A DNA stretch of 64,000 nucleotides from Solemya velum gill symbiont (lineage in GTDB: Bacteria; Pseudomonadota; Gammaproteobacteria; Chromatiales; Chromatiaceae). The position numbers and the translations under genes were made by a program. The notes under the pieces are model-generated. The model did not search any database, was not told where the DNA came from, and saw only the letters and a list, made by a program, of their open reading frames with translations. The DNA is taken from NCBI RefSeq assembly GCF_000787395.1, contig NZ_JRAA01000001.1, positions 248,001 through 312,000 of the forward strand, written 5' to 3'. Position 1 is the first letter of the stretch. Each line of letters begins with the position of its first letter. This document shows positions 1-64,000 of the stretch, piece after piece.

Positions 1-939
1 AGTTGTGTGAATGGTGGTCTCATCGGTTCCAGTGCTGTGGTTACCGCGGTATGCGATGTCATCAGGCGTGTAGCCCCTATGCCGTCGACTGTGCTTCTTG
101 ACGGGGAATCAGGAACCGGAAAGGAACTTGCTGCTCGTGCAATTCACGACTGGAGCGGCAGGAGCGGCGGTTTTGTACCTGTGAATTGCGGTGCCATGAC
201 AGGCGAGTTGCTTGAAAGTGAACTCTTCGGACATGCCAAGGGTGCATTCACAGGCGCCACGCAGGCGCGCGATGGTCTCTTCTTCTACGCCAATGGCGGC
301 ACTATTTTTCTCGACGAGATTGGCGAAATGCCAATGACGATGCAGACCCACCTGCTGCGTGTCATGGAGGAGCGCGAGGTCAGGCCGGTCGGTGGCAATC
401 ATTCTGTACCTGTTGATGTACGTATCGTGGCGGCGACCAATCGTGACCTCAAGACTGCTGTCGAGCAGGGAACCTTTCGCGCCGACCTCTACTACCGTCT
501 CAATGTCCTCACCATCAGAATGCCGACTTTGCGCGAGCGTAAAGAGGATATACCCGAACTCGCGTCATGGTTTGCCACCACGATCTCGGCAGAACTCGGA
601 CTGCCGCAACCACAAATCGACAAGGTTGCGTTGCATCGCCTGAAACAGCACGACTGGCCGGGTAACGTGCGTGAACTGAAGAATGTTGTCGAGCGATGTT
701 TGCTGCTCAGAAACTGTCCGAGTGAATGTCTTGATGGTACTGACTTTTCTGTCGCCAGTGGTTCAGGGGCGCTTGGTGAAAATGCCAACGAGTTGTTACT
801 GGAGACAGTTGAACGCCAGCATATTCTCAGGGTGCTGGAACTGGAGAGTGGGAATAAATCTGCAGCTGCACGCCTGCTCGGTGTGTCGCGCAAAACGCTT
901 GACAGGAAGTGCCGTGCGTGGGAAGCGGAAGAAGGCTAG
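1..939 (+). CDS. Sigma-54-dependent transcriptional activator (NtrC family), 5' end outside window
   Basis: Activates sigma-54 RNA polymerase by ATP hydrolysis. The reading frame is open from base 1 with no convincing start, and the first visible residues already belong to the AAA+ domain, so any N-terminal receiver or sensor domain lies upstream of the window. Visible: Walker A GESGTGKE (bases 103-126), the sigma-54-contacting GAFTGA loop (241-258), Walker B FLDEIGE (307-327) and a C-terminal Fis-type helix-turn-helix with [14 protein letters not shown] near residues 284-300. It sits beside a formate dehydrogenase locus carrying GG-N10-GC promoter elements at 4076 and 7611, so it is the natural candidate activator of those operons; that link is an inference. 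The input signal cannot be read here. Confidence 0.93.
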
Positions 940-945
940 AACAGT

Positions 946-1860
946 TTACTCATCTCCCCAGATCATCTCACCGCTGTGGGTGAAATCATAACCGCCGAGA
1001 TTGTCGGCAACCTGCTTGCAGGCACCTGACTGAAGGCGCCCTAGCAAATCCTGAAAGAGCCTCCGGAACCAGATACCGCGCGACAGCGCCAGGTCGAAGG
1101 CCTCCCAACCAAAAGAGATAAAACCAAGTCCGGCTTCATTGGCAGCGGAACGTGCACCAGGTGCAACATCCGCCTGTCCCATGACGATAGCAGATGCTGC
1201 CTCGCGTTCGCTCAGTGTCGTGGCGGTCACATTGAGCTCTTCGCCACCCGGACACCTGTTGCTCATTTCCAGCAGGAAGCGTTGTGCACCGGCACCGGCC
1301 TGGCGTTGTGCCCAGCGGTACCTTGAGTTGGTCAGTTTTTCCGGGTCATCTGTTTTGGCGAGCACATCCGGGTGCACCATGAGCCCCTGTTCGCGTGCAA
1401 AGGCCCGTATCAGAATCCACTCCTTGTGGGGCTTGTGTTGCTGCAGCAGGGCGGGATGACGTGTACGGCTTTCGCTCTCCGGACCCCAGTGAATGGCACT
1501 GACATCGACGCGGTGTGCTTCGAGCAGGTCAAGCCCAAGGCGGGTGCCGGTGGGTGTGTAACCAACCTGTGCATGGGAATTAATGTCGTGTGCAAATGCC
1601 ATGATGATGCGATACAGAAGAGGATCGTCACTGCCGGCAATGACCAGGCGATCGGTTAACAGTCCACCGTGAGACGAGGTCAGAATCCAGCGATCAATCA
1701 GTTCACGCGGGAACATCCATTTGCCGGTGACCTTGGTGGCAGGTATTCCACCTTCACTGACCAGGGCATAGATTTTTTTCTCATTGACGTGCAGGTAGGC
1801 AGCAACCTGTTTGACACTCATGAAAACATCATGCTGCTCTGGCTGCATTCTGGCGTTCAT
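946..1860 (-). CDS. Helix-turn-helix regulator with periplasmic-binding-protein-like ligand domain
   Basis: 304-residue cytoplasmic regulator with no signal peptide. Residues about 14-60 form an excisionase/MerR-like helix-turn-helix (MSVKQVAAYLHVNEKKIYALV, then a wing with GKWMFPRELIDRWI). The rest resembles the PBP-like domain (PF12727 type) related to molybdate/tungstate-binding proteins: LVIAGSDDPLL, TGTRLGLDLLEAHRVD, and the late G-x-ADVAPGARSAANEAGLGFI stretch. The start overlaps the fdhD stop by four bases, so the two are translationally coupled. With fdhD and moaA in one operon, a role in sensing molybdate, tungstate or a molybdopterin-related ligand is plausible but inferred. Family assignment is good; ligand and targets are unknown. 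Confidence 0.85.
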   Translation of the reverse strand: MNARMQPEQHDVFMSVKQVAAYLHVNEKKIYALVSEGGIPATKVTGKWMFPRELIDRWILTSSHGGLLTDRLVIAGSDDPLLYRIIMAFAHDINSHAQVGYTPTGTRLGLDLLEAHRVDVSAIHWGPESESRTRHPALLQQHKPHKEWILIRAFAREQGLMVHPDVLAKTDDPEKLTNSRYRWAQRQAGAGAQRFLLEMSNRCPGGEELNVTATTLSEREAASAIVMGQADVAPGARSAANEAGLGFISFGWEAFDLALSRGIWFRRLFQDLLGRLQSGACKQVADNLGGYDFTHSGEMIWGDE

Positions 1861-2780
1861 GCCTGCGTCCTTTCTGAATCGCGTTTGGAACTGCTCTGTT
1901 TGGTCTTGTCGGAGTGCGGTCTTTGCGGCGGTATCGCATCGAACTGGATTCTCTCGGCACCGTGATAGGCGAGAAAGTGTTTCCCCTTGGCTCTTGCAAT
2001 CAGGGCGACTCCGATCGTTTGTGCCAGTTCAAGTCCCTTCTGCGTGACACCTGACCGTGACAGAACGACCGGGATGCCCATCTGCGCAACCTTGATGACC
2101 ATCTCTGATGTCAGTCTGCCGGTTGTATAGAACCACTTGTCTTCACCCCTGGTGGCATTGAGCCACATGTGGCCACTGATTGAATCAGCTGCATTGTGCC
2201 TGCCGACATCTTCGACGAAGAGGTCGACAAAGGGATCTGTCTGTTCGCCAAAGCCACACAGGGCACAGCCATGTACTGCACCAGCCTGGCGATAGACCTC
2301 GTTATAGTTGTTGAGGTAATCGAGTAGCTTGTAGATGTGTGATTGATAGATATCTGTCTGTGGAACGCGCAGTTTTTCGATCTGTTCTCCCATGCGGCCG
2401 AATACGGTGCCCTGACCACAACCACTGGTGACCGTACGGTGCTTGAGTTTTTCATCAAGATCCGTGATGCGTTCAAAGGTCTCTACTGTGACTGCCTGTT
2501 TGTCCCAGTCGACACGGATTGAATCTACAGACTCGAGACAGGGGACAAGACGCTGATTAAGGAGGTAACCGAGGGTCAGCATCTCCGGGTGTGTGCCGAG
2601 CGTCATCAGGGTGACGATCTCACGATCGTCGAGAAAGAGTGTCAGCGGACGTTCACCGGCAACCTGACCGGCACGCTGGTTTCCATATTCATCGACGGCG
2701 ACAACATCGTGTGCAGGACGCAGGCCGGCATTGGTCATTTCAGGCAGGTGACGGGGTTTGGCTTTTGCTGTCCCGCTCAT
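1857..2780 (-). CDS. fdhD: FdhD-family sulfurtransferase for formate dehydrogenase maturation
   Basis: FdhD passes sulfur from a cysteine desulfurase to the molybdenum cofactor before its insertion into formate dehydrogenase. The 307-residue product has the family landmarks: ERPLTLFLDDREI near residue 43, EDVGRHNAADSISGHM around residue 190, and FYTTGRLTSEMVIKVAQMGIP followed by SRSG and a Rossmann-like C-terminus. The usual CxxC (E. coli C121 and C124) is altered: here the loop reads SGCGQGT with one cysteine (C121), and a separate CALC (C172, C175) replaces the usual HAAA segment. It is co-transcribed after moaA (6-bp gap) and with the downstream regulator, facing away from the formate dehydrogenase genes that need it. 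Confidence 0.92.
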   Translation of the reverse strand: MSGTAKAKPRHLPEMTNAGLRPAHDVVAVDEYGNQRAGQVAGERPLTLFLDDREIVTLMTLGTHPEMLTLGYLLNQRLVPCLESVDSIRVDWDKQAVTVETFERITDLDEKLKHRTVTSGCGQGTVFGRMGEQIEKLRVPQTDIYQSHIYKLLDYLNNYNEVYRQAGAVHGCALCGFGEQTDPFVDLFVEDVGRHNAADSISGHMWLNATRGEDKWFYTTGRLTSEMVIKVAQMGIPVVLSRSGVTQKGLELAQTIGVALIARAKGKHFLAYHGAERIQFDAIPPQRPHSDKTKQSSSKRDSERTQA

Positions 2781-2786
2781 GGCCTG

Positions 2787-3803
2787 TTATCCGCCAGTAT
2801 GGTTCATGTGACGAAAGATGATTGGCTTGGCCTCAAGATCGAATTCGTGTCCCTCGGGTTTGAGATGCATTGAGTCGATCAGCGCTTTGCGCAGGGCTTC
2901 ACTGTCGCCGGGAGATGAGCGAATCACGTGGCGCAGATCCATCGAGTGTTCCTGCCCGAGGCACAGCAGTAGATTCCCTTCAGCAGTCAGGCGCACGCGG
3001 TTGCAAGTGTCGCAGAAGTTGTGGCTGTGCGGCGAGATAAAACCGATGCGGCTGTCGATGCCGGGAATACGGTAGTAGCGCGAGGGACCGCCGGTGCTCT
3101 CCGTGGTTGGGAGCAGTTCATGTTCGCTCGACAGGTCCTGCATGATGCGGTCTGTGGAGTAATAGGTTTCTGCACGATCGTGGCTGTTGACCACGCCGAG
3201 CGGCATCTCCTCGATGAAGCTGATGTCGTAGCCATGCTTGATAGCAAACTCGGTCAGTTCCAGTATTTCGTCATGGTTGCGGTTTTCCAGAATGACGGTG
3301 TTGAGCTTGATTTTCTCGATACCGGCATCGCGTGCAGCATCCAGGCCGGCGAATACGCGTTCGAGTTTGCCGTTGCGCGTCAGCGCGGTGAAGCGTTCAG
3401 GTTTGAGAGTGTCGAGACTGACATTGATCCGCTTGACGCCTGCCTTGCGCAGTTGTTCTGCATAGCGCGGCAGCTGCGTGCCATTGGTAGTCAGTGTCAG
3501 ATCATCGAGTCCTTCGGTTTTACCGAGTTCCTCGAACACCATCATGATGTCACGGCGGTTGAGAGGTTCACCGCCTGTAATACGAATTTTGTTGACGCCC
3601 AGACTGATGGCCGTCTGGCCGATACTGATGATCTCTTCAAGAGTCAACAGCTGTTCTCGCGGGATGAATTTTATCTCTTCCGACATGCAGTAGACGCAGC
3701 GCAGGTCACACCTGTCAGTAACCGACATGCGCAGATAGTTTACCTTGCGCCCGAATCGGTCTACGAGTCTGTCAGTTGCATTAGTTGGTGTTGTGCCATT
3801 CAT
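2787..3803 (-). CDS. moaA: GTP 3',8-cyclase MoaA (molybdenum cofactor biosynthesis)
   Basis: Radical-SAM enzyme that makes (8S)-3',8-cyclo-7,8-dihydroGTP, the first step of molybdopterin synthesis. The 338-residue protein carries the N-terminal radical-SAM cluster motif CDLRCVYC (C32, C36, C39), the GGEPL SAM-binding motif, the C-terminal second cluster motif CDTCNRVRLTAEGNLLLCLG, and the terminal GG dipeptide needed for activity. It is the first gene of the minus-strand moaA-fdhD-regulator operon. Other moa genes are not in the window, so this copy may be dedicated to cofactor supply for the neighbouring formate dehydrogenase. A sigma-54-like element lies about 55 bases upstream of the start on the minus strand. 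Confidence 0.97.
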   Translation of the reverse strand: MNGTTPTNATDRLVDRFGRKVNYLRMSVTDRCDLRCVYCMSEEIKFIPREQLLTLEEIISIGQTAISLGVNKIRITGGEPLNRRDIMMVFEELGKTEGLDDLTLTTNGTQLPRYAEQLRKAGVKRINVSLDTLKPERFTALTRNGKLERVFAGLDAARDAGIEKIKLNTVILENRNHDEILELTEFAIKHGYDISFIEEMPLGVVNSHDRAETYYSTDRIMQDLSSEHELLPTTESTGGPSRYYRIPGIDSRIGFISPHSHNFCDTCNRVRLTAEGNLLLCLGQEHSMDLRHVIRSSPGDSEALRKALIDSMHLKPEGHEFDLEAKPIIFRHMNHTGG

Positions 3804-3857
3804 GGCATCTCCCGTGATTTCGCATGCATCGGCAGTACAGCATCAGATTGAACACTT

Positions 3858-3873
3858 TGCAAGAAGCATTCCC
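3858..3873 (-). promoter_or_regulatory. Possible sigma-54 promoter for the moaA-fdhD operon
   Basis: Read on the minus strand the segment is GGGAATGCTTCTTGCA: a GG and a GC exactly ten bases apart, with a perfect -12 TTGCA but a -24 box that departs from TGGCAC. The predicted transcription start falls about 45 bases upstream of the moaA start codon. It is weaker than the two plus-strand elements and is listed because all three lie in the same regulon. Confidence 0.4.
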
Positions 3874-4075
3874 GCAGGGAGTGCAACCTTTGTACGACAG
3901 TCATTTTGCCGATTTTCACTTCCTGATAACCCTCGATTATACCCTCGAACTGATACATTTTGACCAATTGATTTCAGGCAGCATGGACATTGTGGGACAG
4001 TTCGATTGGATTTCAGTGGCTTATATTCCTCTAAAACAGCTGTTATTTCGCCAATGCTGGTTGTTGGAGAGACTC

Positions 4076-4091
4076 TGGTACATAACTTGCT
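4076..4091 (+). promoter_or_regulatory. Sigma-54 promoter for the formate dehydrogenase accessory operon
   Basis: TGGTACATAACTTGCT matches the -24/-12 consensus TGGCAC-N5-TTGCA, with GG at 4077-4078 and GC at 4089-4090 separated by exactly ten bases. The predicted start near 4102 lies about 30 bases before the GTG start of the DUF3305 gene at 4132. That also argues against any more upstream start for that gene. The surrounding 3804-4131 gap (328 bp) holds this element and its possible divergent partner; I see nothing else in it. Confidence 0.65.
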
Positions 4092-4131
4092 CTTTATAGT
4101 GATTACGCAAGTTGATTTGAAAGGAGAGCAG

Positions 4132-4659
4132 GTGGAACCGACAGCACTGAATGATCAGGCGGAGAAGGTGGTTGAGCATTTTCCTGTTGCAGTGATTCTC
4201 GAGCGTCGCGAGGCGAAGAGTCAGTGGGTCGATTATGTCTGGTCTGCGGTTGGTGTCACTGTTGGTAGCCAGGATCATCTTCCGCGCAGAGAGGCGCAGC
4301 TGGTTCATGAGGAGGAGGGTGTACAACACTATCTTTACGGTGGCCTGCAGGTTGCACTCTATGTCGACCAGTGCGAGAGCTATTACCACAACATGATGAC
4401 CGAAACGCCGCGCTGCTACATTGTTGCCTACGATGCGGAGGAGAGCGGCACCGGAATGCCGGAACCTTTCCTTGTCACCATGAGCTTTGACGAGGCGCAC
4501 TGTTACCTCGAAGCGGAAGGTGAAGTCTACAGTGTTGATGTGCCACCGGAACTTTATCGCTGGACCGAGGATTATGTGCTTGCACACTATGTCGCCGAGA
4601 AGAAAAAGAAACGCAAGCTGGTCGACTGGAAGAAGCAGGGGCGTGAGAGGGCATCATGA
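4132..4659 (+). CDS. DUF3305 protein, formate dehydrogenase accessory
   Basis: 175-residue protein matching the DUF3305 pattern (FPVAVILERREAKSQWVDYVWSAVGV near the N-terminus), a family typically found with DUF3306 and membrane formate dehydrogenases. No biochemical role is established. The frame extends upstream to 4006, but a GTG at 4132 preceded by AGGAG (spacing five) and by the sigma-54 element at 4076 is the better start. The C-terminus is basic (KKKKRKLVDWKKQ). It overlaps the next gene by ATGA (4656-4659) and opens the accessory operon. A protein-protein or assembly role is inferred from context only. Confidence 0.82.
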   Translation: MEPTALNDQAEKVVEHFPVAVILERREAKSQWVDYVWSAVGVTVGSQDHLPRREAQLVHEEEGVQHYLYGGLQVALYVDQCESYYHNMMTETPRCYIVAYDAEESGTGMPEPFLVTMSFDEAHCYLEAEGEVYSVDVPPELYRWTEDYVLAHYVAEKKKKRKLVDWKKQGRERAS

Positions 4660-5192
4660 AACAGGCGTCTCATAGCGATACTGTTGCTGACGATGAATTG
4701 CGTGATGAGTCCTTCATGCAGCGTTTCAGCAGGCGCAAAAGCGAGGCACGGCTTGTAGAAACAGGTGATATCGAACAGCAACCGGAAGAGATTGCAGAAG
4801 CAGAAGAGGCGTTGCCGACCGATGAAGATATGCCACCGATTGAAAGCTTGACAGCGGATTCCGATTTTTCACCCTTCATGTCGCCAAAGGTGAGTGAGGG
4901 TTTACGCAAGCTGGCATTGAGGAAGCTTTTCCATAGTCCAGAGTTCAATTTCATTAGTGAACTCGATGAATACGCAGAGGACTTTACCAAGTTTGAACTG
5001 CTTGGCGATATCGTCACTTCCGATATGCGCCATCAACTCGAGATGGAGGCGAAACGCAGGCTCGAGGAGGCGATGAATTCAGATGAGGCTGAAGAGTTGG
5101 AAGAGGTGCCCGATATAACAGTCGTCGATGAGAGTGTCACCGATGAAGGTGATGCAGAGATGGATGACCTGGATGTTGAGTCAGAAACCTAG
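4656..5192 (+). CDS. DUF3306 protein, formate dehydrogenase accessory
   Basis: 178-residue, strongly acidic protein of the DUF3306 type. It has an N-terminal SFMQRFSRRKSEAR segment, an acidic linker, and a central region (SEGLRKLALRKLFHSPEFN then ELDEYAEDFTKFE) that is the recognisable family core. The C-terminal tail is low-complexity Glu/Asp. There is no signal peptide or membrane segment, so it is cytoplasmic. Its start codon overlaps the DUF3305 stop (ATGA), indicating translational coupling. Function is unknown; the constant pairing with DUF3305, a polyferredoxin, a TorD-like chaperone and FdhABC implies a role in assembling or wiring the formate dehydrogenase. Confidence 0.82.
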   Translation: MKQASHSDTVADDELRDESFMQRFSRRKSEARLVETGDIEQQPEEIAEAEEALPTDEDMPPIESLTADSDFSPFMSPKVSEGLRKLALRKLFHSPEFNFISELDEYAEDFTKFELLGDIVTSDMRHQLEMEAKRRLEEAMNSDEAEELEEVPDITVVDESVTDEGDAEMDDLDVESET

Positions 5193-5240
5193 AACTTCTA
5201 TGTGAGTGGCAATTGAGCCAATAGAGAGGTAAGAAACCAG

Positions 5241-6875
5241 ATGGAGCAGAGCCTGGAGCAGGAACGTAACAGACAAGCGCGGTCAACGGCCTGTGCTGCC
5301 GTTGACAGCCTCGCAGTCAGTCCGACCGGTATTGTGCAGTACACCTCACGTGGACGTGTACTGGTGGTTGGTGATGAGGAGGCGCAGCTGTTCGCCAATC
5401 GTATCGAACCACCATTGCATGCCGAGGTGCTGTTGCAGAAAGGTAGCGAAGAGCCTGGTGTTCCCGTTGTCGCCGTCGGCGGACGCAAGGTCAGGATTAA
5501 TGGTCATCTTGGCGCCTTTGTTATTGAGCTTGGAGAGCCGGGAAAGCCCAGCTTTCAGCGAATAGAGAGCGACATGGTGCTTGATTTTGGCGAAAAACCA
5601 TTGATCGGCGCGGAATTTCTGCCTCCGGGTTACTGGTACTTTTCAACTGAGCCACAGGAGATGGACCGCGCACTGCTCGAAATCGCCCCGATGGTCGGTA
5701 CTTTCGAGAAGCCACGCTTTTTTGACTATGATCCGGATATCTGTGCGCACGCTCGTGCAGGCAGAGAAGGCTGCGAGCGCTGTATTCTTGCATGCCCGGC
5801 AGATGCGATTATCTCGATCGGCGAGTCAGTTGAGGTCAATCCCAATCTCTGCCAGGGTGGTGGTGTCTGCGCCAGCGTCTGTCCTACCGGTGCCATGCGC
5901 TATGCTTATCCATCACCCGCAGATACTCTCAGGCGTGTGCACCTGATGCTGAAAAAGTATCTTGAAGCAGGCGGTAATGATCCTGTCGTGCTGTTTGCTT
6001 CTGAGGCAGACGCGATGTCACTCGGAGAACTTCAGCCAAACATATTGCTACTGGTCGTCGAGGAACTCGGCAGTGTCGGTCTTGAGGTCTGGCTGTCAGC
6101 GCTTGCCTGGGGAGCACAAGAGGTATTACTGGCAGACGGGGAGTCTGTGCTGCGCGGGATACGCCTGAATCTTGATGAGCAGATGAAGATTGCAGATTCA
6201 ATCCTTCATGGCATGGCTTACCCGGCAAATTTGATCCGTTTTCTCGGTGCGGAAGAGATCGGCAAGGCAAGCGGTGCGAAGATGCCGCAGATCAGTGCTG
6301 CAGCGTTCGAATCCTTTAACGAGAAACGCACCATGCTGTTTCTTGCAATTGATCACCTGTTTCAGCAGTCAGGATCAAGCCTTGAGATGATTTCCCTGCC
6401 GGACGATGCGGCTTTTGGCCGAATTGAGGTAGAGAGTTCCGCTTGTACTCTCTGCATGGGTTGTACATCCGTTTGCCCGGTAAAGGCGCTACAGGCGGGT
6501 AATGATGAGCCCAGGTTGCAGTTTATCGAACAGAACTGCGTGCAGTGCGGTCTGTGCGAGAGTGCCTGTCCGGAGAATGCAATAACCCTCCAAACACGCC
6601 TGCTGACCAGTGTCGAGAAGCGCCGACAACTGGTCACCTTGCACGAGGAAGCGCCTTTTCTGTGCTGCTCATGCGGTAAGCCGTTTGCCAGCAAGGGCAT
6701 GATCAGCAAGATGCTGGATCAACTTTCCGGGCACCCGATGTTCCAGAGCGAGCGTGCCATCAAACGTCTGCAGATGTGCGAAGAGTGTCGCGTCGTCGAT
6801 GCGATTCAGGATCAGGATGCGATCGATGCAGGTATCGCAATAAAGCAGCCTGAGACAAACCAACGTAAAAACTAG
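5241..6875 (+). CDS. Large 4Fe-4S ferredoxin-domain protein of the formate dehydrogenase locus
   Basis: 544-residue cytoplasmic protein with two pairs of 4Fe-4S motifs. The first pair is CERCILACPADAI and CQGGGVCASVCPTGAM near residues 175-220; the second is CTLCMGCTSVCPVKAL and CVQCGLCESACPENAI near residues 402-450. A further cysteine-rich tail has CCSCG and CEEC. The mid-section (residues about 240-380) resembles a hydrogenase/Hdr-type FAD-less electron-transfer segment but I cannot assign it firmly. No signal peptide is present. It lies between DUF3306 and the TorD-like gene, as in other formate dehydrogenase accessory operons. Likely an electron carrier or maturation factor; the precise partner is unknown. 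Confidence 0.87.
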   Translation: MEQSLEQERNRQARSTACAAVDSLAVSPTGIVQYTSRGRVLVVGDEEAQLFANRIEPPLHAEVLLQKGSEEPGVPVVAVGGRKVRINGHLGAFVIELGEPGKPSFQRIESDMVLDFGEKPLIGAEFLPPGYWYFSTEPQEMDRALLEIAPMVGTFEKPRFFDYDPDICAHARAGREGCERCILACPADAIISIGESVEVNPNLCQGGGVCASVCPTGAMRYAYPSPADTLRRVHLMLKKYLEAGGNDPVVLFASEADAMSLGELQPNILLLVVEELGSVGLEVWLSALAWGAQEVLLADGESVLRGIRLNLDEQMKIADSILHGMAYPANLIRFLGAEEIGKASGAKMPQISAAAFESFNEKRTMLFLAIDHLFQQSGSSLEMISLPDDAAFGRIEVESSACTLCMGCTSVCPVKALQAGNDEPRLQFIEQNCVQCGLCESACPENAITLQTRLLTSVEKRRQLVTLHEEAPFLCCSCGKPFASKGMISKMLDQLSGHPMFQSERAIKRLQMCEECRVVDAIQDQDAIDAGIAIKQPETNQRKN

Positions 6876-6887
6876 CGAGATAACTAC

Positions 6888-7517
6888 ATGCAAACCTCAT
6901 CACAGGAAGCTGCCACGACACAAGAGCCCATTGTGTCATTACCCGAAGAACAGGCTCGTCGTGCCGGGATTTACTCGATTCTGGCAGCCCTGCTGAGGGC
7001 TGCTCCTGAACAGCCGTTGCTGGATCATCTCGGTGGGCTTGATGTTGCTGGCGGTGATAATGGTAATGAGCTGTTGCTGTCGCTGTCGATGTTGTCGCTT
7101 GCATGTGGAGATTTTGATCCACGTTCGATTGCATCTGAATATCATGACCTGTTTATCGGGATCGGTCGTGGAGAGCTAGTGCCATACGGCTCCTGGTACC
7201 AGACTGGTTACCTGATGGAGAAACCACTAAGTGAGTTGCGTGACGATCTAAAGCGACTCGGTTTTGCCAGGGATGAGTCGCACAAGGAGCCGGAAGATCA
7301 TGTTGCGGCACTCTTCGAGATTATGGAGATGCTGATTCTCGATGCGGTTCCGGTCGAACAGCAGGCGGCATTTTATGATGCCCACGTTGGTTCATGGTGC
7401 AGCAAGTTCCTCGCTGATCTCGCGAATGCCCAGGGCGCGACTTTTTATCGCTCAGTGGCACGCTTCGGTTCGGCATTCTGTGACCTCGAGTCACGCTATC
7501 TGGGGATGAATGCCTGA
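6888..7517 (+). CDS. TorD/DmsD-family molybdoenzyme chaperone
   Basis: 209-residue all-helical cytoplasmic chaperone of the TorD family, which binds the Tat signal and apo-form of molybdoenzymes until the cofactor is inserted. Family landmarks are the RAGIYSILAALLRAAPEQPLL N-terminus, EYHDLFIGIGRGELVPYGSWY (the conserved Y-x-x-L-F-x-G and P-Y-x-S-x-Y), and PEDHVAALFEIME. Its client is almost certainly the Tat-signal-bearing catalytic subunit encoded 450 bases downstream. It starts 12 bases after the polyferredoxin gene and closes the accessory operon. Confidence 0.92.
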   Translation: MQTSSQEAATTQEPIVSLPEEQARRAGIYSILAALLRAAPEQPLLDHLGGLDVAGGDNGNELLLSLSMLSLACGDFDPRSIASEYHDLFIGIGRGELVPYGSWYQTGYLMEKPLSELRDDLKRLGFARDESHKEPEDHVAALFEIMEMLILDAVPVEQQAAFYDAHVGSWCSKFLADLANAQGATFYRSVARFGSAFCDLESRYLGMNA

Positions 7518-7610
7518 TCGAATTGCCCCTGAATTAACCTGTTTCTTACCAATAGCATGAGCCAGCTTATGACTTTTGCTCCATTGTTGTAATTATTTTC
7601 CTGATAAGGC

Positions 7611-7626
7611 TGGCATCTTCCTTGCT
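7611..7626 (+). promoter_or_regulatory. Sigma-54 promoter for the formate dehydrogenase structural operon
   Basis: TGGCATCTTCCTTGCT fits the -24/-12 consensus closely: TGGCA, five spacer bases, TTGC, with GG (7612-7613) and GC (7624-7625) ten bases apart. The predicted transcription start near 7637 gives a leader of about 100 bases before the Tat-signal gene at 7735. I found no clear activator-binding palindrome in the 94 bases upstream. Confidence 0.7.
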
Positions 7627-7734
7627 TTATAAATAGGCATCGCCGGAAGTGTGGATGTGAACCCGGCCACATAACCCTGTCTCTGTAAGCAGTGAACAGG
7701 AGAAGAACAGCCAGTTACCCGAGGAACTGAATCA

Positions 7735-7941
7735 ATGAAACAGAAAAAGCTGAAAACATCACAATCGCGTCGCAAGTTCTTGCGCGAGACCGTCACTGCA
7801 GGTGGTACGGCCGCTGCTGCTTTAGCCGTTCCCGGTGCCGTGCAGGCTGATGCCGAATCAGACAAGGCAGTGCAGGAGCAGAGCGATGGTTATCGTCTGA
7901 GCCAGCACGTACTCGATTACTACAAGGGTGCTGCCAGCTGA
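7735..7941 (+). CDS. Small Tat-signal protein of the formate dehydrogenase region
   Basis: 68-residue protein with a twin-arginine signal (SRRKFLRETVTAGG, then an alanine-rich hydrophobic stretch and AVQA cleavage-like site) and a short mature tail ending YRLSQHVLDYYKGAAS. It matches the small 'formate dehydrogenase region Tat target' family (TIGR02811 type), always found directly before the catalytic subunit. It may escort or seal the exported enzyme; the function is not established. It is the first gene after the sigma-54 promoter at 7611, and its stop is 28 bases before the catalytic subunit start. Confidence 0.85.
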   Translation: MKQKKLKTSQSRRKFLRETVTAGGTAAAALAVPGAVQADAESDKAVQEQSDGYRLSQHVLDYYKGAAS

Positions 7942-7969
7942 ATTCCGGCAAGGCATCAGGAGATTTATG

Positions 7970-10867
7970 ATGAAGCTCAAAAAAACTTCCGATCAAATCC
8001 TCGATAATTCGGCAGCAACATCCGCTGAGCACATGGCATCAAAAACCGGCGTGCAGATGAATCGACGTGATTTTCTGAAAAATTCCGGCATCATGGCCGG
8101 TGGTGCTGCACTGGCGACCAGCCTGACTCCAGGCATGATGAAAAAAGCCGAGGCAGCTGAAGCTGGTATGGGTGGTGCCAAAGAGGTGCGCACCATATGT
8201 ACACATTGCTCGGTCGGCTGTGGCATTATCGCGGAGGTCGAAAATGGTGTCTGGACTGGCCAGGAACCGGCATTCGACCATCCATTCAATCGCGGTGCGC
8301 ATTGTGCAAAAGGCGCATCGGTACGTGAGCATGGCCATGGCGAACGTCGCCTGAAATATCCCACCAAGCTGGTTAACGGCAAGTGGGAGAAGATCTCCTG
8401 GGACCAGGCGATTAACGAGATTGGTGACAAGCTGCTAAGCATCCGTGAAGAGTCCGGACCTGACTCGGCTTTCTGGCTGGGCTCTGCCAAGCACAACAAC
8501 GAACAGGCTTACATGTTCCGCAAGTTTGCGGCCATGTGGGGCACCAATAATGTTGATCACCAGGCGCGTATCTGTCACTCGACCACTGTAGCCGGTGTAG
8601 CAAACACCTGGGGTTACGGTGCCATGACCAACAGCTATAACGACATTCATAACTCGAAGTCGATTCTGCTGATCGGTTCAAACCCGGCTGAAGCGCACCC
8701 GGTTTCGCTGTTGCATATCCTCAAGGCGAAAGAGGAGAACAACGCACCAATCATTGTGATTGATCCACGTTTCACTCGTACGGCAGCACATGCCGATCAT
8801 TTCCTGCAGATTCGTCCAGGAACCGACGTTCCAATCATCTGGGGCATGATGCACCATATCTTTGAGAACGGCTGGCAAGACGATGAATACATACGTCAGC
8901 GTGTCTACGGTATGGATGAGGTTATGGCCGAGGTCAAGAAGTGGACGCCTGAAGAGGTTGAACGCGTCACTGGTGTTCCTGGCCACAAGGTGTATGCAGC
9001 AGCCAAGGCGATGGCAGATCATCGTCCAGGCACTTTCATCTGGTGTATGGGTGGTACCCAGCACACCATCGGCAACAATAATACCCGTGCCTATTGCGCA
9101 TTCCAGCTGGCACTCGGCAACATCGGTGTCTCAGGTGGCGGTGCGAATATATTCCGCGGCCACGATAATGTACAGGGCGCAACTGACCTTGGCGTATTGT
9201 CGAATACACTGCCTGGTTACTACGGACTGGCTCCCGGCTCATGGGCACACTGGGCACGTGTTTGGGGTCTTGATCTCGATTGGGTCAAGGGACAATTTGA
9301 CTCAGGTTCATACGAGAAGAAGGGTGATAAGGATGTCCATGTCATGAACACCAAGGGCATTCCGGTATCACGCTGGATTGATGGTGTGCTTGAAGACAAA
9401 GCCAATATTGCGCAGAAGGACAATGTCAGGGCGATGATCTTTTGGGGACATGCACCTAACTCACAGACACGTGGCACCGAGATGAAAAAGGCGATGGAGA
9501 AACTCGACATGCTGGTCATCGTCGATCCCTATCCGACAGTCTCGGCCGTTATGCATGACAGGACAGATGGTCTCTACCTGCTGCCGGCAGCGACACAGTT
9601 TGAGACCTATGGCTCAGTCACTGCATCGAATCGTTCCATCCAGTGGCGCGATACTGTCATTGATCCATTGTTCGAGTCACTGCCAGACCATACGATCATG
9701 TACAAGCTGGCGAAGAAGCTCGGTTTCGCAGATCAGTACACCAAGAACATCGAGGTCAAGGGCGAGGAGCCTGTGATCGAAGATATCACTCGCGAAATCA
9801 ATAGTGGTATGTGGACAATTGGTTATACGGGTCAGAGCCCTGAGCGACTCAAGACGCATCAGCAGAACTGGGGGACTTTCGATTTCACCTCTCTGAAAGC
9901 AGAGGGTGGGCCAGCCGATGGTGATTTCTACGGTATGCCATGGCCATCCTGGGGTACTCCGGAGATGAAACACCCGGGCACACCAAATCTCTATGATCCA
10001 AGCAGTCCGGTTGCCGATGGTGGTCTGACGTTCCGTGCCCGTTTTGGTGTCGAACGCGATGGTGTCAGCCTGCTTGCAGATGGCAGTTACTCTGTCGGTT
10101 CGGATATCAAAGATGGTTATCCCGAGTTCAGTGCGGATGTACTGAAGAAACTCGGTTGGTGGGATGATCTGACAGATGACGAGAAGACGCTTGCTGAGGG
10201 CAAGAACTGGAAAACCGACCTCTCCGGCGGCATCCAGCGTGTCGCTATCAAACATGGTTGTGCACCGTTCGGTAACGCCAAGGCGAGGGCAGTTGTGTGG
10301 ACCTTCCCTGATCCGGTACCGATTCATCGCGAACCACTCTACACGACACGTCGCGACCTGGTTGAGAAGTATCCAACCTACGAGGATCGTAAGTCATTCT
10401 GGCGCTTACCGACGCGTTACGGATCGATCCAGGCGAAGGATTACTCGAATGAGTTCCCGATCATATTGACCACTGGACGACTGGTCGAATACGAGGGTGG
10501 CGGTGACGAGACTCGTTCAAATCCGTGGCTGGCAGAATTGCAGCAGGATATGTTCGTTGAAATGCATCCGCGAGATGCAAACAACGCAGGTGTTCGTGAC
10601 GGTGATGATGTCTGGGTCGAAACCCCCGAGGGGGCAAAGGTCAAGGTCAAGGCGTTGGTGACACGACGTGTCTCATCTGGTGTGGCCTTTACACCGTTCC
10701 ACTTTGGTGGACACTTCCAGGGCAAGGACTTACGGGACAAGTATCCTGCGGGTGCTGATCCCTTCGTGCTCGGTGAGGCCTGTAATACGGCCATGACATA
10801 CGGTTACGACTCTGTAACCCAGATGCAAGAATCCAAGTGCAGCATTTGCCGCATCTCAAAAGCTTGA
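7970..10867 (+). CDS. fdhA: Formate dehydrogenase catalytic (alpha) subunit, Cys-type, Tat-exported
   Basis: 965-residue molybdopterin oxidoreductase that oxidises formate to CO2 in the periplasm. The Tat signal MNRRDFLK has the twin arginines at 32-33. One 4Fe-4S cluster is bound by C77, C80, C84 and C112. The catalytic ligand is cysteine (C202, codon TGT at 8573-8575, within QARICHSTTV), not selenocysteine. The molybdopterin-guanine-dinucleotide-binding domain occupies the middle and the C-terminal beta-barrel includes TTGRLVEYEGGG and VAFTPFHFGGH. I chose ATG 7970 (AGGAG seven bases upstream) over ATG 7967 and over a GTG at 7928 that would overlap the preceding gene. It forms a complex with the next two gene products. 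Confidence 0.96.
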   Translation: MKLKKTSDQILDNSAATSAEHMASKTGVQMNRRDFLKNSGIMAGGAALATSLTPGMMKKAEAAEAGMGGAKEVRTICTHCSVGCGIIAEVENGVWTGQEPAFDHPFNRGAHCAKGASVREHGHGERRLKYPTKLVNGKWEKISWDQAINEIGDKLLSIREESGPDSAFWLGSAKHNNEQAYMFRKFAAMWGTNNVDHQARICHSTTVAGVANTWGYGAMTNSYNDIHNSKSILLIGSNPAEAHPVSLLHILKAKEENNAPIIVIDPRFTRTAAHADHFLQIRPGTDVPIIWGMMHHIFENGWQDDEYIRQRVYGMDEVMAEVKKWTPEEVERVTGVPGHKVYAAAKAMADHRPGTFIWCMGGTQHTIGNNNTRAYCAFQLALGNIGVSGGGANIFRGHDNVQGATDLGVLSNTLPGYYGLAPGSWAHWARVWGLDLDWVKGQFDSGSYEKKGDKDVHVMNTKGIPVSRWIDGVLEDKANIAQKDNVRAMIFWGHAPNSQTRGTEMKKAMEKLDMLVIVDPYPTVSAVMHDRTDGLYLLPAATQFETYGSVTASNRSIQWRDTVIDPLFESLPDHTIMYKLAKKLGFADQYTKNIEVKGEEPVIEDITREINSGMWTIGYTGQSPERLKTHQQNWGTFDFTSLKAEGGPADGDFYGMPWPSWGTPEMKHPGTPNLYDPSSPVADGGLTFRARFGVERDGVSLLADGSYSVGSDIKDGYPEFSADVLKKLGWWDDLTDDEKTLAEGKNWKTDLSGGIQRVAIKHGCAPFGNAKARAVVWTFPDPVPIHREPLYTTRRDLVEKYPTYEDRKSFWRLPTRYGSIQAKDYSNEFPIILTTGRLVEYEGGGDETRSNPWLAELQQDMFVEMHPRDANNAGVRDGDDVWVETPEGAKVKVKALVTRRVSSGVAFTPFHFGGHFQGKDLRDKYPAGADPFVLGEACNTAMTYGYDSVTQMQESKCSICRISKA

Positions 10868-10880
10868 GGGGGAATAAATC

Positions 10881-11504
10881 ATGGCTCGAATGAAATTTTA
10901 TTGTGACGCAGAACGCTGTATTGAATGCAACGCTTGTGTAACGGCATGTAAAAACGAGAATGATGTCCCCTGGGGTGTCAATCGTCGCCGTGTTGTCACC
11001 ATCAAGGATGGTGAGCCCGGTGAGCGCTCTCTGTCGGTTGCCTGTATGCACTGTTCGGACGCTCCTTGTGCGGCCGTATGCCCGGTGGACTGCTTCTACA
11101 CTACTGACGACGGTGTTGTCCTGCATGACAAGGATATCTGCATTGGCTGCGGTTACTGCTTCTATGCCTGTCCGTTTGGTGCGCCGCAGTTTCCTGAGTC
11201 GGGGGCATTCTCCTCGCGCGGCAAAATGGACAAGTGCACCTTCTGTGCCGGTGGTCCTGAAGAGACACACAGTTCGGATGAGCAACGCAAGTACGGTTCC
11301 AACCGTCTGGCCGAGGGCAAACTGCCGCTGTGTGCCGAGATGTGTTCGACCAAGGCGTTGTTGGCGGGCGATGCGGATATCATCTCGAATATCTACCGTG
11401 AACGTGTTGTCAATCGCGGTGCATCGGTTCTCGACTGGGGTGTCAGTTATGAAAAGGCCAGCTTGCGTGAATCTCGTAACATGAAGGGAAAAGTCAGCGA
11501 ATAG
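10881..11504 (+). CDS. fdhB: Formate dehydrogenase iron-sulfur (beta) subunit
   Basis: 207-residue four-cluster ferredoxin subunit that conducts electrons from the catalytic subunit to the membrane cytochrome. The cysteine groups are CIECNACVTACKNEN, CMHCSDAPCAAVCPVDC, CIGCGYCFYACPFG and CTFC...CAEMCSTKAL, the standard arrangement of 4x[4Fe-4S] FdnH/DmsB-type proteins. It has no signal peptide and is presumably exported with the Tat-bearing alpha subunit. It starts 13 bases after fdhA with a strong GAGGGGG site. Confidence 0.95.
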   Translation: MARMKFYCDAERCIECNACVTACKNENDVPWGVNRRRVVTIKDGEPGERSLSVACMHCSDAPCAAVCPVDCFYTTDDGVVLHDKDICIGCGYCFYACPFGAPQFPESGAFSSRGKMDKCTFCAGGPEETHSSDEQRKYGSNRLAEGKLPLCAEMCSTKALLAGDADIISNIYRERVVNRGASVLDWGVSYEKASLRESRNMKGKVSE

Positions 11505-11521
11505 GAGATGTCGCCAGGCTT

Positions 11522-11556
11522 TCCGGGTTGCCAATCATAGTGATTGGCAACCCGGA
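11522..11556 (+). other. Perfect 16-bp stem hairpin between fdhB and fdhC
   Basis: TCCGGGTTGCCAATCA (11522-11537), a three-base loop TAG, and its exact complement (11541-11556). No thymine run follows, so it is unlikely to be a simple terminator. In this position it more likely shields the upstream fdhAB message from exonucleases or tunes subunit stoichiometry. Confidence 0.75.
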
Positions 11557-11598
11557 TCACACGAATGGGTCCATTGATTCGCTTGAGAGGAAGCATTT

Positions 11599-12732
11599 AT
11601 GAATGTTGCGGTTCGGCATGGCCTGATACAGATCCTGGTAGTAATTGCCTGTCTCCTGCTTTTCGCAGGCTCGCCTGTGCATGCCCAGTCGTCGCAGGAC
11701 GACAAAGCGCCAGTATCACCCATTGATGTTCCCAATCCTGGCGCAGAGCTGTGGAATGCTGTACGCGAACGTGGAGGTGCAGAACCGACACAGCAGCACC
11801 CACTGACTGCTATCTGGGAAGATGTACTCCAACAACAGGATACGGCAGCAAAATCCCAGGCCAGAAGTGCTGATGCAACTTCCATGATCAATGCATCCGG
11901 TGACCAATGGCGTCAGTTGCGTCGGGAGCAATTGATACCCTATGGTGGAGCACTACTACTGTTATCACTCGCTATTGTGATCGGACTCAGTTTCGTCAAG
12001 CGAACAGCGCATTACAGTGAGAGTGATATGATCATCAGGCGTTTCAAGGTCCCAAGCCTTGTCGGGCACTGGTTAATGGCTGGGAGTATGCTGTTTCTCG
12101 CATTTACAGGCCTTGTCCTGCTGTTTGGGCGTTTTACGCTGCTACCACTGACGGGTAGTGACTTTTTCTCTGCATTTGCCTCTGCATCAAAAGAGGGGCA
12201 TGACCTGTTTGGTCCCATATTCACATTTGCCCTGATCATCTTCTTTTTCCAGTTTGTCAGCAAGAATATGCTGCACTACAGGGATTTTGTCTGGATGGCA
12301 CGACTGGGCGGTCTGTTCGAGAAAAAACCGCTTAAGGCAGGCTTTTTCAATTTTGGTGAGAAAACACTTTTCTGGCTGGTGATTTTCTTCGGTATTGCGC
12401 TCTCTGTGAGCGGCTTTGCAATTCTTTTTCAGAATCTTCTTCCAGGACGTGACCTGATGCTGTTAGCAACCCTGGTGCATGCTGTCAGCGCGATTCTGCT
12501 GATCTGCCTTGTCATCGGACATATCTTCATGGCTCTATCAACCAAGGGAACCATGGATGCCATTACCACAGGTGATGTTGATGCCAACTGGGCGAAAGCA
12601 GATCACAGCGTATGGTATGAGCAGATGAAGGAGGCAGGCCATATCAGGAAGAGAATTGCACATGCAAGTGATGATGCGGGTAAGGAGATCCCCGTAGCTG
12701 AAGTCTCTGCTGAACAGACGGGGGCATCCTGA
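11599..12732 (+). CDS. fdhC: Formate dehydrogenase cytochrome b (gamma) subunit
   Basis: 377-residue membrane subunit that anchors the complex and passes electrons to quinone. It opens with a hydrophobic signal/anchor (residues about 8-28, ending PVHAQ), followed by a roughly 80-residue periplasmic stretch. Membrane helices lie near residues 112-130, 150-172, 200-222, 255-277 and 290-312 with histidines suited to b-haem (VGHWLMAG, LVHAVSAILL, VIGHIFMAL). The layout matches gamma subunits with an extended N-terminus rather than the shorter FdnI. The C-terminal tail is cytoplasmic and charged. The stop overlaps the next ATG by one base, so the NarI-like gene is coupled. Confidence 0.92.
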   Translation: MNVAVRHGLIQILVVIACLLLFAGSPVHAQSSQDDKAPVSPIDVPNPGAELWNAVRERGGAEPTQQHPLTAIWEDVLQQQDTAAKSQARSADATSMINASGDQWRQLRREQLIPYGGALLLLSLAIVIGLSFVKRTAHYSESDMIIRRFKVPSLVGHWLMAGSMLFLAFTGLVLLFGRFTLLPLTGSDFFSAFASASKEGHDLFGPIFTFALIIFFFQFVSKNMLHYRDFVWMARLGGLFEKKPLKAGFFNFGEKTLFWLVIFFGIALSVSGFAILFQNLLPGRDLMLLATLVHAVSAILLICLVIGHIFMALSTKGTMDAITTGDVDANWAKADHSVWYEQMKEAGHIRKRIAHASDDAGKEIPVAEVSAEQTGAS

Positions 12733-13373
12733 TGTTTACTGACTTTATTGACGGGCCATTCTGGACTTTTTCCGTAAGCGTATTTGCAATAGGGGTTATC
12801 TGGCGCCTGATTTCCATTATCAGGCTTGGTGTACCTGGTGATCTCGCAGTTCCACGTGAAGATGGAGGCGCTGGTGGAATGCGAACGATCCTGAGCCGCT
12901 TCATGGCGCGCCCTGCAGTCAGAAAACGCGCCTTGCTGATCGTGGTGGCGGGGTACATGTTTCATGTCGGGCTTTTTGCCTTGCTCTTTTTTGCACAACC
13001 ACATATCGATTTCTATGTTGACAGGTTTGGGGTTCCGGCATGGGCGGGTATGCCGCGCTGGCTGTTTATCCTAACAGCCGAGATTGCATTTGCCGGGCTG
13101 ATTATGGCCTGGTTATACCGGGTGATGCATCCCGTCACACGCATGCTCTCAGGTATAGGCGAACACACTGCCAGCTGGCTTGTCTTTTTCGTCATGCTGA
13201 CCGGCTGCCTAGCACTCCTTGAGCAGTATGATTCACTGCGTGTACTTCACTTCTTTCTGGCCGAGTTGCTATTGATCTATTTCCCATTCAGCAGCCTGAT
13301 GCATACATTTACTTTTGCCTTTAGTCGCAATTACACAGGAGCGACCATGGGGCGTCGCGGGGTGGATGCATGA
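12732..13373 (+). CDS. NarI/DsrM-like cytochrome b membrane protein
   Basis: 213-residue integral membrane protein with about five hydrophobic helices (residues near 8-30, 68-92, 105-130, 137-160 and 165-195). The pattern resembles the nitrate reductase gamma (NarI) superfamily that includes DsrM and TmcC; candidate haem-ligand histidines are in YMFHVGLF, LHFFLAEL and LMHTFTF. It lies between fdhC and an HdrD-like gene, mirroring the NarI-like/HdrD-like pairs (DsrMK, TmcBC) that link quinone to cytoplasmic thiol or disulfide chemistry. That it exchanges electrons with the HdrD-like partner is inferred. No other nitrate reductase subunits are nearby. Confidence 0.78.
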   Translation: MFTDFIDGPFWTFSVSVFAIGVIWRLISIIRLGVPGDLAVPREDGGAGGMRTILSRFMARPAVRKRALLIVVAGYMFHVGLFALLFFAQPHIDFYVDRFGVPAWAGMPRWLFILTAEIAFAGLIMAWLYRVMHPVTRMLSGIGEHTASWLVFFVMLTGCLALLEQYDSLRVLHFFLAELLLIYFPFSSLMHTFTFAFSRNYTGATMGRRGVDA

Positions 13374-13392
13374 CACATGAGGATCATGGATT

Positions 13393-14652
13393 ATGAGTGA
13401 ACGTCTTGAGAAAGGTATCCAGGCGCTGCGTGACAAGATGGATGCGCGCATTGCATCCTATTTTTCCAGCTGTGTGCATTGCGGGCTGTGTGCAGAAGCC
13501 TGTCTTTTTGCAACCGAATCGCAAGATCCGATTTATACGCCAATCTATAAACTAGAGCCGATGCGCAAGGTATGGTCGCGTGAATACAGCTTCTGGGGAA
13601 AGCTTGGCGCCATGATTGGCGTGACCGATAATGTCACTGAAGAGGACTTTGCCAACTGGGAGACACTTGTCTATGACAGTTGTACCATGTGTGGGCGCTG
13701 TTCGATGGTATGCCCGGTAGGGATCGATATCACCTACATGATACGCAAGGAGCGTGAGGCTTTCGTTGCAGCCGGTTATACACCAGAAGGGTTGCAGGCA
13801 GCCACTGAACGAGCAATTAATATCGGCAGTCCCATGGGCGTGACCCTGAAGACTTTACAGGCAACAATCAGAAGTGTGGAGAAAGAGACCGGCCTGACTA
13901 TTCCGATGGACGTTGCAGGTGCTGATTACATGGCACTCTTTTCATCAATGGAGATAGTCAATTTCGAGGAGTATATTGCCGGTCTTGCACGGATATTCAA
14001 AGCAGCAGGCGTCTCATGGACTGTCAGCAGCAAGGGTTTCGAGGCGACCAATAGTGGTATTCAGATCGGTGATCCGGAGGCTGCAAAAACAATTGTCGAA
14101 CGCGTTGTGAGTGCTGCAGAAGAACTCGGTGTGAAATCCGTTATCAGTCCAGAATGCGGCCACGCCTTCATGGCAATCCGCTGGGAAGGTCCTAACCTGA
14201 TAGGACGGCAATATCCATTCAAGGTGATTCATATTCTTGAACTCCTCAGTGAACTGCATGAGAACGGCAGTCTGCAACTGGAGGGTATGACGGATACGCC
14301 ACTGACCTATCACGACCCGTGCCAGATATCTCGTCGTGGAGGTGTGATTCAGCAGCCGAGGGATTTACTCAACTCGGTAGCAAGTAACTTTCAGGAGATG
14401 TCTGATGGCGGTGACATGAACTGGTGTTGTGGCGGTGGAGGAGGAGTAAGCGCCAATGAACGTGCCGATGAGATTCGACTGCAGGCTTTCAACATAAAAA
14501 AGAAGCAGCTTGCCGAGTTGGATGGTGTCGAGACTATCGTGACGGCATGTGCCAACTGTCGCCTGATGCTCGAAGATGGACTGGAGCACTACGAGTTATC
14601 TCACGAGGTCACAGGCCTGACTGAACTGATTGCTGAGCACATCAAGCAGTAG
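13393..14652 (+). CDS. HdrD/DsrK-like (Fe-S)-binding protein with CCG domain
   Basis: 419-residue cytoplasmic protein. The N-terminal half has two 4Fe-4S motifs (CVHCGLCAEACLFATES near residue 29 and CTMCGRCSMVCPVGIDI near residue 98). The C-terminal half has cysteine-rich CCG elements: SPECGHAFMAI, HDPCQISRRGG and the hallmark WCCGGGGGVS followed by ACANCRLML. This is the HdrD/GlpC/DsrK fold that can hold a non-cubane cluster for disulfide chemistry. Twenty bases separate it from the NarI-like gene, so the pair likely forms a membrane complex. Physiological substrate unknown; coupling of formate oxidation to a thiol/disulfide couple is a hypothesis. Confidence 0.85.
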   Translation: MSERLEKGIQALRDKMDARIASYFSSCVHCGLCAEACLFATESQDPIYTPIYKLEPMRKVWSREYSFWGKLGAMIGVTDNVTEEDFANWETLVYDSCTMCGRCSMVCPVGIDITYMIRKEREAFVAAGYTPEGLQAATERAINIGSPMGVTLKTLQATIRSVEKETGLTIPMDVAGADYMALFSSMEIVNFEEYIAGLARIFKAAGVSWTVSSKGFEATNSGIQIGDPEAAKTIVERVVSAAEELGVKSVISPECGHAFMAIRWEGPNLIGRQYPFKVIHILELLSELHENGSLQLEGMTDTPLTYHDPCQISRRGGVIQQPRDLLNSVASNFQEMSDGGDMNWCCGGGGGVSANERADEIRLQAFNIKKKQLAELDGVETIVTACANCRLMLEDGLEHYELSHEVTGLTELIAEHIKQ

Positions 14653-14686
14653 AAGCCTTCTTCAGGATAGTGTTCAATGCATAAAA

Positions 14687-14714
14687 AAAGGCGGCCAATC
14701 GGCCGCCTTTTCCT
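14687..14714. terminator. Bidirectional terminator between HdrD-like gene and fusA
   Basis: Perfect 10-bp stem AAAGGCGGCC / GGCCGCCTTT with an AATC loop, flanked by an A run on the left and a T run on the right. It serves the convergent genes on both sides. Confidence 0.9.
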
Positions 14715-14733
14715 TTGCAGGTAGAGAAGTGAT

Positions 14734-16818
14734 TTACTTCTTTGCCTGGCGCTCCTTGGTCTCTTTGATGACCTCTTCAGCGATGTTCGCAGGACATGCA
14801 CTGTAGTGCGAGAATTCCATTGAGAACTGGCCACGACCGGAGGTCATGGTACGCAGGTCACCAATGTAACCGAACATTTCACTCAGTGGTGCGTCAGCTT
14901 TTACGCGGACACCGGTCGGAGTTGCTTCCTGTGACTTGATCATGCCACGACGACGGTTGAGGTCACCGATAACATCACCAACGTGATCTTCAGGAGTGAA
15001 GACGTCTACCTTCATGATTGGCTCCATCATCTGGGGGCCGGCTTTCGGCATGGAAGCACGGTAAGCCGCCTTCGAAGCAATCTCGTATGCGATTGCAGAG
15101 GAGTCAACTGCGTGGAAGCCACCGTCTGTCAGGGTGACTTTGAAGTCCAGGCAAGGGAAGCCTGCGAGGACACCCTCGTCAGCGCTGACCTTGAAGCCTT
15201 TCTCAATCGCTGGCCAGAATTCACGTGGTACGTTACCACCTGTGACCTTTGATTCAAATTCATAACCACTGCCTGCTTCGCCCGGCTCGATAATGTAATC
15301 AATCTTTGCGAACTGACCTGAACCACCGGTCTGCTTCTTGTGGGTGTAGCTGTCTTCGATACGCTGCGTGATGGTTTCACGATAGGCAACCTGTGGTTTA
15401 CCAACTTCAACATCAACGTTATGCGTACGCTTGAGGATGTCGACCTTAATATCGAGGTGCAATTCACCCATACCCTTGATGATGGTCTCGCCGCTCTCCT
15501 CGTCGGTTTCGACGCGGAATGATGGATCTTCCTGAACCATTTTGCTGATTGCGAGGCCCATCTTCTCGGCGCCGCCCTTGTCTTTCGGCTTGATCGCGAT
15601 AGAGATAACCGGATCAGGGAAGACCATTGGCTCGAGAGTCGCAGGCTGCTTTGGATCACACAGGGTGTGACCGGTCTGGGTGTTCTTGAGGCCGATCAGG
15701 GCGATGATGTCACCAGCCTGTGCTGAATCGAGCTCTTCACGTGAGTCAGCGTGCATCTCAACGATACGGCCAATACGCTCTGTCTTGCCTGTGTAGGTGT
15801 TCAGAACAGTGTCACCCTTGTTGATCTTTCCAGAGTAGACACGGGTGAAGGTGAGGGCGCCGAAACGGTCGTCCATGATTTTGAACGCCAGTGCACGCAG
15901 CGGCTTGTCGACGCTGACAGTTGCGAATTCACCGGTCTCGTTACCTTCGAGGTCAACTTCAGGCTGTGGGTCAACTTCGATCGGGTTAGGCAGGAAGTCG
16001 ACAACCGCGTCCAGAACCAGCTGTACGCCCTTGTTTTTGAATGCAGAACCACAGTAAGTCGGGAAGAAATCAAGTGCGATAGTACCCTTGCGGATGCAGC
16101 GCTTGATGTCGTCAACAGATGGCTCTTCACCTTCGAGGTAGGCTTCCATCAGGTCGTCATCCTGCTCAACAGCTGTTTCAATCAGCTTCTCGCGGAACTC
16201 TTCAACCTTGTCAGTCATGTCTGCTGGAACGTCTTCGAGGCGGTACTTGTGGGGGTCGCCAGAGTCGTCCCAGATCCACGCCTTGCGGGTCAGCAGGTCG
16301 ACAACGCCGACAAACTCATCTTCCGTACCGATTGGCAGAACCATGACCAGCGGGTTTGCACCGAGGACATTCTCGACCTGGTCGACGACGCGGTAGAAAT
16401 CTGCACCGAGACGATCAAGCTTGTTGACGAGGATGATACGTGCAACTTCTGATTCGTTCGCATAACGCCAGTTTGTTTCTGACTGAGGCTCAACACCGCC
16501 TGAACCACAGAAGACACCAACACCACCGTCAAGTACTTTGAGTGAACGGTAAACTTCGATTGTGAAGTCAACGTGTCCGGGGGTATCGATGATGTTCAGC
16601 TGATGCTCTTTCCAGAAACAGGTTGTAGCAGCAGACTGGATGGTAATACCACGCTCGCGCTCCTGGTCCATAAAGTCGGTTGTCGCTTCACCGTCATGCA
16701 CCTCACCAATTTTGTGAGTTTTGCCGGACAGGTTCAGAATACGCTCGGTCGTGGTGGTTTTACCCGCATCGACGTGAGCGAAGATGCCGATGTTACGGTA
16801 GTGAGTCAGGTCGGTCAT
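14734..16818 (-). CDS. fusA: Translation elongation factor G, second-type (FusA2-like)
   Basis: 694-residue GTPase catalysing ribosomal translocation. It has the full five-domain EF-G layout: G1 [11 protein letters not shown] at about residue 14, switch I with [14 protein letters not shown]3 [10 protein letters not shown]4 NKLDR, and domain [17 protein letters not shown] and GGFHAVDSS. The N-terminus and the [20 protein letters not shown] stretch resemble the free-standing second EF-G of vibrios and relatives rather than the EF-G of the str operon. It stands alone here, with no rpsL, rpsG or tuf nearby, so a canonical copy probably exists elsewhere. Whether it works in translocation, ribosome recycling or both cannot be told from sequence. 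Confidence 0.95.
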
Positions 16819-16999
16819 GGTTGTACTCTATATAATAAGTTAAATACTTCCCGTATCCACGGGAAAGTGTCGAGGCAGTCTGCCCCGGGCGTAAAAAACG
16901 CGGTATTTTACCTGAAAACTCGCCTCGATAGGCAAGAAAATGATGAATATTTCGAGAAATTGCAGTCTGCGGGGCTTTTTTACCCCACAAACGGCTTAA

Positions 17000-18640
<1,641 letters not shown>

Positions 18641-18751
18641 TCAGCCTGTCAATCAAACATAGATACTATTTGAGCACAGGTTGGCATTGCTTGTCAGTGC
18701 CTGTTTGAAGCCGCACAATAGCGTCTTACACCTTTGTCCGGTTTTTTCGTC

Positions 18752-19180
18752 ATGTTCGAGTATGTCTTTTTTCACCAGCAGCCGATGCTGCAGTTTTGCG
18801 ACTTTGTTCGTCAGCGTGGCCTTGATCCACAAATGCAGGATTCACCCGGGAATTCATCCGGGGATTCACTGATTGTCTCGCTGGCAGAAGAGAGTGTTGA
18901 TGATGATCTTGCAGACGAAATCGACAACTTCTATGACAGTATGATGGATCTCGATCATGAGCTTTTCAGCGACACAGTCGAGCCGGGTAGCGATGACTAC
19001 CAGACGGCAGGCGTGGTAGTGAATCTCGCTGGTGGAAAAACCGTGTATGCCGATGTGCCCGGTGACCTGCTAAAACGCGTAATGGAGATTCTCTCTCCCC
19101 AGGAACTGGGGGATTTTGTCAATGCCATTGTCGATGCTGTTGAAAAGCCGGATGATCGTTCTCTGTGCCAGCGTAAGTAA
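18752..19180 (+). CDS. Small acidic hypothetical protein
   Basis: 142-residue soluble, acidic protein that I do not recognise. ATG 18752 is preferred to a TTG 18 bases earlier. The N-terminal MFEYVFFHQQPMLQFCDFVRQ segment is followed by a Ser/Gly-rich linker, an acidic helix (SVDDDLADEIDNFYDSMMDL) and a C-terminal region with VNLAGGKTVYADVPGDLLKRV and SPQELGDFVNAIVDAVEKP that looks folded. No signal peptide, membrane segment or cofactor motif is seen. It is 68 bases upstream of the ATP-grasp gene on the same strand, so it could be read with that operon, but its link to the pathway is unproven. Confidence 0.7.
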   Translation: MFEYVFFHQQPMLQFCDFVRQRGLDPQMQDSPGNSSGDSLIVSLAEESVDDDLADEIDNFYDSMMDLDHELFSDTVEPGSDDYQTAGVVVNLAGGKTVYADVPGDLLKRVMEILSPQELGDFVNAIVDAVEKPDDRSLCQRK

Positions 19181-19248
19181 GGCGTTGCTTCAACCTGGAA
19201 TGAATACTTTTTTATGATGCCACAACCAATTTTTGTCGAGAAAAGCAG

Positions 19249-21069
19249 TTGACGGATACGGATTCAAATAAGACCGGGATCGCCCATCTGAAAACGTGGC
19301 GGCATGTTCATGGAATGGGCTATGGCATCATGCAATCCTGTATTACAGGCGAAATGAATCTTTGTCTGAATGAAGATATTGATCTCTCCCGACTCGATAC
19401 AATCATGTCTCATGCCCTTGGTGAAATCGAGTCTGTGAGTGGAGTCTGCTCAGTAGATGAGGCGCTGATGTCCCGCATTCTTTACTGGACGGCAGGTATT
19501 CAACGCCATTTTTCTATTCCGCTCTATCCCGGTTACAGAATGCTTGGGAAGACGACAGGGACAGATAAAGATACAGAGAGTGGCCGGACATTCAGGTTCG
19601 TTCTTCCCAGTATCCATCCACAAGCGACACTCGCTGCGTTTCAATGGGTTATAACAACGCTTGAGCATACATTGCTCAAAGACTCAGACGACCAACTACC
19701 AACTGACAAGGCCGCTGTTGATTCTTTGCTGAAGCGTAAGCGGTCGCTAGGGAAATATCTGAAACAGTATGCGACGCGTGAAAAAACAACCTTCGCGATC
19801 TACCAGGCAGCATGGGAGATGGATGTACCGGTTCGTCCCCTGAGTTCAGGCTACGTGGTACTTGGTTATGCGGCCTGCAGTCGCATGATGAAGATCACCA
19901 TCTCTGACCAGACGACAGCGCTAGGAGTTGATATTGCACGCAACAAGCTGGCGACCAGTGAAATATTACATCGTATCGGTTTGCCCGTACCTGGTAGCAG
20001 GTACGTCAAGGACTCCCGGCAAGCAGTCGAGATGGCGGAGAGGATTGGATACCCGGTAGTGATCAAGCCATCAGACCATGATCAGGGCAGGGGGGTCTAT
20101 GCCGATCTGCACGATGCTGCTTCAGTTGAAAAGGCGTACGAGGGTGCACGGAAATTTTCCAAGAACATTCTGATTGAGAAGCATATTTCCGGATTTGGTC
20201 ACCGCCTGACAGTTTATAATGGAAAAATCTATTCAGTTACCAGGAAAACGCCTGCTGGAATCACGGGTGATGGAGTCTCGGCAATTGACGCACTGATCGC
20301 CAACTCGTCATGCCTGCCTTTTGTGACCCATAGTGATGAGAACCAAAGTGCCCGTGTACTCAATGATGAGTCGCTTGGTCTTATCAGGCAGTATGGACTG
20401 ACAACCAAGTCAGTGCTTCCTGAGGGGCATTTTTTTGCCCTCAAACGCAGAAATAATGCCGCTGATGGTGGTGTATCCAGTCCGGTCCCGGTGTCTGAAG
20501 TGCATCCTGATAACAGGGATATTGCGATCAAGGTTGCGAGAGTGACAGGGCTTGATTTTGCGGGTGTCGACCTGATCTCTCCGGATATTCGTGTCTCATG
20601 GAGAGAGAATGGAGCTGTAATTTGCGAGGTCAATGCGCAACCAGAAATCCATCAAATTATACTTTCTCGTATATTTGTAGATATGTTGCCACTTCGTGGC
20701 AGGATCGATGCCTTCCTTGCTGTTACTGCAGCACACCAGGAGTATGAAAAGAGTCATCTTGGGTATTGGATTGATAGCCGTTCGATTGATTCCGTCTATT
20801 CTGCAGGGAGAATTTCCCATCAGCCATCGCAGGGACTGCCAAATGCAGTTGAGGGTAACATCAGCGTATTGCAGGATGATCCTGATACTCATTCAGTGCT
20901 CGTCGTAATGTCACCAGAAGAGCTGGCGCAACAGGGATTGCCGTTTGATCTCTTTCGCACAGTACACCTGGCTGATTGTGAGCATGAGAAGCAGTGCGGA
21001 GAATTTATCGAGATGTTGAACTGCCATGCCGATGAGATAGTGCTTGGTAAAGAAATGAGACCCATTTAA
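19249..21069 (+). CDS. Cyanophycin-synthetase-like ATP-grasp ligase with degenerate Mur-like tail
   Basis: 606-residue soluble protein. Residues about 222-485 are an ATP-grasp domain most like that of cyanophycin synthetase (CphA): ALGVDIARNKLATSEIL, YPVVIKPSDHDQGRGVY (K273), ILIEKHISGFGHRLTV, GDGVSAIDALI, GLDFAGVDL and the metal-binding CEVNAQP (E460, N462). CphA continues into a Mur ligase; here the equivalent AVTGTNGKT P-loop position reads AVTAAHQEY (491-499). Only about 110 further residues follow, with a DPDTHSVLVV...QQGLPFD stretch reminiscent of a Mur domain remnant. It probably makes an amide or peptide bond with ATP; substrates unknown. TTG at 19249 is the likely start. It is the first gene of a five-gene operon. 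Confidence 0.8.
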   Translation: MTDTDSNKTGIAHLKTWRHVHGMGYGIMQSCITGEMNLCLNEDIDLSRLDTIMSHALGEIESVSGVCSVDEALMSRILYWTAGIQRHFSIPLYPGYRMLGKTTGTDKDTESGRTFRFVLPSIHPQATLAAFQWVITTLEHTLLKDSDDQLPTDKAAVDSLLKRKRSLGKYLKQYATREKTTFAIYQAAWEMDVPVRPLSSGYVVLGYAACSRMMKITISDQTTALGVDIARNKLATSEILHRIGLPVPGSRYVKDSRQAVEMAERIGYPVVIKPSDHDQGRGVYADLHDAASVEKAYEGARKFSKNILIEKHISGFGHRLTVYNGKIYSVTRKTPAGITGDGVSAIDALIANSSCLPFVTHSDENQSARVLNDESLGLIRQYGLTTKSVLPEGHFFALKRRNNAADGGVSSPVPVSEVHPDNRDIAIKVARVTGLDFAGVDLISPDIRVSWRENGAVICEVNAQPEIHQIILSRIFVDMLPLRGRIDAFLAVTAAHQEYEKSHLGYWIDSRSIDSVYSAGRISHQPSQGLPNAVEGNISVLQDDPDTHSVLVVMSPEELAQQGLPFDLFRTVHLADCEHEKQCGEFIEMLNCHADEIVLGKEMRPI

Positions 21070-21080
21070 GAGAGGTGTTT

Positions 21081-22310
21081 ATGGGTGCAGATTATTTGAT
21101 GAATCTATTTAACGATTTTTCTGGTGATGAGCTATTGCTTAACCCCTATCCGGCCTATCGTCAATTGCTGGAATCAGGCGGCGTGCTGCATGACGAGACA
21201 AATAATCGTATTTACCTTGGGCGTTACGATGATGTCAGGGCAGTGCTGGGTAATGCTACGCAATTCTCATCCAGCAATAATGGATTAAATCAAACGATGT
21301 TGGGTTCAGGTGGTAGTTCCCATTCCAGATTGCGCAGTGTCCTGCAGCCTGCCTTTCAACCAGGTGTTTTAGCTCGTGAGCTGACCAGGCTGAATGAGTT
21401 AACAGACATGCATGCGCGTAATCTCTCACAGATGAGTGAACCATGCGATTTTGTTGATGCGTTTGCAGCACGTATTCCAACGATGGTTCTTTCCTGGATG
21501 TTTGGTGATGAAAAAGATCGTTGCAACGATTATGGTAACTGGTCATGGGCGTTAAAAAAGTCTCCTGCAACAGAGGATGACCAGGGTAAACAGTGTGTCT
21601 CACAAGAATATCTGCCTGGCAGTGAACAACAACACCCGGTCACCAGGGAGCAACTTATTGATGAATGTAAAGCTTACCTCGATGAGACATTTCAGAATGC
21701 GCTGGAATCGTCTACCAGTGGATGGGTTGCCCGGATTCTTATTGATGCCTACAGGGACGGTAGGGTCGTCTATCAGGACTTGATAGAAACCGGTCTGTTG
21801 CTGATGGTGGGTGCACACGAAACAACAACGAAATCGCTGACCAATGCGATGGTGATACTGGCAGGCAGGCAAGATATATGGGAAAGAGTGCGTGAGGATG
21901 AGGATCTCGTCAAGCCGTTTATAGAAGAAGTTTTTCGTTTTGATCCTCCCGTGCAGCGACGCCCGCGCTTAGCTGTTGAAGATGTCAGGATAGGTGGACT
22001 GGAGATTACAGCAGGGACGCATGTGGTTGCCTTGATCGCGGCGGCAAACAGGGATCCCGGTGTTTTCGAAGATGCAGATGAGTTTCTTCTCAACCGTGAA
22101 CGGAATCCACATGTATCATTCGGATTTGGTCCGCACGTGTGCCTTGGTATGCAATTGGCCAGGATTGAAATGATCAGTTCAATCAATTCATTACGACGCC
22201 ATATCGGTTCTTTCCGGCAGGTCAGAAAATTGACTGCTGATGATTACCGTGATGTGCTTTCCCTGCGTTCGCCTAAACAGCTATGGCTTGAATTAACCCA
22301 CCAGGACTGA
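21081..22310 (+). CDS. Cytochrome P450
   Basis: 409-residue soluble bacterial-type P450 monooxygenase. The I-helix reads LLMVGAHETTT (residues 240-250), the K-helix ExxR is EEVFR (282-286), and the haem loop FGFGPHVCLGMQLAR places the thiolate ligand at C354. There is no membrane anchor; it would need a ferredoxin and reductase encoded elsewhere, since none is in the operon. ATG 21081 follows AGAGG by five bases and is preferred to the GTG at 21075. It begins 12 bases after the ATP-grasp gene and its stop abuts the prenyltransferase start. The substrate is unknown but is presumably an intermediate of this cluster. Confidence 0.93.
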   Translation: MGADYLMNLFNDFSGDELLLNPYPAYRQLLESGGVLHDETNNRIYLGRYDDVRAVLGNATQFSSSNNGLNQTMLGSGGSSHSRLRSVLQPAFQPGVLARELTRLNELTDMHARNLSQMSEPCDFVDAFAARIPTMVLSWMFGDEKDRCNDYGNWSWALKKSPATEDDQGKQCVSQEYLPGSEQQHPVTREQLIDECKAYLDETFQNALESSTSGWVARILIDAYRDGRVVYQDLIETGLLLMVGAHETTTKSLTNAMVILAGRQDIWERVREDEDLVKPFIEEVFRFDPPVQRRPRLAVEDVRIGGLEITAGTHVVALIAAANRDPGVFEDADEFLLNRERNPHVSFGFGPHVCLGMQLARIEMISSINSLRRHIGSFRQVRKLTADDYRDVLSLRSPKQLWLELTHQD

Positions 22311-23339
22311 ATGCATTTGAATTGGCTATCTCGCAAACTGCATGAAATCCTGTTTATTTTACGTTTTCATGACTGGCAATCCAAAACAGCCTTTTTTCTG
22401 GTGGCTATCGGTTATTCGATGTCTCAGCATTCAGTTCCAATTGCTGATAATCTCATGGCCGCATCGAGCCTCTTTTTATTATTGTGTCTCTATGCGGCTT
22501 CAGGCTATAGCCTGAATCAATACTTTGACAGGGGTGTGGACAAAGCGTGTGGCAAGCACCGTGATATCGGTGATTTCCCAATTGCCACAGCGCGTATAAC
22601 AATCATTGTCCTGCTAGTGATCGCTTTTCTTTTTTCCCTGCATTTTTTATTCAGTGGCAAATTCTATGTGTGGATACTCTACTGGGCCAGCATTGCTGCT
22701 GCACTTGCCTACTCCATGCCGCCACTTCGTCTGAAAGAGCGTGGCTATTTTGGCTGGATCAGTGCCTCGCTGGCACAAAGGGTATTACCATTTGTCGTTA
22801 TATTTGAGTATTTTGATGTATGGACATGGATATCTGCCGGACTCTGTCTGCTGGCATTGATGACAGGTCTGCGTTACATCATAGTTCATCAGTTGGAGGA
22901 TTATGCAGCGGATCTGAAGGTTGGTGTAGAAACAGTGGCGACCAGAATCGGGCCGCAACAGTTACGCCAATTTCTATTTCGATATATTGTTCCGCTTGAG
23001 ATCATCTATCTTGTCACCCTGGCAATCTATATGAGCCTTGATAACGGGGTTCTTTTGGGAGGGTTTACTCTATTTGGCTTAACCCTTGTAGCAGCATTCT
23101 CGAACAAAAGGGCAGGCCATGAAACACCTGAACTGGACCTGGAGAAATATGAATTCTTGTGGGGGCTCTATTGCATCTATTGGCCTGTTGCAATGGGATT
23201 TTCCCTGCTTATGAATGACATCGCATACTTCCCCTTTCTGATTTTTGTCCTGTTGTGGGCGTCGAGATGGATTAAGCACGACTTGCAGCGATTGATGCGT
23301 GGTTTTCTGCTCATGACTCAACAACTGAAAGGTGAATGA
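22311..23339 (+). CDS. UbiA-superfamily membrane prenyltransferase
   Basis: 342-residue polytopic membrane protein with eight to nine predicted helices. The first aspartate-rich motif is N69-x3-D73-x3-D77 (SLNQYFDRGVDK) and the second is D197-x3-D201 (LEDYAADLKVGVET), both diagnostic of UbiA enzymes that bind a prenyl diphosphate through magnesium. YSMPPLRLKERG between them is also typical. It starts on the base following the P450 stop. The acceptor may be an aromatic, a phosphosugar or another small molecule. Ubiquinone UbiA is less likely, since ubiC and the other ubi genes are absent and the neighbours are secondary-metabolism-like. Confidence 0.85.
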   Translation: MHLNWLSRKLHEILFILRFHDWQSKTAFFLVAIGYSMSQHSVPIADNLMAASSLFLLLCLYAASGYSLNQYFDRGVDKACGKHRDIGDFPIATARITIIVLLVIAFLFSLHFLFSGKFYVWILYWASIAAALAYSMPPLRLKERGYFGWISASLAQRVLPFVVIFEYFDVWTWISAGLCLLALMTGLRYIIVHQLEDYAADLKVGVETVATRIGPQQLRQFLFRYIVPLEIIYLVTLAIYMSLDNGVLLGGFTLFGLTLVAAFSNKRAGHETPELDLEKYEFLWGLYCIYWPVAMGFSLLMNDIAYFPFLIFVLLWASRWIKHDLQRLMRGFLLMTQQLKGE

Positions 23340-23343
23340 TTCA

Positions 23344-24252
23344 ATGAAATCGTATCCTGAATATGCTGCAAGACCTGCGCAACTGAAGCGGATAACGCTA
23401 GCCATCCAGTCAGGTGTTGAGGCGCTGCAGCGTTCGCAGCTGCAGAATGGAGCATTTCCATTTTCACAACGACAAAGCGATGGCTCATGGCAGGCTTGTC
23501 ATCCGATTTTCTCAACCGTGACTGTTCTGCTCTGTATCGGAAAACTCTTACCTGGTTCTGATGTGCAACGAGCAATCGATTATGTTGTTACCTGCAGGGA
23601 GAGTGACGGTCTGTGGGACTACGACCCTGGCATGGATATTCCCGCCGATAGTGATACGGTGGCCTGCGCCCTGGCAGCATTGTCAAACTATGCGCCTGAC
23701 CTGATTGAGCAATCAGATAGTGACCTGTTATTGAGTGTTCTCAGGCCCGATGGTGTTTTTTTGACCTGGTACAGCGATGAGGATAGATGGCAGTTACAGG
23801 CGCGTGATGATGCAGTGATGAATTGCAATGTTATCTATGCGCTTTCAATGATGGGCTGTCATGTCACTGATCATACAATTGAAGCGATTGCCAAGTTGAT
23901 TCAGCGCAGTACAACAGGGAGTCGATATTATACTCAACGATGCATGCTCGCATATGCTGCTGTTCGGGCAGGATTTGATCTGACTGAAATTCCGGAAGAG
24001 TTGACCACGCAGGCAATGTTCGAGGATTCACCCCTGTCCGTGGCGCAATCTATATGCGCGGGTATTCCACCCAATGAGGAGGCCATTCCCATTTTGCTTG
24101 ATACTCAATGTGCCGACGGTTTGTGGCCTGCCCAGCCCTGGTGTACCGGAGAGGGGCTGGAACCATGGGGTAGTAATGCTGTGACCACGGCGTTTTGTCT
24201 CGAGGCTCTCAATCTACTCGTAACAACCCCTAATAGTACACATGATGACTAG
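23344..24252 (+). CDS. Prenyltransferase/squalene-cyclase repeat protein
   Basis: 302-residue soluble alpha-alpha barrel protein. It has repeated QW-like elements (ALQRSQLQNGAF, SDGLWDYDPG, CADGLWPAQPW) typical of squalene-hopene cyclase and protein prenyltransferase beta folds. Residues PADSDTVACAL resemble, but do not match, the class II cyclase DxDD acid motif, and VMNCNVIYALSMMG is a recurring element of the family. At about half the length of a squalene-hopene cyclase it is a single-domain member. A cyclase or prenyl-binding role next to a UbiA enzyme is inferred. ATG 23344 is chosen; a GTG at 23332 overlapping the previous gene is possible. Confidence 0.78.
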   Translation: MKSYPEYAARPAQLKRITLAIQSGVEALQRSQLQNGAFPFSQRQSDGSWQACHPIFSTVTVLLCIGKLLPGSDVQRAIDYVVTCRESDGLWDYDPGMDIPADSDTVACALAALSNYAPDLIEQSDSDLLLSVLRPDGVFLTWYSDEDRWQLQARDDAVMNCNVIYALSMMGCHVTDHTIEAIAKLIQRSTTGSRYYTQRCMLAYAAVRAGFDLTEIPEELTTQAMFEDSPLSVAQSICAGIPPNEEAIPILLDTQCADGLWPAQPWCTGEGLEPWGSNAVTTAFCLEALNLLVTTPNSTHDD

Positions 24253-25426
24253 GCGGATTTTTATTATTTCCCAGCATGGTTATGGTCTGGGCCATCTGTC
24301 CCGCTCCTCTGCTCTGGCTGCGGCATTACAATCTTGTGGAGATTATGAAGTCACGCTCTTTTCCGGTGGTCAGCCAATAGCAGCGTATATTCCACCGAAG
24401 AAGGTGGATTTTGTCCAGCTGCCACCAACACGTTTCATTACGCTGACAGAAACGAAAACGCTTGCCTGTGAATCAATGGATGATGACAAGTCAATTGAGC
24501 AGGTAGACGAACTGCGCAGTGAAATAATTATGCGTTATTTCCATCGCCTCAAACCGTCAGCTGTGATTACAGAATACTATCCTTTCGCACCCGAGCGTTT
24601 TGGTAAAACACTCGATGCACTGCTCAGTGCAAGCAGGGAAGAGAAGAGCAGATGTAAAATGATCTGCTCAATCAGGTCAGTTCCCATCGATGCCACATTG
24701 GCAAGCCCGATGGACGTTAATCACCTGTTACACAAGTATTATGATCATGTATTGCACCATGCAGATAAAAGGCTTTTTAGCATAGATTCTCTCGGTGACT
24801 ATGTCAGGCTGGCACTTGATTCCGTCCCCTGCACACAAACGGGTTTTATATGCCAGCATCTTCCGGTTCAAACTGCAGATATTCGAAATGACGGCGGTCT
24901 GCTCCTCTCCGTTGGTGGGGGGAGGGATGGCTACACTTATCTGCAGAGCTGGATAGAAGCACTGAAATCAGTATCGATTGATAACTTCTTTCCCGTCACG
25001 GTTTTATGTGGGCCACTAATGCCTGCATCGGAAGTCAACGAGTTGCGCACACTGATCGATGAGCGATTTAACCTGTATACCACGCTTGTTGATACGGGAG
25101 AGTTGATGCGCAAGGCCTGCGCTGTCGTATCAATGAGTGGCTACAATACAATCAATGAGGCATTGCATATCGGCAAGCCACTGCTCGCATTTCCGCGCAA
25201 GGGTTATCTCGAGCAGGAGATGCATGTGCGTAGCTATTTCGAAAAGGGTCTGCTGTTATCGGGAGAAGAAGCGGATAGCACTGACCAGATTGCAGATCTG
25301 ATGAGGCAACTGGCCAGCTTCAATCCATCCTTCACGCCAGATTTTAATGGTTCGGAATCTTCTGTTGATGTAATTTCTTCAATTCTTGGTAATACGGAAA
25401 CAAGCGATATTTCCGGCCAGGTTTGA
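24242..25426 (+). CDS. MurG/COG4671-like glycosyltransferase
   Basis: 394-residue GT-B fold enzyme. The N-terminal domain opens with the glycosyltransferase signature FIISQHGYGLGHLSRS, and the C-terminal nucleotide-sugar domain has LLLSVGGGRDGY and AVVSMSGYNTINEALHIGKPLLAFPR. It is closest to the predicted glycosyltransferases of COG4671, distant relatives of MurG. It overlaps the preceding gene by 11 bases, so translation is coupled, and it closes the five-gene operon. It likely adds a sugar to the finished or nearly finished product; donor and acceptor are unknown. Confidence 0.87.
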   Translation: MMTRRIFIISQHGYGLGHLSRSSALAAALQSCGDYEVTLFSGGQPIAAYIPPKKVDFVQLPPTRFITLTETKTLACESMDDDKSIEQVDELRSEIIMRYFHRLKPSAVITEYYPFAPERFGKTLDALLSASREEKSRCKMICSIRSVPIDATLASPMDVNHLLHKYYDHVLHHADKRLFSIDSLGDYVRLALDSVPCTQTGFICQHLPVQTADIRNDGGLLLSVGGGRDGYTYLQSWIEALKSVSIDNFFPVTVLCGPLMPASEVNELRTLIDERFNLYTTLVDTGELMRKACAVVSMSGYNTINEALHIGKPLLAFPRKGYLEQEMHVRSYFEKGLLLSGEEADSTDQIADLMRQLASFNPSFTPDFNGSESSVDVISSILGNTETSDISGQV

Positions 25427-25551
25427 GCATGCTTGCGCGGAGCTTGGCTTGGAAGGGGCCGGTATAGAACAGTCGGATTTGTTTTTCCTTGAGACATCAT
25501 ATAGGGTGGGAGCCGTTTTTTTACCTATTATCATTTGCAGGGAGTATCAAA

Positions 25552-25980
25552 ATGGCAGCTGAACAGGGCCAGACAGTCCGCGTCCACTACACAGGCACGC
25601 TGGAAGATCAGAGTGAGTTCGATAACTCACGTACGCGCGGCGAGCCGCTTGAGTTCACTATTGGTGTCCGCCAGGTTATTCCCGGCTTTGAAGATGCGGT
25701 TGTCGGCATGTCACCGGGTGACACCAAGGTCATCAACATTCCAGCTGCTGAAGCCTATGGCGAACACTCAGCGGAGATGATCGCAGAGTTTTCACGTGCC
25801 GAAATTGGTGACGATATTCAGCTCGAAGTGGGACTGGTGCTGAGTGCGCAAGGTCCGGATGGCCAAGCGCTGCACTTCTCGGTTGTCTCCTTCACTGATG
25901 AGATGGTCACGCTTGATGGAAACCATCCGCTGGCAGGCAAGGATCTGACATTCGATATTGAACTGGTTGAAATTGTCTGA
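25552..25980 (+). CDS. FKBP-type peptidyl-prolyl isomerase (SlyD-like)
   Basis: 142-residue cytoplasmic prolyl isomerase. The FKBP core is split, as in SlyD, by an insert-in-flap chaperone domain: VRVHYTGTLEDQSEFDNSR and IPGFEDAVVGMSPGDTK precede, and HPLAGKDLTFDIELVEI closes the FKBP fold. The metal-binding His/Cys tail of E. coli SlyD is absent. ATG 25552 follows GCAGGGAG; the frame extends upstream to 25489 but without a site. It is followed by a clear terminator and is probably monocistronic. Confidence 0.93.
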   Translation: MAAEQGQTVRVHYTGTLEDQSEFDNSRTRGEPLEFTIGVRQVIPGFEDAVVGMSPGDTKVINIPAAEAYGEHSAEMIAEFSRAEIGDDIQLEVGLVLSAQGPDGQALHFSVVSFTDEMVTLDGNHPLAGKDLTFDIELVEIV

Positions 25981-26003
25981 GTCTGCTGAATGTCTCTGAA
26001 AGA

Positions 26004-26032
26004 AGACGGGTTAACAGCCCGTCTTTTTTTTC
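26004..26032 (+). terminator. Terminator after the FKBP gene
   Basis: Seven-base-pair stem AGACGGG / CCCGTCT with a seven-base loop, followed by eight thymines. Confidence 0.9.
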
Positions 26033-26040
26033 GTCTGAAT

Positions 26041-26808
26041 CTATTCAGGGTATACAAGCCGCCTTCCTGAATCTTGTGTGATACGCATGCCGTGGCCATA
26101 GACTGCTGAGAGCTTCTCCTCGGTCGCCATTGTATCGACAGGGCCTGCTGACACACTCCCATCCGCTTCGATCAGCAGCAGGTGTGAACAAAAGTGCAGC
26201 GCCAACGTAGGGTCGTGCAGCACCATTGCCAATGCCTTGCCGTCACATGTGAAATGCTCTTTCAGCCTGTCGATCAAGTGATAACGCATGCCCGGATCGA
26301 GGTGATTCTCAGGTTCATCCAGTAGTGCAAGATCTGGTGATTGGCATAGCAGTATTGCCATGGCAACCTTGCGTGCCTCGCCGCCGGAGAGCCTGTTGGC
26401 GAGGCGGCCAGAAAGCTCTTCAGCACCGATTTTCTTCAGTGATTCAGATGCAATAATTTTGTCTTTGTCAGAGAGTCTTGAATACCATGTTTGCCAGGGA
26501 TAGCGTCCTGCCAATACCAGGTCGAGGACATAGGCCGGAAAGCGAAATGGTGTCTCCTGGGGCAGCATGCCGACCGAGCGTGCCAGCTCTTTTGTTTTCA
26601 CCTTGCCGGGCTCAATAGCATTGATTTTCAGATTGCCGCCAAGCAGGGGCAGAAGGCCGGCAACACTTTTCAGAAGTGTGCTTTTACCGCAGCCATTGGC
26701 ACCAAGAATTCCCCAGCAGCTGCCACTTTCGATATGCCAGTCGAATGCAGGCAGTAGTAGCCTGTTATTAATACCGATTTCAACCTGTTTACATTCGAGC
26801 AGGCTCAT
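26041..26808 (-). CDS. ABC importer ATPase (cobalamin/iron-siderophore type)
   Basis: 255-residue ATP-binding subunit of a type II importer of the FecE/BtuD group. Walker A GANGCGKST is near residue 35, the signature LSGGEARKVA near residue 138, and Walker B DLALLDEPENHLD near residue 160. It overlaps the permease gene upstream by four bases (26805-26808). No periplasmic binding protein or TonB receptor is in the window, so the substrate (B12, haem or siderophore) cannot be chosen. Confidence 0.92.
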   Translation of the reverse strand: MSLLECKQVEIGINNRLLLPAFDWHIESGSCWGILGANGCGKSTLLKSVAGLLPLLGGNLKINAIEPGKVKTKELARSVGMLPQETPFRFPAYVLDLVLAGRYPWQTWYSRLSDKDKIIASESLKKIGAEELSGRLANRLSGGEARKVAMAILLCQSPDLALLDEPENHLDPGMRYHLIDRLKEHFTCDGKALAMVLHDPTLALHFCSHLLLIEADGSVSAGPVDTMATEEKLSAVYGHGMRITQDSGRRLVYPE

Positions 26809-27785
26809 CTCTTGCTTCCCTGTCGTCGTAGCAGAAACAGAAACAGAGGCGCGCCAATGAGAGCTGTAAAAACGCCGACCGGCAGTTCACGTGGTGAGAC
26901 CAGCGTGCGTGCAAGCAGGTCTGCGCCCACAACCAGGATTCCACCCAGCAGGATCGAGTTAGGTAATAACCAGCGATGGTCACTCTTCTGTATCAGTCTC
27001 AGCAGGTGTGGTGTGACGAGTCCGATAAAGCCGATTGGTCCGGCTACAGACACGGCGATTGCTGTCGCAATGACCGCCATGCTGAGCAGAAGTAGGCGCA
27101 GTTTTGCAACCGGTACACCAAGCGTTTGTGCATGTTCATCACCCAATAGCATCAGGTTCATGGCACGTGCAGCAGCAAGGGCGGCGACAAGTAACACAAG
27201 AAGTATTATGCCTGGCCACAGGACGAAGGGGCTGTGGCCAAGATCGCCAACCAGCCAGAAGAGCATGCCGGGAAGGTCGTTGCGTGGCGCAATGGTCAGC
27301 AGGAAAGTGACGAGTGCGCCCCAGCCGGTTGTCAGTATGATGCCTGCGAGCAGCAGGGTTTCGCGTTTTTCACCAGCCTGTTTGCCGACGATGAGAATCA
27401 ACAGCAAGGTGCTGAAGGCTGCACCTGTGAGAGCAAGTAGGGGATGAAGCGGTGACGGTATGCCGAGCAGGAAACCAGCCAGAACTGCAACCGCGGCACC
27501 GCCCGATGTACCGAGAACATAGGGATCTGCGAGCGGATTTTGCAGCATTGTCTGCATCATGACTCCTGCAAGGGCCAGCAGGCCGCCCGTAATGAAGGCG
27601 ATTGCAACACGCGGAAGTCGAATTTCATTGATGATGCGTGAACTGCTCGAATCACCACCACTGAAAAGTGCGTTGAAGAGCTCGTTGAGAGGAATTGCAA
27701 CACTGCCGTGGCTCACTGCAGCCACGAAGAGTGTCAGCGCGACGGCAAGCAGAAGGGTAGCTGTTTTTCCTCCGTGCAGGTCCAT
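26805..27785 (-). CDS. ABC importer permease (FecCD/BtuC family)
   Basis: 326-residue inner-membrane permease with about ten hydrophobic helices. FecCD-family signatures are LPRVAIAFITGGLLALAGVM near the N-terminus, DPYVLGTSGGAAVAVLAG, and VSVAGPIGFIGLVTPHLLRL, the segment that contacts the ATPase. Its start ATG shares one base with the stop of the HAD phosphatase gene (TAATG), so the three minus-strand genes form one operon. Confidence 0.93.
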   Translation of the reverse strand: MDLHGGKTATLLLAVALTLFVAAVSHGSVAIPLNELFNALFSGGDSSSSRIINEIRLPRVAIAFITGGLLALAGVMMQTMLQNPLADPYVLGTSGGAAVAVLAGFLLGIPSPLHPLLALTGAAFSTLLLILIVGKQAGEKRETLLLAGIILTTGWGALVTFLLTIAPRNDLPGMLFWLVGDLGHSPFVLWPGIILLVLLVAALAAARAMNLMLLGDEHAQTLGVPVAKLRLLLLSMAVIATAIAVSVAGPIGFIGLVTPHLLRLIQKSDHRWLLPNSILLGGILVVGADLLARTLVSPRELPVGVFTALIGAPLFLFLLRRQGSKR

Positions 27786-28441
27786 TACGAATGCAAGTGC
27801 AGGATCGGCCAGCCATGTTGATCGGCGTGGCTTTTCAACTCGTCGTCAGGATCAACAGCCAGCGGATGGGTGACCAGTTTCAGCAGCGGCAGGTCATTGT
27901 GCGAGTCACTGTAGAACCAGCTTCCCTCAAGTGTCTCGTTATTCTCGGTTAGCCAGGATTCCAGTCGCTCGACTTTGCCATGCTGGAAACTCGGTGTGCC
28001 GGCGACTGCCCCGGTGTAGGCGCCATCGACAATTTCCGGTTCTGTTGCGATCAGGTTGTCGATACCGAATTGTTTCACAATCGGCGCTGTCACAAAGCTG
28101 TTTGTCGCCGTGATAACCAATAGTGTGTCACCGTTCTGGCGATGCTTGTCGACAAGCGCGAGTGCAGTTTCACGGATCAGTGGCGAGATTTTTTCATCCA
28201 TGTACTCCTTGTGCCACGCCTGTAGCTGTTCCATTGGATGCAGTGAGAGAGGTTTGAGGGCGAACTCGAGGAATTCGAAAATATTCATCGTTCCCTGCTG
28301 GTAGGCCGCATAAAATTCACGGTTTTTGTTATCGTATTCATCACCATCAACGATACCCTTTTCACACAGGAATTCCCCCCACAGGTAGTCAGAATCACCT
28401 GCAAGCAGGGTGTTGTCGAGATCAAAAATTGCCAGTGCCAC
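27785..28441 (-). CDS. HAD-superfamily subfamily IB phosphatase (SerB-like)
   Basis: 218-residue cytoplasmic phosphatase. The N-terminal catalytic motif is FDLDNTLL, the second motif is VITATNSF, and the acidic C-terminal motif is WFYSDSHNDLPLL. It matches the HAD-IB family related to phosphoserine phosphatase but distinct from SerB. I place the start at GTG 28441, which has GGAAAG six bases before it and gives the family's usual short N-terminus; a TTG at 28474 would add 11 residues. It heads the minus-strand operon with the ABC importer and is divergent from rppH. Substrate unknown. Confidence 0.9.
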   Translation of the reverse strand: MALAIFDLDNTLLAGDSDYLWGEFLCEKGIVDGDEYDNKNREFYAAYQQGTMNIFEFLEFALKPLSLHPMEQLQAWHKEYMDEKISPLIRETALALVDKHRQNGDTLLVITATNSFVTAPIVKQFGIDNLIATEPEIVDGAYTGAVAGTPSFQHGKVERLESWLTENNETLEGSWFYSDSHNDLPLLKLVTHPLAVDPDDELKSHADQHGWPILHLHS

Positions 28442-28595
28442 GTTTCGCTTTCCAAACAGTTTATTCGGGTGCAACTATACAGAAATTTGCCGTTAAAATC
28501 CCAACAAGGGCAGGGGTTTATCGCTACTGCTTCTTGCTATTGATGATTCAGGTGTGAAAGAATGAAGACAGTTAAGGTTAAGAATCCATTTTGCA

Positions 28596-29147
28596 ATGAT
28601 TGACGCTGAAGGATTCCGCCCGAATGTCGGAATCATACTATGTAATGAAGAGCGCCGGCTCTTCTGGGGTAAGCGGATCGGGCAGGATGCCTGGCAATTT
28701 CCTCAAGGCGGAATCGATGAAAACGAATCGCCGGAAGAGGCCATGTACCGTGAACTCGAGGAAGAGGTCGGTCTGAAACACAACCAGGTGGAAGTACTGG
28801 GTTCAACCCAGGACTGGTTGCGCTACCGTTTGCCCAAACGCTACATCCGCAGGCACTGTAATCCTGTCTGTGTCGGCCAGAAACAGCGCTGGTTCCTGCT
28901 TAAGGTTCTGTGCGAGGAGTCAGATTTCTGCCTGGACCAGACCTCCAGCCCTGAGTTCGATCACTGGCGCTGGGTCAAGTACTGGTACCCGGTCGACAAG
29001 GTTGTCTACTTCAAGCGTAATGTTTACGAGCAGGCTCTCAACGAGCTTGCTCCATTCCTGTTTACGGATAAAGCGGAAAAAACCTCTATTGCCTGTTCAT
29101 ACGATGAGCGTAAACCGGTCTCGCGCCGGGTGCGTCTCTATCGCTGA
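28596..29147 (+). CDS. rppH: RNA 5'-pyrophosphohydrolase RppH
   Basis: 183-residue Nudix enzyme that removes pyrophosphate from triphosphorylated mRNA 5' ends and so triggers decay. The N-terminus [17 protein letters not shown] is typical, and the Nudix box is [20 protein letters not shown] followed by [15 protein letters not shown] is the conserved RNA-binding C-terminal stretch. It is 19 bases upstream of ptsP, the order commonly seen in gammaproteobacteria. Confidence 0.96.
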
Positions 29148-29166
29148 ATAACGGCAGAATCCCACA

Positions 29167-31437
29167 ATGCTTACGACACTTCATCGTATCGTCCAGGAGG
29201 TTAACGGCGCCTCTGACTTGAGTGAGGCGCTGGAGATTATCGTCAAGTCGGTACGCGAAGCTGTCGCAACCGATGTCTGCTCTGTCTACCTGACCGATTT
29301 TGAACAGCGTAAGCACCTCTTGATGGCAACCGACGGTCTGCGCCCTGAAGCAGTAGGCAAAGTCGCTCTGCCCATGTTCCGTGGCCTGGTCGGTCTCGTG
29401 TGTGAGCGTGCAGAACCGATCAACCTCGATGATGCACCGAGTCATTCGCGTTACCTGCCCGTGTCGGGAACAGGTGAGAAGTATTACCACGGTTTCCTTG
29501 GCGTTCCGATTATTCAGAACCGCAAAGTACTTGGTGTACTCGTTGTGCGGCACATTGAACCACGCCGTTTCGAAGATGATGAAGTCACTTTTCTTCTGAC
29601 ACTTGCTGCACAACTCGCAGGCGCAATTACCCATGCCCAGGCAAGTGGTGAACTGACGCGCATACGCAGTGGTACCGACGCTGTTTCAGAAGGCTTCCTG
29701 CAGGGACGTCCGAGTTCGTCGGGTGTAGTTATCGGCTCTGCTGTGGTTGCCTATCAGCTTTCTGATCTTGATGCGGTTCCGGATCGGCGTAGCGATGATC
29801 CTGCAGCAGAAGTTCTGAGGTTCAGAAAGGCGATTGCCGCGGTTCAGGATGACTTGCACGCCCTGCGTGAAAAAATGGAACATGTGCTGCAGGAAGAGGA
29901 CAGGGCGCTGTTTGATGCCTGGCTGATGATGCTGTCTGAGGATGCACTGGTCGAACGTGCCGTCTCCCTGATTAACGAGGAGTCGCAATGGGCACCAGGT
30001 GCACTGCGTCAGTCGGTGCTGGAACATATCAGCGTATTCGACTCGATGGAAGATCCCTACCTGCGCGAGAGAGCATCGGATATTCGTGACCTGGGCCGGC
30101 GTGTCCTGATGCATCTGCAGGAAGAACAGACCAACGGTGTCGATTACCCGGAAAGAACAATTCTTGTTGGTGAAGAGGTCAGTGCAGTACAACTGATGGA
30201 AGTACCGGAAGATCGACTTGCCGGTGTCGTTTCATCCACGGGTTCCGGCTCCTCGCACGTTGCCATCCTGGCGCGCGCCATCGGTGTTCCGGCTGTCATG
30301 GGTTTGACTGATTTACCTGTCTCACGCGTTGAAGGACAGGATGTCATTGTTGATGGTTATCGTGGACGATTTTATGTTGCGCCGGCCGATTCAGTTTGCC
30401 AGGAGTACGAGCGTCTCATTACAGAAGAGCAGCAGCTTGGTCGTGAACTCGATGAGCTGCGTGGACACACATCGGAAACAACGGACTCGTTTCACCTGCC
30501 GCTCTATCTGAATACGGGTCTTGCATCCGAGATGAGCGACTTGGGAATCACGGAGGCCGAGGGAATCGGTCTCTACCGTACCGAGTTTCCGTTCATGACG
30601 CGTGATACTTTTCCGGGCGAAGAGACGCAGATCATTGCCTACCGACATGTCCTCGAGACTTTTAATCCTCGGCCCGCGATCATGCGTACGCTGGATATCG
30701 GCGGTGATAAGCCGTTGCCCTATTTTCCTTTCACGGAATCTAATCCGTTTCTCGGCTGGCGTGGCGTGCGTATCTCCCTCGATCATCCGGAGATTTTCCT
30801 CACCCAGGTGCGTGCCATGTTGCGTGCCTCGATTGGTTACGAGAATCTCAGAATTCTCTTGCCAATGATCACGACGATTGGTGAGATTGATGAACTGCAG
30901 CAGCTGATCAGCAGGGCATATGACGAACTTCAGGAAGAGGGCTACGAGATCATTATGCCGGAGATCGGTGTCATGATCGAAGTCCCGGCAGCTGTCTACC
31001 AGGCAGAAGAGATTGCCAAGCGTGTTGATTTCATCTCGATTGGCAGTAACGACCTGACCCAGTACCTGCTGGCAGTCGACCGCAACAACCCCAGGGTTGC
31101 CGAACTCTATGATGATTTACATCCTGCGGTACTCCAGGCGGTTCATCATGTTGTGAAGGCAGGCACGGACTACGGTTGTCCGGTCGGTATCTGTGGCGAG
31201 CTTGCAGGTAACCCACTCGCAACGCCGCTGCTTCTTGGCATGGGTGTAGACAGTCTCAGTATGAGTGCTGGCAGCCTTCTGCGAGTCAAGTGGGTGATAC
31301 GCAGTCTCAGCAGGGCGCGTTGCAAGCAGTTGCTGAAAAAAGCACTTCAGCACCATGAGGCACAACAGGTTCACCAGATGATGAACAAGGTACTGGGTGA
31401 ACTAGGACTCGAAGGGCTGGTACGGCCGGGTCGCTAG
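29167..31437 (+). CDS. ptsP: Phosphoenolpyruvate-protein phosphotransferase PtsP (EI-Ntr)
   Basis: 756-residue first enzyme of the nitrogen phosphotransferase system; it passes phosphate from PEP to NPr. An N-terminal GAF domain (residues about 1-160, with LHRIVQEVNGASDLSEALEI) is followed by the EI domains: the swivelling domain with active-site histidine in SGSSHVAILARAIGVP, and the PEP-binding barrel with GIGLYRTEFPFM, GWRGVRISLDHPE and GSNDLTQYLLAVDR near the end. Length fits PtsP rather than sugar EI. The partners ptsO and ptsN are not in the window. Confidence 0.96.
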   Translation: MLTTLHRIVQEVNGASDLSEALEIIVKSVREAVATDVCSVYLTDFEQRKHLLMATDGLRPEAVGKVALPMFRGLVGLVCERAEPINLDDAPSHSRYLPVSGTGEKYYHGFLGVPIIQNRKVLGVLVVRHIEPRRFEDDEVTFLLTLAAQLAGAITHAQASGELTRIRSGTDAVSEGFLQGRPSSSGVVIGSAVVAYQLSDLDAVPDRRSDDPAAEVLRFRKAIAAVQDDLHALREKMEHVLQEEDRALFDAWLMMLSEDALVERAVSLINEESQWAPGALRQSVLEHISVFDSMEDPYLRERASDIRDLGRRVLMHLQEEQTNGVDYPERTILVGEEVSAVQLMEVPEDRLAGVVSSTGSGSSHVAILARAIGVPAVMGLTDLPVSRVEGQDVIVDGYRGRFYVAPADSVCQEYERLITEEQQLGRELDELRGHTSETTDSFHLPLYLNTGLASEMSDLGITEAEGIGLYRTEFPFMTRDTFPGEETQIIAYRHVLETFNPRPAIMRTLDIGGDKPLPYFPFTESNPFLGWRGVRISLDHPEIFLTQVRAMLRASIGYENLRILLPMITTIGEIDELQQLISRAYDELQEEGYEIIMPEIGVMIEVPAAVYQAEEIAKRVDFISIGSNDLTQYLLAVDRNNPRVAELYDDLHPAVLQAVHHVVKAGTDYGCPVGICGELAGNPLATPLLLGMGVDSLSMSAGSLLRVKWVIRSLSRARCKQLLKKALQHHEAQQVHQMMNKVLGELGLEGLVRPGR

Positions 31438-31485
31438 TTGTCATAATCAGTCTCCGCTCTATCTCGTTTAAATGGAAAAGGTTGT

Positions 31486-32076
31486 ATGAATTACTGTTCA
31501 TTGTGTGGTTCGAAGGTTTCTAAATGCATACCTGCAGGGGATGACCGGGATCGCGATGTCTGTGACGATTGCGGCCACATCCATTACGAGAATCCCAAGG
31601 TTGTTACCGGCTGTCTAGTTGAACAGGATGGAAAAATCCTGCTGTGTCAGCGTGCCATCGAACCGCGTTATGGTCTTTGGACATTGCCGGCCGGATTTAT
31701 GGAGAATGGTGAAACGGTTGAGCAGGGCGCTGCACGCGAAACCTGGGAGGAGGCGATGGCCGATGTTGAGGTCAATGGTCTCTACACCATGTTTTCACTC
31801 ACGCATATCAACCAGATCTACATGCTCTTCAGGGGGCGTTTCAAATCACCTGAATTTTCTCTCGGTCCCGAGAGCCTCGATGTCAAACTTGTCAGCGAAG
31901 ATGAAATTCCCTGGGATGAGATGGCTTTTCCCGTGATCGAGGAGACATTGCGTCTCTACCTGGAAGACAGGAAAACAGGCAATTTTGGTCCCCATCTCGG
32001 TGAGATGCGTGCCGTCGTCGATGCAGACGGCACGCATATCGAGACCAGGATGAATTCAACGACCGATCAGGCCTGA
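31486..32076 (+). CDS. Nudix hydrolase with zinc ribbon
   Basis: 196-residue hydrolase. An N-terminal zinc ribbon (CSLCG, then CDDCGHIHYENPK) precedes a Nudix fold whose box reads GFMENGETVEQGAARETWEEA. This arrangement is seen in NADH pyrophosphatase-like and ADP-ribose pyrophosphatase-like enzymes; the length is shorter than NudC. The substrate is probably a nucleoside diphosphate derivative. Its 3' end overlaps the convergent NYN gene by 10 bases. Confidence 0.92.
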   Translation: MNYCSLCGSKVSKCIPAGDDRDRDVCDDCGHIHYENPKVVTGCLVEQDGKILLCQRAIEPRYGLWTLPAGFMENGETVEQGAARETWEEAMADVEVNGLYTMFSLTHINQIYMLFRGRFKSPEFSLGPESLDVKLVSEDEIPWDEMAFPVIEETLRLYLEDRKTGNFGPHLGEMRAVVDADGTHIETRMNSTTDQA

Positions 32077-32885
32077 ACCAGGCGCACGTTCTGCGCTACA
32101 AGGCCATTCTCTTCCTGCGGGCTCTCCTGCACGTAGAACTCGAGCACAGTGTCGCCATGAACCAGGTCATCCTCATTGATGTCTCCGGCGATTTCATTGA
32201 TATGGCAAAAAGCGCTTGTCCACGGCGATTCGTTCAGGCGTGTATTGGTGATCCAGCTGTTGTCGTCAATGCGGTCGAGGAAGTTGAGAAAACCAAATCC
32301 TTTATCCTGGAACCATTTGCTGCATACGCCACGCACGACAGAACCGGGTTTTCCCCAGTTGTTTCTTGGTTCATAGGTGACAGGGATCAGGTTAGGTATC
32401 AGGAAGCCCGAGTAGAAGGTGTCGACCTGTCGCTGAAGCTGACGAGAAACGTTGTCAAATCCGAGCAGTTCGACACGACAGCCCTTGTTTTGCAGGGCAG
32501 TGACGAGTGGTTCAAAATCGCCATCGCCCGTGACCAGCAGGACTTCATCGAGATGATCAGCCTGTTGCAAGGCATCGACAGCCAGGTCGAGGTCTGTACT
32601 ACCCTTGATGCTGACCTGTCCCTCGTCGTCGGTATAACGACGAATATTTTTGATGTTGGCCTTCCATCCAAACTGGCGTGCGATCTGCTGATAGCTGAGC
32701 GCCTTTTTTGCATACTCGGCATCTTCGTTTGCACGCTCCTGGTCAAACAGAAGGTAGGTGTTCAGACGAATGAGGTTGCGCTCGCCACGGCTGGCAAAGC
32801 GTCTCAGGATGTCATAGCGAAGGTGAAAACCACCGTTATAGCGAACGTTTTCAGCGTCGACAAAGACGCCAATTTTGATTGTCAT
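32067..32885 (-). CDS. NYN-domain putative nuclease with C-terminal cold-shock-like domain
   Basis: 272-residue cytoplasmic protein. Residues 1-165 form a LabA/DUF88-type NYN (PIN-like) domain: KIGVFVDAENVRYNGGF, STDLDLAVDALQQA and LVTGDGDFEPLVTALQNKG supply the acidic metal-binding residues. The last third, with KWFQDKGFGFLNF, SAFCHINEIAGD and VLEFYVQESPQ, looks like a cold-shock OB fold that binds RNA. ATG 32885 follows GGGAGAA and is preferred to an upstream in-frame start at 32933. It is probably an RNA-processing or decay factor; targets unknown. Confidence 0.83.
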   Translation of the reverse strand: MTIKIGVFVDAENVRYNGGFHLRYDILRRFASRGERNLIRLNTYLLFDQERANEDAEYAKKALSYQQIARQFGWKANIKNIRRYTDDEGQVSIKGSTDLDLAVDALQQADHLDEVLLVTGDGDFEPLVTALQNKGCRVELLGFDNVSRQLQRQVDTFYSGFLIPNLIPVTYEPRNNWGKPGSVVRGVCSKWFQDKGFGFLNFLDRIDDNSWITNTRLNESPWTSAFCHINEIAGDINEDDLVHGDTVLEFYVQESPQEENGLVAQNVRLVQA

Positions 32886-33112
32886 TGTTGTTCTCCCAAT
32901 TAATGTCACGCGCACTGCAGGTGACGGGCTCACTTTTTGATAATTAGCGATGCTTCATCCGCAAGATTTAAATCGCATGCAGATAACAGTTAAAATAACA
33001 GATAAGTCGCCCGTCTGAAAAGATCTAATCGGCAGTGAATTTTCATTCGGCTGATGCAACAGCTGCGTGGACCTGCGATACTGTTATTTTTGAGTCTCTC
33101 CGGGAAAATAGT

Positions 33113-35071
33113 ATGTGTGGCTTCGCAGGATTTATTGATCCTGGCCGGTCTGCCGGCGAGATGAAGGCGCTTGCCTCATCGATGGGCGACACGATTGTGC
33201 ATCGAGGACCGGATGATGCAGGTGCCTGGGTAGACGAGGAGAGCGGTATCGCTCTTGCGCACAGGCGATTATCAGTTGTGGATCTCTCCGCAGCAGGCCA
33301 TCAGCCAATGGAGTCCAGCAGTGGACGCTACGTCATCGCATTCAATGGCGAAATCTACAATCACCTGCAGTTGCGCGAGCAGCTTGAGGCATCAACTTCA
33401 CAGCCGCTTTCGTGGCGAGGGCACTCCGATACTGAAACCCTGCTGGCAGCATTTGAACAGTTAGGCATCAAGCAAACCCTGGAAGCCTGTGTCGGCATGT
33501 TTGCGATTGTCCTGTGGGATCGCATGGAACGTCGGCTGACCCTCATGCGGGACCGTTTCGGCGAAAAGCCACTCTATTACGGCTGGGTCAATAACGCTTT
33601 TGTATTCGCATCTGAGCTGAAAGCACTGCGCTGTTTCCCCGGTTTCGACAATTCCGTATCGCGTGAATCACTTGCTGCCTATCTGCGATTCAGCCATGTA
33701 CCTGCGCCGTTAACGATCTATGAAAATCTCTACAAGCTGGAACCCGCTTCACTGGTGAGTTTCAACGGGGCGCAAAGAGAGACAAGCGGAAAGCCACAGA
33801 CGCAAAGTTACTGGTCTCTTTCCGATGTTGCTGAAAATGGCATTACCAACCGTATCAATGATGAAGATGAGGCGTTACATACGATAGAGACAGGATTGCT
33901 TGAATCGGTACGCCTGCAATCCTGTGCCGATGTTCCGCTTGGTGCTTTTCTATCCGGTGGTGTTGATTCATCACTGATTGTCGCCCTGATGCAGCAGCAG
34001 GCATCTTCTCCGGTGAAGAGCTTTACCATCGGTTTCGAGGAGGCAGGATTTGATGAGACTCCACATGCCCGTGAAGTTGCTACCCACCTTGGGACTGAGC
34101 ATCACGAACTCTTTGTGACATCAGCCGAGGCGCAGCAGGTCATTCCACAACTGCCACATATTTACGACGAGCCATTTGCCGATTCATCACAGATTCCGAC
34201 GCACCTGGTGTGCCGGGCGGCGCGTCAACATGTCACCGTGGCACTTTCAGGAGATGCCGGTGATGAGCTTTTTGGTGGCTACAACCGCTACCACTGGGCG
34301 CCCCTGGTATGGCAAAGAGTCGCATGGATGCCGCATCCACTGCGTCGTCTGCTGGGTAGCCTGATTCGCCTGTTGCCTGTTGCCGGTTGGGATGGAGTGA
34401 ACAGTTTGCTGCGCAGCAGGCAAGCTGTTGCTCAGCTTGGAGACAAGGCACACAAACTTGCCGAGCGATTGCAACATACAGCTTCACTGGATGATCTCTA
34501 TTTTGCTCTTGTCAGTGAATGGCTGAACCCTGATCGTATTCTGCAGAGTTCATCATCAAAGACAATGGCAGCTGTTGGTAACGACAAGTTGCCTGTCGGG
34601 CTGCCACCGGTCGAGGCCATGATGCTGCAGGATAGTCTGAACTACCTGCCGAACGATATCCTGTGTAAAGTTGATCGGGCAGCAATGTCTGTCAGTCTCG
34701 AGACACGCATCCCGTTTCTGGATCATCGCGTTGCTGAAACAGCATGGCGTTTGCCCCTGTCGATGAAAATGCGTGACAATACGGGTAAATGGATGCTGCG
34801 CCAGTTGCTCTACAGAAAAGTACCGCAGGAGTTGATTGAACGGCCCAAGACAGGTTTCGCAATTCCCGTCGGACAGTGGTTACGTGGCCCATTGCGTGAA
34901 TGGGGAGAGATGCTGCTCAACGAGACACGTCTCGAACAGGAAGGTTTCTTTAATCCGCAAGTCGTGCGTGAGACCTGGCAACAGCACCAGGGCGGACGCT
35001 ACGACTGGACAGCACGCCTGTGGAGCCTGTTAATGTTCCAGGCCTGGCTTGAAAGAGAAGGGAGGCAATAG
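33113..35071 (+). CDS. asnB: Asparagine synthase (glutamine-hydrolysing), polysaccharide-cluster type
   Basis: 652-residue two-domain amidotransferase. Translation starts at ATG 33113 so that the catalytic cysteine is residue 2 (MCGFAGFIDP), after maturation the N-terminal nucleophile. The glutaminase domain runs to about residue 200 and includes RLSVVDLSAAGHQPM and AFNGEIYNH. The synthetase domain has the pyrophosphate loop LSGGVDSSLIVAL and SGDAGDELFGGY. Such AsnB copies are common in exopolysaccharide and exosortase loci, where they amidate sugars or amino acids; here it precedes a polymerase-like and a glycosyltransferase gene. No exosortase is visible. Confidence 0.95.
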   Translation: MCGFAGFIDPGRSAGEMKALASSMGDTIVHRGPDDAGAWVDEESGIALAHRRLSVVDLSAAGHQPMESSSGRYVIAFNGEIYNHLQLREQLEASTSQPLSWRGHSDTETLLAAFEQLGIKQTLEACVGMFAIVLWDRMERRLTLMRDRFGEKPLYYGWVNNAFVFASELKALRCFPGFDNSVSRESLAAYLRFSHVPAPLTIYENLYKLEPASLVSFNGAQRETSGKPQTQSYWSLSDVAENGITNRINDEDEALHTIETGLLESVRLQSCADVPLGAFLSGGVDSSLIVALMQQQASSPVKSFTIGFEEAGFDETPHAREVATHLGTEHHELFVTSAEAQQVIPQLPHIYDEPFADSSQIPTHLVCRAARQHVTVALSGDAGDELFGGYNRYHWAPLVWQRVAWMPHPLRRLLGSLIRLLPVAGWDGVNSLLRSRQAVAQLGDKAHKLAERLQHTASLDDLYFALVSEWLNPDRILQSSSSKTMAAVGNDKLPVGLPPVEAMMLQDSLNYLPNDILCKVDRAAMSVSLETRIPFLDHRVAETAWRLPLSMKMRDNTGKWMLRQLLYRKVPQELIERPKTGFAIPVGQWLRGPLREWGEMLLNETRLEQEGFFNPQVVRETWQQHQGGRYDWTARLWSLLMFQAWLEREGRQ

Positions 35072-35099
35072 GGATAGGGATGACAGGGAGAATGTTTCG

Positions 35100-36149
35100 G
35101 TGCTGAGCTACTGGCTGATGTATCTGCTGCCGGGTGTTGCAGCAATCTTTATGGCAAACAGGCTTAGGGATCATACGCTGAGCCCCTGGGTAGGGATGTG
35201 GCTGCTGTATGTCATTCTGATCGGTCTGCGATTCGAAGTGGGTGGCGACTGGTTCAATTATCTCAGGCACTACGAATTTGCACTGCATTACGATCTCAAA
35301 GACATTTTACTCGGCAAGGGAGGTGATCCGGGTTATGTACTCCTAAACTGGATAGCAGCGAACAATGATTGGGGAATGGAGTTCGTCAACCTTGTGTGTG
35401 CGATCGTGTTTGTTACCGGATTGATCAATTTCTGTCGCCAGCAACCGGCACCATGGATTGGATTCGCTGTTGCTGTTCCTTACCTGGTAATTGTTCTTGG
35501 CATGGGCTATACGCGGCAGGGAGTCGCACTCGGTCTGCTTTTCTGGGCGTTGATCTGGCTCGAGCGCAGGCACTTGTGGCACTTTCTCTTCTTTATCGGT
35601 ATCGCTGCCATGTTCCACAAAAGCGCGGTAATCCTGGTTCCACTGGGACTTTTTGTTACCAAGGGAAACTGGCTCTATCGCATCATTGCAGTCGCTTCAG
35701 TCCTCTACGGACTATGGAGCCTGACGCTTGCCGATGCAATCGATTCCATGTGGGTTAACTATGTTGATGCGCAAATGCAATCTTCCGGGGCACGGGTGCG
35801 CGTGTTGATGAACCTGTTGCCGGGACTGGTATTGCTCTTTTTCCACAAGCGCTGGCGGGTCGCTTTTCCCGAGGGTCGATTCTGGTACTGGATGGCGCTT
35901 GGCTCAATTGCTGCTGCTGGCCTGGTTGAGTTTGCATCGACCGCGGTCGATCGACTCTCTCTCTACCTGACACCCTTGCAGGTGGTGGTACTGTCACGAC
36001 TGCCATTTTTGCTGTGCAAGGAAATATCACCTGAAACCCTGGCAGTGATTACAATACTCGGATATGCAGCTGTGCTGTTTGTGTGGCTCAATTATGCAAC
36101 ACATGCAGTACACTGGATTCCTTACCAGAACACGATGTTCCTGTGGTGA
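35100..36149 (+). CDS. EpsG-family polysaccharide polymerase-like membrane protein
   Basis: 349-residue polytopic inner-membrane protein with about ten hydrophobic segments. The signature GLRFEVGGDWFNY in the first third, TRQGVALGLLFWAL and FHKSAVILVPL are typical of EpsG/Wzy-like proteins that polymerise or export surface polysaccharide repeat units. The frame extends upstream into asnB; GTG 35100, with AGGGAG nine bases before it, gives a sensible first helix, though ATG 35118 is also possible. It ends four bases before the glycosyltransferase start. Confidence 0.83.
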   Translation: MLSYWLMYLLPGVAAIFMANRLRDHTLSPWVGMWLLYVILIGLRFEVGGDWFNYLRHYEFALHYDLKDILLGKGGDPGYVLLNWIAANNDWGMEFVNLVCAIVFVTGLINFCRQQPAPWIGFAVAVPYLVIVLGMGYTRQGVALGLLFWALIWLERRHLWHFLFFIGIAAMFHKSAVILVPLGLFVTKGNWLYRIIAVASVLYGLWSLTLADAIDSMWVNYVDAQMQSSGARVRVLMNLLPGLVLLFFHKRWRVAFPEGRFWYWMALGSIAAAGLVEFASTAVDRLSLYLTPLQVVVLSRLPFLLCKEISPETLAVITILGYAAVLFVWLNYATHAVHWIPYQNTMFLW

Positions 36150-36153
36150 ACTG

Positions 36154-37267
36154 ATGTCACAACTGATTGCTCTTGTCGCCAATAGCGCATGGAACCTCTA
36201 TCATTTCCGCGGCAACCTGGTACGCCGCTTACTGCAGGAGGGTTACCGGATTTTGATCATCGCCCCACGTGATGACAGCTCGGATAAACTTGTCGATCTT
36301 GGCTGCCTGGTAGTGGAGCAGCCGATGGACATCAAGGGTACAAACCCGCTTGCTGACCTGCAGACAATGCGGGAGTTAAAGCGGCTGTATCGTGAACATC
36401 AACCCGATCTTGTGCTGCACTTTACTATCAAGCCTGTCATCTATGGCAGTTTTGCTGCACGCTCATTAAAGATTCCTGTTATCAATACCATTACCGGACT
36501 GGGAACTGCTTTTTTGAGTGGTAGCTTGTTAATGCGAATCGTCGAGGTGCTCTATCGACACTCCCAGCGCTGGCCGTCTCGTGTTTTTTTTTCAGAACCC
36601 GGATGATCGCAAGCTGTTCCTGTCGAAGCAGCTTGTTGCAGAAGAGAAGAGTGTCTGCCTGCCTGGATCAGGTGTAGATCTCAAGCGTTTCATTACGACT
36701 GAATACCCGTCCTCCAAACCGGTCACGTTCCTGTTGATTGCACGACTGCTACGTGACAAGGGCATTGTCGAATTTGTTGAAGCAGCCCGGCAGATCAGAA
36801 AAGACGATGCGCAAACCTGTTTCCAGCTACTCGGTCCACTCGGAGCAACTAACCGGACAGCTCTGGACGATGATGAAGTTGCCAAGTGGGTGGAAGAGGG
36901 TATCGTCGAGTATCTCGGTGAAACTGATGATGTGCGGCCCTTTCTTCAGGCTGCACACTGTGTTGTGCTGCCATCCTATCGTGAGGGTACTCCGCGTGCT
37001 CTCCTTGAGGGAGCAGCGATTGGTCGTCCTCTTATCGCCACAGATGTACCGGGTTGTCGCGAGGTGGTTGATTCCGGCGTTAACGGCCTGCTGTGCGATG
37101 TCAAAAATACCTCGTCACTTGCCGCTGCGATGCAGCAGTTTCTCGATATGCCTCTGGAAAAACAGCTTGAAATGGGAGTTGCAGGAAGAATCAAAGTGGA
37201 GAAAGAGTTCGACGAGGAACTCGTCATTGGCGCCTATCTGGCTGAAATACCAGAATTAGTTCAATAA
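36154..37267 (+). pseudogene. GT4-family glycosyltransferase interrupted by a +1 shift at a T9 run
   Basis: Together the two frames encode a full GT4 enzyme of about 370 residues, similar to PglA/WcaL-type glycosyltransferases of surface polysaccharides. Frame one (36154-36606) has the acceptor domain ALVANSAWNLYHFRGNLV and LHFTIKPVIYGSFAARS. Frame two (from about 36587) has the donor domain FLLIARLLRDKGIVEFVEAA, LPSYREGTPRALLEGAAIGRP and DVPGCREVV. The break is at nine Ts (36584-36592): with eight Ts the frames join as RVFFQNPDDR, the family sequence. It could be a real mutation, a sequencing error, or a site of productive RNA polymerase slippage, which T9/A9 runs are known to allow. Confidence 0.85.
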
Positions 37268-37355
37268 TAATTGCAGATATTTGATATTTATCAATACAAA
37301 ATCCGGAATAGTGAATTAGAATTTGCTTAAGTACTAAATAAGCCGGGAGGCGATC

Positions 37356-37490
37356 ATGACTAACGAAGCACTGCAGGTTGATTGCGCAGAGTGGCGTGAA
37401 GTCGCAGAGACAGATGCAGAGGCGATGGAAGTCATCATGGAGATGATGATCGAAGCTGAGGAAGAGCTCTGTGAAGATGAGGCTGCTTGA
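37356..37490 (+). CDS. 44-residue acidic small protein
   Basis: A short ORF not long enough for usual gene calling: MTNEALQVDCAEWREVAETD, then a Met/Glu-rich helix (AMEVIMEMMIEAEEEL) ending CEDEAA. It has a strong GGGAGG site five bases before its ATG and a rho-independent terminator 40 bases after its stop, so it is probably translated. It has two cysteines, no signal peptide and no recognisable family. It lies between the glycosyltransferase and galE; a role in the polysaccharide group is only positional. Confidence 0.6.
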   Translation: MTNEALQVDCAEWREVAETDAEAMEVIMEMMIEAEEELCEDEAA

Positions 37491-37528
37491 ATAATTACCC
37501 CTTAAAAATACCCCTTGAGATAAAAAAA

Positions 37529-37557
37529 GAGACCCGCAAACGCGGGTTTCTTTTTTT
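37529..37557. terminator. Bidirectional terminator between the 44-residue ORF and galE
   Basis: Nine-base-pair stem GAGACCCGC / GCGGGTTTC (one G-T pair) with an AAAC loop, T7 on the right and A7 on the left. Confidence 0.88.
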
Positions 37558-37581
37558 CCTTCTGCATCTATCTGGGGAATT

Positions 37582-38598
37582 CTATTCGTCTGTGTAACCC
37601 TGCGGATTTTGAGACTGCCATCGCCATGTGTCACTGCACATAGCATCCACATCCAGTTCTGCACTCCAGTTGAGTAGCCTGCCGGCCTTGGATGCATCAG
37701 CGTAGACGCAAGCCAGGTCGCCCGTACGTCTCTCGACGACTTCAAGCGGAATATCTTTGCCAGATGAGTTTTCGAACGCTTTCACCAGTTCAAGCACAGT
37801 CACTACCTTGCCTGTGCCGATATTGAATGCATCAAAACCGTTGCAATGCTCCAGGTAATCGAGAGCTGCGACATGTGCATGGGCAAGATCCATTACGTGA
37901 ATATAGTCACGCTCACCGGTTCCATCACGCGTTTTATAATCACTGCCAAACACCTTGAGTTGTGCCAATCTGCCTACCGCGGTCTGGGCGATGCATGGCA
38001 TCAGGTTGTTGGGTATACCCAAGGGGTCTTCACCAATCTCTCCCGAGTTATGCGCACCGACTGGATTGAAATAGCGTAGCGAGATGGCAGCTGCACCTGG
38101 TACTGATTTACACCAGTCACCCAGTATCTCTTCAACCATAAGTTTGCAGCTTCCATAAGGAGTAGCAGCATTTACCGGGTGCTGTTCATCATAGGGAAGG
38201 TATTGAGGTGGGCCATAGACAGTTGCCGATGAGGAGAAAATGAAGTTATGGCAAGCGGCCTTGTTCATGGCCTTCAGCAGGGAGATGCTGCCTTCGACAT
38301 TATTACTGTAATAGCGCAACGGTTGCTCGATACTCTCACAGATAGACTTGAGACCGGCGAAGTGGATAACAGCCTGAGGTTGGAACGCAAGCATCGCTTG
38401 TGTCAGCTGCTCGGTATCACGAATATCGATCTGCAGAGACTCAAAATCACGCCCGGCCAGTTTTCTGACACGCTGCAAGGCAATCGGTGAGCTGTTGCAG
38501 TAGTTGTCCACCACTAGTACATCGTGTCCGCAGTCCAGCAGTTTCAGCAGGGCATGTGTTCCGATGTAGCCGGCGCCGCCTGTGACAAGTACCTTCAT
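37582..38598 (-). CDS. galE: UDP-glucose 4-epimerase
   Basis: 338-residue short-chain dehydrogenase-type epimerase making UDP-galactose for polysaccharide. The N-terminal NAD site is VTGGAGYIGTHALLKLL, the catalytic YxxxK is in TPYGSCKLMVEEIL, the catalytic serine is in FIFSSSATVYG, and RDGTGERDYIHVMDLA is the classic GalE motif. ATG 38598 gives the usual MKVLVTGGAGYIG start; the frame upstream to 38718 lacks support. It is on the opposite strand from its polysaccharide neighbours. Confidence 0.95.
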   Translation of the reverse strand: MKVLVTGGAGYIGTHALLKLLDCGHDVLVVDNYCNSSPIALQRVRKLAGRDFESLQIDIRDTEQLTQAMLAFQPQAVIHFAGLKSICESIEQPLRYYSNNVEGSISLLKAMNKAACHNFIFSSSATVYGPPQYLPYDEQHPVNAATPYGSCKLMVEEILGDWCKSVPGAAAISLRYFNPVGAHNSGEIGEDPLGIPNNLMPCIAQTAVGRLAQLKVFGSDYKTRDGTGERDYIHVMDLAHAHVAALDYLEHCNGFDAFNIGTGKVVTVLELVKAFENSSGKDIPLEVVERRTGDLACVYADASKAGRLLNWSAELDVDAMCSDTWRWQSQNPQGYTDE

Positions 38599-38744
38599 GA
38601 AGCAGGGTTTCCCGTGAGAAGATGAATCTGTTAATTTGATTTCAGGAGTCTCTGTTAGACAATCTCTGCACCCAGACTTAATCAGAGGCCCCTTTAATAC
38701 CAACTGAAGGGTACCCACTCTGTTATGAAAAGGAAAGCGAACAC

Positions 38745-39859
38745 ATGGAGATAGAGAGTCTCCTCAAATCAGCCTGTCGGGGTCAGCCTGTGGAGTTGCC
38801 AACAGGGGAGGAGAGTATTTCAGCTCAACTGTTTGACGAGGCAAGGCACCAGGGTATTGCGTCGTTGCTATGGCATCTCCATTCCGACGCGGGTGTGCTG
38901 ACAGAGTGGCCGGCTGATCTTCTCGACAAGTTGAAACAACAGGCACGCCAGGAAGCTGCTACGGAAATGATCCGCGAGGCAGAAGTGCAGGTGATGCTGG
39001 AGGCATTGCAAGAGAAGGGCATTGATCTTCTGCTGATTAAGGGCACACCACTTTCAGCACTGCTTTATCCGGCTATCGGACTACGCCCTCGTTGTGATAC
39101 CGATCTGCTGGTTGCTGAAGGGGATGATGTCCGTGCAGCAGAAGTCTTCAAGGCACATGGCTACAGCTCTTTCTTTGAAAATGCAGGTGATTACCTCAAT
39201 TCACAGCGCTCCTTCCGGCGCAATGACGAGAGCGGTTTTACCCATGCCTTCGATCTGCATCGCCAGATCAGTAATGCGAGCATCACTTTCAGCCATCGTA
39301 TGGGTTTTCATGAACTCAATCGCAGGTCGGTCAAGGTGCCGTCACTGGGGTTGGCAGCGAAAACTCTTTCACATGTCGATGCCTTGCTGCTTGCCTGTAT
39401 GCATCGTGCCGGCCATTTCGCCGAAATGGGTGAGCGTCTCATCTGGCTTTATGACATCCACCTGCTGACAGAAGCACTCTCGTCGGCAGAACTTGATAAA
39501 CTGGTTGAGCGTGCAGGTGAGTTGGAGGTACGCGGTTTGTGTGCCGATGCGTTGAATGCTTCGAACGACTGGTTTGCGACACGCATTCCGACGGGCTAAC
39601 AGATACGTTACAGCAGGGTGCTGAGAATGAGGCCTCGTTTGCATTGCTGACCCCCGGTCGCGCCTCGCGTATCAGGAATACATTATTGATGGATCTGCAG
39701 CAGATAAGCAGTTGGCGCGAACGCGGAAGATTACTGTTGCAGCGACTCTTCCCTCCAGCCGATTACATGAGGTGGCGCTACCGGGTGAAACACAGGTGGC
39801 TGTTGCCTTTCTATTACATTTACAGGTTGGGGCAGGGTGTTCGGCTATTGTTTATGTAG
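38745..39859 (+). pseudogene. Nucleotidyltransferase-family protein (NTP_transf_5 type), frameshifted
   Basis: Frame one (38745-39599) gives a 284-residue protein with the family core: MLEALQEKGIDLLLIKGTPL, RPRCDTDLLVAEGD (metal-binding aspartates) and FTHAFDLHRQISN. The family's C-terminus continues in another frame from about 39593: LTDTLQQGAENEASFALL then LLLQRLFPPADYMRWRYRVK, ending at 39859. Adding one G to the GGG at 39594-39596 joins the two as IPTGLTDTLQQG, so a single missing base explains the break. These proteins accompany exopolysaccharide, exosortase and peptide-modification loci; the substrate is unknown. It could be a true pseudogene or a consensus error. Confidence 0.8.
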
Positions 39860-39861
39860 AA

Positions 39862-39897
39862 GCCCCGTCCCGGGGCGGTTTCCTGCTAATAGCAGGA
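39862..39897 (+). other. Two adjacent hairpins after the nucleotidyltransferase gene
   Basis: GCCCCG-TCC-CGGGGC (39862-39876) directly after the stop, then TCCTGCT-AAT-AGCAGGA (39881-39897). The first may act as a terminator although only three thymines follow. Confidence 0.5.
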
Positions 39898-39904
39898 GCG
39901 GCGC

Positions 39905-40054
39905 TGCACCTCATGGCCTGTCTCGCCATGTCTCCGCCTGATCGCTAAACCACTGCGCGAAAGGAACTCGCTCACTGCGTTCGCTCAGACACCCCTTCGC
40001 TTGACCCGTGGTTTGAGCTGGCTCCGCCAACATCGAGACAGGCCATGAGGTGCA
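39905..40054. repeat. Palindromic intergenic element with 21-bp perfect inverted ends
   Basis: TGCACCTCATGGCCTGTCTC plus G at 39905-39925 is exactly complementary to 40034-40054, with 108 bases between. The interior has imperfect internal symmetry (AAACCAC near 39947 against GTGGTTT near 40008) and a CGCTCACTGCGTTCGCTCAG stretch like dispersed REP-type repeats. No ORF is present, so it may be a non-autonomous element or REP-like unit. Together with the two preceding hairpins it fills most of the 323-bp gap before thrS. Confidence 0.65.
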
Positions 40055-40182
40055 TCACCTGGAGGGCGATTAAGTGCTGATATTCGCCTTGTACCTCGAA
40101 CCTCCGACCTGTAAAATGCCGCGCCTTACTATCGATTAATCATGTGACCTCTCGTATGGGCCACCACTGAACGGAGCATCTA

Positions 40183-42096
40183 ATGCCTCAGATTACCCTT
40201 CCTGACGGAACTTCACGTCAATTTGATCAGGCTGTTACTGTCGCCGATATCGCCGCATCAATTGGCGAGGGACTGGCCCGTGCAACACTTGCCGGACGCG
40301 TTAATGGCGACCTGGTCGATGCCTCTTTCCTTATAGAAGAGGATGCCGAAGTTGCGATTGTCACCAGTCGTGACGAAGAGGACGCACTCGAACTGATTCG
40401 CCACGATGCCGCACATGTCATGGCACAGGCAGTGCAGGAGCTGTTTCCCGGTACCCAGGTCACAATTGGCCCTGCCATCGATAATGGCTTCTATTATGAC
40501 TTTTCACGTGAAGAGGCGTTCACGCCGGACGATCTGCAGAAAATCGAGGATCGCATGCGTGAAATTGTCGGCCGCAAACTGCCGATCGAGCGCGAAGTGT
40601 GGGATCGTAACGAGGCAATCGAGCTTTTCAAGGGGATTGGTGAGCATTACAAGGTTGAGCTGATCGAGGCGATCCCTGAGGGCGAAGAGGTCTCTATTTA
40701 CCGCCAGGGTGACTGGTTCGACGTCTGCCGTGGTCCGCACCTGCAAAACACAGGCAAGCTGCCCAAGGGTTTCAAACTGATGAAACTGGCCGGCGCCTAC
40801 TGGCGCGGTGACAGCGACAATGAAATGCTGCAGCGTATCTATGGCACAGCATGGCGTGACAAGAAAGAGCTAAAAGCCTATCTCAACCGCCTTGAAGAGG
40901 CAGAGAAGCGCGATCACCGCAAGATCGGCAAGACACAGAATCTCTTCCATACACAGGAAGAGGCGCCCGGTATGGTCTTCTGGCACGACAAGGGCTGGAG
41001 TGTCTACCTGACGGTGCAGCAGTACATTCGTGACAAGCTGCGCGATCACGGTTACCAGGAAGTGCATACACCGCAGGTCATCGACCGTAGCTTGTGGGAG
41101 AAATCAGGTCACTGGGACAAGTTCGGTGACATGATTTTTACGACACATTCGGAAAACCGCGACTACGCAATCAAGCCGATGAACTGTCCGGCACATATCC
41201 AGATTTATAATCATGGCCTGAAAAGCTACCGTGATTTGCCGTTACGTCTCGCTGAATTTGGCTCATGCCACCGTAACGAGCCTTCCGGCACACTGCACGG
41301 ACTCATGCGTGTACGTAACTTTGTACAGGACGATGCACACATCTTCTGTACCGAAGAACAGATTCTTTCCGAGGTGCTGGCATTCAATGACCTGCTGTTC
41401 GAGGTCTACAAGGATTTCGGTTTCGACGATGTGCTGATCAAACTCTCCACGCGTCCGGAAAAACGTGTCGGTTCAGACGAGACCTGGGACAAGGCGGAGA
41501 AATCCCTGCAGGATGCGCTTGATTCTCGCGGTATCGAATGGGAACTGCAGCCGGGTGAAGGCGCCTTCTACGGACCCAAGATCGAATACTCGCTGCGTGA
41601 CTGTCTCGATCGTGTCTGGCAGTTGGGTACTATCCAGCTCGATTTCTCGATGCCGGAGCGTCTTGGTGCCACCTATGTGGCCGAGGACAATACCAAGCAG
41701 ACACCCGTGATGTTGCACCGTGCAATTCTCGGTTCCCTGGAGCGTTTTATCGGAATTCTGATCGAACACTACGCTGGCGCAATGCCTTTCTGGCTGGCTC
41801 CAACACAGGCCGTTATTGCCAATATCACCGACAAACAGGCCGAATATGCAAAAAAAGTGGCAGAAAGTTTGTCAAATCATGGATTTCGTGTCGAAACGGA
41901 CTTGAGAAATGAGAAGATCGGCTTTAAAATCCGCGAGCACACATTGCAACGTGTTCCCTATCTCCTGGTCATTGGTGATCGCGAGATGGAAAGTGGCGCT
42001 GTTGCCGTGCGTACGCGAAGCGGGGAAGACCTCGGCTCGATGCCGGTAGATGAGGTCATCAAGCTCTTCAGTGAGACAGTTGCGTCGTACCAGTGA
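40183..42096 (+). CDS. thrS: Threonyl-tRNA synthetase
   Basis: 637-residue class II synthetase that charges tRNA-Thr. Order: TGS domain ([20 protein letters not shown] onward), editing domain with the [10 protein letters not shown] metal-site histidines and FYYDF, catalytic core with motif 2 ([19 protein letters not shown], then [11 protein letters not shown]), and the anticodon-binding domain from about residue 535. First gene of the thrS-infC-rpmI-rplT-pheST-ihfA group. I see no clear operator mimicking tRNA-Thr in its leader. Confidence 0.97.
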
Positions 42097-42107
42097 ATAA
42101 ATATCGG

Positions 42108-42141
42108 AAAGCACCGCCCGAACGGTGCTTTCGCTTTTTTT
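42108..42141 (+). terminator. Terminator or attenuator between thrS and infC
   Basis: Nine-base-pair stem AAAGCACCG / CGGTGCTTT with a six-base loop and a T7 tract (42135-42141). It ends only a few bases before the infC ribosome-binding site. Confidence 0.82.
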
Positions 42142-42161
42142 AATTTGTGAGGATTTCTGCA

Positions 42162-42683
42162 ATCGCCAGACAAGATAAACGTAACCGTTTGAATGATGAT
42201 ATTACTGCAGTCGAAGTTCGACTGATCTCTTCAGAGGGTGGACAGCTAGGTATTGTTTCTATCGAAGATGCGAAGAGACAGGCAAAGGAAGCAGCACTCG
42301 ACCTGGTCGAGATTCAGCCAAATGCGGAACCACCTGTGTGCCGCATCATGGATTATGGCAAGCATGTCTTCGAGCAGAAGAAGCAGCAGCAGGCAGCGAA
42401 GAAGAAGCAGAAGATCGTTCACGTTAAAGAGATCAAGTTTCGACCTGCGACAGACGAGGGCGATTACAAGATCAAGTTGCACAACCTGATCAAGTTTCTC
42501 GAAGCGGGAGACAAGGCGAAGATCACCATGCGTTTCCGTGGTCGCGAGCACGCCCACCGTGAACTCGGTTTCGAGTTTCTGCAGCGTGTCGAGAAGGACC
42601 TTGAAGAATACGCAGTTGTCGAGCAGAAGCCGGCAATGGAAGGACGCCAGATGGTTATGGTCATGGCGCCGCGCAAGAAGTAA
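42162..42683 (+). CDS. infC: Translation initiation factor IF-3, probably with an ATC start
   Basis: 173-residue initiation factor that guards start-codon fidelity. Family motifs: [50 protein letters not shown] and [17 protein letters not shown]. No ATG precedes the conserved region. An ATC at 42162 lies nine bases after GAGG (42149-42152), while the GTG at 42147 overlaps that site. infC genes classically use AUU-type starts so that IF-3 represses its own translation; this rare start fits that. It yields [12 protein letters not shown] at the N-terminus (initiator methionine in practice). Confidence 0.94.
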
Positions 42684-42703
42684 GCGCAACACAACAGTTT
42701 TTT

Positions 42704-42746
42704 ACAGGCTCCCGGGTGACAGGCATTACCTCAGGGAGCTGTTTTA
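42704..42746 (+). promoter_or_regulatory. Possible leader hairpin upstream of rpmI-rplT
   Basis: ACAG-G-CTCCC (42704-42713) pairs with GGGAGCTGT (42734-42742) with one bulged base and is followed by four thymines. A second small hairpin (GGGAT...ATCCC near 42757-42771) precedes the rpmI ribosome-binding site. In enteric bacteria L20 represses rpmI-rplT by binding this region; a similar control here is inferred. Confidence 0.4.
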
Positions 42747-42787
42747 GTAACCAGGGGATCATGAATCCCTTTAATTGGAGAACGAAA

Positions 42788-42985
42788 ATGCCAAAAATCA
42801 AAACCAATCGCGGTGCCGCCAAGCGGTTCCGTAAGACTGGCTCTGGTGCGTTCAAGCGCGCGCAGTCCCACCGTCGTCATATTTTGACCAAGAAGAGCAC
42901 CAAGCGTAAACGCCATCTGCGCGCTGCAGCAACCCTGCATCATGCTGATGTAGCAGTTGCACGCCGTATGCTCCCTTACGTCTGA
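42788..42985 (+). CDS. rpmI: 50S ribosomal protein L35
   Basis: 65-residue, highly basic large-subunit protein. It begins [20 protein letters not shown] and contains the conserved [19 protein letters not shown]-like stretch (here [19 protein letters not shown]). ATG 42788 follows TTGGAGAACG; upstream in-frame codons are leader. Stop is 17 bases before rplT. Confidence 0.97.
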
Positions 42986-43002
42986 TTCCGGAGGACTGAA
43001 CA

Positions 43003-43359
43003 ATGCCAAGAGTAAAACGTGGTGTAACGGCTCACGCCAAGCACAAAAAAGTTCTTAAGTCTGCGAAGGGTTACTACGGTGCCCGTCGCAAGATCTATCG
43101 TGTCGCCAAGCAGGCAGTCATCAAGGCGGGCCAGTATGCCTACCGTGACCGTCGCCAGAAGAAGCGTCAGTTTCGTGCGCTCTGGATTGCACGTATCAAT
43201 GCTGAAGCACGCAACAACGACATCTCCTACAGCCGCCTGATGGACGGTCTGAACAAGGCTGGTGTTGAAGTTGATCGCAAGATGCTGGCTGACCTGGCTG
43301 TCCACGACAAGGCTGCATTTAGCGCCGTGGTTAACCAGGCCAAGGCAGCACTCAACTAA
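43003..43359 (+). CDS. rplT: 50S ribosomal protein L20
   Basis: 118-residue 23S-rRNA-binding protein needed early in 50S assembly. The basic N-terminal extension ([19 protein letters not shown]) and the [24 protein letters not shown] core are diagnostic. It is also the likely autogenous regulator of the rpmI-rplT pair. Confidence 0.98.
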
Positions 43360-43385
43360 AACGACCTGATTTTTCAGGTGTAAAG

Positions 43386-43421
43386 AAGGGGAGTGGACCT
43401 TGACGGTCTTACTCCCCTTTT
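43386..43421 (+). terminator. Attenuator-like hairpin between rplT and pheS
   Basis: AAGGGGAGT (43386-43394) pairs with ACTCCCCTT (43411-43419), with an inner GACC/GGTC stem, then a short T run. A smaller hairpin ACCTGA-TTTT-TCAGGT lies just before it. E. coli pheST is attenuated through the Phe-rich leader peptide PheM; no such peptide is present here. Confidence 0.7.
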
Positions 43422-43438
43422 GCTTTAAGGAAACGTAA

Positions 43439-44461
<1,023 letters not shown>

Positions 44462-44503
44462 GTGCCGCCAATCAATAATGACAATTGAACAGAGAAGATA
44501 AGA

Positions 44504-46885
44504 ATGCGATTCAGTGAATCCTGGTTACGTGAGTGGGTTAATCCTGCTGTAGATACTGAGACACTTTCTCACCAGTTGAGCATGGCAGGTTTGGAAGTCG
44601 ACAGTGTTTCACCGGCGGCACCTGACTTCAACGGCGTTGTCGTTGGTCTTGTGACTGCGCTGGAACAGCATCCGGATGCCGACAAGCTGCGCGTTGCACA
44701 AGTTGACGTCAACGGCGACGAGTCGCTACAGATAGTCTGTGGTGCAAAAAATGTTGCCGAGGGTATGCGTGTGCCTGTTGCGATAGTCGGTGCCGTATTG
44801 CCTGGTGATTTCAAAATCAAGAAGGCAAAGCTCAGAGGGGTGCAGTCACTTGGTATGATCTGTTCAGCATCCGAACTGGGGCTGGCTGATTCCTCAGATG
44901 GCATTATGCCTCTTCCTGCCGATGCACCATTGGGAACTGATTTTCGTGAATACCTTAATCTTGATGACACCTGCATCGAGGTTGACCTGACACCTGATCG
45001 TGCCGACTGTTTCGGACTAATCGGAGTTGCACGTGACGTCTCTGCAATTCATCGCTGTGAATTTATTGATGCCGCAGGTGACCATGTCACCGAAGCACAG
45101 GTCGACGATGTGATTCCAGTTGAACTGCGTGCGGAAGAGGCCTGTCCGCGTTACCTCGGGCGTGTCATCAAGGGTATTGATGCAACCGCTGAAACACCAC
45201 TGTGGATGCAGGAACGCCTGCGCCGTGGTGAGATTCGTTCGCTTGGTCCGGTTATCGATGTGACCAATTACGTTCTGCTTGAACTGGGTCAGCCTATGCA
45301 TGGCTTTGATCTCGACAAGCTCTCGGGCGGTATCCATGTACGCATGGCAGAGCAGGGCGAAGAGCTGGTCTTGCTTGACGGTGACACGGTACAACTGCGT
45401 GACGACACGCTTGTGATTGCCGATGACAAGCAGGCGCTTGCAATGGCAGGCATCATGGGAGGCGAGTCGAGTGCAGTGACAGATACCACCAGCAACATTC
45501 TGCTTGAGGCGGCATTCTTTAATCCGCTGGCAATTTCCGGCAAGTCACGTTCCTACGGTAAACACACTGATTCATCACATCGCTTTGAGCGTGGTGTTGA
45601 TCCACAGTTGCAGCGCCGGGCAATCGAGCGTGCTACAGAACTGTTGCTGGAGATATGCGGTGGCCAACCCGGACCGGTTATTGAGGAGATGGCAGCTGGC
45701 TTTGACAAGTCACCTGCTGCTATCCAGTTGCGTAGCTCGCGTGTTGAACGCCTGCTGGGTGTTTCTGTTGACGCTGAATCTATTGAGCAAATTCTCACGC
45801 ATCTCGGTATGCAGTTGGAAGCAAACGGCGAAGGCTGGATGGTGATGCCACCAAGCTGGCGTTTTGATATCTCCATCGAGGCTGACCTGATCGAGGAGAT
45901 CGGCCGCATCTATGGCTATGACAATATTCCGTCACGTCGTGGTCAGATGTCGGCAGCGATGGCACTTGAGCCTGAAGCTAACTACGCACTTGATGAGGCG
46001 AAATCACTGCTGGTGGCACGTGATTACCAGGAGGTAATCTCCTACAGCTTTATCGACAAGGGGAAGGCCAGCAAGCTTGATCCTGAAGGTGAGCGTATTC
46101 TGCTTGCCAATCCGATCTCGGCTGATATGTCGACCATGCGCCCGACGCTTTGGGGTGGTCTACTTACAGCAGCTGCATACAATAAGGCACGTCAGCAGGA
46201 GCGCATCCGAATATTCGAGACTGGTTTGAGGTTTCTTAAGCAAGATAATGAAATTAAACAGGAAAAGTGCCTGTCAGGACTTGTCAACGGGGCCGTTTCC
46301 GATGAACAGTGGGGTGATGCCAGTCGTGTTGCCGATTTCTATGATATCAAGGCAGATGTAGAAGCATTGCTGGATGTTGCCGGTGCCGGAGAAGAGTTCT
46401 CCTTCGTGGCCGGGAGTCATCCTGCCCTGCATCCGGGACAGACAGCGCGAATCGAGAAAAATGGTGAACTGGTTGGCTGGGTTGGTTTATTACACCCGCA
46501 ACTCGAAAAAACGTTTGATATGTCGGGTAAAACCTGGCTCTTCGAGCTGAATCTGGAAGTGCTGCAGCAGGGTAGCATTCCGGCATTTGAGCCTCTGACC
46601 AAGTTCCCGTCAATTCGTCGTGACTTTGCCATCGTGGTCAATGCCGATGTGAGTTGGGCAGACATTCAGGCTGAGATCAGAAAGAGTTCCCCTGAAATAG
46701 TACGTGAAATTCTTCTGTTTGATGTCTATACTGGAGAAAACGTCGAATCAGGCACAAAAAGTCTTGCTTTAGCGCTGATTTTACAGGATTATTCTAAAAC
46801 ATTAACCTTGGAAGAGGTTCAGAGCGCAACCGAGCAGGTACTCGAAGCACTCGAATCTCGATTCGCAGCAAAATTGAGGGATTAA
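44504..46885 (+). CDS. pheT: Phenylalanyl-tRNA synthetase beta subunit
   Basis: 793-residue subunit that binds tRNA and edits misacylated Tyr-tRNA-Phe. Order: MRFSESWLREWVNP start, EMAP-like OB domain (GLVTALEQHPDADKLRVAQV), B3/B4 editing domain (VIDVTNYVLLELGQPMH), B5 domain, a catalytic-like domain (LIEEIGRIYGYDNIP) and the C-terminal anticodon-binding FDX-ACB domain (TKFPSIRRDFAIVV). Normal length. It is 42 bases after pheS. Confidence 0.98.
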   Translation: MRFSESWLREWVNPAVDTETLSHQLSMAGLEVDSVSPAAPDFNGVVVGLVTALEQHPDADKLRVAQVDVNGDESLQIVCGAKNVAEGMRVPVAIVGAVLPGDFKIKKAKLRGVQSLGMICSASELGLADSSDGIMPLPADAPLGTDFREYLNLDDTCIEVDLTPDRADCFGLIGVARDVSAIHRCEFIDAAGDHVTEAQVDDVIPVELRAEEACPRYLGRVIKGIDATAETPLWMQERLRRGEIRSLGPVIDVTNYVLLELGQPMHGFDLDKLSGGIHVRMAEQGEELVLLDGDTVQLRDDTLVIADDKQALAMAGIMGGESSAVTDTTSNILLEAAFFNPLAISGKSRSYGKHTDSSHRFERGVDPQLQRRAIERATELLLEICGGQPGPVIEEMAAGFDKSPAAIQLRSSRVERLLGVSVDAESIEQILTHLGMQLEANGEGWMVMPPSWRFDISIEADLIEEIGRIYGYDNIPSRRGQMSAAMALEPEANYALDEAKSLLVARDYQEVISYSFIDKGKASKLDPEGERILLANPISADMSTMRPTLWGGLLTAAAYNKARQQERIRIFETGLRFLKQDNEIKQEKCLSGLVNGAVSDEQWGDASRVADFYDIKADVEALLDVAGAGEEFSFVAGSHPALHPGQTARIEKNGELVGWVGLLHPQLEKTFDMSGKTWLFELNLEVLQQGSIPAFEPLTKFPSIRRDFAIVVNADVSWADIQAEIRKSSPEIVREILLFDVYTGENVESGTKSLALALILQDYSKTLTLEEVQSATEQVLEALESRFAAKLRD

Positions 46886-46891
46886 CAACCT

Positions 46892-47188
46892 ATGGCACTG
46901 ACAAAAGCAAACCTGGCTGAAAACCTGTTTGATGAGCTCGGGCTTAACAAGCGTGAAGCAAAAGAACTTGTCGATCTATTTTTTGAAGAGGTGCGCGGTT
47001 CACTGGAGCAGGGAGAGCAGGTAAAACTGTCCGGCTTTGGTAATTTTGACTTACGCGAGAAACGTCAGCGCCCCGGGCGCAACCCAAAAACCGGTGAAGA
47101 GATTCCAATTACCCCAAGGCGAGTGGTGACATTCCGTCCGGGGCAGAAACTCAAGACAAGGGTAGAAGGTTATGTTGGACGCGAGTGA
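46892..47188 (+). CDS. ihfA: Integration host factor alpha subunit
   Basis: 98-residue DNA-bending protein of the HU/IHF family; heterodimer with IhfB. Typical sequence: [20 protein letters not shown], the [13 protein letters not shown] core and the DNA-arm [20 protein letters not shown]. It follows pheT by six bases, the conserved gammaproteobacterial order. IHF is also the usual DNA-bending partner at sigma-54 promoters, which this window contains. Confidence 0.97.
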
Positions 47189-47531
47189 AGCACATATCGA
47201 ATTGCCTGCGATTCCAGGCAAACGCTATTTCACAATCGGTGAAGTGAGTGAGCTCTGTGCAGTCAAACCGCACGTGCTGCGCTACTGGGAGCAGGAGTTT
47301 CCTCAACTCAAGCCGGTCAAGCGACGCGGCAACCGTCGTTACTATCAGCGCCACGATGTGCTGATGATTCGCCAGATCCGCAGCCTGCTGTACGAACAGG
47401 GCTATACGATCGGTGGTGCACGTGGACAGCTCTCCGGTGAGAGTGCCAAGCAGGATACCAGCCAGAGTCACCAGTTGATCAAGCAGTTGCGCATGGAGCT
47501 CGAAGAAGTTCAGCAGCTTCTCAAGCGTTAA
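47172..47531 (+). CDS. MerR-family transcriptional regulator
   Basis: 119-residue protein with an N-terminal winged helix ([41 protein letters not shown]) and a C-terminal dimerising coiled coil ending in a Leu/Glu-rich helix. There is no ligand domain. It overlaps ihfA by 17 bases, the standard position for this small MerR protein downstream of ihfA in gammaproteobacteria. Target genes unknown. Confidence 0.93.
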
Positions 47532-47605
47532 TTCATTGACAACACGGCAGCCTGAAAGTAGGATGCCGCTTCTCCTACGAGTCTCTTCTCGTCGGTACCA
47601 GATTT

Positions 47606-47682
47606 CGGGGTGTAGCGCAGCCTGGTAGCGCACCGCAATGGGGTTGCGGGGGTCGGAAGTTCGAGTCTTCTCACCCCGACCA
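47606..47682 (+). tRNA. tRNA-Pro(GGG)
   Basis: 77-base tRNA including an encoded CCA. Acceptor CGGGGTG/CACCCCG, D stem GCGC/GCGC, anticodon stem CCGCA/TGCGG with loop ATGGGGT (anticodon GGG at 47640-47642), and T arm GGAAG-TTCGAGT-CTTCT. It reads proline CCC/CCU codons. tRNA 3' ends are favoured integration sites, and the next 10 kb has island features. Confidence 0.96.
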
Positions 47683-47689
47683 ATTAAAC

Positions 47690-47720
47690 AAAGGCTTAGA
47701 TCTCATCTAGGCCTTTTTTA
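47690..47720 (+). terminator. Terminator of tRNA-Pro
   Basis: AAGGCTTAGAT pairs with ATCTAGGCCTT (one G-T pair) around a CTC loop and runs into a T tract. The rest of the 313-bp gap to 47995 holds a TAGGTAACA direct repeat (47739-47747 and 47751-47759) and the palindrome at 47939; no gene is seen. Confidence 0.82.
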
Positions 47721-47938
47721 TTGTCTGGAATTCGAGTTTAGGTAACAGCCTAGGTAACACATAGTATTTTATGTCACTCAACACTTAATTTTTCAGTTAT
47801 TTTCGTTTGATCTAGAAAGTAACAGGGTTTACGCAGTTTGTTGCCATTTATTAATGAAGATGACAAGTCGGTTTCCAGGTGCCAGCCAAACTTAGGCGCT
47901 CGGGGTGCGAATGACCCATTAAGCAAAGGGCTTCCGCC

Positions 47939-47968
47939 AATGACTGCTTTCGGCCAGAAGCGGTCATT
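47939..47968. repeat. 30-bp palindromic repeat, copy 1
   Basis: AATGACTGCT...AGCGGTCATT: nearly perfect palindromic arms around a CTTTCGGCCAGAAG-type centre. A second copy at 57132-57161 differs at a few central bases. Both are preceded nearby by GGTGCGAATGACC and followed within a few bases by CAAGCT. Confidence 0.75.
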
Positions 47969-47995
47969 AGAATTCAAGCTAAATTCACAGCCGTT

Positions 47996-48556
47996 TTAAC
48001 ACTCAATCTCATGAAAGAATTGAATCGTCTCTTCGATATCATCATCGGAATGCAGGTCAAGGAAGAAGTGTCCGGTCCCTACGATAACTACGAGCCTAGT
48101 TCGATCACCGTCAACAAAGGTTTTAACCAAGCGATTAAGATCCGGCATGCGGTTGTCTTCGCTTGCAGCGATAAAAAGGATCGGTTTTTTGGTGCCCTTC
48201 ATCAGGTTAGGAAGTAGGCGTTCAGGTGAAACCCGATAATTGCTGACAAAAGAAGCAGCATTTGCCGTGGCCTGGGGACAAAAGATGAAGTTAGTATTTC
48301 CCTTCAGTACATCGCCTTTACCTGGGGCAAGTAGGAGGTCGGTCTGTTCCAGTATGCCGTTGAGCTCCTTTCCATAGCGAATCTTGTAACCAGCGGGGCT
48401 ACACATGCGGTGATCTGCAGTGCCTGGCTCCAATAAAACAATACCCTTGATGATTTCGTCATTGCTATTTGCAGCATAACGGGCAATTTCATTTCCGCCA
48501 TAAGAGTGTCCAAACAGGATCAGCTTTTTCGTACCTCTCTCCTTGAGCCATTTCAT
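47996..48556 (-). CDS. Alpha/beta hydrolase, N-terminally truncated
   Basis: 186-residue remainder of an alpha/beta hydrolase. The nucleophile elbow FGHSYGGN puts the serine at residue 18, only 17 residues from the start, whereas intact members have about 80-100 residues (including the oxyanion strand) before it. Downstream, KPILFIAASEDNRMPDL holds the acid-residue region and GTGHFFLDLH the catalytic histidine. The sequence just upstream on the same strand encodes instead the start of an acyl-CoA ligase in another frame, so a deletion or rearrangement near 48550 probably removed the N-terminus. Likely inactive. Confidence 0.75.
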   Translation of the reverse strand: MKWLKERGTKKLILFGHSYGGNEIARYAANSNDEIIKGIVLLEPGTADHRMCSPAGYKIRYGKELNGILEQTDLLLAPGKGDVLKGNTNFIFCPQATANAASFVSNYRVSPERLLPNLMKGTKKPILFIAASEDNRMPDLNRLVKTFVDGDRTRLVVIVGTGHFFLDLHSDDDIEETIQFFHEIEC

Positions 48557-48730
48557 CTATCTGTGTCGCGATTTCTGCGTATGTCATACGGCGCTGCAGG
48601 TGTATTGAGACCACGGCTTCATCCTTCGGAAAGCGTCTGGCTATGGCGTGAAAGTGTGTGCTGGAATGGTTTCTCCCAGCAGCGGTGTATTGCCACCGCG
48701 ATGAAAATAGCTTTTACCATAGGTCGTCAT
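48549..48730 (-). pseudogene. Remnant of an AMP-dependent acyl-CoA ligase N-terminus
   Basis: From ATG 48730 the minus strand reads TTYGKSYFHRGGNTPLLGET, then after a shift FHAIARRFPKDEAVVSIHLQ and RRMTYAEIATQIDEMAQGE. This is the N-terminal pattern of fatty-acyl-CoA ligases (PLLGETI, ARRFP-x-EA-VV, TYAE). The shift is explained by an extra AC in the CACACAC run near 48665. The gene is cut off where the alpha/beta hydrolase fragment begins. It starts seven bases after the porB stop, so an intact ligase once completed the 2-oxoacid oxidoreductase operon. Confidence 0.65.
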
Positions 48731-48736
48731 GACTGG

Positions 48737-49678
48737 TTATTTCTCCGCCTCGTCCTGTTCAATCTTCTCCCAGTAACTGTCTACCCGGGCCTGTATTTCG
48801 TCCAGCAGCTTTTCATTTCGCGTTGGTTCAAACAGGTGGCGAAAACGCCCCTGTAGTGAAAGGTAGTCTTCTACCGGAACACGTTTTCGCGGGACCTTGG
48901 TGTGCGTGACCTTGCCATCGATATATTCTTTCAATGGCCAAATGCCGCTCTTTAGCGCAAGCTGTCCGATATGGACGGTTTCCCTGGGGTCGAAGTCCCA
49001 GCCAGTCGGACAGGGGGAAAGGGCAATGATCATGCGCGGCCCCTTCATGCCTCGTAGTTTCTCTATTTTCTTGGCGAGGTCGAGCGGTTCGGCACCGATC
49101 ACGGTGGCAACGTAAGCCGGATTGTGCGCAGCCCAGATACTGAATAGGTCTTTCTTGTAGCCGCGAAACCCCGCAAACCCCCTGCTTGTTGCCGTTTTCG
49201 CGGCATGAGGTGTTGCCCCCGAGTACTGCTGTCCGGTATTGCCATAACCCTCGTTGTCATAGCAGACATAGATAAAGTCCAGGTTGCGCTCCATGGCTCC
49301 TGAAGTGGCAGAAAGCCCCATGCCGTAGGCTGCACCATCGCCGGTTAGAACCACGACTTCCAGGTCGTCATCCGTGGTGATGCGTTTCTGTTCCAGAAGA
49401 ATATCCAGGGCGTCGCGTATGCCCTGCGCGCCGGCGGGTGCCGATGCCATGGCCGTGTAGAGCCATGATCCCCTGAATGGTGTGAAAGGATAGACTGACA
49501 GCAGGGTCATACAACCGGCCGCATTGACAAAAACGGTTTTCTCACCAAGGATGTCGTAGATTCCGTTCAGTGCTTCCAGACCTCCGCAGCCCGCGCACAT
49601 TGGAGTGCCGGTCCCCAGTAGGTGAGTGGAAGGGAGGTCCCTGGTACTGCGAATCATCTTCTCGATTTTTTCGCTCAT
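48737..49678 (-). CDS. porB: 2-oxoacid:ferredoxin oxidoreductase beta subunit
   Basis: 313-residue thiamine-diphosphate-binding subunit of a pyruvate or branched 2-oxoacid:ferredoxin oxidoreductase. PMCAGCGGLEALNGIYDIL holds cluster-type cysteines, VVLTGDGAAYGMG with DNEGYGNTGQQYSG is the ThDP/magnesium motif (GDG...N), and the C-terminus is charged. Overlaps porA by four bases. The enzyme makes acyl-CoA, CO2 and reduced ferredoxin from a 2-oxoacid. Next to threonine ammonia-lyase, 2-oxobutyrate is a likely substrate (inference). Confidence 0.92.
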   Translation of the reverse strand: MSEKIEKMIRSTRDLPSTHLLGTGTPMCAGCGGLEALNGIYDILGEKTVFVNAAGCMTLLSVYPFTPFRGSWLYTAMASAPAGAQGIRDALDILLEQKRITTDDDLEVVVLTGDGAAYGMGLSATSGAMERNLDFIYVCYDNEGYGNTGQQYSGATPHAAKTATSRGFAGFRGYKKDLFSIWAAHNPAYVATVIGAEPLDLAKKIEKLRGMKGPRMIIALSPCPTGWDFDPRETVHIGQLALKSGIWPLKEYIDGKVTHTKVPRKRVPVEDYLSLQGRFRHLFEPTRNEKLLDEIQARVDSYWEKIEQDEAEK

Positions 49679-50946
49679 TGTGCCTCTCCCTTCTTATGTC
49701 CAGAGTTGTTATTGAGTTCATCTCTTTCGGCACGGGCAACTGCCTGAAGTTTCCGTATTTCGCGAAGCTCTTCCCGGGTGTAGAGCAGCCTCGGTGGTGG
49801 AGTCACGCCACTGCTGGCGGCCTGTTTAATCACTTCTGCAATTTCGAAGAACTCTTCGATTGCGATATCCCGCCCCCCGAGGGCGCCGATAAAACTGGCC
49901 AGAATCGGCTGTTTGCCGGACTGACCATAAAGTGCTGTGGCCAATTCGCTGTGCAAAACACCGCCCATGCCCATGGAGATATTCTGGTCAATTACGGCGA
50001 TGCCTTTCCTGTCGGCTAGTAGATGTTGCAGCTGACTTGCAGGAAATGGGCGAACCAGGCGCGGCCTGACAAGACCGATCGACCACCCGCACACACGTAA
50101 ACGATCAACCGCCTCTTTCGCCTTGGTAGCAAATGAGCCGAGCATGACGAAGAGATAATCGGCATCGTCGGCGCAGTAGCTCTCGACTGCCGAGTGGCTG
50201 CGACCAAAGCGTTGACCGAATTCTTCGGCTATCTCTTCATAGGCTGCGAGGCCATTCATGGCTGCCAGGTGAGTTTCATAACGGAAGTAGGAGTAGGGTC
50301 CTCCCCCAAGCACTGCCACGGCCTGGCTCTCTGGAGCGCTGGCGGAGAAATGGATGTTCTCCGGATCAAAGTTGCCGACAAACTCCCTCGCGCTCTCTTC
50401 ATCGGGGATGACGACAGGCTCACGAGTAAATGAGAGATAGAAACCATCCATGTTGACGATGACCGGCAGACGTACCCGCGCGTCTTCTCCGAGACGGTAG
50501 GCAATCAGGATGCTATCCAGGATTTCCTGGCAGCTGGCGCAATGAATCTGAAGAAAACCGCAGTCGCGTGCAGCAAAGATGTCGTTATGATCTGGTTCCA
50601 GGGTTATCGGCGAAGAGAGCCCACGCGAGACATTGACCAGAACGAATGGTGCTCGCCATCCTGACACCGTGTAAAGCATTTCCATGCCGTAAAGGAGACC
50701 TTGACTGGATGTTGCGCTGAATGTCCTTATGCCGGTAGCAGCTGCACTTCCTGCAGCAGTAATCATCGAATGTTCCGACTCCAATGTTACCAGTCGTCCG
50801 GGCATCTCCCCGTTGTCGATCCACTCGCTCAGGCTTTCAATAATCTCGGTCTGGGGAGTGATCGGAAAGGAAGGTATGTAATCAACATTTGCCAGTCTTG
50901 CACCCCAGGCAGCTGCAGCGTTTCCGGTTAACAGGGTACGCTTCAT
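49675..50946 (-). CDS. porA: 2-oxoacid:ferredoxin oxidoreductase alpha subunit
   Basis: 423-residue subunit contributing the pyrimidine side of ThDP and substrate binding. The N-terminus GNAAAAWGARLANVDYIPSF and ITPQTEIIESLSEWID, plus LESEHSMITAAGSAAATGIRT, are diagnostic of PorA-type domains; the C-terminal transketolase-like domain includes VIDQNISMGMGGVLHSEL. Coupled to porB and porG by four-base overlaps on both sides. Confidence 0.92.
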   Translation of the reverse strand: MKRTLLTGNAAAAWGARLANVDYIPSFPITPQTEIIESLSEWIDNGEMPGRLVTLESEHSMITAAGSAAATGIRTFSATSSQGLLYGMEMLYTVSGWRAPFVLVNVSRGLSSPITLEPDHNDIFAARDCGFLQIHCASCQEILDSILIAYRLGEDARVRLPVIVNMDGFYLSFTREPVVIPDEESAREFVGNFDPENIHFSASAPESQAVAVLGGGPYSYFRYETHLAAMNGLAAYEEIAEEFGQRFGRSHSAVESYCADDADYLFVMLGSFATKAKEAVDRLRVCGWSIGLVRPRLVRPFPASQLQHLLADRKGIAVIDQNISMGMGGVLHSELATALYGQSGKQPILASFIGALGGRDIAIEEFFEIAEVIKQAASSGVTPPPRLLYTREELREIRKLQAVARAERDELNNNSGHKKGEAQ

Positions 50947-51887
50947 TTCTGTTCTCCTTCCTGCGTTTCAGCTTCTAGTGCCTGTGCCTGCGCCTCGGGA
51001 ATTGCTTCAATAGCATGTGACGGACATTGTGCCACGCAGACAAGACATCCCTTGCAATGATCGTAATCGATAATTGGAAGACTCTCCTCGACCTCTATAG
51101 CGCCATCCGGACAATAGCTGCCACAAATCCACCAGCATTTTTTGCACAGGTCGTAGTCAATAATCGGACGCTGGGTTCGCCATAGCCCGGTTTTCACTTC
51201 AACACTGGTAGCGGGCGCATAGATGGCCGGTGCTGATGTACGTGCATCCTCAAAGGGTAAATCAATCCAGCCAGGCAATGCGTAACTGTCGGCGCTTGCA
51301 AGACCGCCCTCGGTAATCGCTCCTTCGTTATCTGCCATGGACTCATAGGCGGCAAGCGCGTTTTCAAGGTTCTTTTCGATAACGGTTGTTCCGAGTTCGG
51401 AGAGTTCCTCCCTGATCGCCTGTTCAAGTGCACGGTTGGAAATGACACCGGTAAGCCGTGCAGAGGCGCCGGTGCAGGTGGCACCGATATAGGGGAGTTC
51501 GGCACGTTCTGATACCTCTTCCTTGAGCGACAGGATAAGGACAGGGCATTCAAGGTTGAGGCGATGCCGCCACTCCGATTCCTCCTCGTTGCTGTTGATC
51601 AGCAGCAGGGTATGCGCGGTAATGCCTGCCATCACCCCGGCAGCAGGAACAGGTACAAGGCTGTCATCGGCAACAATGACCAGGTCTGGATTGAGGATGA
51701 TTCCGCGTTCGTTTATCGGCTTACTGTCAGCACGTACATAGGCAAAAATCGGTGCGCCGCGTCGCTCGGCCCCGTAGCGCGGTGCATCCTGGACTTCGTA
51801 ACCTTCAAGGAAGAAGGCAGTCCCGAGAATACGGCTGGCGGTTTTCATTCCCTGTCCGCCGCGGCCGTGAAAGCGAATACGATACAT
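50943..51887 (-). CDS. porG: 2-oxoacid:ferredoxin oxidoreductase fused gamma-delta subunit
   Basis: 314-residue fusion. Residues 1-185 are the CoA-binding gamma domain (IRFHGRGGQGMKTASRILG, QDAPRYGAERRGAPIFAYVR). Residues about 230-300 are a two-cluster ferredoxin delta domain (CKKCWWICGSYCPDGAI and CKGCLVCVAQCPSHAI). The acidic, Ala/Glu-rich tail follows. In many organisms gamma and delta are separate genes. First gene of the porGAB operon and the third component needed for a complete enzyme. Confidence 0.92.
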   Translation of the reverse strand: MYRIRFHGRGGQGMKTASRILGTAFFLEGYEVQDAPRYGAERRGAPIFAYVRADSKPINERGIILNPDLVIVADDSLVPVPAAGVMAGITAHTLLLINSNEEESEWRHRLNLECPVLILSLKEEVSERAELPYIGATCTGASARLTGVISNRALEQAIREELSELGTTVIEKNLENALAAYESMADNEGAITEGGLASADSYALPGWIDLPFEDARTSAPAIYAPATSVEVKTGLWRTQRPIIDYDLCKKCWWICGSYCPDGAIEVEESLPIIDYDHCKGCLVCVAQCPSHAIEAIPEAQAQALEAETQEGEQK

Positions 51888-51934
51888 GCCGTTTGCTCCG
51901 TGCTAGCACTTGCTTACGTGAGTGATGACCTGTT

Positions 51935-53068
51935 TCATACCCAGTGCCCCGAAGTGGAAAAGAGAGAGAATCGCCGGAAACTCATGGCACGTTCTATCCG
52001 CTGTAATGCAATTTCCATGGATGCAGTCCGTGGCAGAATCTGCTGCTCCACAGACGCTTTTAGTACCAGCTCGGTATTACGCCGAAGCTTTTCCTCAATT
52101 GCATCCATCGCACTGGATTGACCTGCGCAATGGTACTCCATTGCCGCACAAATCACCCCGCCGGCATTGGCGATAAAGTCGGGAATGCAGAGTACTCCCT
52201 TTTCATGCAGGTACTTTTCAGCACCGGCAGTGAAGGGAATGTTGGCGCCTTCAACGACGAGTTTGGTATTAAGCCGATTTACATTCTCCTCGTTGACGAC
52301 ATCAGGTCGGGCAGCCGGAATCCAGATGTCGCACTCGACATCGATTACTGCATCTCGATCGATATGTTCGGCATCTTCATAGGCTGTCACGCTGCCACCT
52401 GACTCCTTTATTTTCACAAGGCTGCCGACATCCAGACCGCCGGGATTGTGGATGGCTCCCCTGGAATCGGCTACTGCGACCAGCACGGCGCCCTTGGCAG
52501 AGAGGAAACGTGCGATATGTTTTCCCACTGCGCCAAATCCCTGCACAACAAAACGCGCACTCTCTTTTTCGAAGTCACAGTAGTCCAGCGCAACATCGAC
52601 AACATGGCTGAGCCCGAAACCGGTTGCGCCGATTTCATCGAGAGGTATGCCGCCGATTTCTCTTGGTAAGCCGACAACCCTGTCTACCTCATCTCTTATC
52701 CATGCCATGCACTCTTCGTCTGTTCCCATGTCGGGTGCAAAGATGTAGCTCTCCTCGTTGCGCAGTGCCTGTGCAAGGCCGCGCATCAGCTTCTCCTTTT
52801 TCCCCTTGTCCATCCTGGGATCACCATAGATCACGATCTTGCCACCACCATGGGGCAAACCCGCTGCTGCGTTCTTGAAGGTCATTGCCCTTGCCAGACG
52901 GAAGCACTCCTCCGTGGAGACGTCCGGAGCAATGCGGATCCCCCCGATTGAGGGTCCCTTGGCGACATTATCTATCACCAGGATTGCTTTAAGATCAATG
53001 GACGGTTCATGCACATGGATGACCTTGAGTGGCCCGAGTTTGTCTGATAAGTCAAAAATCCCCGTCAT
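51935..53068 (-). CDS. Glu/Leu/Phe/Val-family amino-acid dehydrogenase
   Basis: 377-residue NAD(P)-dependent enzyme that deaminates an amino acid to its 2-oxoacid. The substrate domain contains TFKNAAAGLPHGGGKIVIYG, whose GGGK catalytic-lysine context is closer to leucine/phenylalanine dehydrogenases than to classic GdhA. The Rossmann domain has FVVQGFGAVGKHIARFLSAKG, and SGHWV ends the chain. ATG 53068 with GGAG six bases before it is preferred; ATG 53080 is possible, and the longer frame to 53200 overlaps the divergent gene. It supplies 2-oxoacids for the adjacent oxidoreductase (inference). Confidence 0.9.
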   Translation of the reverse strand: MTGIFDLSDKLGPLKVIHVHEPSIDLKAILVIDNVAKGPSIGGIRIAPDVSTEECFRLARAMTFKNAAAGLPHGGGKIVIYGDPRMDKGKKEKLMRGLAQALRNEESYIFAPDMGTDEECMAWIRDEVDRVVGLPREIGGIPLDEIGATGFGLSHVVDVALDYCDFEKESARFVVQGFGAVGKHIARFLSAKGAVLVAVADSRGAIHNPGGLDVGSLVKIKESGGSVTAYEDAEHIDRDAVIDVECDIWIPAARPDVVNEENVNRLNTKLVVEGANIPFTAGAEKYLHEKGVLCIPDFIANAGGVICAAMEYHCAGQSSAMDAIEEKLRRNTELVLKASVEQQILPRTASMEIALQRIERAMSFRRFSLFSTSGHWV

Positions 53069-53190
53069 TGCCTGCTCCATTGCGTCTTGTATTAAATGCT
53101 GATGATAAATATAAACTCCTCTAATATAAAAATAGTCGAAAAAGGCCATTCCAGGTGAATATGTATAATTAAACAAGGCGGTGAAGAGAG

Positions 53191-54408
53191 ATGATTGCAT
53201 TTGCTGATATCAGGGAGGCGCAGGATAGAATCCGGGATTTTATCTATAAGACCCCGTGCGCTCATTCAGAGACACTGAGTCACCTCACCGGGTGCAATCT
53301 CTATCTCAAGCTGGAGAACCTGCAGATGACAGGCTCGTTCAAGGAACGCGGCTCACTCAACAAGATTCTGCAGTTGAATAAACAACAGAAGGCCGTCGGT
53401 GTGATAACCGCTTCTGCCGGCAATCATGCCCAGGGTGTGGCACACGCTGCAGGATTATGCGGTATCCGTGCCGTTATCGTGATGCCGGAGACGACCCCGT
53501 TGGCAAAGATCCAGGGAACCAGTCAGCTTGGCGCTGAGATTGAGCTATACGGCAGTAGTTATGACGAAGCCTATGAGAAGGCGTGCGAACTGCAGCAGTG
53601 CCATGGATACACATTTATTCACGCCTTTGATGATCCAGCAGTGATTGCCGGGCAGGGCACCATTGGCCTGGAATTGGTCGAGCAGGTGCCTGACATTGAT
53701 GCGGTCGTTGTTCCTGTCGGGGGCGGTGGATTGATTTCTGGAATCGCATTGGCTGTCAAGGAGAGTCATCCAGATATCGATATCATCGGGGTAGAGGCCG
53801 AACGCCTGCCTGCCATGCAGCAGTGTGTTACGTCTGGCCGGGTCATCCCGTTGCGGACTGCAAACACGATTGCTGACGGCATCTCCGTCGCCAGGGTAGG
53901 GGAGCACACTCTACCGATTGTTTCGAAACTGGTTTCACAAATTGTTACGGTCAGCGAAGAGGAGATCGCAGCTGCGATCATGACACTGCTAGAAAGGGAA
54001 AAGAGTCTTGCAGAGGGAGCCGGAGCCGTCGGCGTTGCAGCGATGCTGCAGCATCGCATGTCATCACTAAAAGGTAAAACAGTGGTTGTTGTAGTCAGTG
54101 GGGGAAATATCGATATGACCCTGCTAGCACGTATTATTGATCGAGGGCTTGAGAATGACGGCAGGGTTTCCTATGTCACCGTGGTTGTTCCAGACAAGCC
54201 CGGCAGTATTGCGATACTTGCCACGCTAGCAGCAAGGCATGGCGCCAATATTCTTCATATCACGCAGAACCGTCACGCCAGTGAGGTCGGATTGGAAGAG
54301 AGCGAGGTAGAGCTGACACTGGAGACGAAAGGGCATAATCACGTTAATGAGATCATCGCAGAGCTCAAGAAAAACGGGATCAGCGTCAAGTCGAATAATC
54401 TGGACTGA
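53191..54408 (+). CDS. ilvA: Threonine ammonia-lyase with C-terminal ACT domain
   Basis: 405-residue PLP enzyme converting threonine (or serine) to 2-oxobutyrate (or pyruvate) and ammonia. The PLP lysine lies in [15 protein letters not shown], the phosphate-binding glycine loop is [12 protein letters not shown], and the C-terminal ACT-type regulatory domain (residues about 330-405) contains [21 protein letters not shown] single ACT unit and 405-residue length resemble the catabolic/short IlvA type. Divergent from the dehydrogenase gene with about 120 bases between likely starts. Its product feeds the 2-oxoacid:ferredoxin oxidoreductase next door. Confidence 0.94.
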
Positions 54409-54465
54409 TCCGTCACTAGCCCTGTCTACTCGCTAGCAGATTCTTGTGTCCCCTAGCTGCTTGCG

Positions 54466-56658
54466 TCAATCAGGATGTGGTACCACTGTCTTCAACTCGT
54501 TGGCCAGCAGGTTCCGAAAAAGCCATTCTTCGGCATTTTTTGGCTGCCATAGTCCCATCATCTCCAGGTAGGGACGCAAGTATGCAGGGACGCTCAGGGT
54601 GAACAGGGCGCGTAACAGGGCTGGCACCAGCAGGCGTTTCGAACGTTTTTTGTGTTTTAGCCTTTTCAGTGCTCCGCCCAATGCCTGTTCCGCTTCAGTG
54701 AAATCAGTACCAAAGGGGAACTTAGGGAACAAGCCTTCGTCCTTGTGTGCCGCAATCACCTTGAGCACACGTTCCGGATAATTGTCTACAAACTGTGTCG
54801 GGATCTCATAGTCCTCGCGCAATTTGCCTGCAGCCTTGGCCTGTTTCATCAATTGCGGCTGGAACCGCGAATCGGCAATCTTCAACAACTCCTCGATGAT
54901 CTCCGAGTCGGTCTTGCCCTGCAGTTCGGCGATGCCGTACTCAGTAACCACGATGTCCCGCAGATGGCGCGGAATGGTCGTGTGGCCATAGTTCCAGACG
55001 ATATTGGAAAGCACCGTGGCCCCTACTTCACGGGCTGCTCGAAGGTTGAGGATCGAGCGACCATCCGGCAATTCATGGGCCATAACCACGAAATTGAATT
55101 GTCCTCCGACACCGCTGACCACGCGTCCATCCTCAAGGCCATCGGAAACTGCAGCTCCCGACAAGGTGGCCAACATGCAGGTATTGACGAAGCGCGCATT
55201 TTTACGCTGCAAGCGGTCGATCTCCTCATGCCCGTACAGTTGGTTAACGCGACGGACGCTACGCATGTTGAACAAGCGTCGCTCTTTCGGCGGCAATGCG
55301 GACAAGGCCTCATAGAAGCTGTTGGGGCCGAGAAAAAATCCACCGTGCACCACAGCGCCCCTTAGCAAACGCTCACCCAGGCAGTCAGCCATAATACGCG
55401 CCCTTGAATCCGCATCTCTCAGGTCGGAAGATATAGACTCCCCCGACAACATGTGGATGCAGCCTTTACTATAGGTAAGCCCTTCGCGCAATATGCCGTA
55501 GTGCTGCAGATAATCGAAGTCTTCCCGAGTCAGGTTGCTATGCACCGCTTTACGCTCCAGCAACAATTCCAGCGTGCGAGGAGTTACCTGGTGGTCTATC
55601 AATTCTTCATTGAGCAGTCGCTGCAGCGGCAGGTCGTCGAAAACGATGCGTTTGAGAACTCCAGCTTTATAAAGGTGATAAAAACCGTCCACCACCATTT
55701 CACTGCCGCCAAATATTCCCTTTTCAAAGGGTCCGGTGTCGCCGCCGACCCGCCTGATCAAATCTCCAAAATTTTTCTCGGCACCCAGCTCCTGCAACAA
55801 GGCCCGGTAGCGCTCGTTCTGGTTATGTCGCAATAGCAGTGCGTAGACAAAGGCATCACCGAGGGCGCCAATACCCACCTGCAGTTCACCATCATCATGA
55901 ATCAGCGCGGACACCCAAAGACCGATTAGATATTCGCGATCGGGAATGGATAGTTTAGGCGTGCCGAAGGGGCTGAAGTAGCAATCAGTGTTATCCAGAA
56001 TGTAATCGAAGGTCACAGCAGGCACTTCGGCATCACCGTACATATAGGGCAGCTTCGGGTTGATCTGGCCGATCGCCGCATAGGGTGTACCGTCGCTCTG
56101 TTGACGCTCATGCATTTTGGCCACAAGGTCAAGTGACACGTCCGGATTACAGCTGGCGCTTACCATATTACTCCCTGGCGTTTCGTCAGGTACCAACAGC
56201 TGGGCCGATACATTGGCACCGCGATTCATCAAATCGCGCACCACGTGCGTATAGTTGCTGCTAATGTATTCCTGCTGGATCCTGGGGTGGTGCAGGTATT
56301 TTCCGGGTGGAAAATAAAATTCGATCACCCGGACGTTTTCCGGCAAACGGTTGGCCATTCGATCGAGCTCATAGTCGAGATCCGGGTAGTCACTGAAAAT
56401 CCGATCGACAAACAGCTCCAGAAAACGATTCTCCAGTAGGCTGTTTCCCTTGGGGCGTTCCAGGGTAAGCGCGGTCAAAATCGTCAACTTCAATTCAGGG
56501 TCGTTTTTTGCACGCTGATAAAAGGCATTGATCACGTGATTGGCTTTGCCGGCCGCCAGAGGGGTTGCCAGGCGTATGTCGTTACCAACACGTTCAATCA
56601 CCAATTGAATCAGTTGCCCGACATCGTGCAAAATTAGCGGTTGGGTTTGTTCGGACAT
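54466..56658 (-). CDS. Acetyl-CoA hydrolase/transferase family protein
   Basis: 730-residue member of the CoA-hydrolase/CoA-transferase family (COG0427 type), larger than the 430-550 residues of SucC/Cat1-like enzymes. The C-terminal two-thirds contain the usual elements: YSKGCIHMLSGESISS, GAVVHGGFFLGPNSFYEAL, VSGVGGQFNFVVMAHELPDG and VWNYGHTTIPRHLRDIVVTEYGIAEL. The extra N-terminal region resembles the enlarged family seen in several gammaproteobacteria. In this island it could release or exchange CoA from the acyl-CoA made by the oxidoreductase. It ends 58 bases from the threonine ammonia-lyase stop and is convergent with it. Confidence 0.9.
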   Translation of the reverse strand: MSEQTQPLILHDVGQLIQLVIERVGNDIRLATPLAAGKANHVINAFYQRAKNDPELKLTILTALTLERPKGNSLLENRFLELFVDRIFSDYPDLDYELDRMANRLPENVRVIEFYFPPGKYLHHPRIQQEYISSNYTHVVRDLMNRGANVSAQLLVPDETPGSNMVSASCNPDVSLDLVAKMHERQQSDGTPYAAIGQINPKLPYMYGDAEVPAVTFDYILDNTDCYFSPFGTPKLSIPDREYLIGLWVSALIHDDGELQVGIGALGDAFVYALLLRHNQNERYRALLQELGAEKNFGDLIRRVGGDTGPFEKGIFGGSEMVVDGFYHLYKAGVLKRIVFDDLPLQRLLNEELIDHQVTPRTLELLLERKAVHSNLTREDFDYLQHYGILREGLTYSKGCIHMLSGESISSDLRDADSRARIMADCLGERLLRGAVVHGGFFLGPNSFYEALSALPPKERRLFNMRSVRRVNQLYGHEEIDRLQRKNARFVNTCMLATLSGAAVSDGLEDGRVVSGVGGQFNFVVMAHELPDGRSILNLRAAREVGATVLSNIVWNYGHTTIPRHLRDIVVTEYGIAELQGKTDSEIIEELLKIADSRFQPQLMKQAKAAGKLREDYEIPTQFVDNYPERVLKVIAAHKDEGLFPKFPFGTDFTEAEQALGGALKRLKHKKRSKRLLVPALLRALFTLSVPAYLRPYLEMMGLWQPKNAEEWLFRNLLANELKTVVPHPD

Positions 56659-56731
56659 TATTCCCTTGCCTCCTACTTTAAATTTAGCAGATCCTTGAAA
56701 GTCGATCGGGATACAGATCAGCTATTCTTAA

Positions 56732-56860
56732 GATAAGGACATAGAAACCATCAACGCAGACAAAACCACCGAAAACGAATCGCGTCTGCTGACTTTGATC
56801 TGGACGCTGGCAGCTGAATTGCACGTCGGACGCAGCCTGCCTTCCCCATCATTAACTTGA
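56732..56860 (+). other. Short start-less reading frame, possible carrier-protein remnant
   Basis: An open stretch without a start codon reads ETINADKTTENESRLLTLIW then TLAAELHVGRSLPSPSLT. The LLxLIWxLAxELHxGR pattern is reminiscent of the N-terminus of acyl-carrier-type domains, and then it is cut off by a stop. It may be debris of a lost gene. The rest of the 844-bp gap from 56659 to 57502 holds the palindrome and small ORF listed below; no other gene is seen. Confidence 0.25.
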
Positions 56861-57131
56861 ATACAAGACTATAAAGGCTCCAGGCGGTGATTCAGCACGG
56901 TGTGGTGACTTTAATAACGTAGACTGCAAATTTAAGGATGGGTCTCGCGGATCGTTAAGTTTATGTAAGGCAGTCGTAGCTAAAACTATAGGATCATCTA
57001 GGCCTGAACTATCAGATTCACCTGTGAAGATTTCGCCAAATCAAAACGATTCAAATCTCCCCTCATTAGAACGACCAATTTCTCCGAATACAAAGAAACG
57101 ATAAGAGAAATGCTTCTTATTGTCGGGTGCG

Positions 57132-57161
57132 AATGACCGCTTTGGGTCGGAAGCGGTCATT
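57132..57161. repeat. 30-bp palindromic repeat, copy 2
   Basis: AATGACCGCT...AGCGGTCATT with perfect 11-base arms. Paired with the copy at 47939-47968, it brackets the amino-acid oxidation island. Confidence 0.75.
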
Positions 57162-57163
57162 AA

Positions 57164-57268
57164 TCAAGCTGATTCATCTTCTGCCCACTCTTCATATAAC
57201 TCGTTTAACATTTCATAAACGACATCCCTTGCTGCCTTATCGCATATTGTTTGCTTGAACAATCTCAT
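57164..57268 (-). CDS. 34-residue small ORF
   Basis: A minus-strand ORF with AAAGGAGAT about nine bases before its ATG, encoding MRLFKQTICDKAARDVVYEM then LNELYEEWAEDESA. It forms a plausible amphipathic, acidic helix. No relatives are known to me. It could be a real small protein or chance; the good ribosome-binding site is the main support. Confidence 0.4.
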   Translation of the reverse strand: MRLFKQTICDKAARDVVYEMLNELYEEWAEDESA

Positions 57269-57502
57269 CCGGCAATCTCCTTTGGATTCCTCCCATCATC
57301 TTTTTCACAGGCTGTACTTGCTATATGTCAAGTAAACCTTATAAACACAATCCGCGGTCTTGCGTGGGTTTAATCTTTGGGATGAGGAAATTTTCAAAAC
57401 ACTGATAACAATACAAAAAATGGCACGACAGAAATAACAAAAAAGTTTTTCTCGACTAATCAAAAAGAAGGATCATCGTAAAGATGGCGAAGGTGGAATA
57501 TT

Positions 57503-58804
57503 GTGAAAAAATTAATAATCGTTTTCAAATTGCATTCTATAATACCGGCATTGGCCTTGCTCATTGGCTATCAAATCAACACCCCTGTTTTAGCGGCTGA
57601 TCAGCCGCTTCATCATGTCTCATCCGAGACATGTCAGCTTTGTCATAAAGAAGTATACAAGCAGTGGAAAGGTTCTATGCATGCGCAAAGTAGTGCATTG
57701 AAGGATCCGATTCATGCAACCTTCTATAAGAAAGTTGTTGGTGATCCCAAGGAAGAGGGTGTCAAAATGAAGAACGGGAAATATCCCGTCTGCCTCATGT
57801 GCCATGCTCCTAATGCCGCGAGAGATAAAAAAACCAAGCTCGATACAATGCCTGCATATTCAGAAGGTGTTAACTGCGTTGCTTGCCACACCTTGAAAAA
57901 GTTCAAGGGAACAAGCACTCCTGAAGGTAAACCACAACTTGGTCTGAAGGCATATGAAACAGCCAATGCAATCCAGGCGCCTGCTGGTTTCAGCAATGAA
58001 CTGCAGAAGCTGACTGCGGCTGCCGACTCCATGTTCGGGGGAGCACTCGAAGCTGATGGTGACAAGAAGCCGAATCCGCATCTTGGTGAATCTGTCATGC
58101 TCGATGGAGAAAAAATTCCGTCACTGCCGATGGAGCGCAATGCCCAGCAAATGAAGAGTTCCGATGCCTGCATGGGTTGCCATGACAAGCGCAGTAACTC
58201 CAAGAAGGTTCCGCTGTGTGCAACAGGTGATGAATACGCCAAGAGCAAGAGTGAAGTCGACTGTCTCGCATGCCACATGCCAGTTGCAGATGGTATTGCC
58301 AATCACGGAATGGGTGGTGGTCATGACCAGGCCATGCTGAAAAGGGCAGTTATCTTTGATGTAACTACCAAGTCCGAAGGCGACATGATCAAGGCCGCAG
58401 TTTCCATGCAGAATATGCAGCCTCATAGCCTGCCGACAGGTGCGCCATTTCGCAACATGTACATGAAGCTGACTGCATACGATGCCAGCGGTAACGTTGT
58501 TTGGGAAAATGCCAAGGGACACCCGAAAGAGGATGACCCGCAGGCGTACCTGCTGTATGAACTTTACGATGACAACAACGTACATGCACTGCCGCCGGTA
58601 GCGACTAAACTCGGTCCCGATACACGTCTTAAGCCTTTCGAGACCCGTGTACTCAACTATGACATTCCAGCGAAAGGTGTCGTCCTGGTTCGTGGTGAGC
58701 TCTTTTACAACCTGCTATGGCCGGGACTCGTCAAGAAGTTCTCTCACCTGCCTACTGACCTGACTGCACCGGTCTCGGTAGCAGTAGCTGAAGTGAAGCT
58801 GTAG
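57503..58804 (+). CDS. Pentahaem c-type cytochrome, c554-like
   Basis: 433-residue periplasmic protein. A signal peptide (residues 1-32, ending VLAA) precedes five CxxCH haem sites: C44 (CQLCH), C97 (CLMCH), C125 (CVACH), C223 (CMGCH) and C254 (CLACH). The N-terminal SETCQLCHKEVYKQWKGSMH is typical of the cytochrome c554 group. The C-terminal 170 residues have no haem and look like a beta-rich domain (VVWENAKGHPKEDDPQ, LVRGELFYNLLWPG). GTG 57503 follows GGTGGA. It opens the five-gene cytochrome cluster. Probably an electron carrier or redox partner of the octahaem enzymes. Confidence 0.9.
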   Translation: MKKLIIVFKLHSIIPALALLIGYQINTPVLAADQPLHHVSSETCQLCHKEVYKQWKGSMHAQSSALKDPIHATFYKKVVGDPKEEGVKMKNGKYPVCLMCHAPNAARDKKTKLDTMPAYSEGVNCVACHTLKKFKGTSTPEGKPQLGLKAYETANAIQAPAGFSNELQKLTAAADSMFGGALEADGDKKPNPHLGESVMLDGEKIPSLPMERNAQQMKSSDACMGCHDKRSNSKKVPLCATGDEYAKSKSEVDCLACHMPVADGIANHGMGGGHDQAMLKRAVIFDVTTKSEGDMIKAAVSMQNMQPHSLPTGAPFRNMYMKLTAYDASGNVVWENAKGHPKEDDPQAYLLYELYDDNNVHALPPVATKLGPDTRLKPFETRVLNYDIPAKGVVLVRGELFYNLLWPGLVKKFSHLPTDLTAPVSVAVAEVKL

Positions 58805-58815
58805 AAGTATAAATT

Positions 58816-58847
58816 CCGCACCCTTGAGTGATCCTCATGGGGTGCGG
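58816..58847 (+). other. Hairpin between the pentahaem and octahaem genes
   Basis: CCGCACCC (58816-58823) pairs with GGGTGCGG (58840-58847) across a 16-base loop. No T run follows, so partial termination or transcript processing is possible. Confidence 0.5.
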
Positions 58848-58879
58848 GAAGCACTGAACTCTTTTACCGGAGAGCAACG

Positions 58880-60502
58880 ATGAAAAATACCCTGTTCAGA
58901 GCAGTGTGCTGTGCACTGTCTGGTCTCCTATTGTCCGGTAGCTTATTGGCATCATTGGAAAAACCTGAAAATCAATCTGAACCAATCTCTAATTCAACTG
59001 CAGACCACAGTAAATTCGAAGAGCTGCAAAAGGAGTTCGGCAAAGGGCCTGAAGTGACCAAGGCTTGCCTGGGTTGTCATACCGAAGCTTCGAAACAACT
59101 GCATCAAACCAAGCACTGGAACTGGAAATTTACCAATCCCGAGACAGGCCAGACACTTGGCAAGTCAACCATCGTGAATAATTTCTGTCTTTCTGTCTCA
59201 ACCAACCTGCCACGCTGTACGAGCTGTCATATCGGATATGGCTGGAAGGACGACACATTCGACTTCACATCCGAGGTCAATGTCGACTGCCTTGTCTGTC
59301 ACGACACCACGGGTACATATAAAAAGTATCCTGCAGGCGCCGGTCATCCGGCTTACGTCGACAAGCCTTTTCCGCCCAAAGGTGGTAAGAAAATCTTCAA
59401 GGCGGTCGACCTGCAGGCTGTGGCACAGAGTGTGGGCAAAACATCACGTGAAACCTGTGGTGCCTGCCACTTCTACGGGGGTGGTGGTGACGGCGTCAAG
59501 CATGGTGATATGGACTCCTCCATGACCAATCCCGATAAGCAACTGGATGTGCACATGGGTACTGATGGCCTCGATTTTGTGTGCGCCGACTGCCATACCA
59601 CAGACGGACATGAGACACAGGGAAGCCGCTACAACATCACCGCGAAAGATACGCATCGCATCGATATCATTGGTCGCGACGATAAGAGTCGTGCCTCCTG
59701 TGAGTCCTGCCATGGTATGACCCCGCATGAGGAGACGATTAACGACAAACTGAATGACCACACCGACAGGGTTGCATGCCAGACGTGTCATATTCCGAAG
59801 TTTGCAAGGGGCGGAAAGCCATCAAAAACCTGGTGGGACTGGTCGACAGCAGGACGCAAGACAGCCGATGGCAAGCATATTATGGAAAAGGATGAGAACG
59901 GCTACGTCACCTACGTGACCAAGAAAGGCAACTTTGAATGGGGTGAGAACCTCGTTCCTGAGTATGCCTGGTTGTCAGGAAATATTCGTTACCGCGAACT
60001 AGAAGAGAAAGTGGATCCTGAATCGATTACTGCATTGAATACATTCGATGGCAGTTATGCCGATAAGGACTCACGCATCTGGCCATTCAAGGTAATGCGT
60101 GGCAAGCAGCCTTACGACAAGGTGAACAATACGCTTGCTATAGCCCATTTGTTCGGCAAGGACAAGGATGCCTACTGGAAAAGCTATAGCTGGGACAAGG
60201 CATTAGCCGCTGCAATGAAGAATGTCGGTGCTAACTTTAGCGGTGAATATGGCTTTCTCGAAACCACCATGCACTGGCCCCTCGCGCACATGATTGCACC
60301 CAAGGAAGAGGCATTGCAATGCTCCGATTGCCATGCGAAAGATGGTCGCCTGGCCAGTCTGACCGACTTTTACTTGCCTGGCAGGGATAGCAACAAGTGG
60401 GTCGACACGATTGGCTGGCTCGCAGTGGTTGGTACCATCGGTGGTGTCTTTACTCACGGCTTTGGACGTCTTGTAGCCAACAGAAGGAGAAAGAGACAAT
60501 GA
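58880..60502 (+). CDS. Octahaem c-type cytochrome, tetrathionate-reductase (OTR) family
   Basis: 540-residue periplasmic cytochrome with signal peptide (residues 1-25) and eight CxxCH sites: C63, C113, C137, C193, C235, C274, C300 and C481. Sequence order and features (FCLSVSTNLPRCTSCHIGYGW, VDCLVCHDTTGTY, CGACHFYGGGGDGVKHGD, WWDWSTAGRK) match the octahaem tetrathionate reductase family described from Shewanella, whose members reduce tetrathionate, nitrite or hydroxylamine in vitro. A C-terminal helix (about 508-528, WLAVVGTIGGVFTHGFG) followed by RRRKRQ anchors it to the membrane. It overlaps the cytochrome b gene by four bases. Physiological substrate not determinable. Confidence 0.92.
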   Translation: MKNTLFRAVCCALSGLLLSGSLLASLEKPENQSEPISNSTADHSKFEELQKEFGKGPEVTKACLGCHTEASKQLHQTKHWNWKFTNPETGQTLGKSTIVNNFCLSVSTNLPRCTSCHIGYGWKDDTFDFTSEVNVDCLVCHDTTGTYKKYPAGAGHPAYVDKPFPPKGGKKIFKAVDLQAVAQSVGKTSRETCGACHFYGGGGDGVKHGDMDSSMTNPDKQLDVHMGTDGLDFVCADCHTTDGHETQGSRYNITAKDTHRIDIIGRDDKSRASCESCHGMTPHEETINDKLNDHTDRVACQTCHIPKFARGGKPSKTWWDWSTAGRKTADGKHIMEKDENGYVTYVTKKGNFEWGENLVPEYAWLSGNIRYRELEEKVDPESITALNTFDGSYADKDSRIWPFKVMRGKQPYDKVNNTLAIAHLFGKDKDAYWKSYSWDKALAAAMKNVGANFSGEYGFLETTMHWPLAHMIAPKEEALQCSDCHAKDGRLASLTDFYLPGRDSNKWVDTIGWLAVVGTIGGVFTHGFGRLVANRRRKRQ

Positions 60503-61104
60503 GCAGTGTAAAATTTTATACGCGTTTCGAACGCTTCTGGCACTGGACCCAGGCATTCCTGATTATCAGCATGCTGATCACGGGATTTGAGATACACGGC
60601 ACCTTTGCCCTGTTCGGGTATGAGCAAGCGGTCGACCTGCATATCATATTTGCCTGGTCGCTGATCGTTCTGTGGATATTCGCCATCTTTTGGCACCTGA
60701 CAACGGGCGAATGGCGCCAGTACTGTGCATCATGCTCCAGCGATATCTTGGCGATGGTCAAGTACTACAGTTTTGATATCTTCCTCGGGGGTGGTCATCC
60801 GCATCATAAGACACGCGCGGAGAAACTCAATCCACTGCAACGCATGGCGTACCTTGCACTTCACCTGTTTATTGCACCACTCTTGTGGATTAGCGGATGG
60901 TTGTATCTCTTCTATTCTTACTGGGATGTAGTCGGTATTTCAGGTCTGTCGCTGGGATCAGTGGCCATGGTGCATACTGCAGCGGCATTTCTGATCCTGA
61001 CATTCCTGGTGGCGCATCTCTATCTTGCGCTCACCATGAGTGAAAAGATGGCTGATCTCAAGGCCATGCTAACCGGCTACCAGGAAATTGATACGGATAA
61101 TTGA
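60499..61104 (+). CDS. Membrane cytochrome b (cytochrome b561/hydrogenase-b type)
   Basis: 201-residue inner-membrane dihaem cytochrome with four main helices (residues near 15-37, 52-74, 108-130 and 152-175). Candidate b-haem histidines are in RFWHWTQAFLI, DLHIIFAWSL, IFWHLTTGE, LHLFIAPLL and MVHTAAAFLI/AHLYLAL. The ATG at 60499 overlaps the OTR stop as ATGA, so it likely forms a quinone-reactive module with that octahaem protein. OTR genes in other bacteria are commonly paired with such a cytochrome b. Confidence 0.9.
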   Translation: MSSVKFYTRFERFWHWTQAFLIISMLITGFEIHGTFALFGYEQAVDLHIIFAWSLIVLWIFAIFWHLTTGEWRQYCASCSSDILAMVKYYSFDIFLGGGHPHHKTRAEKLNPLQRMAYLALHLFIAPLLWISGWLYLFYSYWDVVGISGLSLGSVAMVHTAAAFLILTFLVAHLYLALTMSEKMADLKAMLTGYQEIDTDN

Positions 61105-61105
61105 T

Positions 61106-62605
61106 ATGACACGATTAAACTCGTTGAGGAAAATGGCCTCCGGCACCCACTTTGGGCGAAGAGGCTGGATTATGGGTTTTGCAGCTTCTTTCTGCTTGCT
61201 GCTGTTTAGCCATTCACTGTTTGCAGCCAAAGTGACACTCGATTCTTCCAACTGGGGCCTTGAGGCTGGTAAAGAGTGTGTCAAATGTCATTCAAAGACA
61301 TCTGCCGGGTTGGCAGATCAGTGGCGGGACAGTAAGCATGCCGAGGTTGGTATGAACTGTCTCGATTGCCACCAGGCGGAGTCGTCTGAACCTGATGCAA
61401 TCGAACATGAAGGCTTTACCATCGCAACCATCGTCTCACCCAAGGATTGTGGCCGTTGTCACCAGCAGGAAGAGGAACAGAACAGCAGTTCTGTACATGC
61501 CAATGCGGTCAGTCTGATCAAGAATCGCATGCCGGCAATGGCCGGAAATCTGGGCGGTGAAGCGATTATCGCGGTCGGTTGTGCCCAATGTCATGGGTCA
61601 GAGGTCAAGGTGAAGGGTGATGGCACCCTGGACACGGCAACCTGGCCTAATTCGGGTATCGGCAGGATTAACCCGGATGGTTCGAAGGGTTCCTGCACAT
61701 CCTGTCACGGTCGTCACAGGTTCTCCAAGGCACAGGCGCGTGATCCAAGTTCATGCATGCGCTGTCACTCCGGACCTGACTCGCCAGACAGGGCGATCTA
61801 TGAAGCATCCAAGCATGGTATGGCGTTTTTTGCCCATCGCGACAAGATGAATCTCGATGCGGACAGTTGGGTTGCAGGTAAAGATTACAACAGTGCTCCG
61901 ACATGCACCACGTGCCACATGGGTGCAGCAGGGAAACTGCCTTCTACCCATGATGTCGGAATACGTAACGCATGGAATCTCAATACGCCTGTCTCGGAAA
62001 AGCAGACACTCGTTATTTTTGAGGATGGCGACAAGCTGGAGATACCAGCTTCACAGCCTATGCCCGGCAGGGGTAGTGAAATGACCAAGATTGACGGCTC
62101 ACTGGGCAAGATAAAGATGGTTGTTCCTGCCGACCGCCGGCGCAAGGCGATGAGGCTTGTCTGCCTGGAATGTCACGGAAAAGGTTTCGCAGAAGGTTTC
62201 ATGAGCCAGTTTGACTCTGCGGTTGAACTCTATAATGAGAAATTCGGCAAGCCTGCGCAGGCTATCATGTCGGCCCTGTATGAAAAGGGATTGTTAACGC
62301 CCGCACCTTTTGATGAGCCGGTCGAATTTACCTACTGGGAACTTTGGCATGACGAGGGGGCACGTGCACGACATGGTGCTGCCATGGGGAGCCCCAATCA
62401 TGCCTGGTGGGAAGGCCTTTATCTCGTGAGTCGAAATTTTTATTCGCGATTTCTGCCGCAGATCAAAGAAGTGGCCGGTAAGGATGGTGAGACACTCATT
62501 AAGCAATATGTTACCGATGTCGAGGAACATCACGGCTGGTTGAGTAAACCGCAGGCGGGCAATCCTATCCTCGGTTTTGGACAGGGGAAACAGAGCAATG
62601 AGTAA
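61106..62605 (+). CDS. Octahaem hydroxylamine-oxidoreductase-like cytochrome
   Basis: 499-residue periplasmic protein with a signal peptide (core near residues 22-40, ending LFAA) and eight CxxCH sites: C58, C85, C115, C159, C197, C217, C267 and C353. YEASKHGMAFF, SAPTCTTCHMG and the C-terminal EGARARHGAAMGSP are typical of the HAO family. The region after this, NHAWWEGLYLVSRNFY, appears to lack the tyrosine that cross-links the catalytic haem P460 in true hydroxylamine oxidoreductases, so it may be a reductive, epsilon-Hao-like enzyme. That reading relies on my alignment from memory. It follows the cytochrome b gene by one base and overlaps the NapC-like gene by eight. Confidence 0.88.
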   Translation: MTRLNSLRKMASGTHFGRRGWIMGFAASFCLLLFSHSLFAAKVTLDSSNWGLEAGKECVKCHSKTSAGLADQWRDSKHAEVGMNCLDCHQAESSEPDAIEHEGFTIATIVSPKDCGRCHQQEEEQNSSSVHANAVSLIKNRMPAMAGNLGGEAIIAVGCAQCHGSEVKVKGDGTLDTATWPNSGIGRINPDGSKGSCTSCHGRHRFSKAQARDPSSCMRCHSGPDSPDRAIYEASKHGMAFFAHRDKMNLDADSWVAGKDYNSAPTCTTCHMGAAGKLPSTHDVGIRNAWNLNTPVSEKQTLVIFEDGDKLEIPASQPMPGRGSEMTKIDGSLGKIKMVVPADRRRKAMRLVCLECHGKGFAEGFMSQFDSAVELYNEKFGKPAQAIMSALYEKGLLTPAPFDEPVEFTYWELWHDEGARARHGAAMGSPNHAWWEGLYLVSRNFYSRFLPQIKEVAGKDGETLIKQYVTDVEEHHGWLSKPQAGNPILGFGQGKQSNE

Positions 62606-63248
62606 CTCCTCTTCCGCGCTCAAGATAGGCCCACGTATTGTTATTGCGCTCGTCGTTGCGGGTTTGAGTGGTGTCATCTTCATGCTCACATTAATAGAAT
62701 TTGACCATCTCACCAGTACGGAAGAGTTTTGCACCACCTGTCACTCCATGGAGCTGGCAGCCGTGCCATACCGAGAGTCTAGTCACTATAACCCGGCATC
62801 GGGTGTACGTGCCTCATGTGGTGATTGCCATGTATCTGAAGGTGTTCTGACGGCGACATTTGATCATGTGATGGGTACCAAGGATCTTCTGAGGCAGATC
62901 TTCGGGCCAAAGTATGACAATCCCGTTGTGAATTTATTACATCTTCCGGATGCCGCTTTCGCTGCGCGTGAGTGGTTTAACGACAGGAACTCTGCCACAT
63001 GTATGCGTTGTCATGTCAAGGAAGCGATAATCGGTAAACGAACTGATACACTCAAGGTTCACCAGGAAGACGCTAAGGGGAAGGGGTGTGTCGAATGCCA
63101 CATTAACCTTGTACACAGAAAAGTTCCCGGTGAAAAGACCTTTAAACGTGATGGGTGGAACCGAATGGTAGAAGAAGAGTTCAATCTTGAGACGGGTATG
63201 GCTGAGAAGATTCTTCGGGGTGATGTAGAGGCCCCGGCCGTGGAATGA
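62598..63248 (+). CDS. NapC/NirT/NrfH-family tetrahaem quinol dehydrogenase
   Basis: 216-residue cytochrome with an N-terminal membrane anchor (residues about 13-33) and four CxxCH sites: C45 (CTTCH), C74 (CGDCH), C135 (CMRCH) and C164 (CVECH). The spacing and SMELAAVPYRESSHYN stretch are typical of NrfH/NapC proteins that take electrons from menaquinol or ubiquinol to periplasmic reductases. It overlaps the HAO-like gene by eight bases, so the two likely form a quinol-linked reductase pair, as HAO-NapC pairs do in epsilonproteobacteria. Confidence 0.93.
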   Translation: MSNSSSALKIGPRIVIALVVAGLSGVIFMLTLIEFDHLTSTEEFCTTCHSMELAAVPYRESSHYNPASGVRASCGDCHVSEGVLTATFDHVMGTKDLLRQIFGPKYDNPVVNLLHLPDAAFAAREWFNDRNSATCMRCHVKEAIIGKRTDTLKVHQEDAKGKGCVECHINLVHRKVPGEKTFKRDGWNRMVEEEFNLETGMAEKILRGDVEAPAVE

Positions 63249-63299
63249 ACCGTTATTAATGTTAATTTGTTAATTACTTGATTAGTTTCCTGAAAAAGG

Positions 63300-64000
63300 A
63301 CGTGAATTCAATTTCCAAGTGCAACTCAACAGAGTTGGTTAGAGGGCAAGCTGCGGTAGCATAGGTAGCTTCTCTCACCGACCAAAGTTAGAGGAGCACC
63401 ATGTACACGCAGCTTACCCAGGAAGAACGATACCAGATTCAGGCACTGATGAAAGCAGGTCACAATCAAACAGAGATAGCCAAGATACTTGGGCGCCACA
63501 AATCCACTGTCAGCCGCGAACTGAGGCGTAACCGTGGCTTGCGCGGCTATCGCCCCAAACAGGCCCATCGGCTGTCTGTAGAGCGCCGTCAGAGCAAGAG
63601 CCAGCCCCGTATTGCCACTACCCACTGGGAGCGAGTCGAGCATCTGTTGCGCGAGGACTGGAGTCCGGAACAAATCAGCCTGTGGCTGTGCAATGAGGCT
63701 GACATTCAAATCTCTCATGAGTGGATTTACCAGTACGTTCTCCAGAACAAATCCATGGGCGGTAACCTATACCGCCACCTGCGTTGCCAGAAGCAGCGTC
63801 GAAAGCGCTATGGCAGCTATAGCCGCCGAGGGCAACTGATTAACCGAGTCAGCATCGATGAACGTCCTGCCGTGGTTGATGAGCGTTCACGCTTCGGTGA
63901 TTGGGAACTTGATACCATTATCGGAAAAGGCCACAAACAGGCCATCGTTTCAATCACCGAGCGTAAATCCCGATTGACGCTCATCCATAAGGTGGAGAGA
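63300..64000 (+). mobile_element. IS30-family insertion sequence, partial
   Basis: The transposase gene plus its short leader. A likely left end falls in the AT-rich stretch around 63310-63340, which includes CAACTC-AACA-GAGTTG, but the terminal inverted repeat cannot be fixed without the right end, so the start coordinate is approximate. Confidence 0.6.
63401..64000 (+). CDS. IS30-family transposase, 3' end outside window
   Basis: An open frame from ATG 63401 (GAGGAG eight bases before) runs off the window end. The N-terminal helix-turn-helix reads YTQLTQEERYQIQALMKAGH with QTEIAKILGRHKSTVSREL, and the DDE domain begins with RFGDWELDTIIGKGHKQAIV, where the first catalytic aspartate lies. 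These are diagnostic of IS30 transposases. The visible 200 residues are uninterrupted, so the copy may be intact. Confidence 0.93.
   Translation, partial: MYTQLTQEERYQIQALMKAGHNQTEIAKILGRHKSTVSRELRRNRGLRGYRPKQAHRLSVERRQSKSQPRIATTHWERVEHLLREDWSPEQISLWLCNEADIQISHEWIYQYVLQNKSMGGNLYRHLRCQKQRRKRYGSYSRRGQLINRVSIDERPAVVDERSRFGDWELDTIIGKGHKQAIVSITERKSRLTLIHKVER

Follow-up and report, generated by a model that had tools for sequence, protein, structure and literature searches.

A five-gene operon of the Solemya velum gill symbiont pairs a UbiA-type prenyltransferase with a candidate single-domain class II terpene cyclase

A compact run of biosynthetic genes in the Solemya velum gill symbiont combines enzyme families in a way that raises the question of what kind of product they make. 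The window analysed here is a stretch of 64,000 nucleotides, in which five open reading frames lie head-to-tail at 19249-25426 on the plus strand, with junctions of exactly +11, 0, +4 and -11 bases when the best starts are used. The first-pass annotation had described a single five-gene transcription unit with these junctions, encoding an ATP-grasp protein, a P450, a UbiA protein, a squalene-repeat protein and a glycosyltransferase. The ORF coordinates confirm this layout and the gene list holds, with the repeat protein re-read as a candidate class II terpene cyclase. The features are:

18734-19180, plus strand: 148-aa protein, family unknown, 68 bases 5' of the operon
19249-21069, plus strand: stand-alone CphA-type ATP-grasp ligase (TTG start; 606 aa; no Mur-ligase domain)
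21081-22310, plus strand: cytochrome P450 (best start ATG 21081; Pfam p450, 96 bits, 3e-27)
22311-23339, plus strand: UbiA-superfamily prenyltransferase, cyclase-linked subfamily (Pfam UbiA, 63 bits, 3.5e-17)
23344-24252, plus strand: single-domain class II terpene-cyclase candidate (TC-beta toroid; best start ATG 23344; 302-306 aa)
24242-25426, plus strand: GT28/MJ1255-type glycosyltransferase (Pfam Glyco_tran_28_C, 27 bits, 4e-6, cut-off 22)
25459-25476, plus strand: terminator-like hairpin just 3' of the glycosyltransferase gene, by consensus match only

Shine-Dalgarno-like sequences precede the P450 gene (GAGAGG) and the cyclase gene (AAAGGTGA), and GC3 is 0.44-0.48 in the five operon genes versus 0.53-0.64 in 11 flanking genes. 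A promoter scan gave fewer matches than in shuffled sequence and was left out of the reading. The 148-aa upstream protein, which matches no Pfam or NCBIfam family above cut-off, has a copy 89% identical at the same site in the sister species, and its gene is possibly co-transcribed with the operon. Of the operon itself only the first gene is visible in the sister species, as an orthologue of the first ~385 ATP-grasp codons (dN/dS 0.185) at the same site, where the contig ends; UbiA was not found in that species. Horizontal acquisition of the operon as an island, with relatives showing an empty site, was also considered and is unsupported, as the genes adjoining the phosphomannomutase gene differ in six relatives from other genera.

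Whether the UbiA protein is a housekeeping enzyme was a check named beforehand, and its outcome indicates a specialised enzyme, since ubiquinone UbiA and haem CyoE have gene copies of their own in the genome. The former matches TIGR01474 (4-hydroxybenzoate octaprenyltransferase) at 349 bits, above the ubiquinone cut-off, and adjoins a chorismate-lyase-like gene; CyoE, above its cut-off, adjoins a CtaA-like gene. Elsewhere the genome also encodes a MenA-like protein that stays below cut-off. In total the genome holds four UbiA-family genes in 2.7 Mb, a rough yardstick for chance pairing. None of the 13 NCBIfam families listed for the window UbiA at E <= 0.1 is reached above its cut-off, and TIGR01474 is not among these 13. 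Both of its Asp-rich motifs are intact, and residues N69, D73, D77, D197 and D201 are invariant in all six aligned rows, the window counted. These motifs and the UbiA fold are common to chlorophyll synthase and other UbiA prenyltransferases; unlike chlorophyll synthase, however, the window protein scores 52 bits against a cut-off of 212. The predicted model is of modest quality (pLDDT 71) and was used for the overall fold alone. Against a profile of the cyclase-linked subfamily the window protein reached 121.6 bits and the reference rows reported at most 43.5, and a tree split the window and 11 cluster UbiAs from five reference rows (support 84/91; long branches). Within the family it is an outlier, with 122 bits versus 225-346 for the other eleven subfamily UbiAs. 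The weak resemblance to chlorophyll synthase could suggest a variant of quinone- or chlorophyll-type prenylation that lies beside unrelated genes by chance. However, the separate ubiquinone UbiA, CyoE and MenA-like proteins, the overlap of genes in the operon and the recurrence of the UbiA-cyclase pair described below largely refute this explanation, which we regard as very improbable.

The downstream repeat protein matches Pfam Prenyltrans only below threshold (14.4 bits, cut-off 26.5), which supports the earlier expectation that rule-based finders could miss the operon. The statement that the operon lacks a terpene synthase gene was wrong in substance, as profile and predicted fold identify the repeat protein, previously linked to cyclisation or prenyl binding, as a candidate class II terpene cyclase. 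A profile built from eight sequences, the window protein among them, was searched against the PDB sequences at E <= 0.01 and found 10 of them, all terpene cyclases by name or by our reading, among them drimenol synthase (E 3e-21), AstC (2e-13) and squalene-hopene cyclase (2e-7). An AF2 model built from a four-row alignment (pLDDT 76, pTM 0.82) matched best to AsDMS, 8pak/8paj, MstE, SsDMS and SHC, with Z 21.5-23.1 over 264-281 residues. The motif PADSDT at residues 104-109 corresponds to DxDT, and its middle aspartate D108 aligns with D333 of AsDMS and D273 of AstC. In PMC13244436, D271, D273, T274, N324 and Y361 of AstC are described as essential or acid-positioning; their counterparts D106, D108, T109, N166 and Y200 are all present in the window cyclase. 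D106, D108 and Y200 are invariant in the eight rows, while N166 is replaced by S in one of them, and the third position of the motif is T in the window cyclase, as in AstC, but D or N in the remaining seven rows. The drimenol synthase AsDMS and the fungal AstC (HAD-TC-beta) are thus closest by profile and share the DxDT motif and the catalytic network residues. Unlike these two, the window cyclase has no HAD phosphatase domain, model and matches comprising one toroid domain, and a UbiA gene adjoins instead. Judged from profile and model, the protein is best read as a candidate single-domain class II terpene cyclase.

A further explanation is that the toroid protein has a role other than terpene cyclisation, binding or modifying another substrate such as a peptide or prenyl carrier, so that the operon product would be a different conjugate. 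This would fit the divergence of the window copy (86 bits versus 227-425 for the other nine), the use of the alpha/alpha toroid fold also by glycosidases (Z ~18) and the RiPP-like locus L093, where a related toroid, which outscores the window copy at 212 bits, lies beside leader-peptide-like genes with no UbiA in 17 kb. The AstC-type network residues and the 10 PDB matches, terpene cyclases by name or by our reading, argue against it, and we consider it improbable. A RiPP or cyanophycin-type product was also considered and rejected; L093, the sole RiPP-like locus met, has no UbiA in that stretch.

The candidate cyclase and the UbiA protein are encoded by adjacent genes in the window, and the pair recurs in Pseudomonadota, Bacteroidota and Cyanobacteriota; the neighbours are therefore not unrelated in all other genomes, a finding that the earlier annotation had named as one that would speak against its proposal. 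A search with the single protein returned only the window's own gene in 369 genomes of the class and nothing in plasmids or GTDB contigs, and the other cyclases were recovered only after a three-row alignment was used as query. All seven full-length cyclase matches beyond the window and the seeds have a subfamily UbiA and a GT4 gene within ~10 kb (stretches of ~20 kb), a count to be read with the bias of the search toward linked relatives, as two of the first three seed rows had been found via UbiA. Such a cyclase is missing from two of the four plasmid records found via UbiA, and no subfamily UbiA occurred in five neighbourhoods of the nine weaker cyclase matches (14-17 kb each, the L093 stretch extending just 1.8 kb to one side). 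In the poorly resolved cyclase tree the UbiA-linked rows do not form one clade: three changes are needed, and one group appeared in 0 of 200 bootstrap trees. The window cyclase groups, with weak support (80/93), with a cyclase lacking a neighbouring UbiA. On a plasmid of Nostoc sp. C052, PhyH, UbiA, cyclase and TPR are fused as one protein.

A precedent for a monodomain cyclase acting after prenylation is MstE of merosterolic acid biosynthesis in Scytonema (PDB 6sbb-6sbg), which, like the window cyclase, consists of a single toroid domain (~350 aa) and, according to the PDB titles, is a class II enzyme using a prenylated acceptor; the action on such an acceptor implies an upstream prenyltransferase. 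The fold matches with Z ~22, identity is 14-16%, and MstE is missing from the profile matches at E <= 0.01. The order of steps may also be the reverse: the cyclase would fold free farnesyl or geranylgeranyl diphosphate into a bicyclic diphosphate, and UbiA would then ionise or transfer the cyclised group, taking the place of the HAD phosphatase domain that drimenol synthase carries. The two proteins together would make up a terpene synthase in which UbiA has the class I role. The nearness of the cyclase to drimenol synthases, which use FPP, and the cyclase-UbiA fusion in Nostoc are consistent with this order. PMC12365925 gives four diphosphate-binding arginines for AsDMS, R378, R425, R380 and R513; R378 and R425 are matched by R158 (alignment read by eye) and R198 in the window cyclase, whereas by the same reading by eye the positions of R380 and R513, two of the four, are not arginine. 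MstE, of similar size and fold, works after prenyl transfer according to the PDB titles. We consider the reverse order rather unlikely.

The remaining genes bear on how the terpenoid would be decorated. The ATP-grasp protein is of the RimK/CphA type (Pfam RimK, 48 bits), with the motifs IKPSDHDQGRGV and CEVNAQPE intact. It is 28-36% identical, approximately, to the N-terminal and ATP-grasp domains of plasmid proteins annotated as cyanophycin synthetase (among the 20 of 124 matches listed). In contrast to CphA, the window protein has 606 aa and no Mur-ligase domain; its NCBIfam cyanophycin synthetase match stops at residue 467 with 255.8 bits, far under the cut-off of 877, and a true cyanophycin synthetase was therefore rejected. 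At least two more stand-alone ATP-grasp paralogues adjoin other genes elsewhere in the genome. The ATP-grasp gene is absent from all nine other cluster stretches and from loci L052, L053 and L093 (tblastn, E <= 1e-4; stretches of ~13-21 kb), which makes the window operon a divergent variant. Since the P450 and glycosyltransferase types differ between clusters as well, the view of a conserved five-gene unit was abandoned. The P450 carries the haem loop FGFGPHVCLG, and a P450 lies close to the cyclase in three of the nine other clusters. These P450s match the window P450 at 82-108 bits (tblastn) and the best PDB P450 matches it at 144 bits (phmmer), a hint only as the programs differ; they seem not to be specifically close, suggesting that oxygenases may have been recruited independently. 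The glycosyltransferase matches NCBIfam MJ1255 at 46 bits, under its cut-off.

Taken together, the gene families support the previously suggested mix of prenylation, cyclisation, oxidation and glycosylation, and the most likely product is a glycosylated, oxidised prenyl conjugate, that is, a meroterpenoid or terpenoid glycoside, bearing an amide. In the preferred order, UbiA would move a prenyl chain, probably farnesyl supplied by the endogenous FPP synthase, onto a small acceptor, and D108 of the cyclase would protonate the chain end to give drimane- or labdane-like rings, in the way MstE acts on a prenylated aromatic. The P450 would oxidise the cyclised product, the GT28-type enzyme would attach a sugar, and the ATP-grasp ligase may link a carboxylate to an amine, possibly an amino acid, as an amide. 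The idea of an amino-acid conjugate draws its sole support from the ATP-grasp family. Substrate could come from FPP synthase and octaprenyl-diphosphate synthase, whose genes lie elsewhere in the genome; no gene for an aromatic acceptor was found within the operon. We infer all reactions and their order as well as acceptor, chain length, sugar and amine, and give this route to a small glycosylated, oxidised terpenoid conjugate an even chance of being right.

The precedent of MstE for a monodomain class II cyclase on a prenylated acceptor means that the operon extends a known principle and is not wholly new. Drimane-type sesquiterpenoids had, according to the abstracts of PMC9128629 and PMC11035983, been unreported from bacteria until recently. 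Marine bacterial drimenol synthases bring their own phosphatase domain, whereas the related cyclase in these clusters is encoded on its own next to a membrane prenyltransferase, or is fused with one, in the vicinity of glycosyltransferase genes. This raises the question whether UbiA replaces the phosphatase or supplies the cyclase substrate. Tentatively, and with less confidence than for the product of the window operon, we propose that UbiA and the HAD-less drimenol-synthase-type cyclase form a two-protein terpenoid machine, in Nostoc a one-protein one, which in at least three phyla would make exported or cell-bound glycosylated drimane/labdane-type conjugates; this would be a cluster class without description in the open-access literature searched, with the window operon as its amide-bearing branch. 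A search for UbiA and TC-beta within 10 kb is offered as a rule for finding terpenoid glycoside clusters that rules based on Pfam thresholds could miss. Its occurrence in three phyla suggests that the UbiA-cyclase pair marks a type of natural-product pathway that has drawn little notice.

The five-gene operon proposed by the first-pass annotation was recovered with junctions of +11, 0, +4 and -11 bases when the start with the best ribosome-binding site was taken for each gene:

19249-21069, plus strand, operon gene 1, ATP-grasp protein
21081-22310, plus strand, operon gene 2, P450
22311-23339, plus strand, operon gene 3, UbiA
23344-24252, plus strand, operon gene 4, repeat protein
24242-25426, plus strand, operon gene 5, glycosyltransferase

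Upstream lie housekeeping-like genes (EF-G-like and phosphomannomutase-like by their translations), and downstream an FKBP gene (Pfam) and a BtuCD-like pair (translations). GC3 is 0.44-0.48 in the operon versus 0.53-0.64 in 11 neighbouring genes, in a genome of 2.7 Mb that is 99.7% complete. About 8 kb downstream of the operon (33035-37267), an asparagine-synthase-like gene is followed by membrane and GT4-like genes, the latter matching the GT4s of the clusters described below at 28-36%; these genes may belong to a glycan or glycoconjugate locus of their own.

The repeat protein scored only 14.4 bits against Pfam Prenyltrans, below the cut-off of 26.5, and matched drimenol synthase among PDB sequences at 7e-5. 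With a profile of eight sequences, the window's included, drimenol synthase was reached at 3e-21, the fungal HAD-TC-beta enzyme AstC at 2e-13 and squalene-hopene cyclase (SHC) at 2e-7. Modelled with AlphaFold2 on an alignment of four rows (pLDDT 76, pTM 0.82), the protein had as best Foldseek matches the drimenol synthases AsDMS and SsDMS, 8pak and MstE, the monodomain class II cyclase of merosterolic acid biosynthesis. The best VIA-align matches were 8paj, AsDMS, 8pak, MstE, SsDMS and SHC, whose best rows reached Z of 21.5-23.1 across 264-281 residues, and glycosidases of the same fold ranked after the cyclases at Z of about 18. As reported in PMC9128629, PMC13244436 and PMC12365925, cyclisation requires D333 of AsDMS and D273, D271 and T274 of AstC, with AstC D273 positioned by N324 and Y361. 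By alignment, the window counterparts are D108 (D273/D333), D106 (D271), T109 (T274), N166 (N324) and Y200 (Y361). P104, D106, D108 and Y200 are invariant in all eight cyclase rows and N166 occurs in seven of them, while position 109 is threonine in the window, as in AstC, and D or N in the other seven rows. Drimenol synthase is the closest system by sequence, but the window protein, a candidate cyclase, lacks its HAD domain, and of the four diphosphate-binding arginines of AsDMS two are matched, by R198 and R158 (the latter from reading the alignment), whereas the other two positions are not arginine.

The neighbouring UbiA carries N69, D73, D77, D197 and D201, which are invariant in all six aligned rows, the window counted. 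It could be distinguished from the housekeeping ubiquinone enzyme, which the same genome encodes elsewhere, next to a chorismate-lyase-like gene (349 bits). Separate genes likewise encode its haem O synthase, scoring 325 bits, and a MenA-like protein that stays below its cut-off at 101 bits. The P450 has the haem loop, and the last gene encodes a GT28/MJ1255-type glycosyltransferase. The first gene product combines cyanophycin-synthetase-like N-terminal and ATP-grasp parts and differs from cyanophycin synthetase in lacking the Mur ligase. The genome encodes at least two further stand-alone CphA-type ATP-grasp proteins (three of 16 candidates scored), one of which adjoins methyltransferase-like genes by reading. 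By eye, such proteins adjoin class I methyltransferase-like genes at L028:3016-8856 (own genome) and L031:7212-9935 (another genome), and a second repeated pairing, with a protein of about 330 aa, occurs at loci L029 and L033.

In a congeneric genome (n=1; 91% complete, 380 contigs), the first ~385 ATP-grasp codons are found at the same site with 76.6% protein identity, and the first operon gene therefore probably occupied this site before the species split. Between the two species, this gene shows dN/dS of 0.185 versus 0.05-0.10 and dS of 0.74 versus 0.34-0.41 for three neighbours. The contig stops inside the gene, its final ~98 bases diverging; elsewhere in that 91% complete genome the remaining operon was not found by DNA search, nor UbiA by protein search.

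Four plasmid records matched the window UbiA by tblastn. Novosphingobium sp. RL4 groups UbiA and a sulfotransferase with a cyclase whose motif is DVDDTA, and in Nostoc sp. C052 PhyH, UbiA, cyclase and TPR form a single protein; on the Methylomagnum and Oscillatoria plasmids UbiA was present and no cyclase was detected at E up to 0.001. Cyanobacterial plasmid proteins also include a methyltransferase-UbiA-PhyH fusion and PhyH fused to glycosyltransferase domains (L053:6885-10211 and L050:109-4902). Scanning GTDB contigs with the cyclase alignment yielded Novosphingobium sp. ST904, Tamlana sedimentorum and Niabella hibiscisoli. In searches with cyclase profiles at E up to 1e-5, 11 of 375 genomes of Bacteroidota matched (four strongly, Tamlana among them), as did 4 of 388 Pseudomonadota genomes (two strongly, the window's among them); within the order that contains Novosphingobium, 2 of 336 matched, both strongly. 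A subfamily UbiA and a GT4 gene lay within the fetched region in all seven full-length cases (Tamlana, Niabella and genomes G922, G892, G950, G685 and G1275), a count that excludes the window as well as Novosphingobium, since UbiA had led to the plasmid copy of the latter; the seed cyclases were themselves UbiA-linked, which biases the profiles towards linked relatives. Among the nine weaker matches, none of five neighbourhoods inspected, some short or near a contig end, contained a subfamily UbiA. At L093:1803-4603, a related toroid protein lies beside ABC transporters and several short leader-peptide-like genes (Gly-Gly-x-Cys end, by eye), and the 17 kb fetched contained no UbiA; this may be a RiPP locus with the toroid protein as a cyclase-like enzyme.

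Accessory genes were compared across the fetched stretches of ten clusters, namely the seven full-length cases, the window, Novosphingobium and Nostoc. In this check on co-occurrence, which the first-pass annotation had proposed, UbiA and cyclase recur as a pair, and a glycosyltransferase was found in every cluster (of GT28 type in the window and of GT4 type in eight others, that of Nostoc via annotation and Pfam). The ATP-grasp family occurred in the window only (1/10), the comparison covering the nine other clusters and three further loci. P450s occurred in four clusters (window, Tamlana, G892, G685), those of Tamlana and G892 being fused to an acyltransferase domain, PhyH-type dioxygenases in two (Nostoc, G1275) and sulfotransferases in five (Novosphingobium, G892, G685, G1275, Nostoc; G892 below the Pfam cut-off, Nostoc by annotation). 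The malonyl-type acyltransferase (PF00698)-P450 fusions in cyclase clusters of two Bacteroidota (L068:11144-13366, L087:11093-13339) represent an uncommon domain pair.

In leave-one-out scoring, the window UbiA reached 121.6 bits, compared with 225-346 for the other 11 members, while no reported reference row exceeded 43.5. The UbiA tree separated the window and these 11 from five references (84/91), but the window and some of the references sit on long branches, which leaves the window's place unsure. The window cyclase scored 86 bits versus 227-425 for the other nine, and below the L093 cyclase without a UbiA neighbour (212 bits). In the poorly resolved cyclase tree, UbiA-linked cyclases did not form one clade, and the window grouped with a UbiA-less cyclase (L103) at 80/93. 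These scores and trees mark the window as a divergent case, and suggest that UbiA and cyclase became associated earlier than one recent lineage would imply, or came together more than once.

In the favoured pathway, UbiA would transfer the prenyl group, the product would undergo class II cyclisation with D108 as the acid, and the P450 would then oxidise it; glycosylation would be a further step, and the ATP-grasp ligase would form an amide. The precedent is MstE, a class II cyclase of a single domain that works on a prenylated acceptor. A serious rival reverses the first two steps, with cyclisation preceding the UbiA reaction. The open-access literature searched, PMC8073705 and the papers cited above included, gave no account of this UbiA-cyclase cluster or of its amide-ligase variant. 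New are, across three phyla, HAD-less drimenol-type cyclases paired or fused with UbiA proteins of one subfamily, the glycosyltransferase that accompanies this pair in 10/10 clusters examined, and, in the window, an amide-ligase variant of the UbiA-cyclase cluster.
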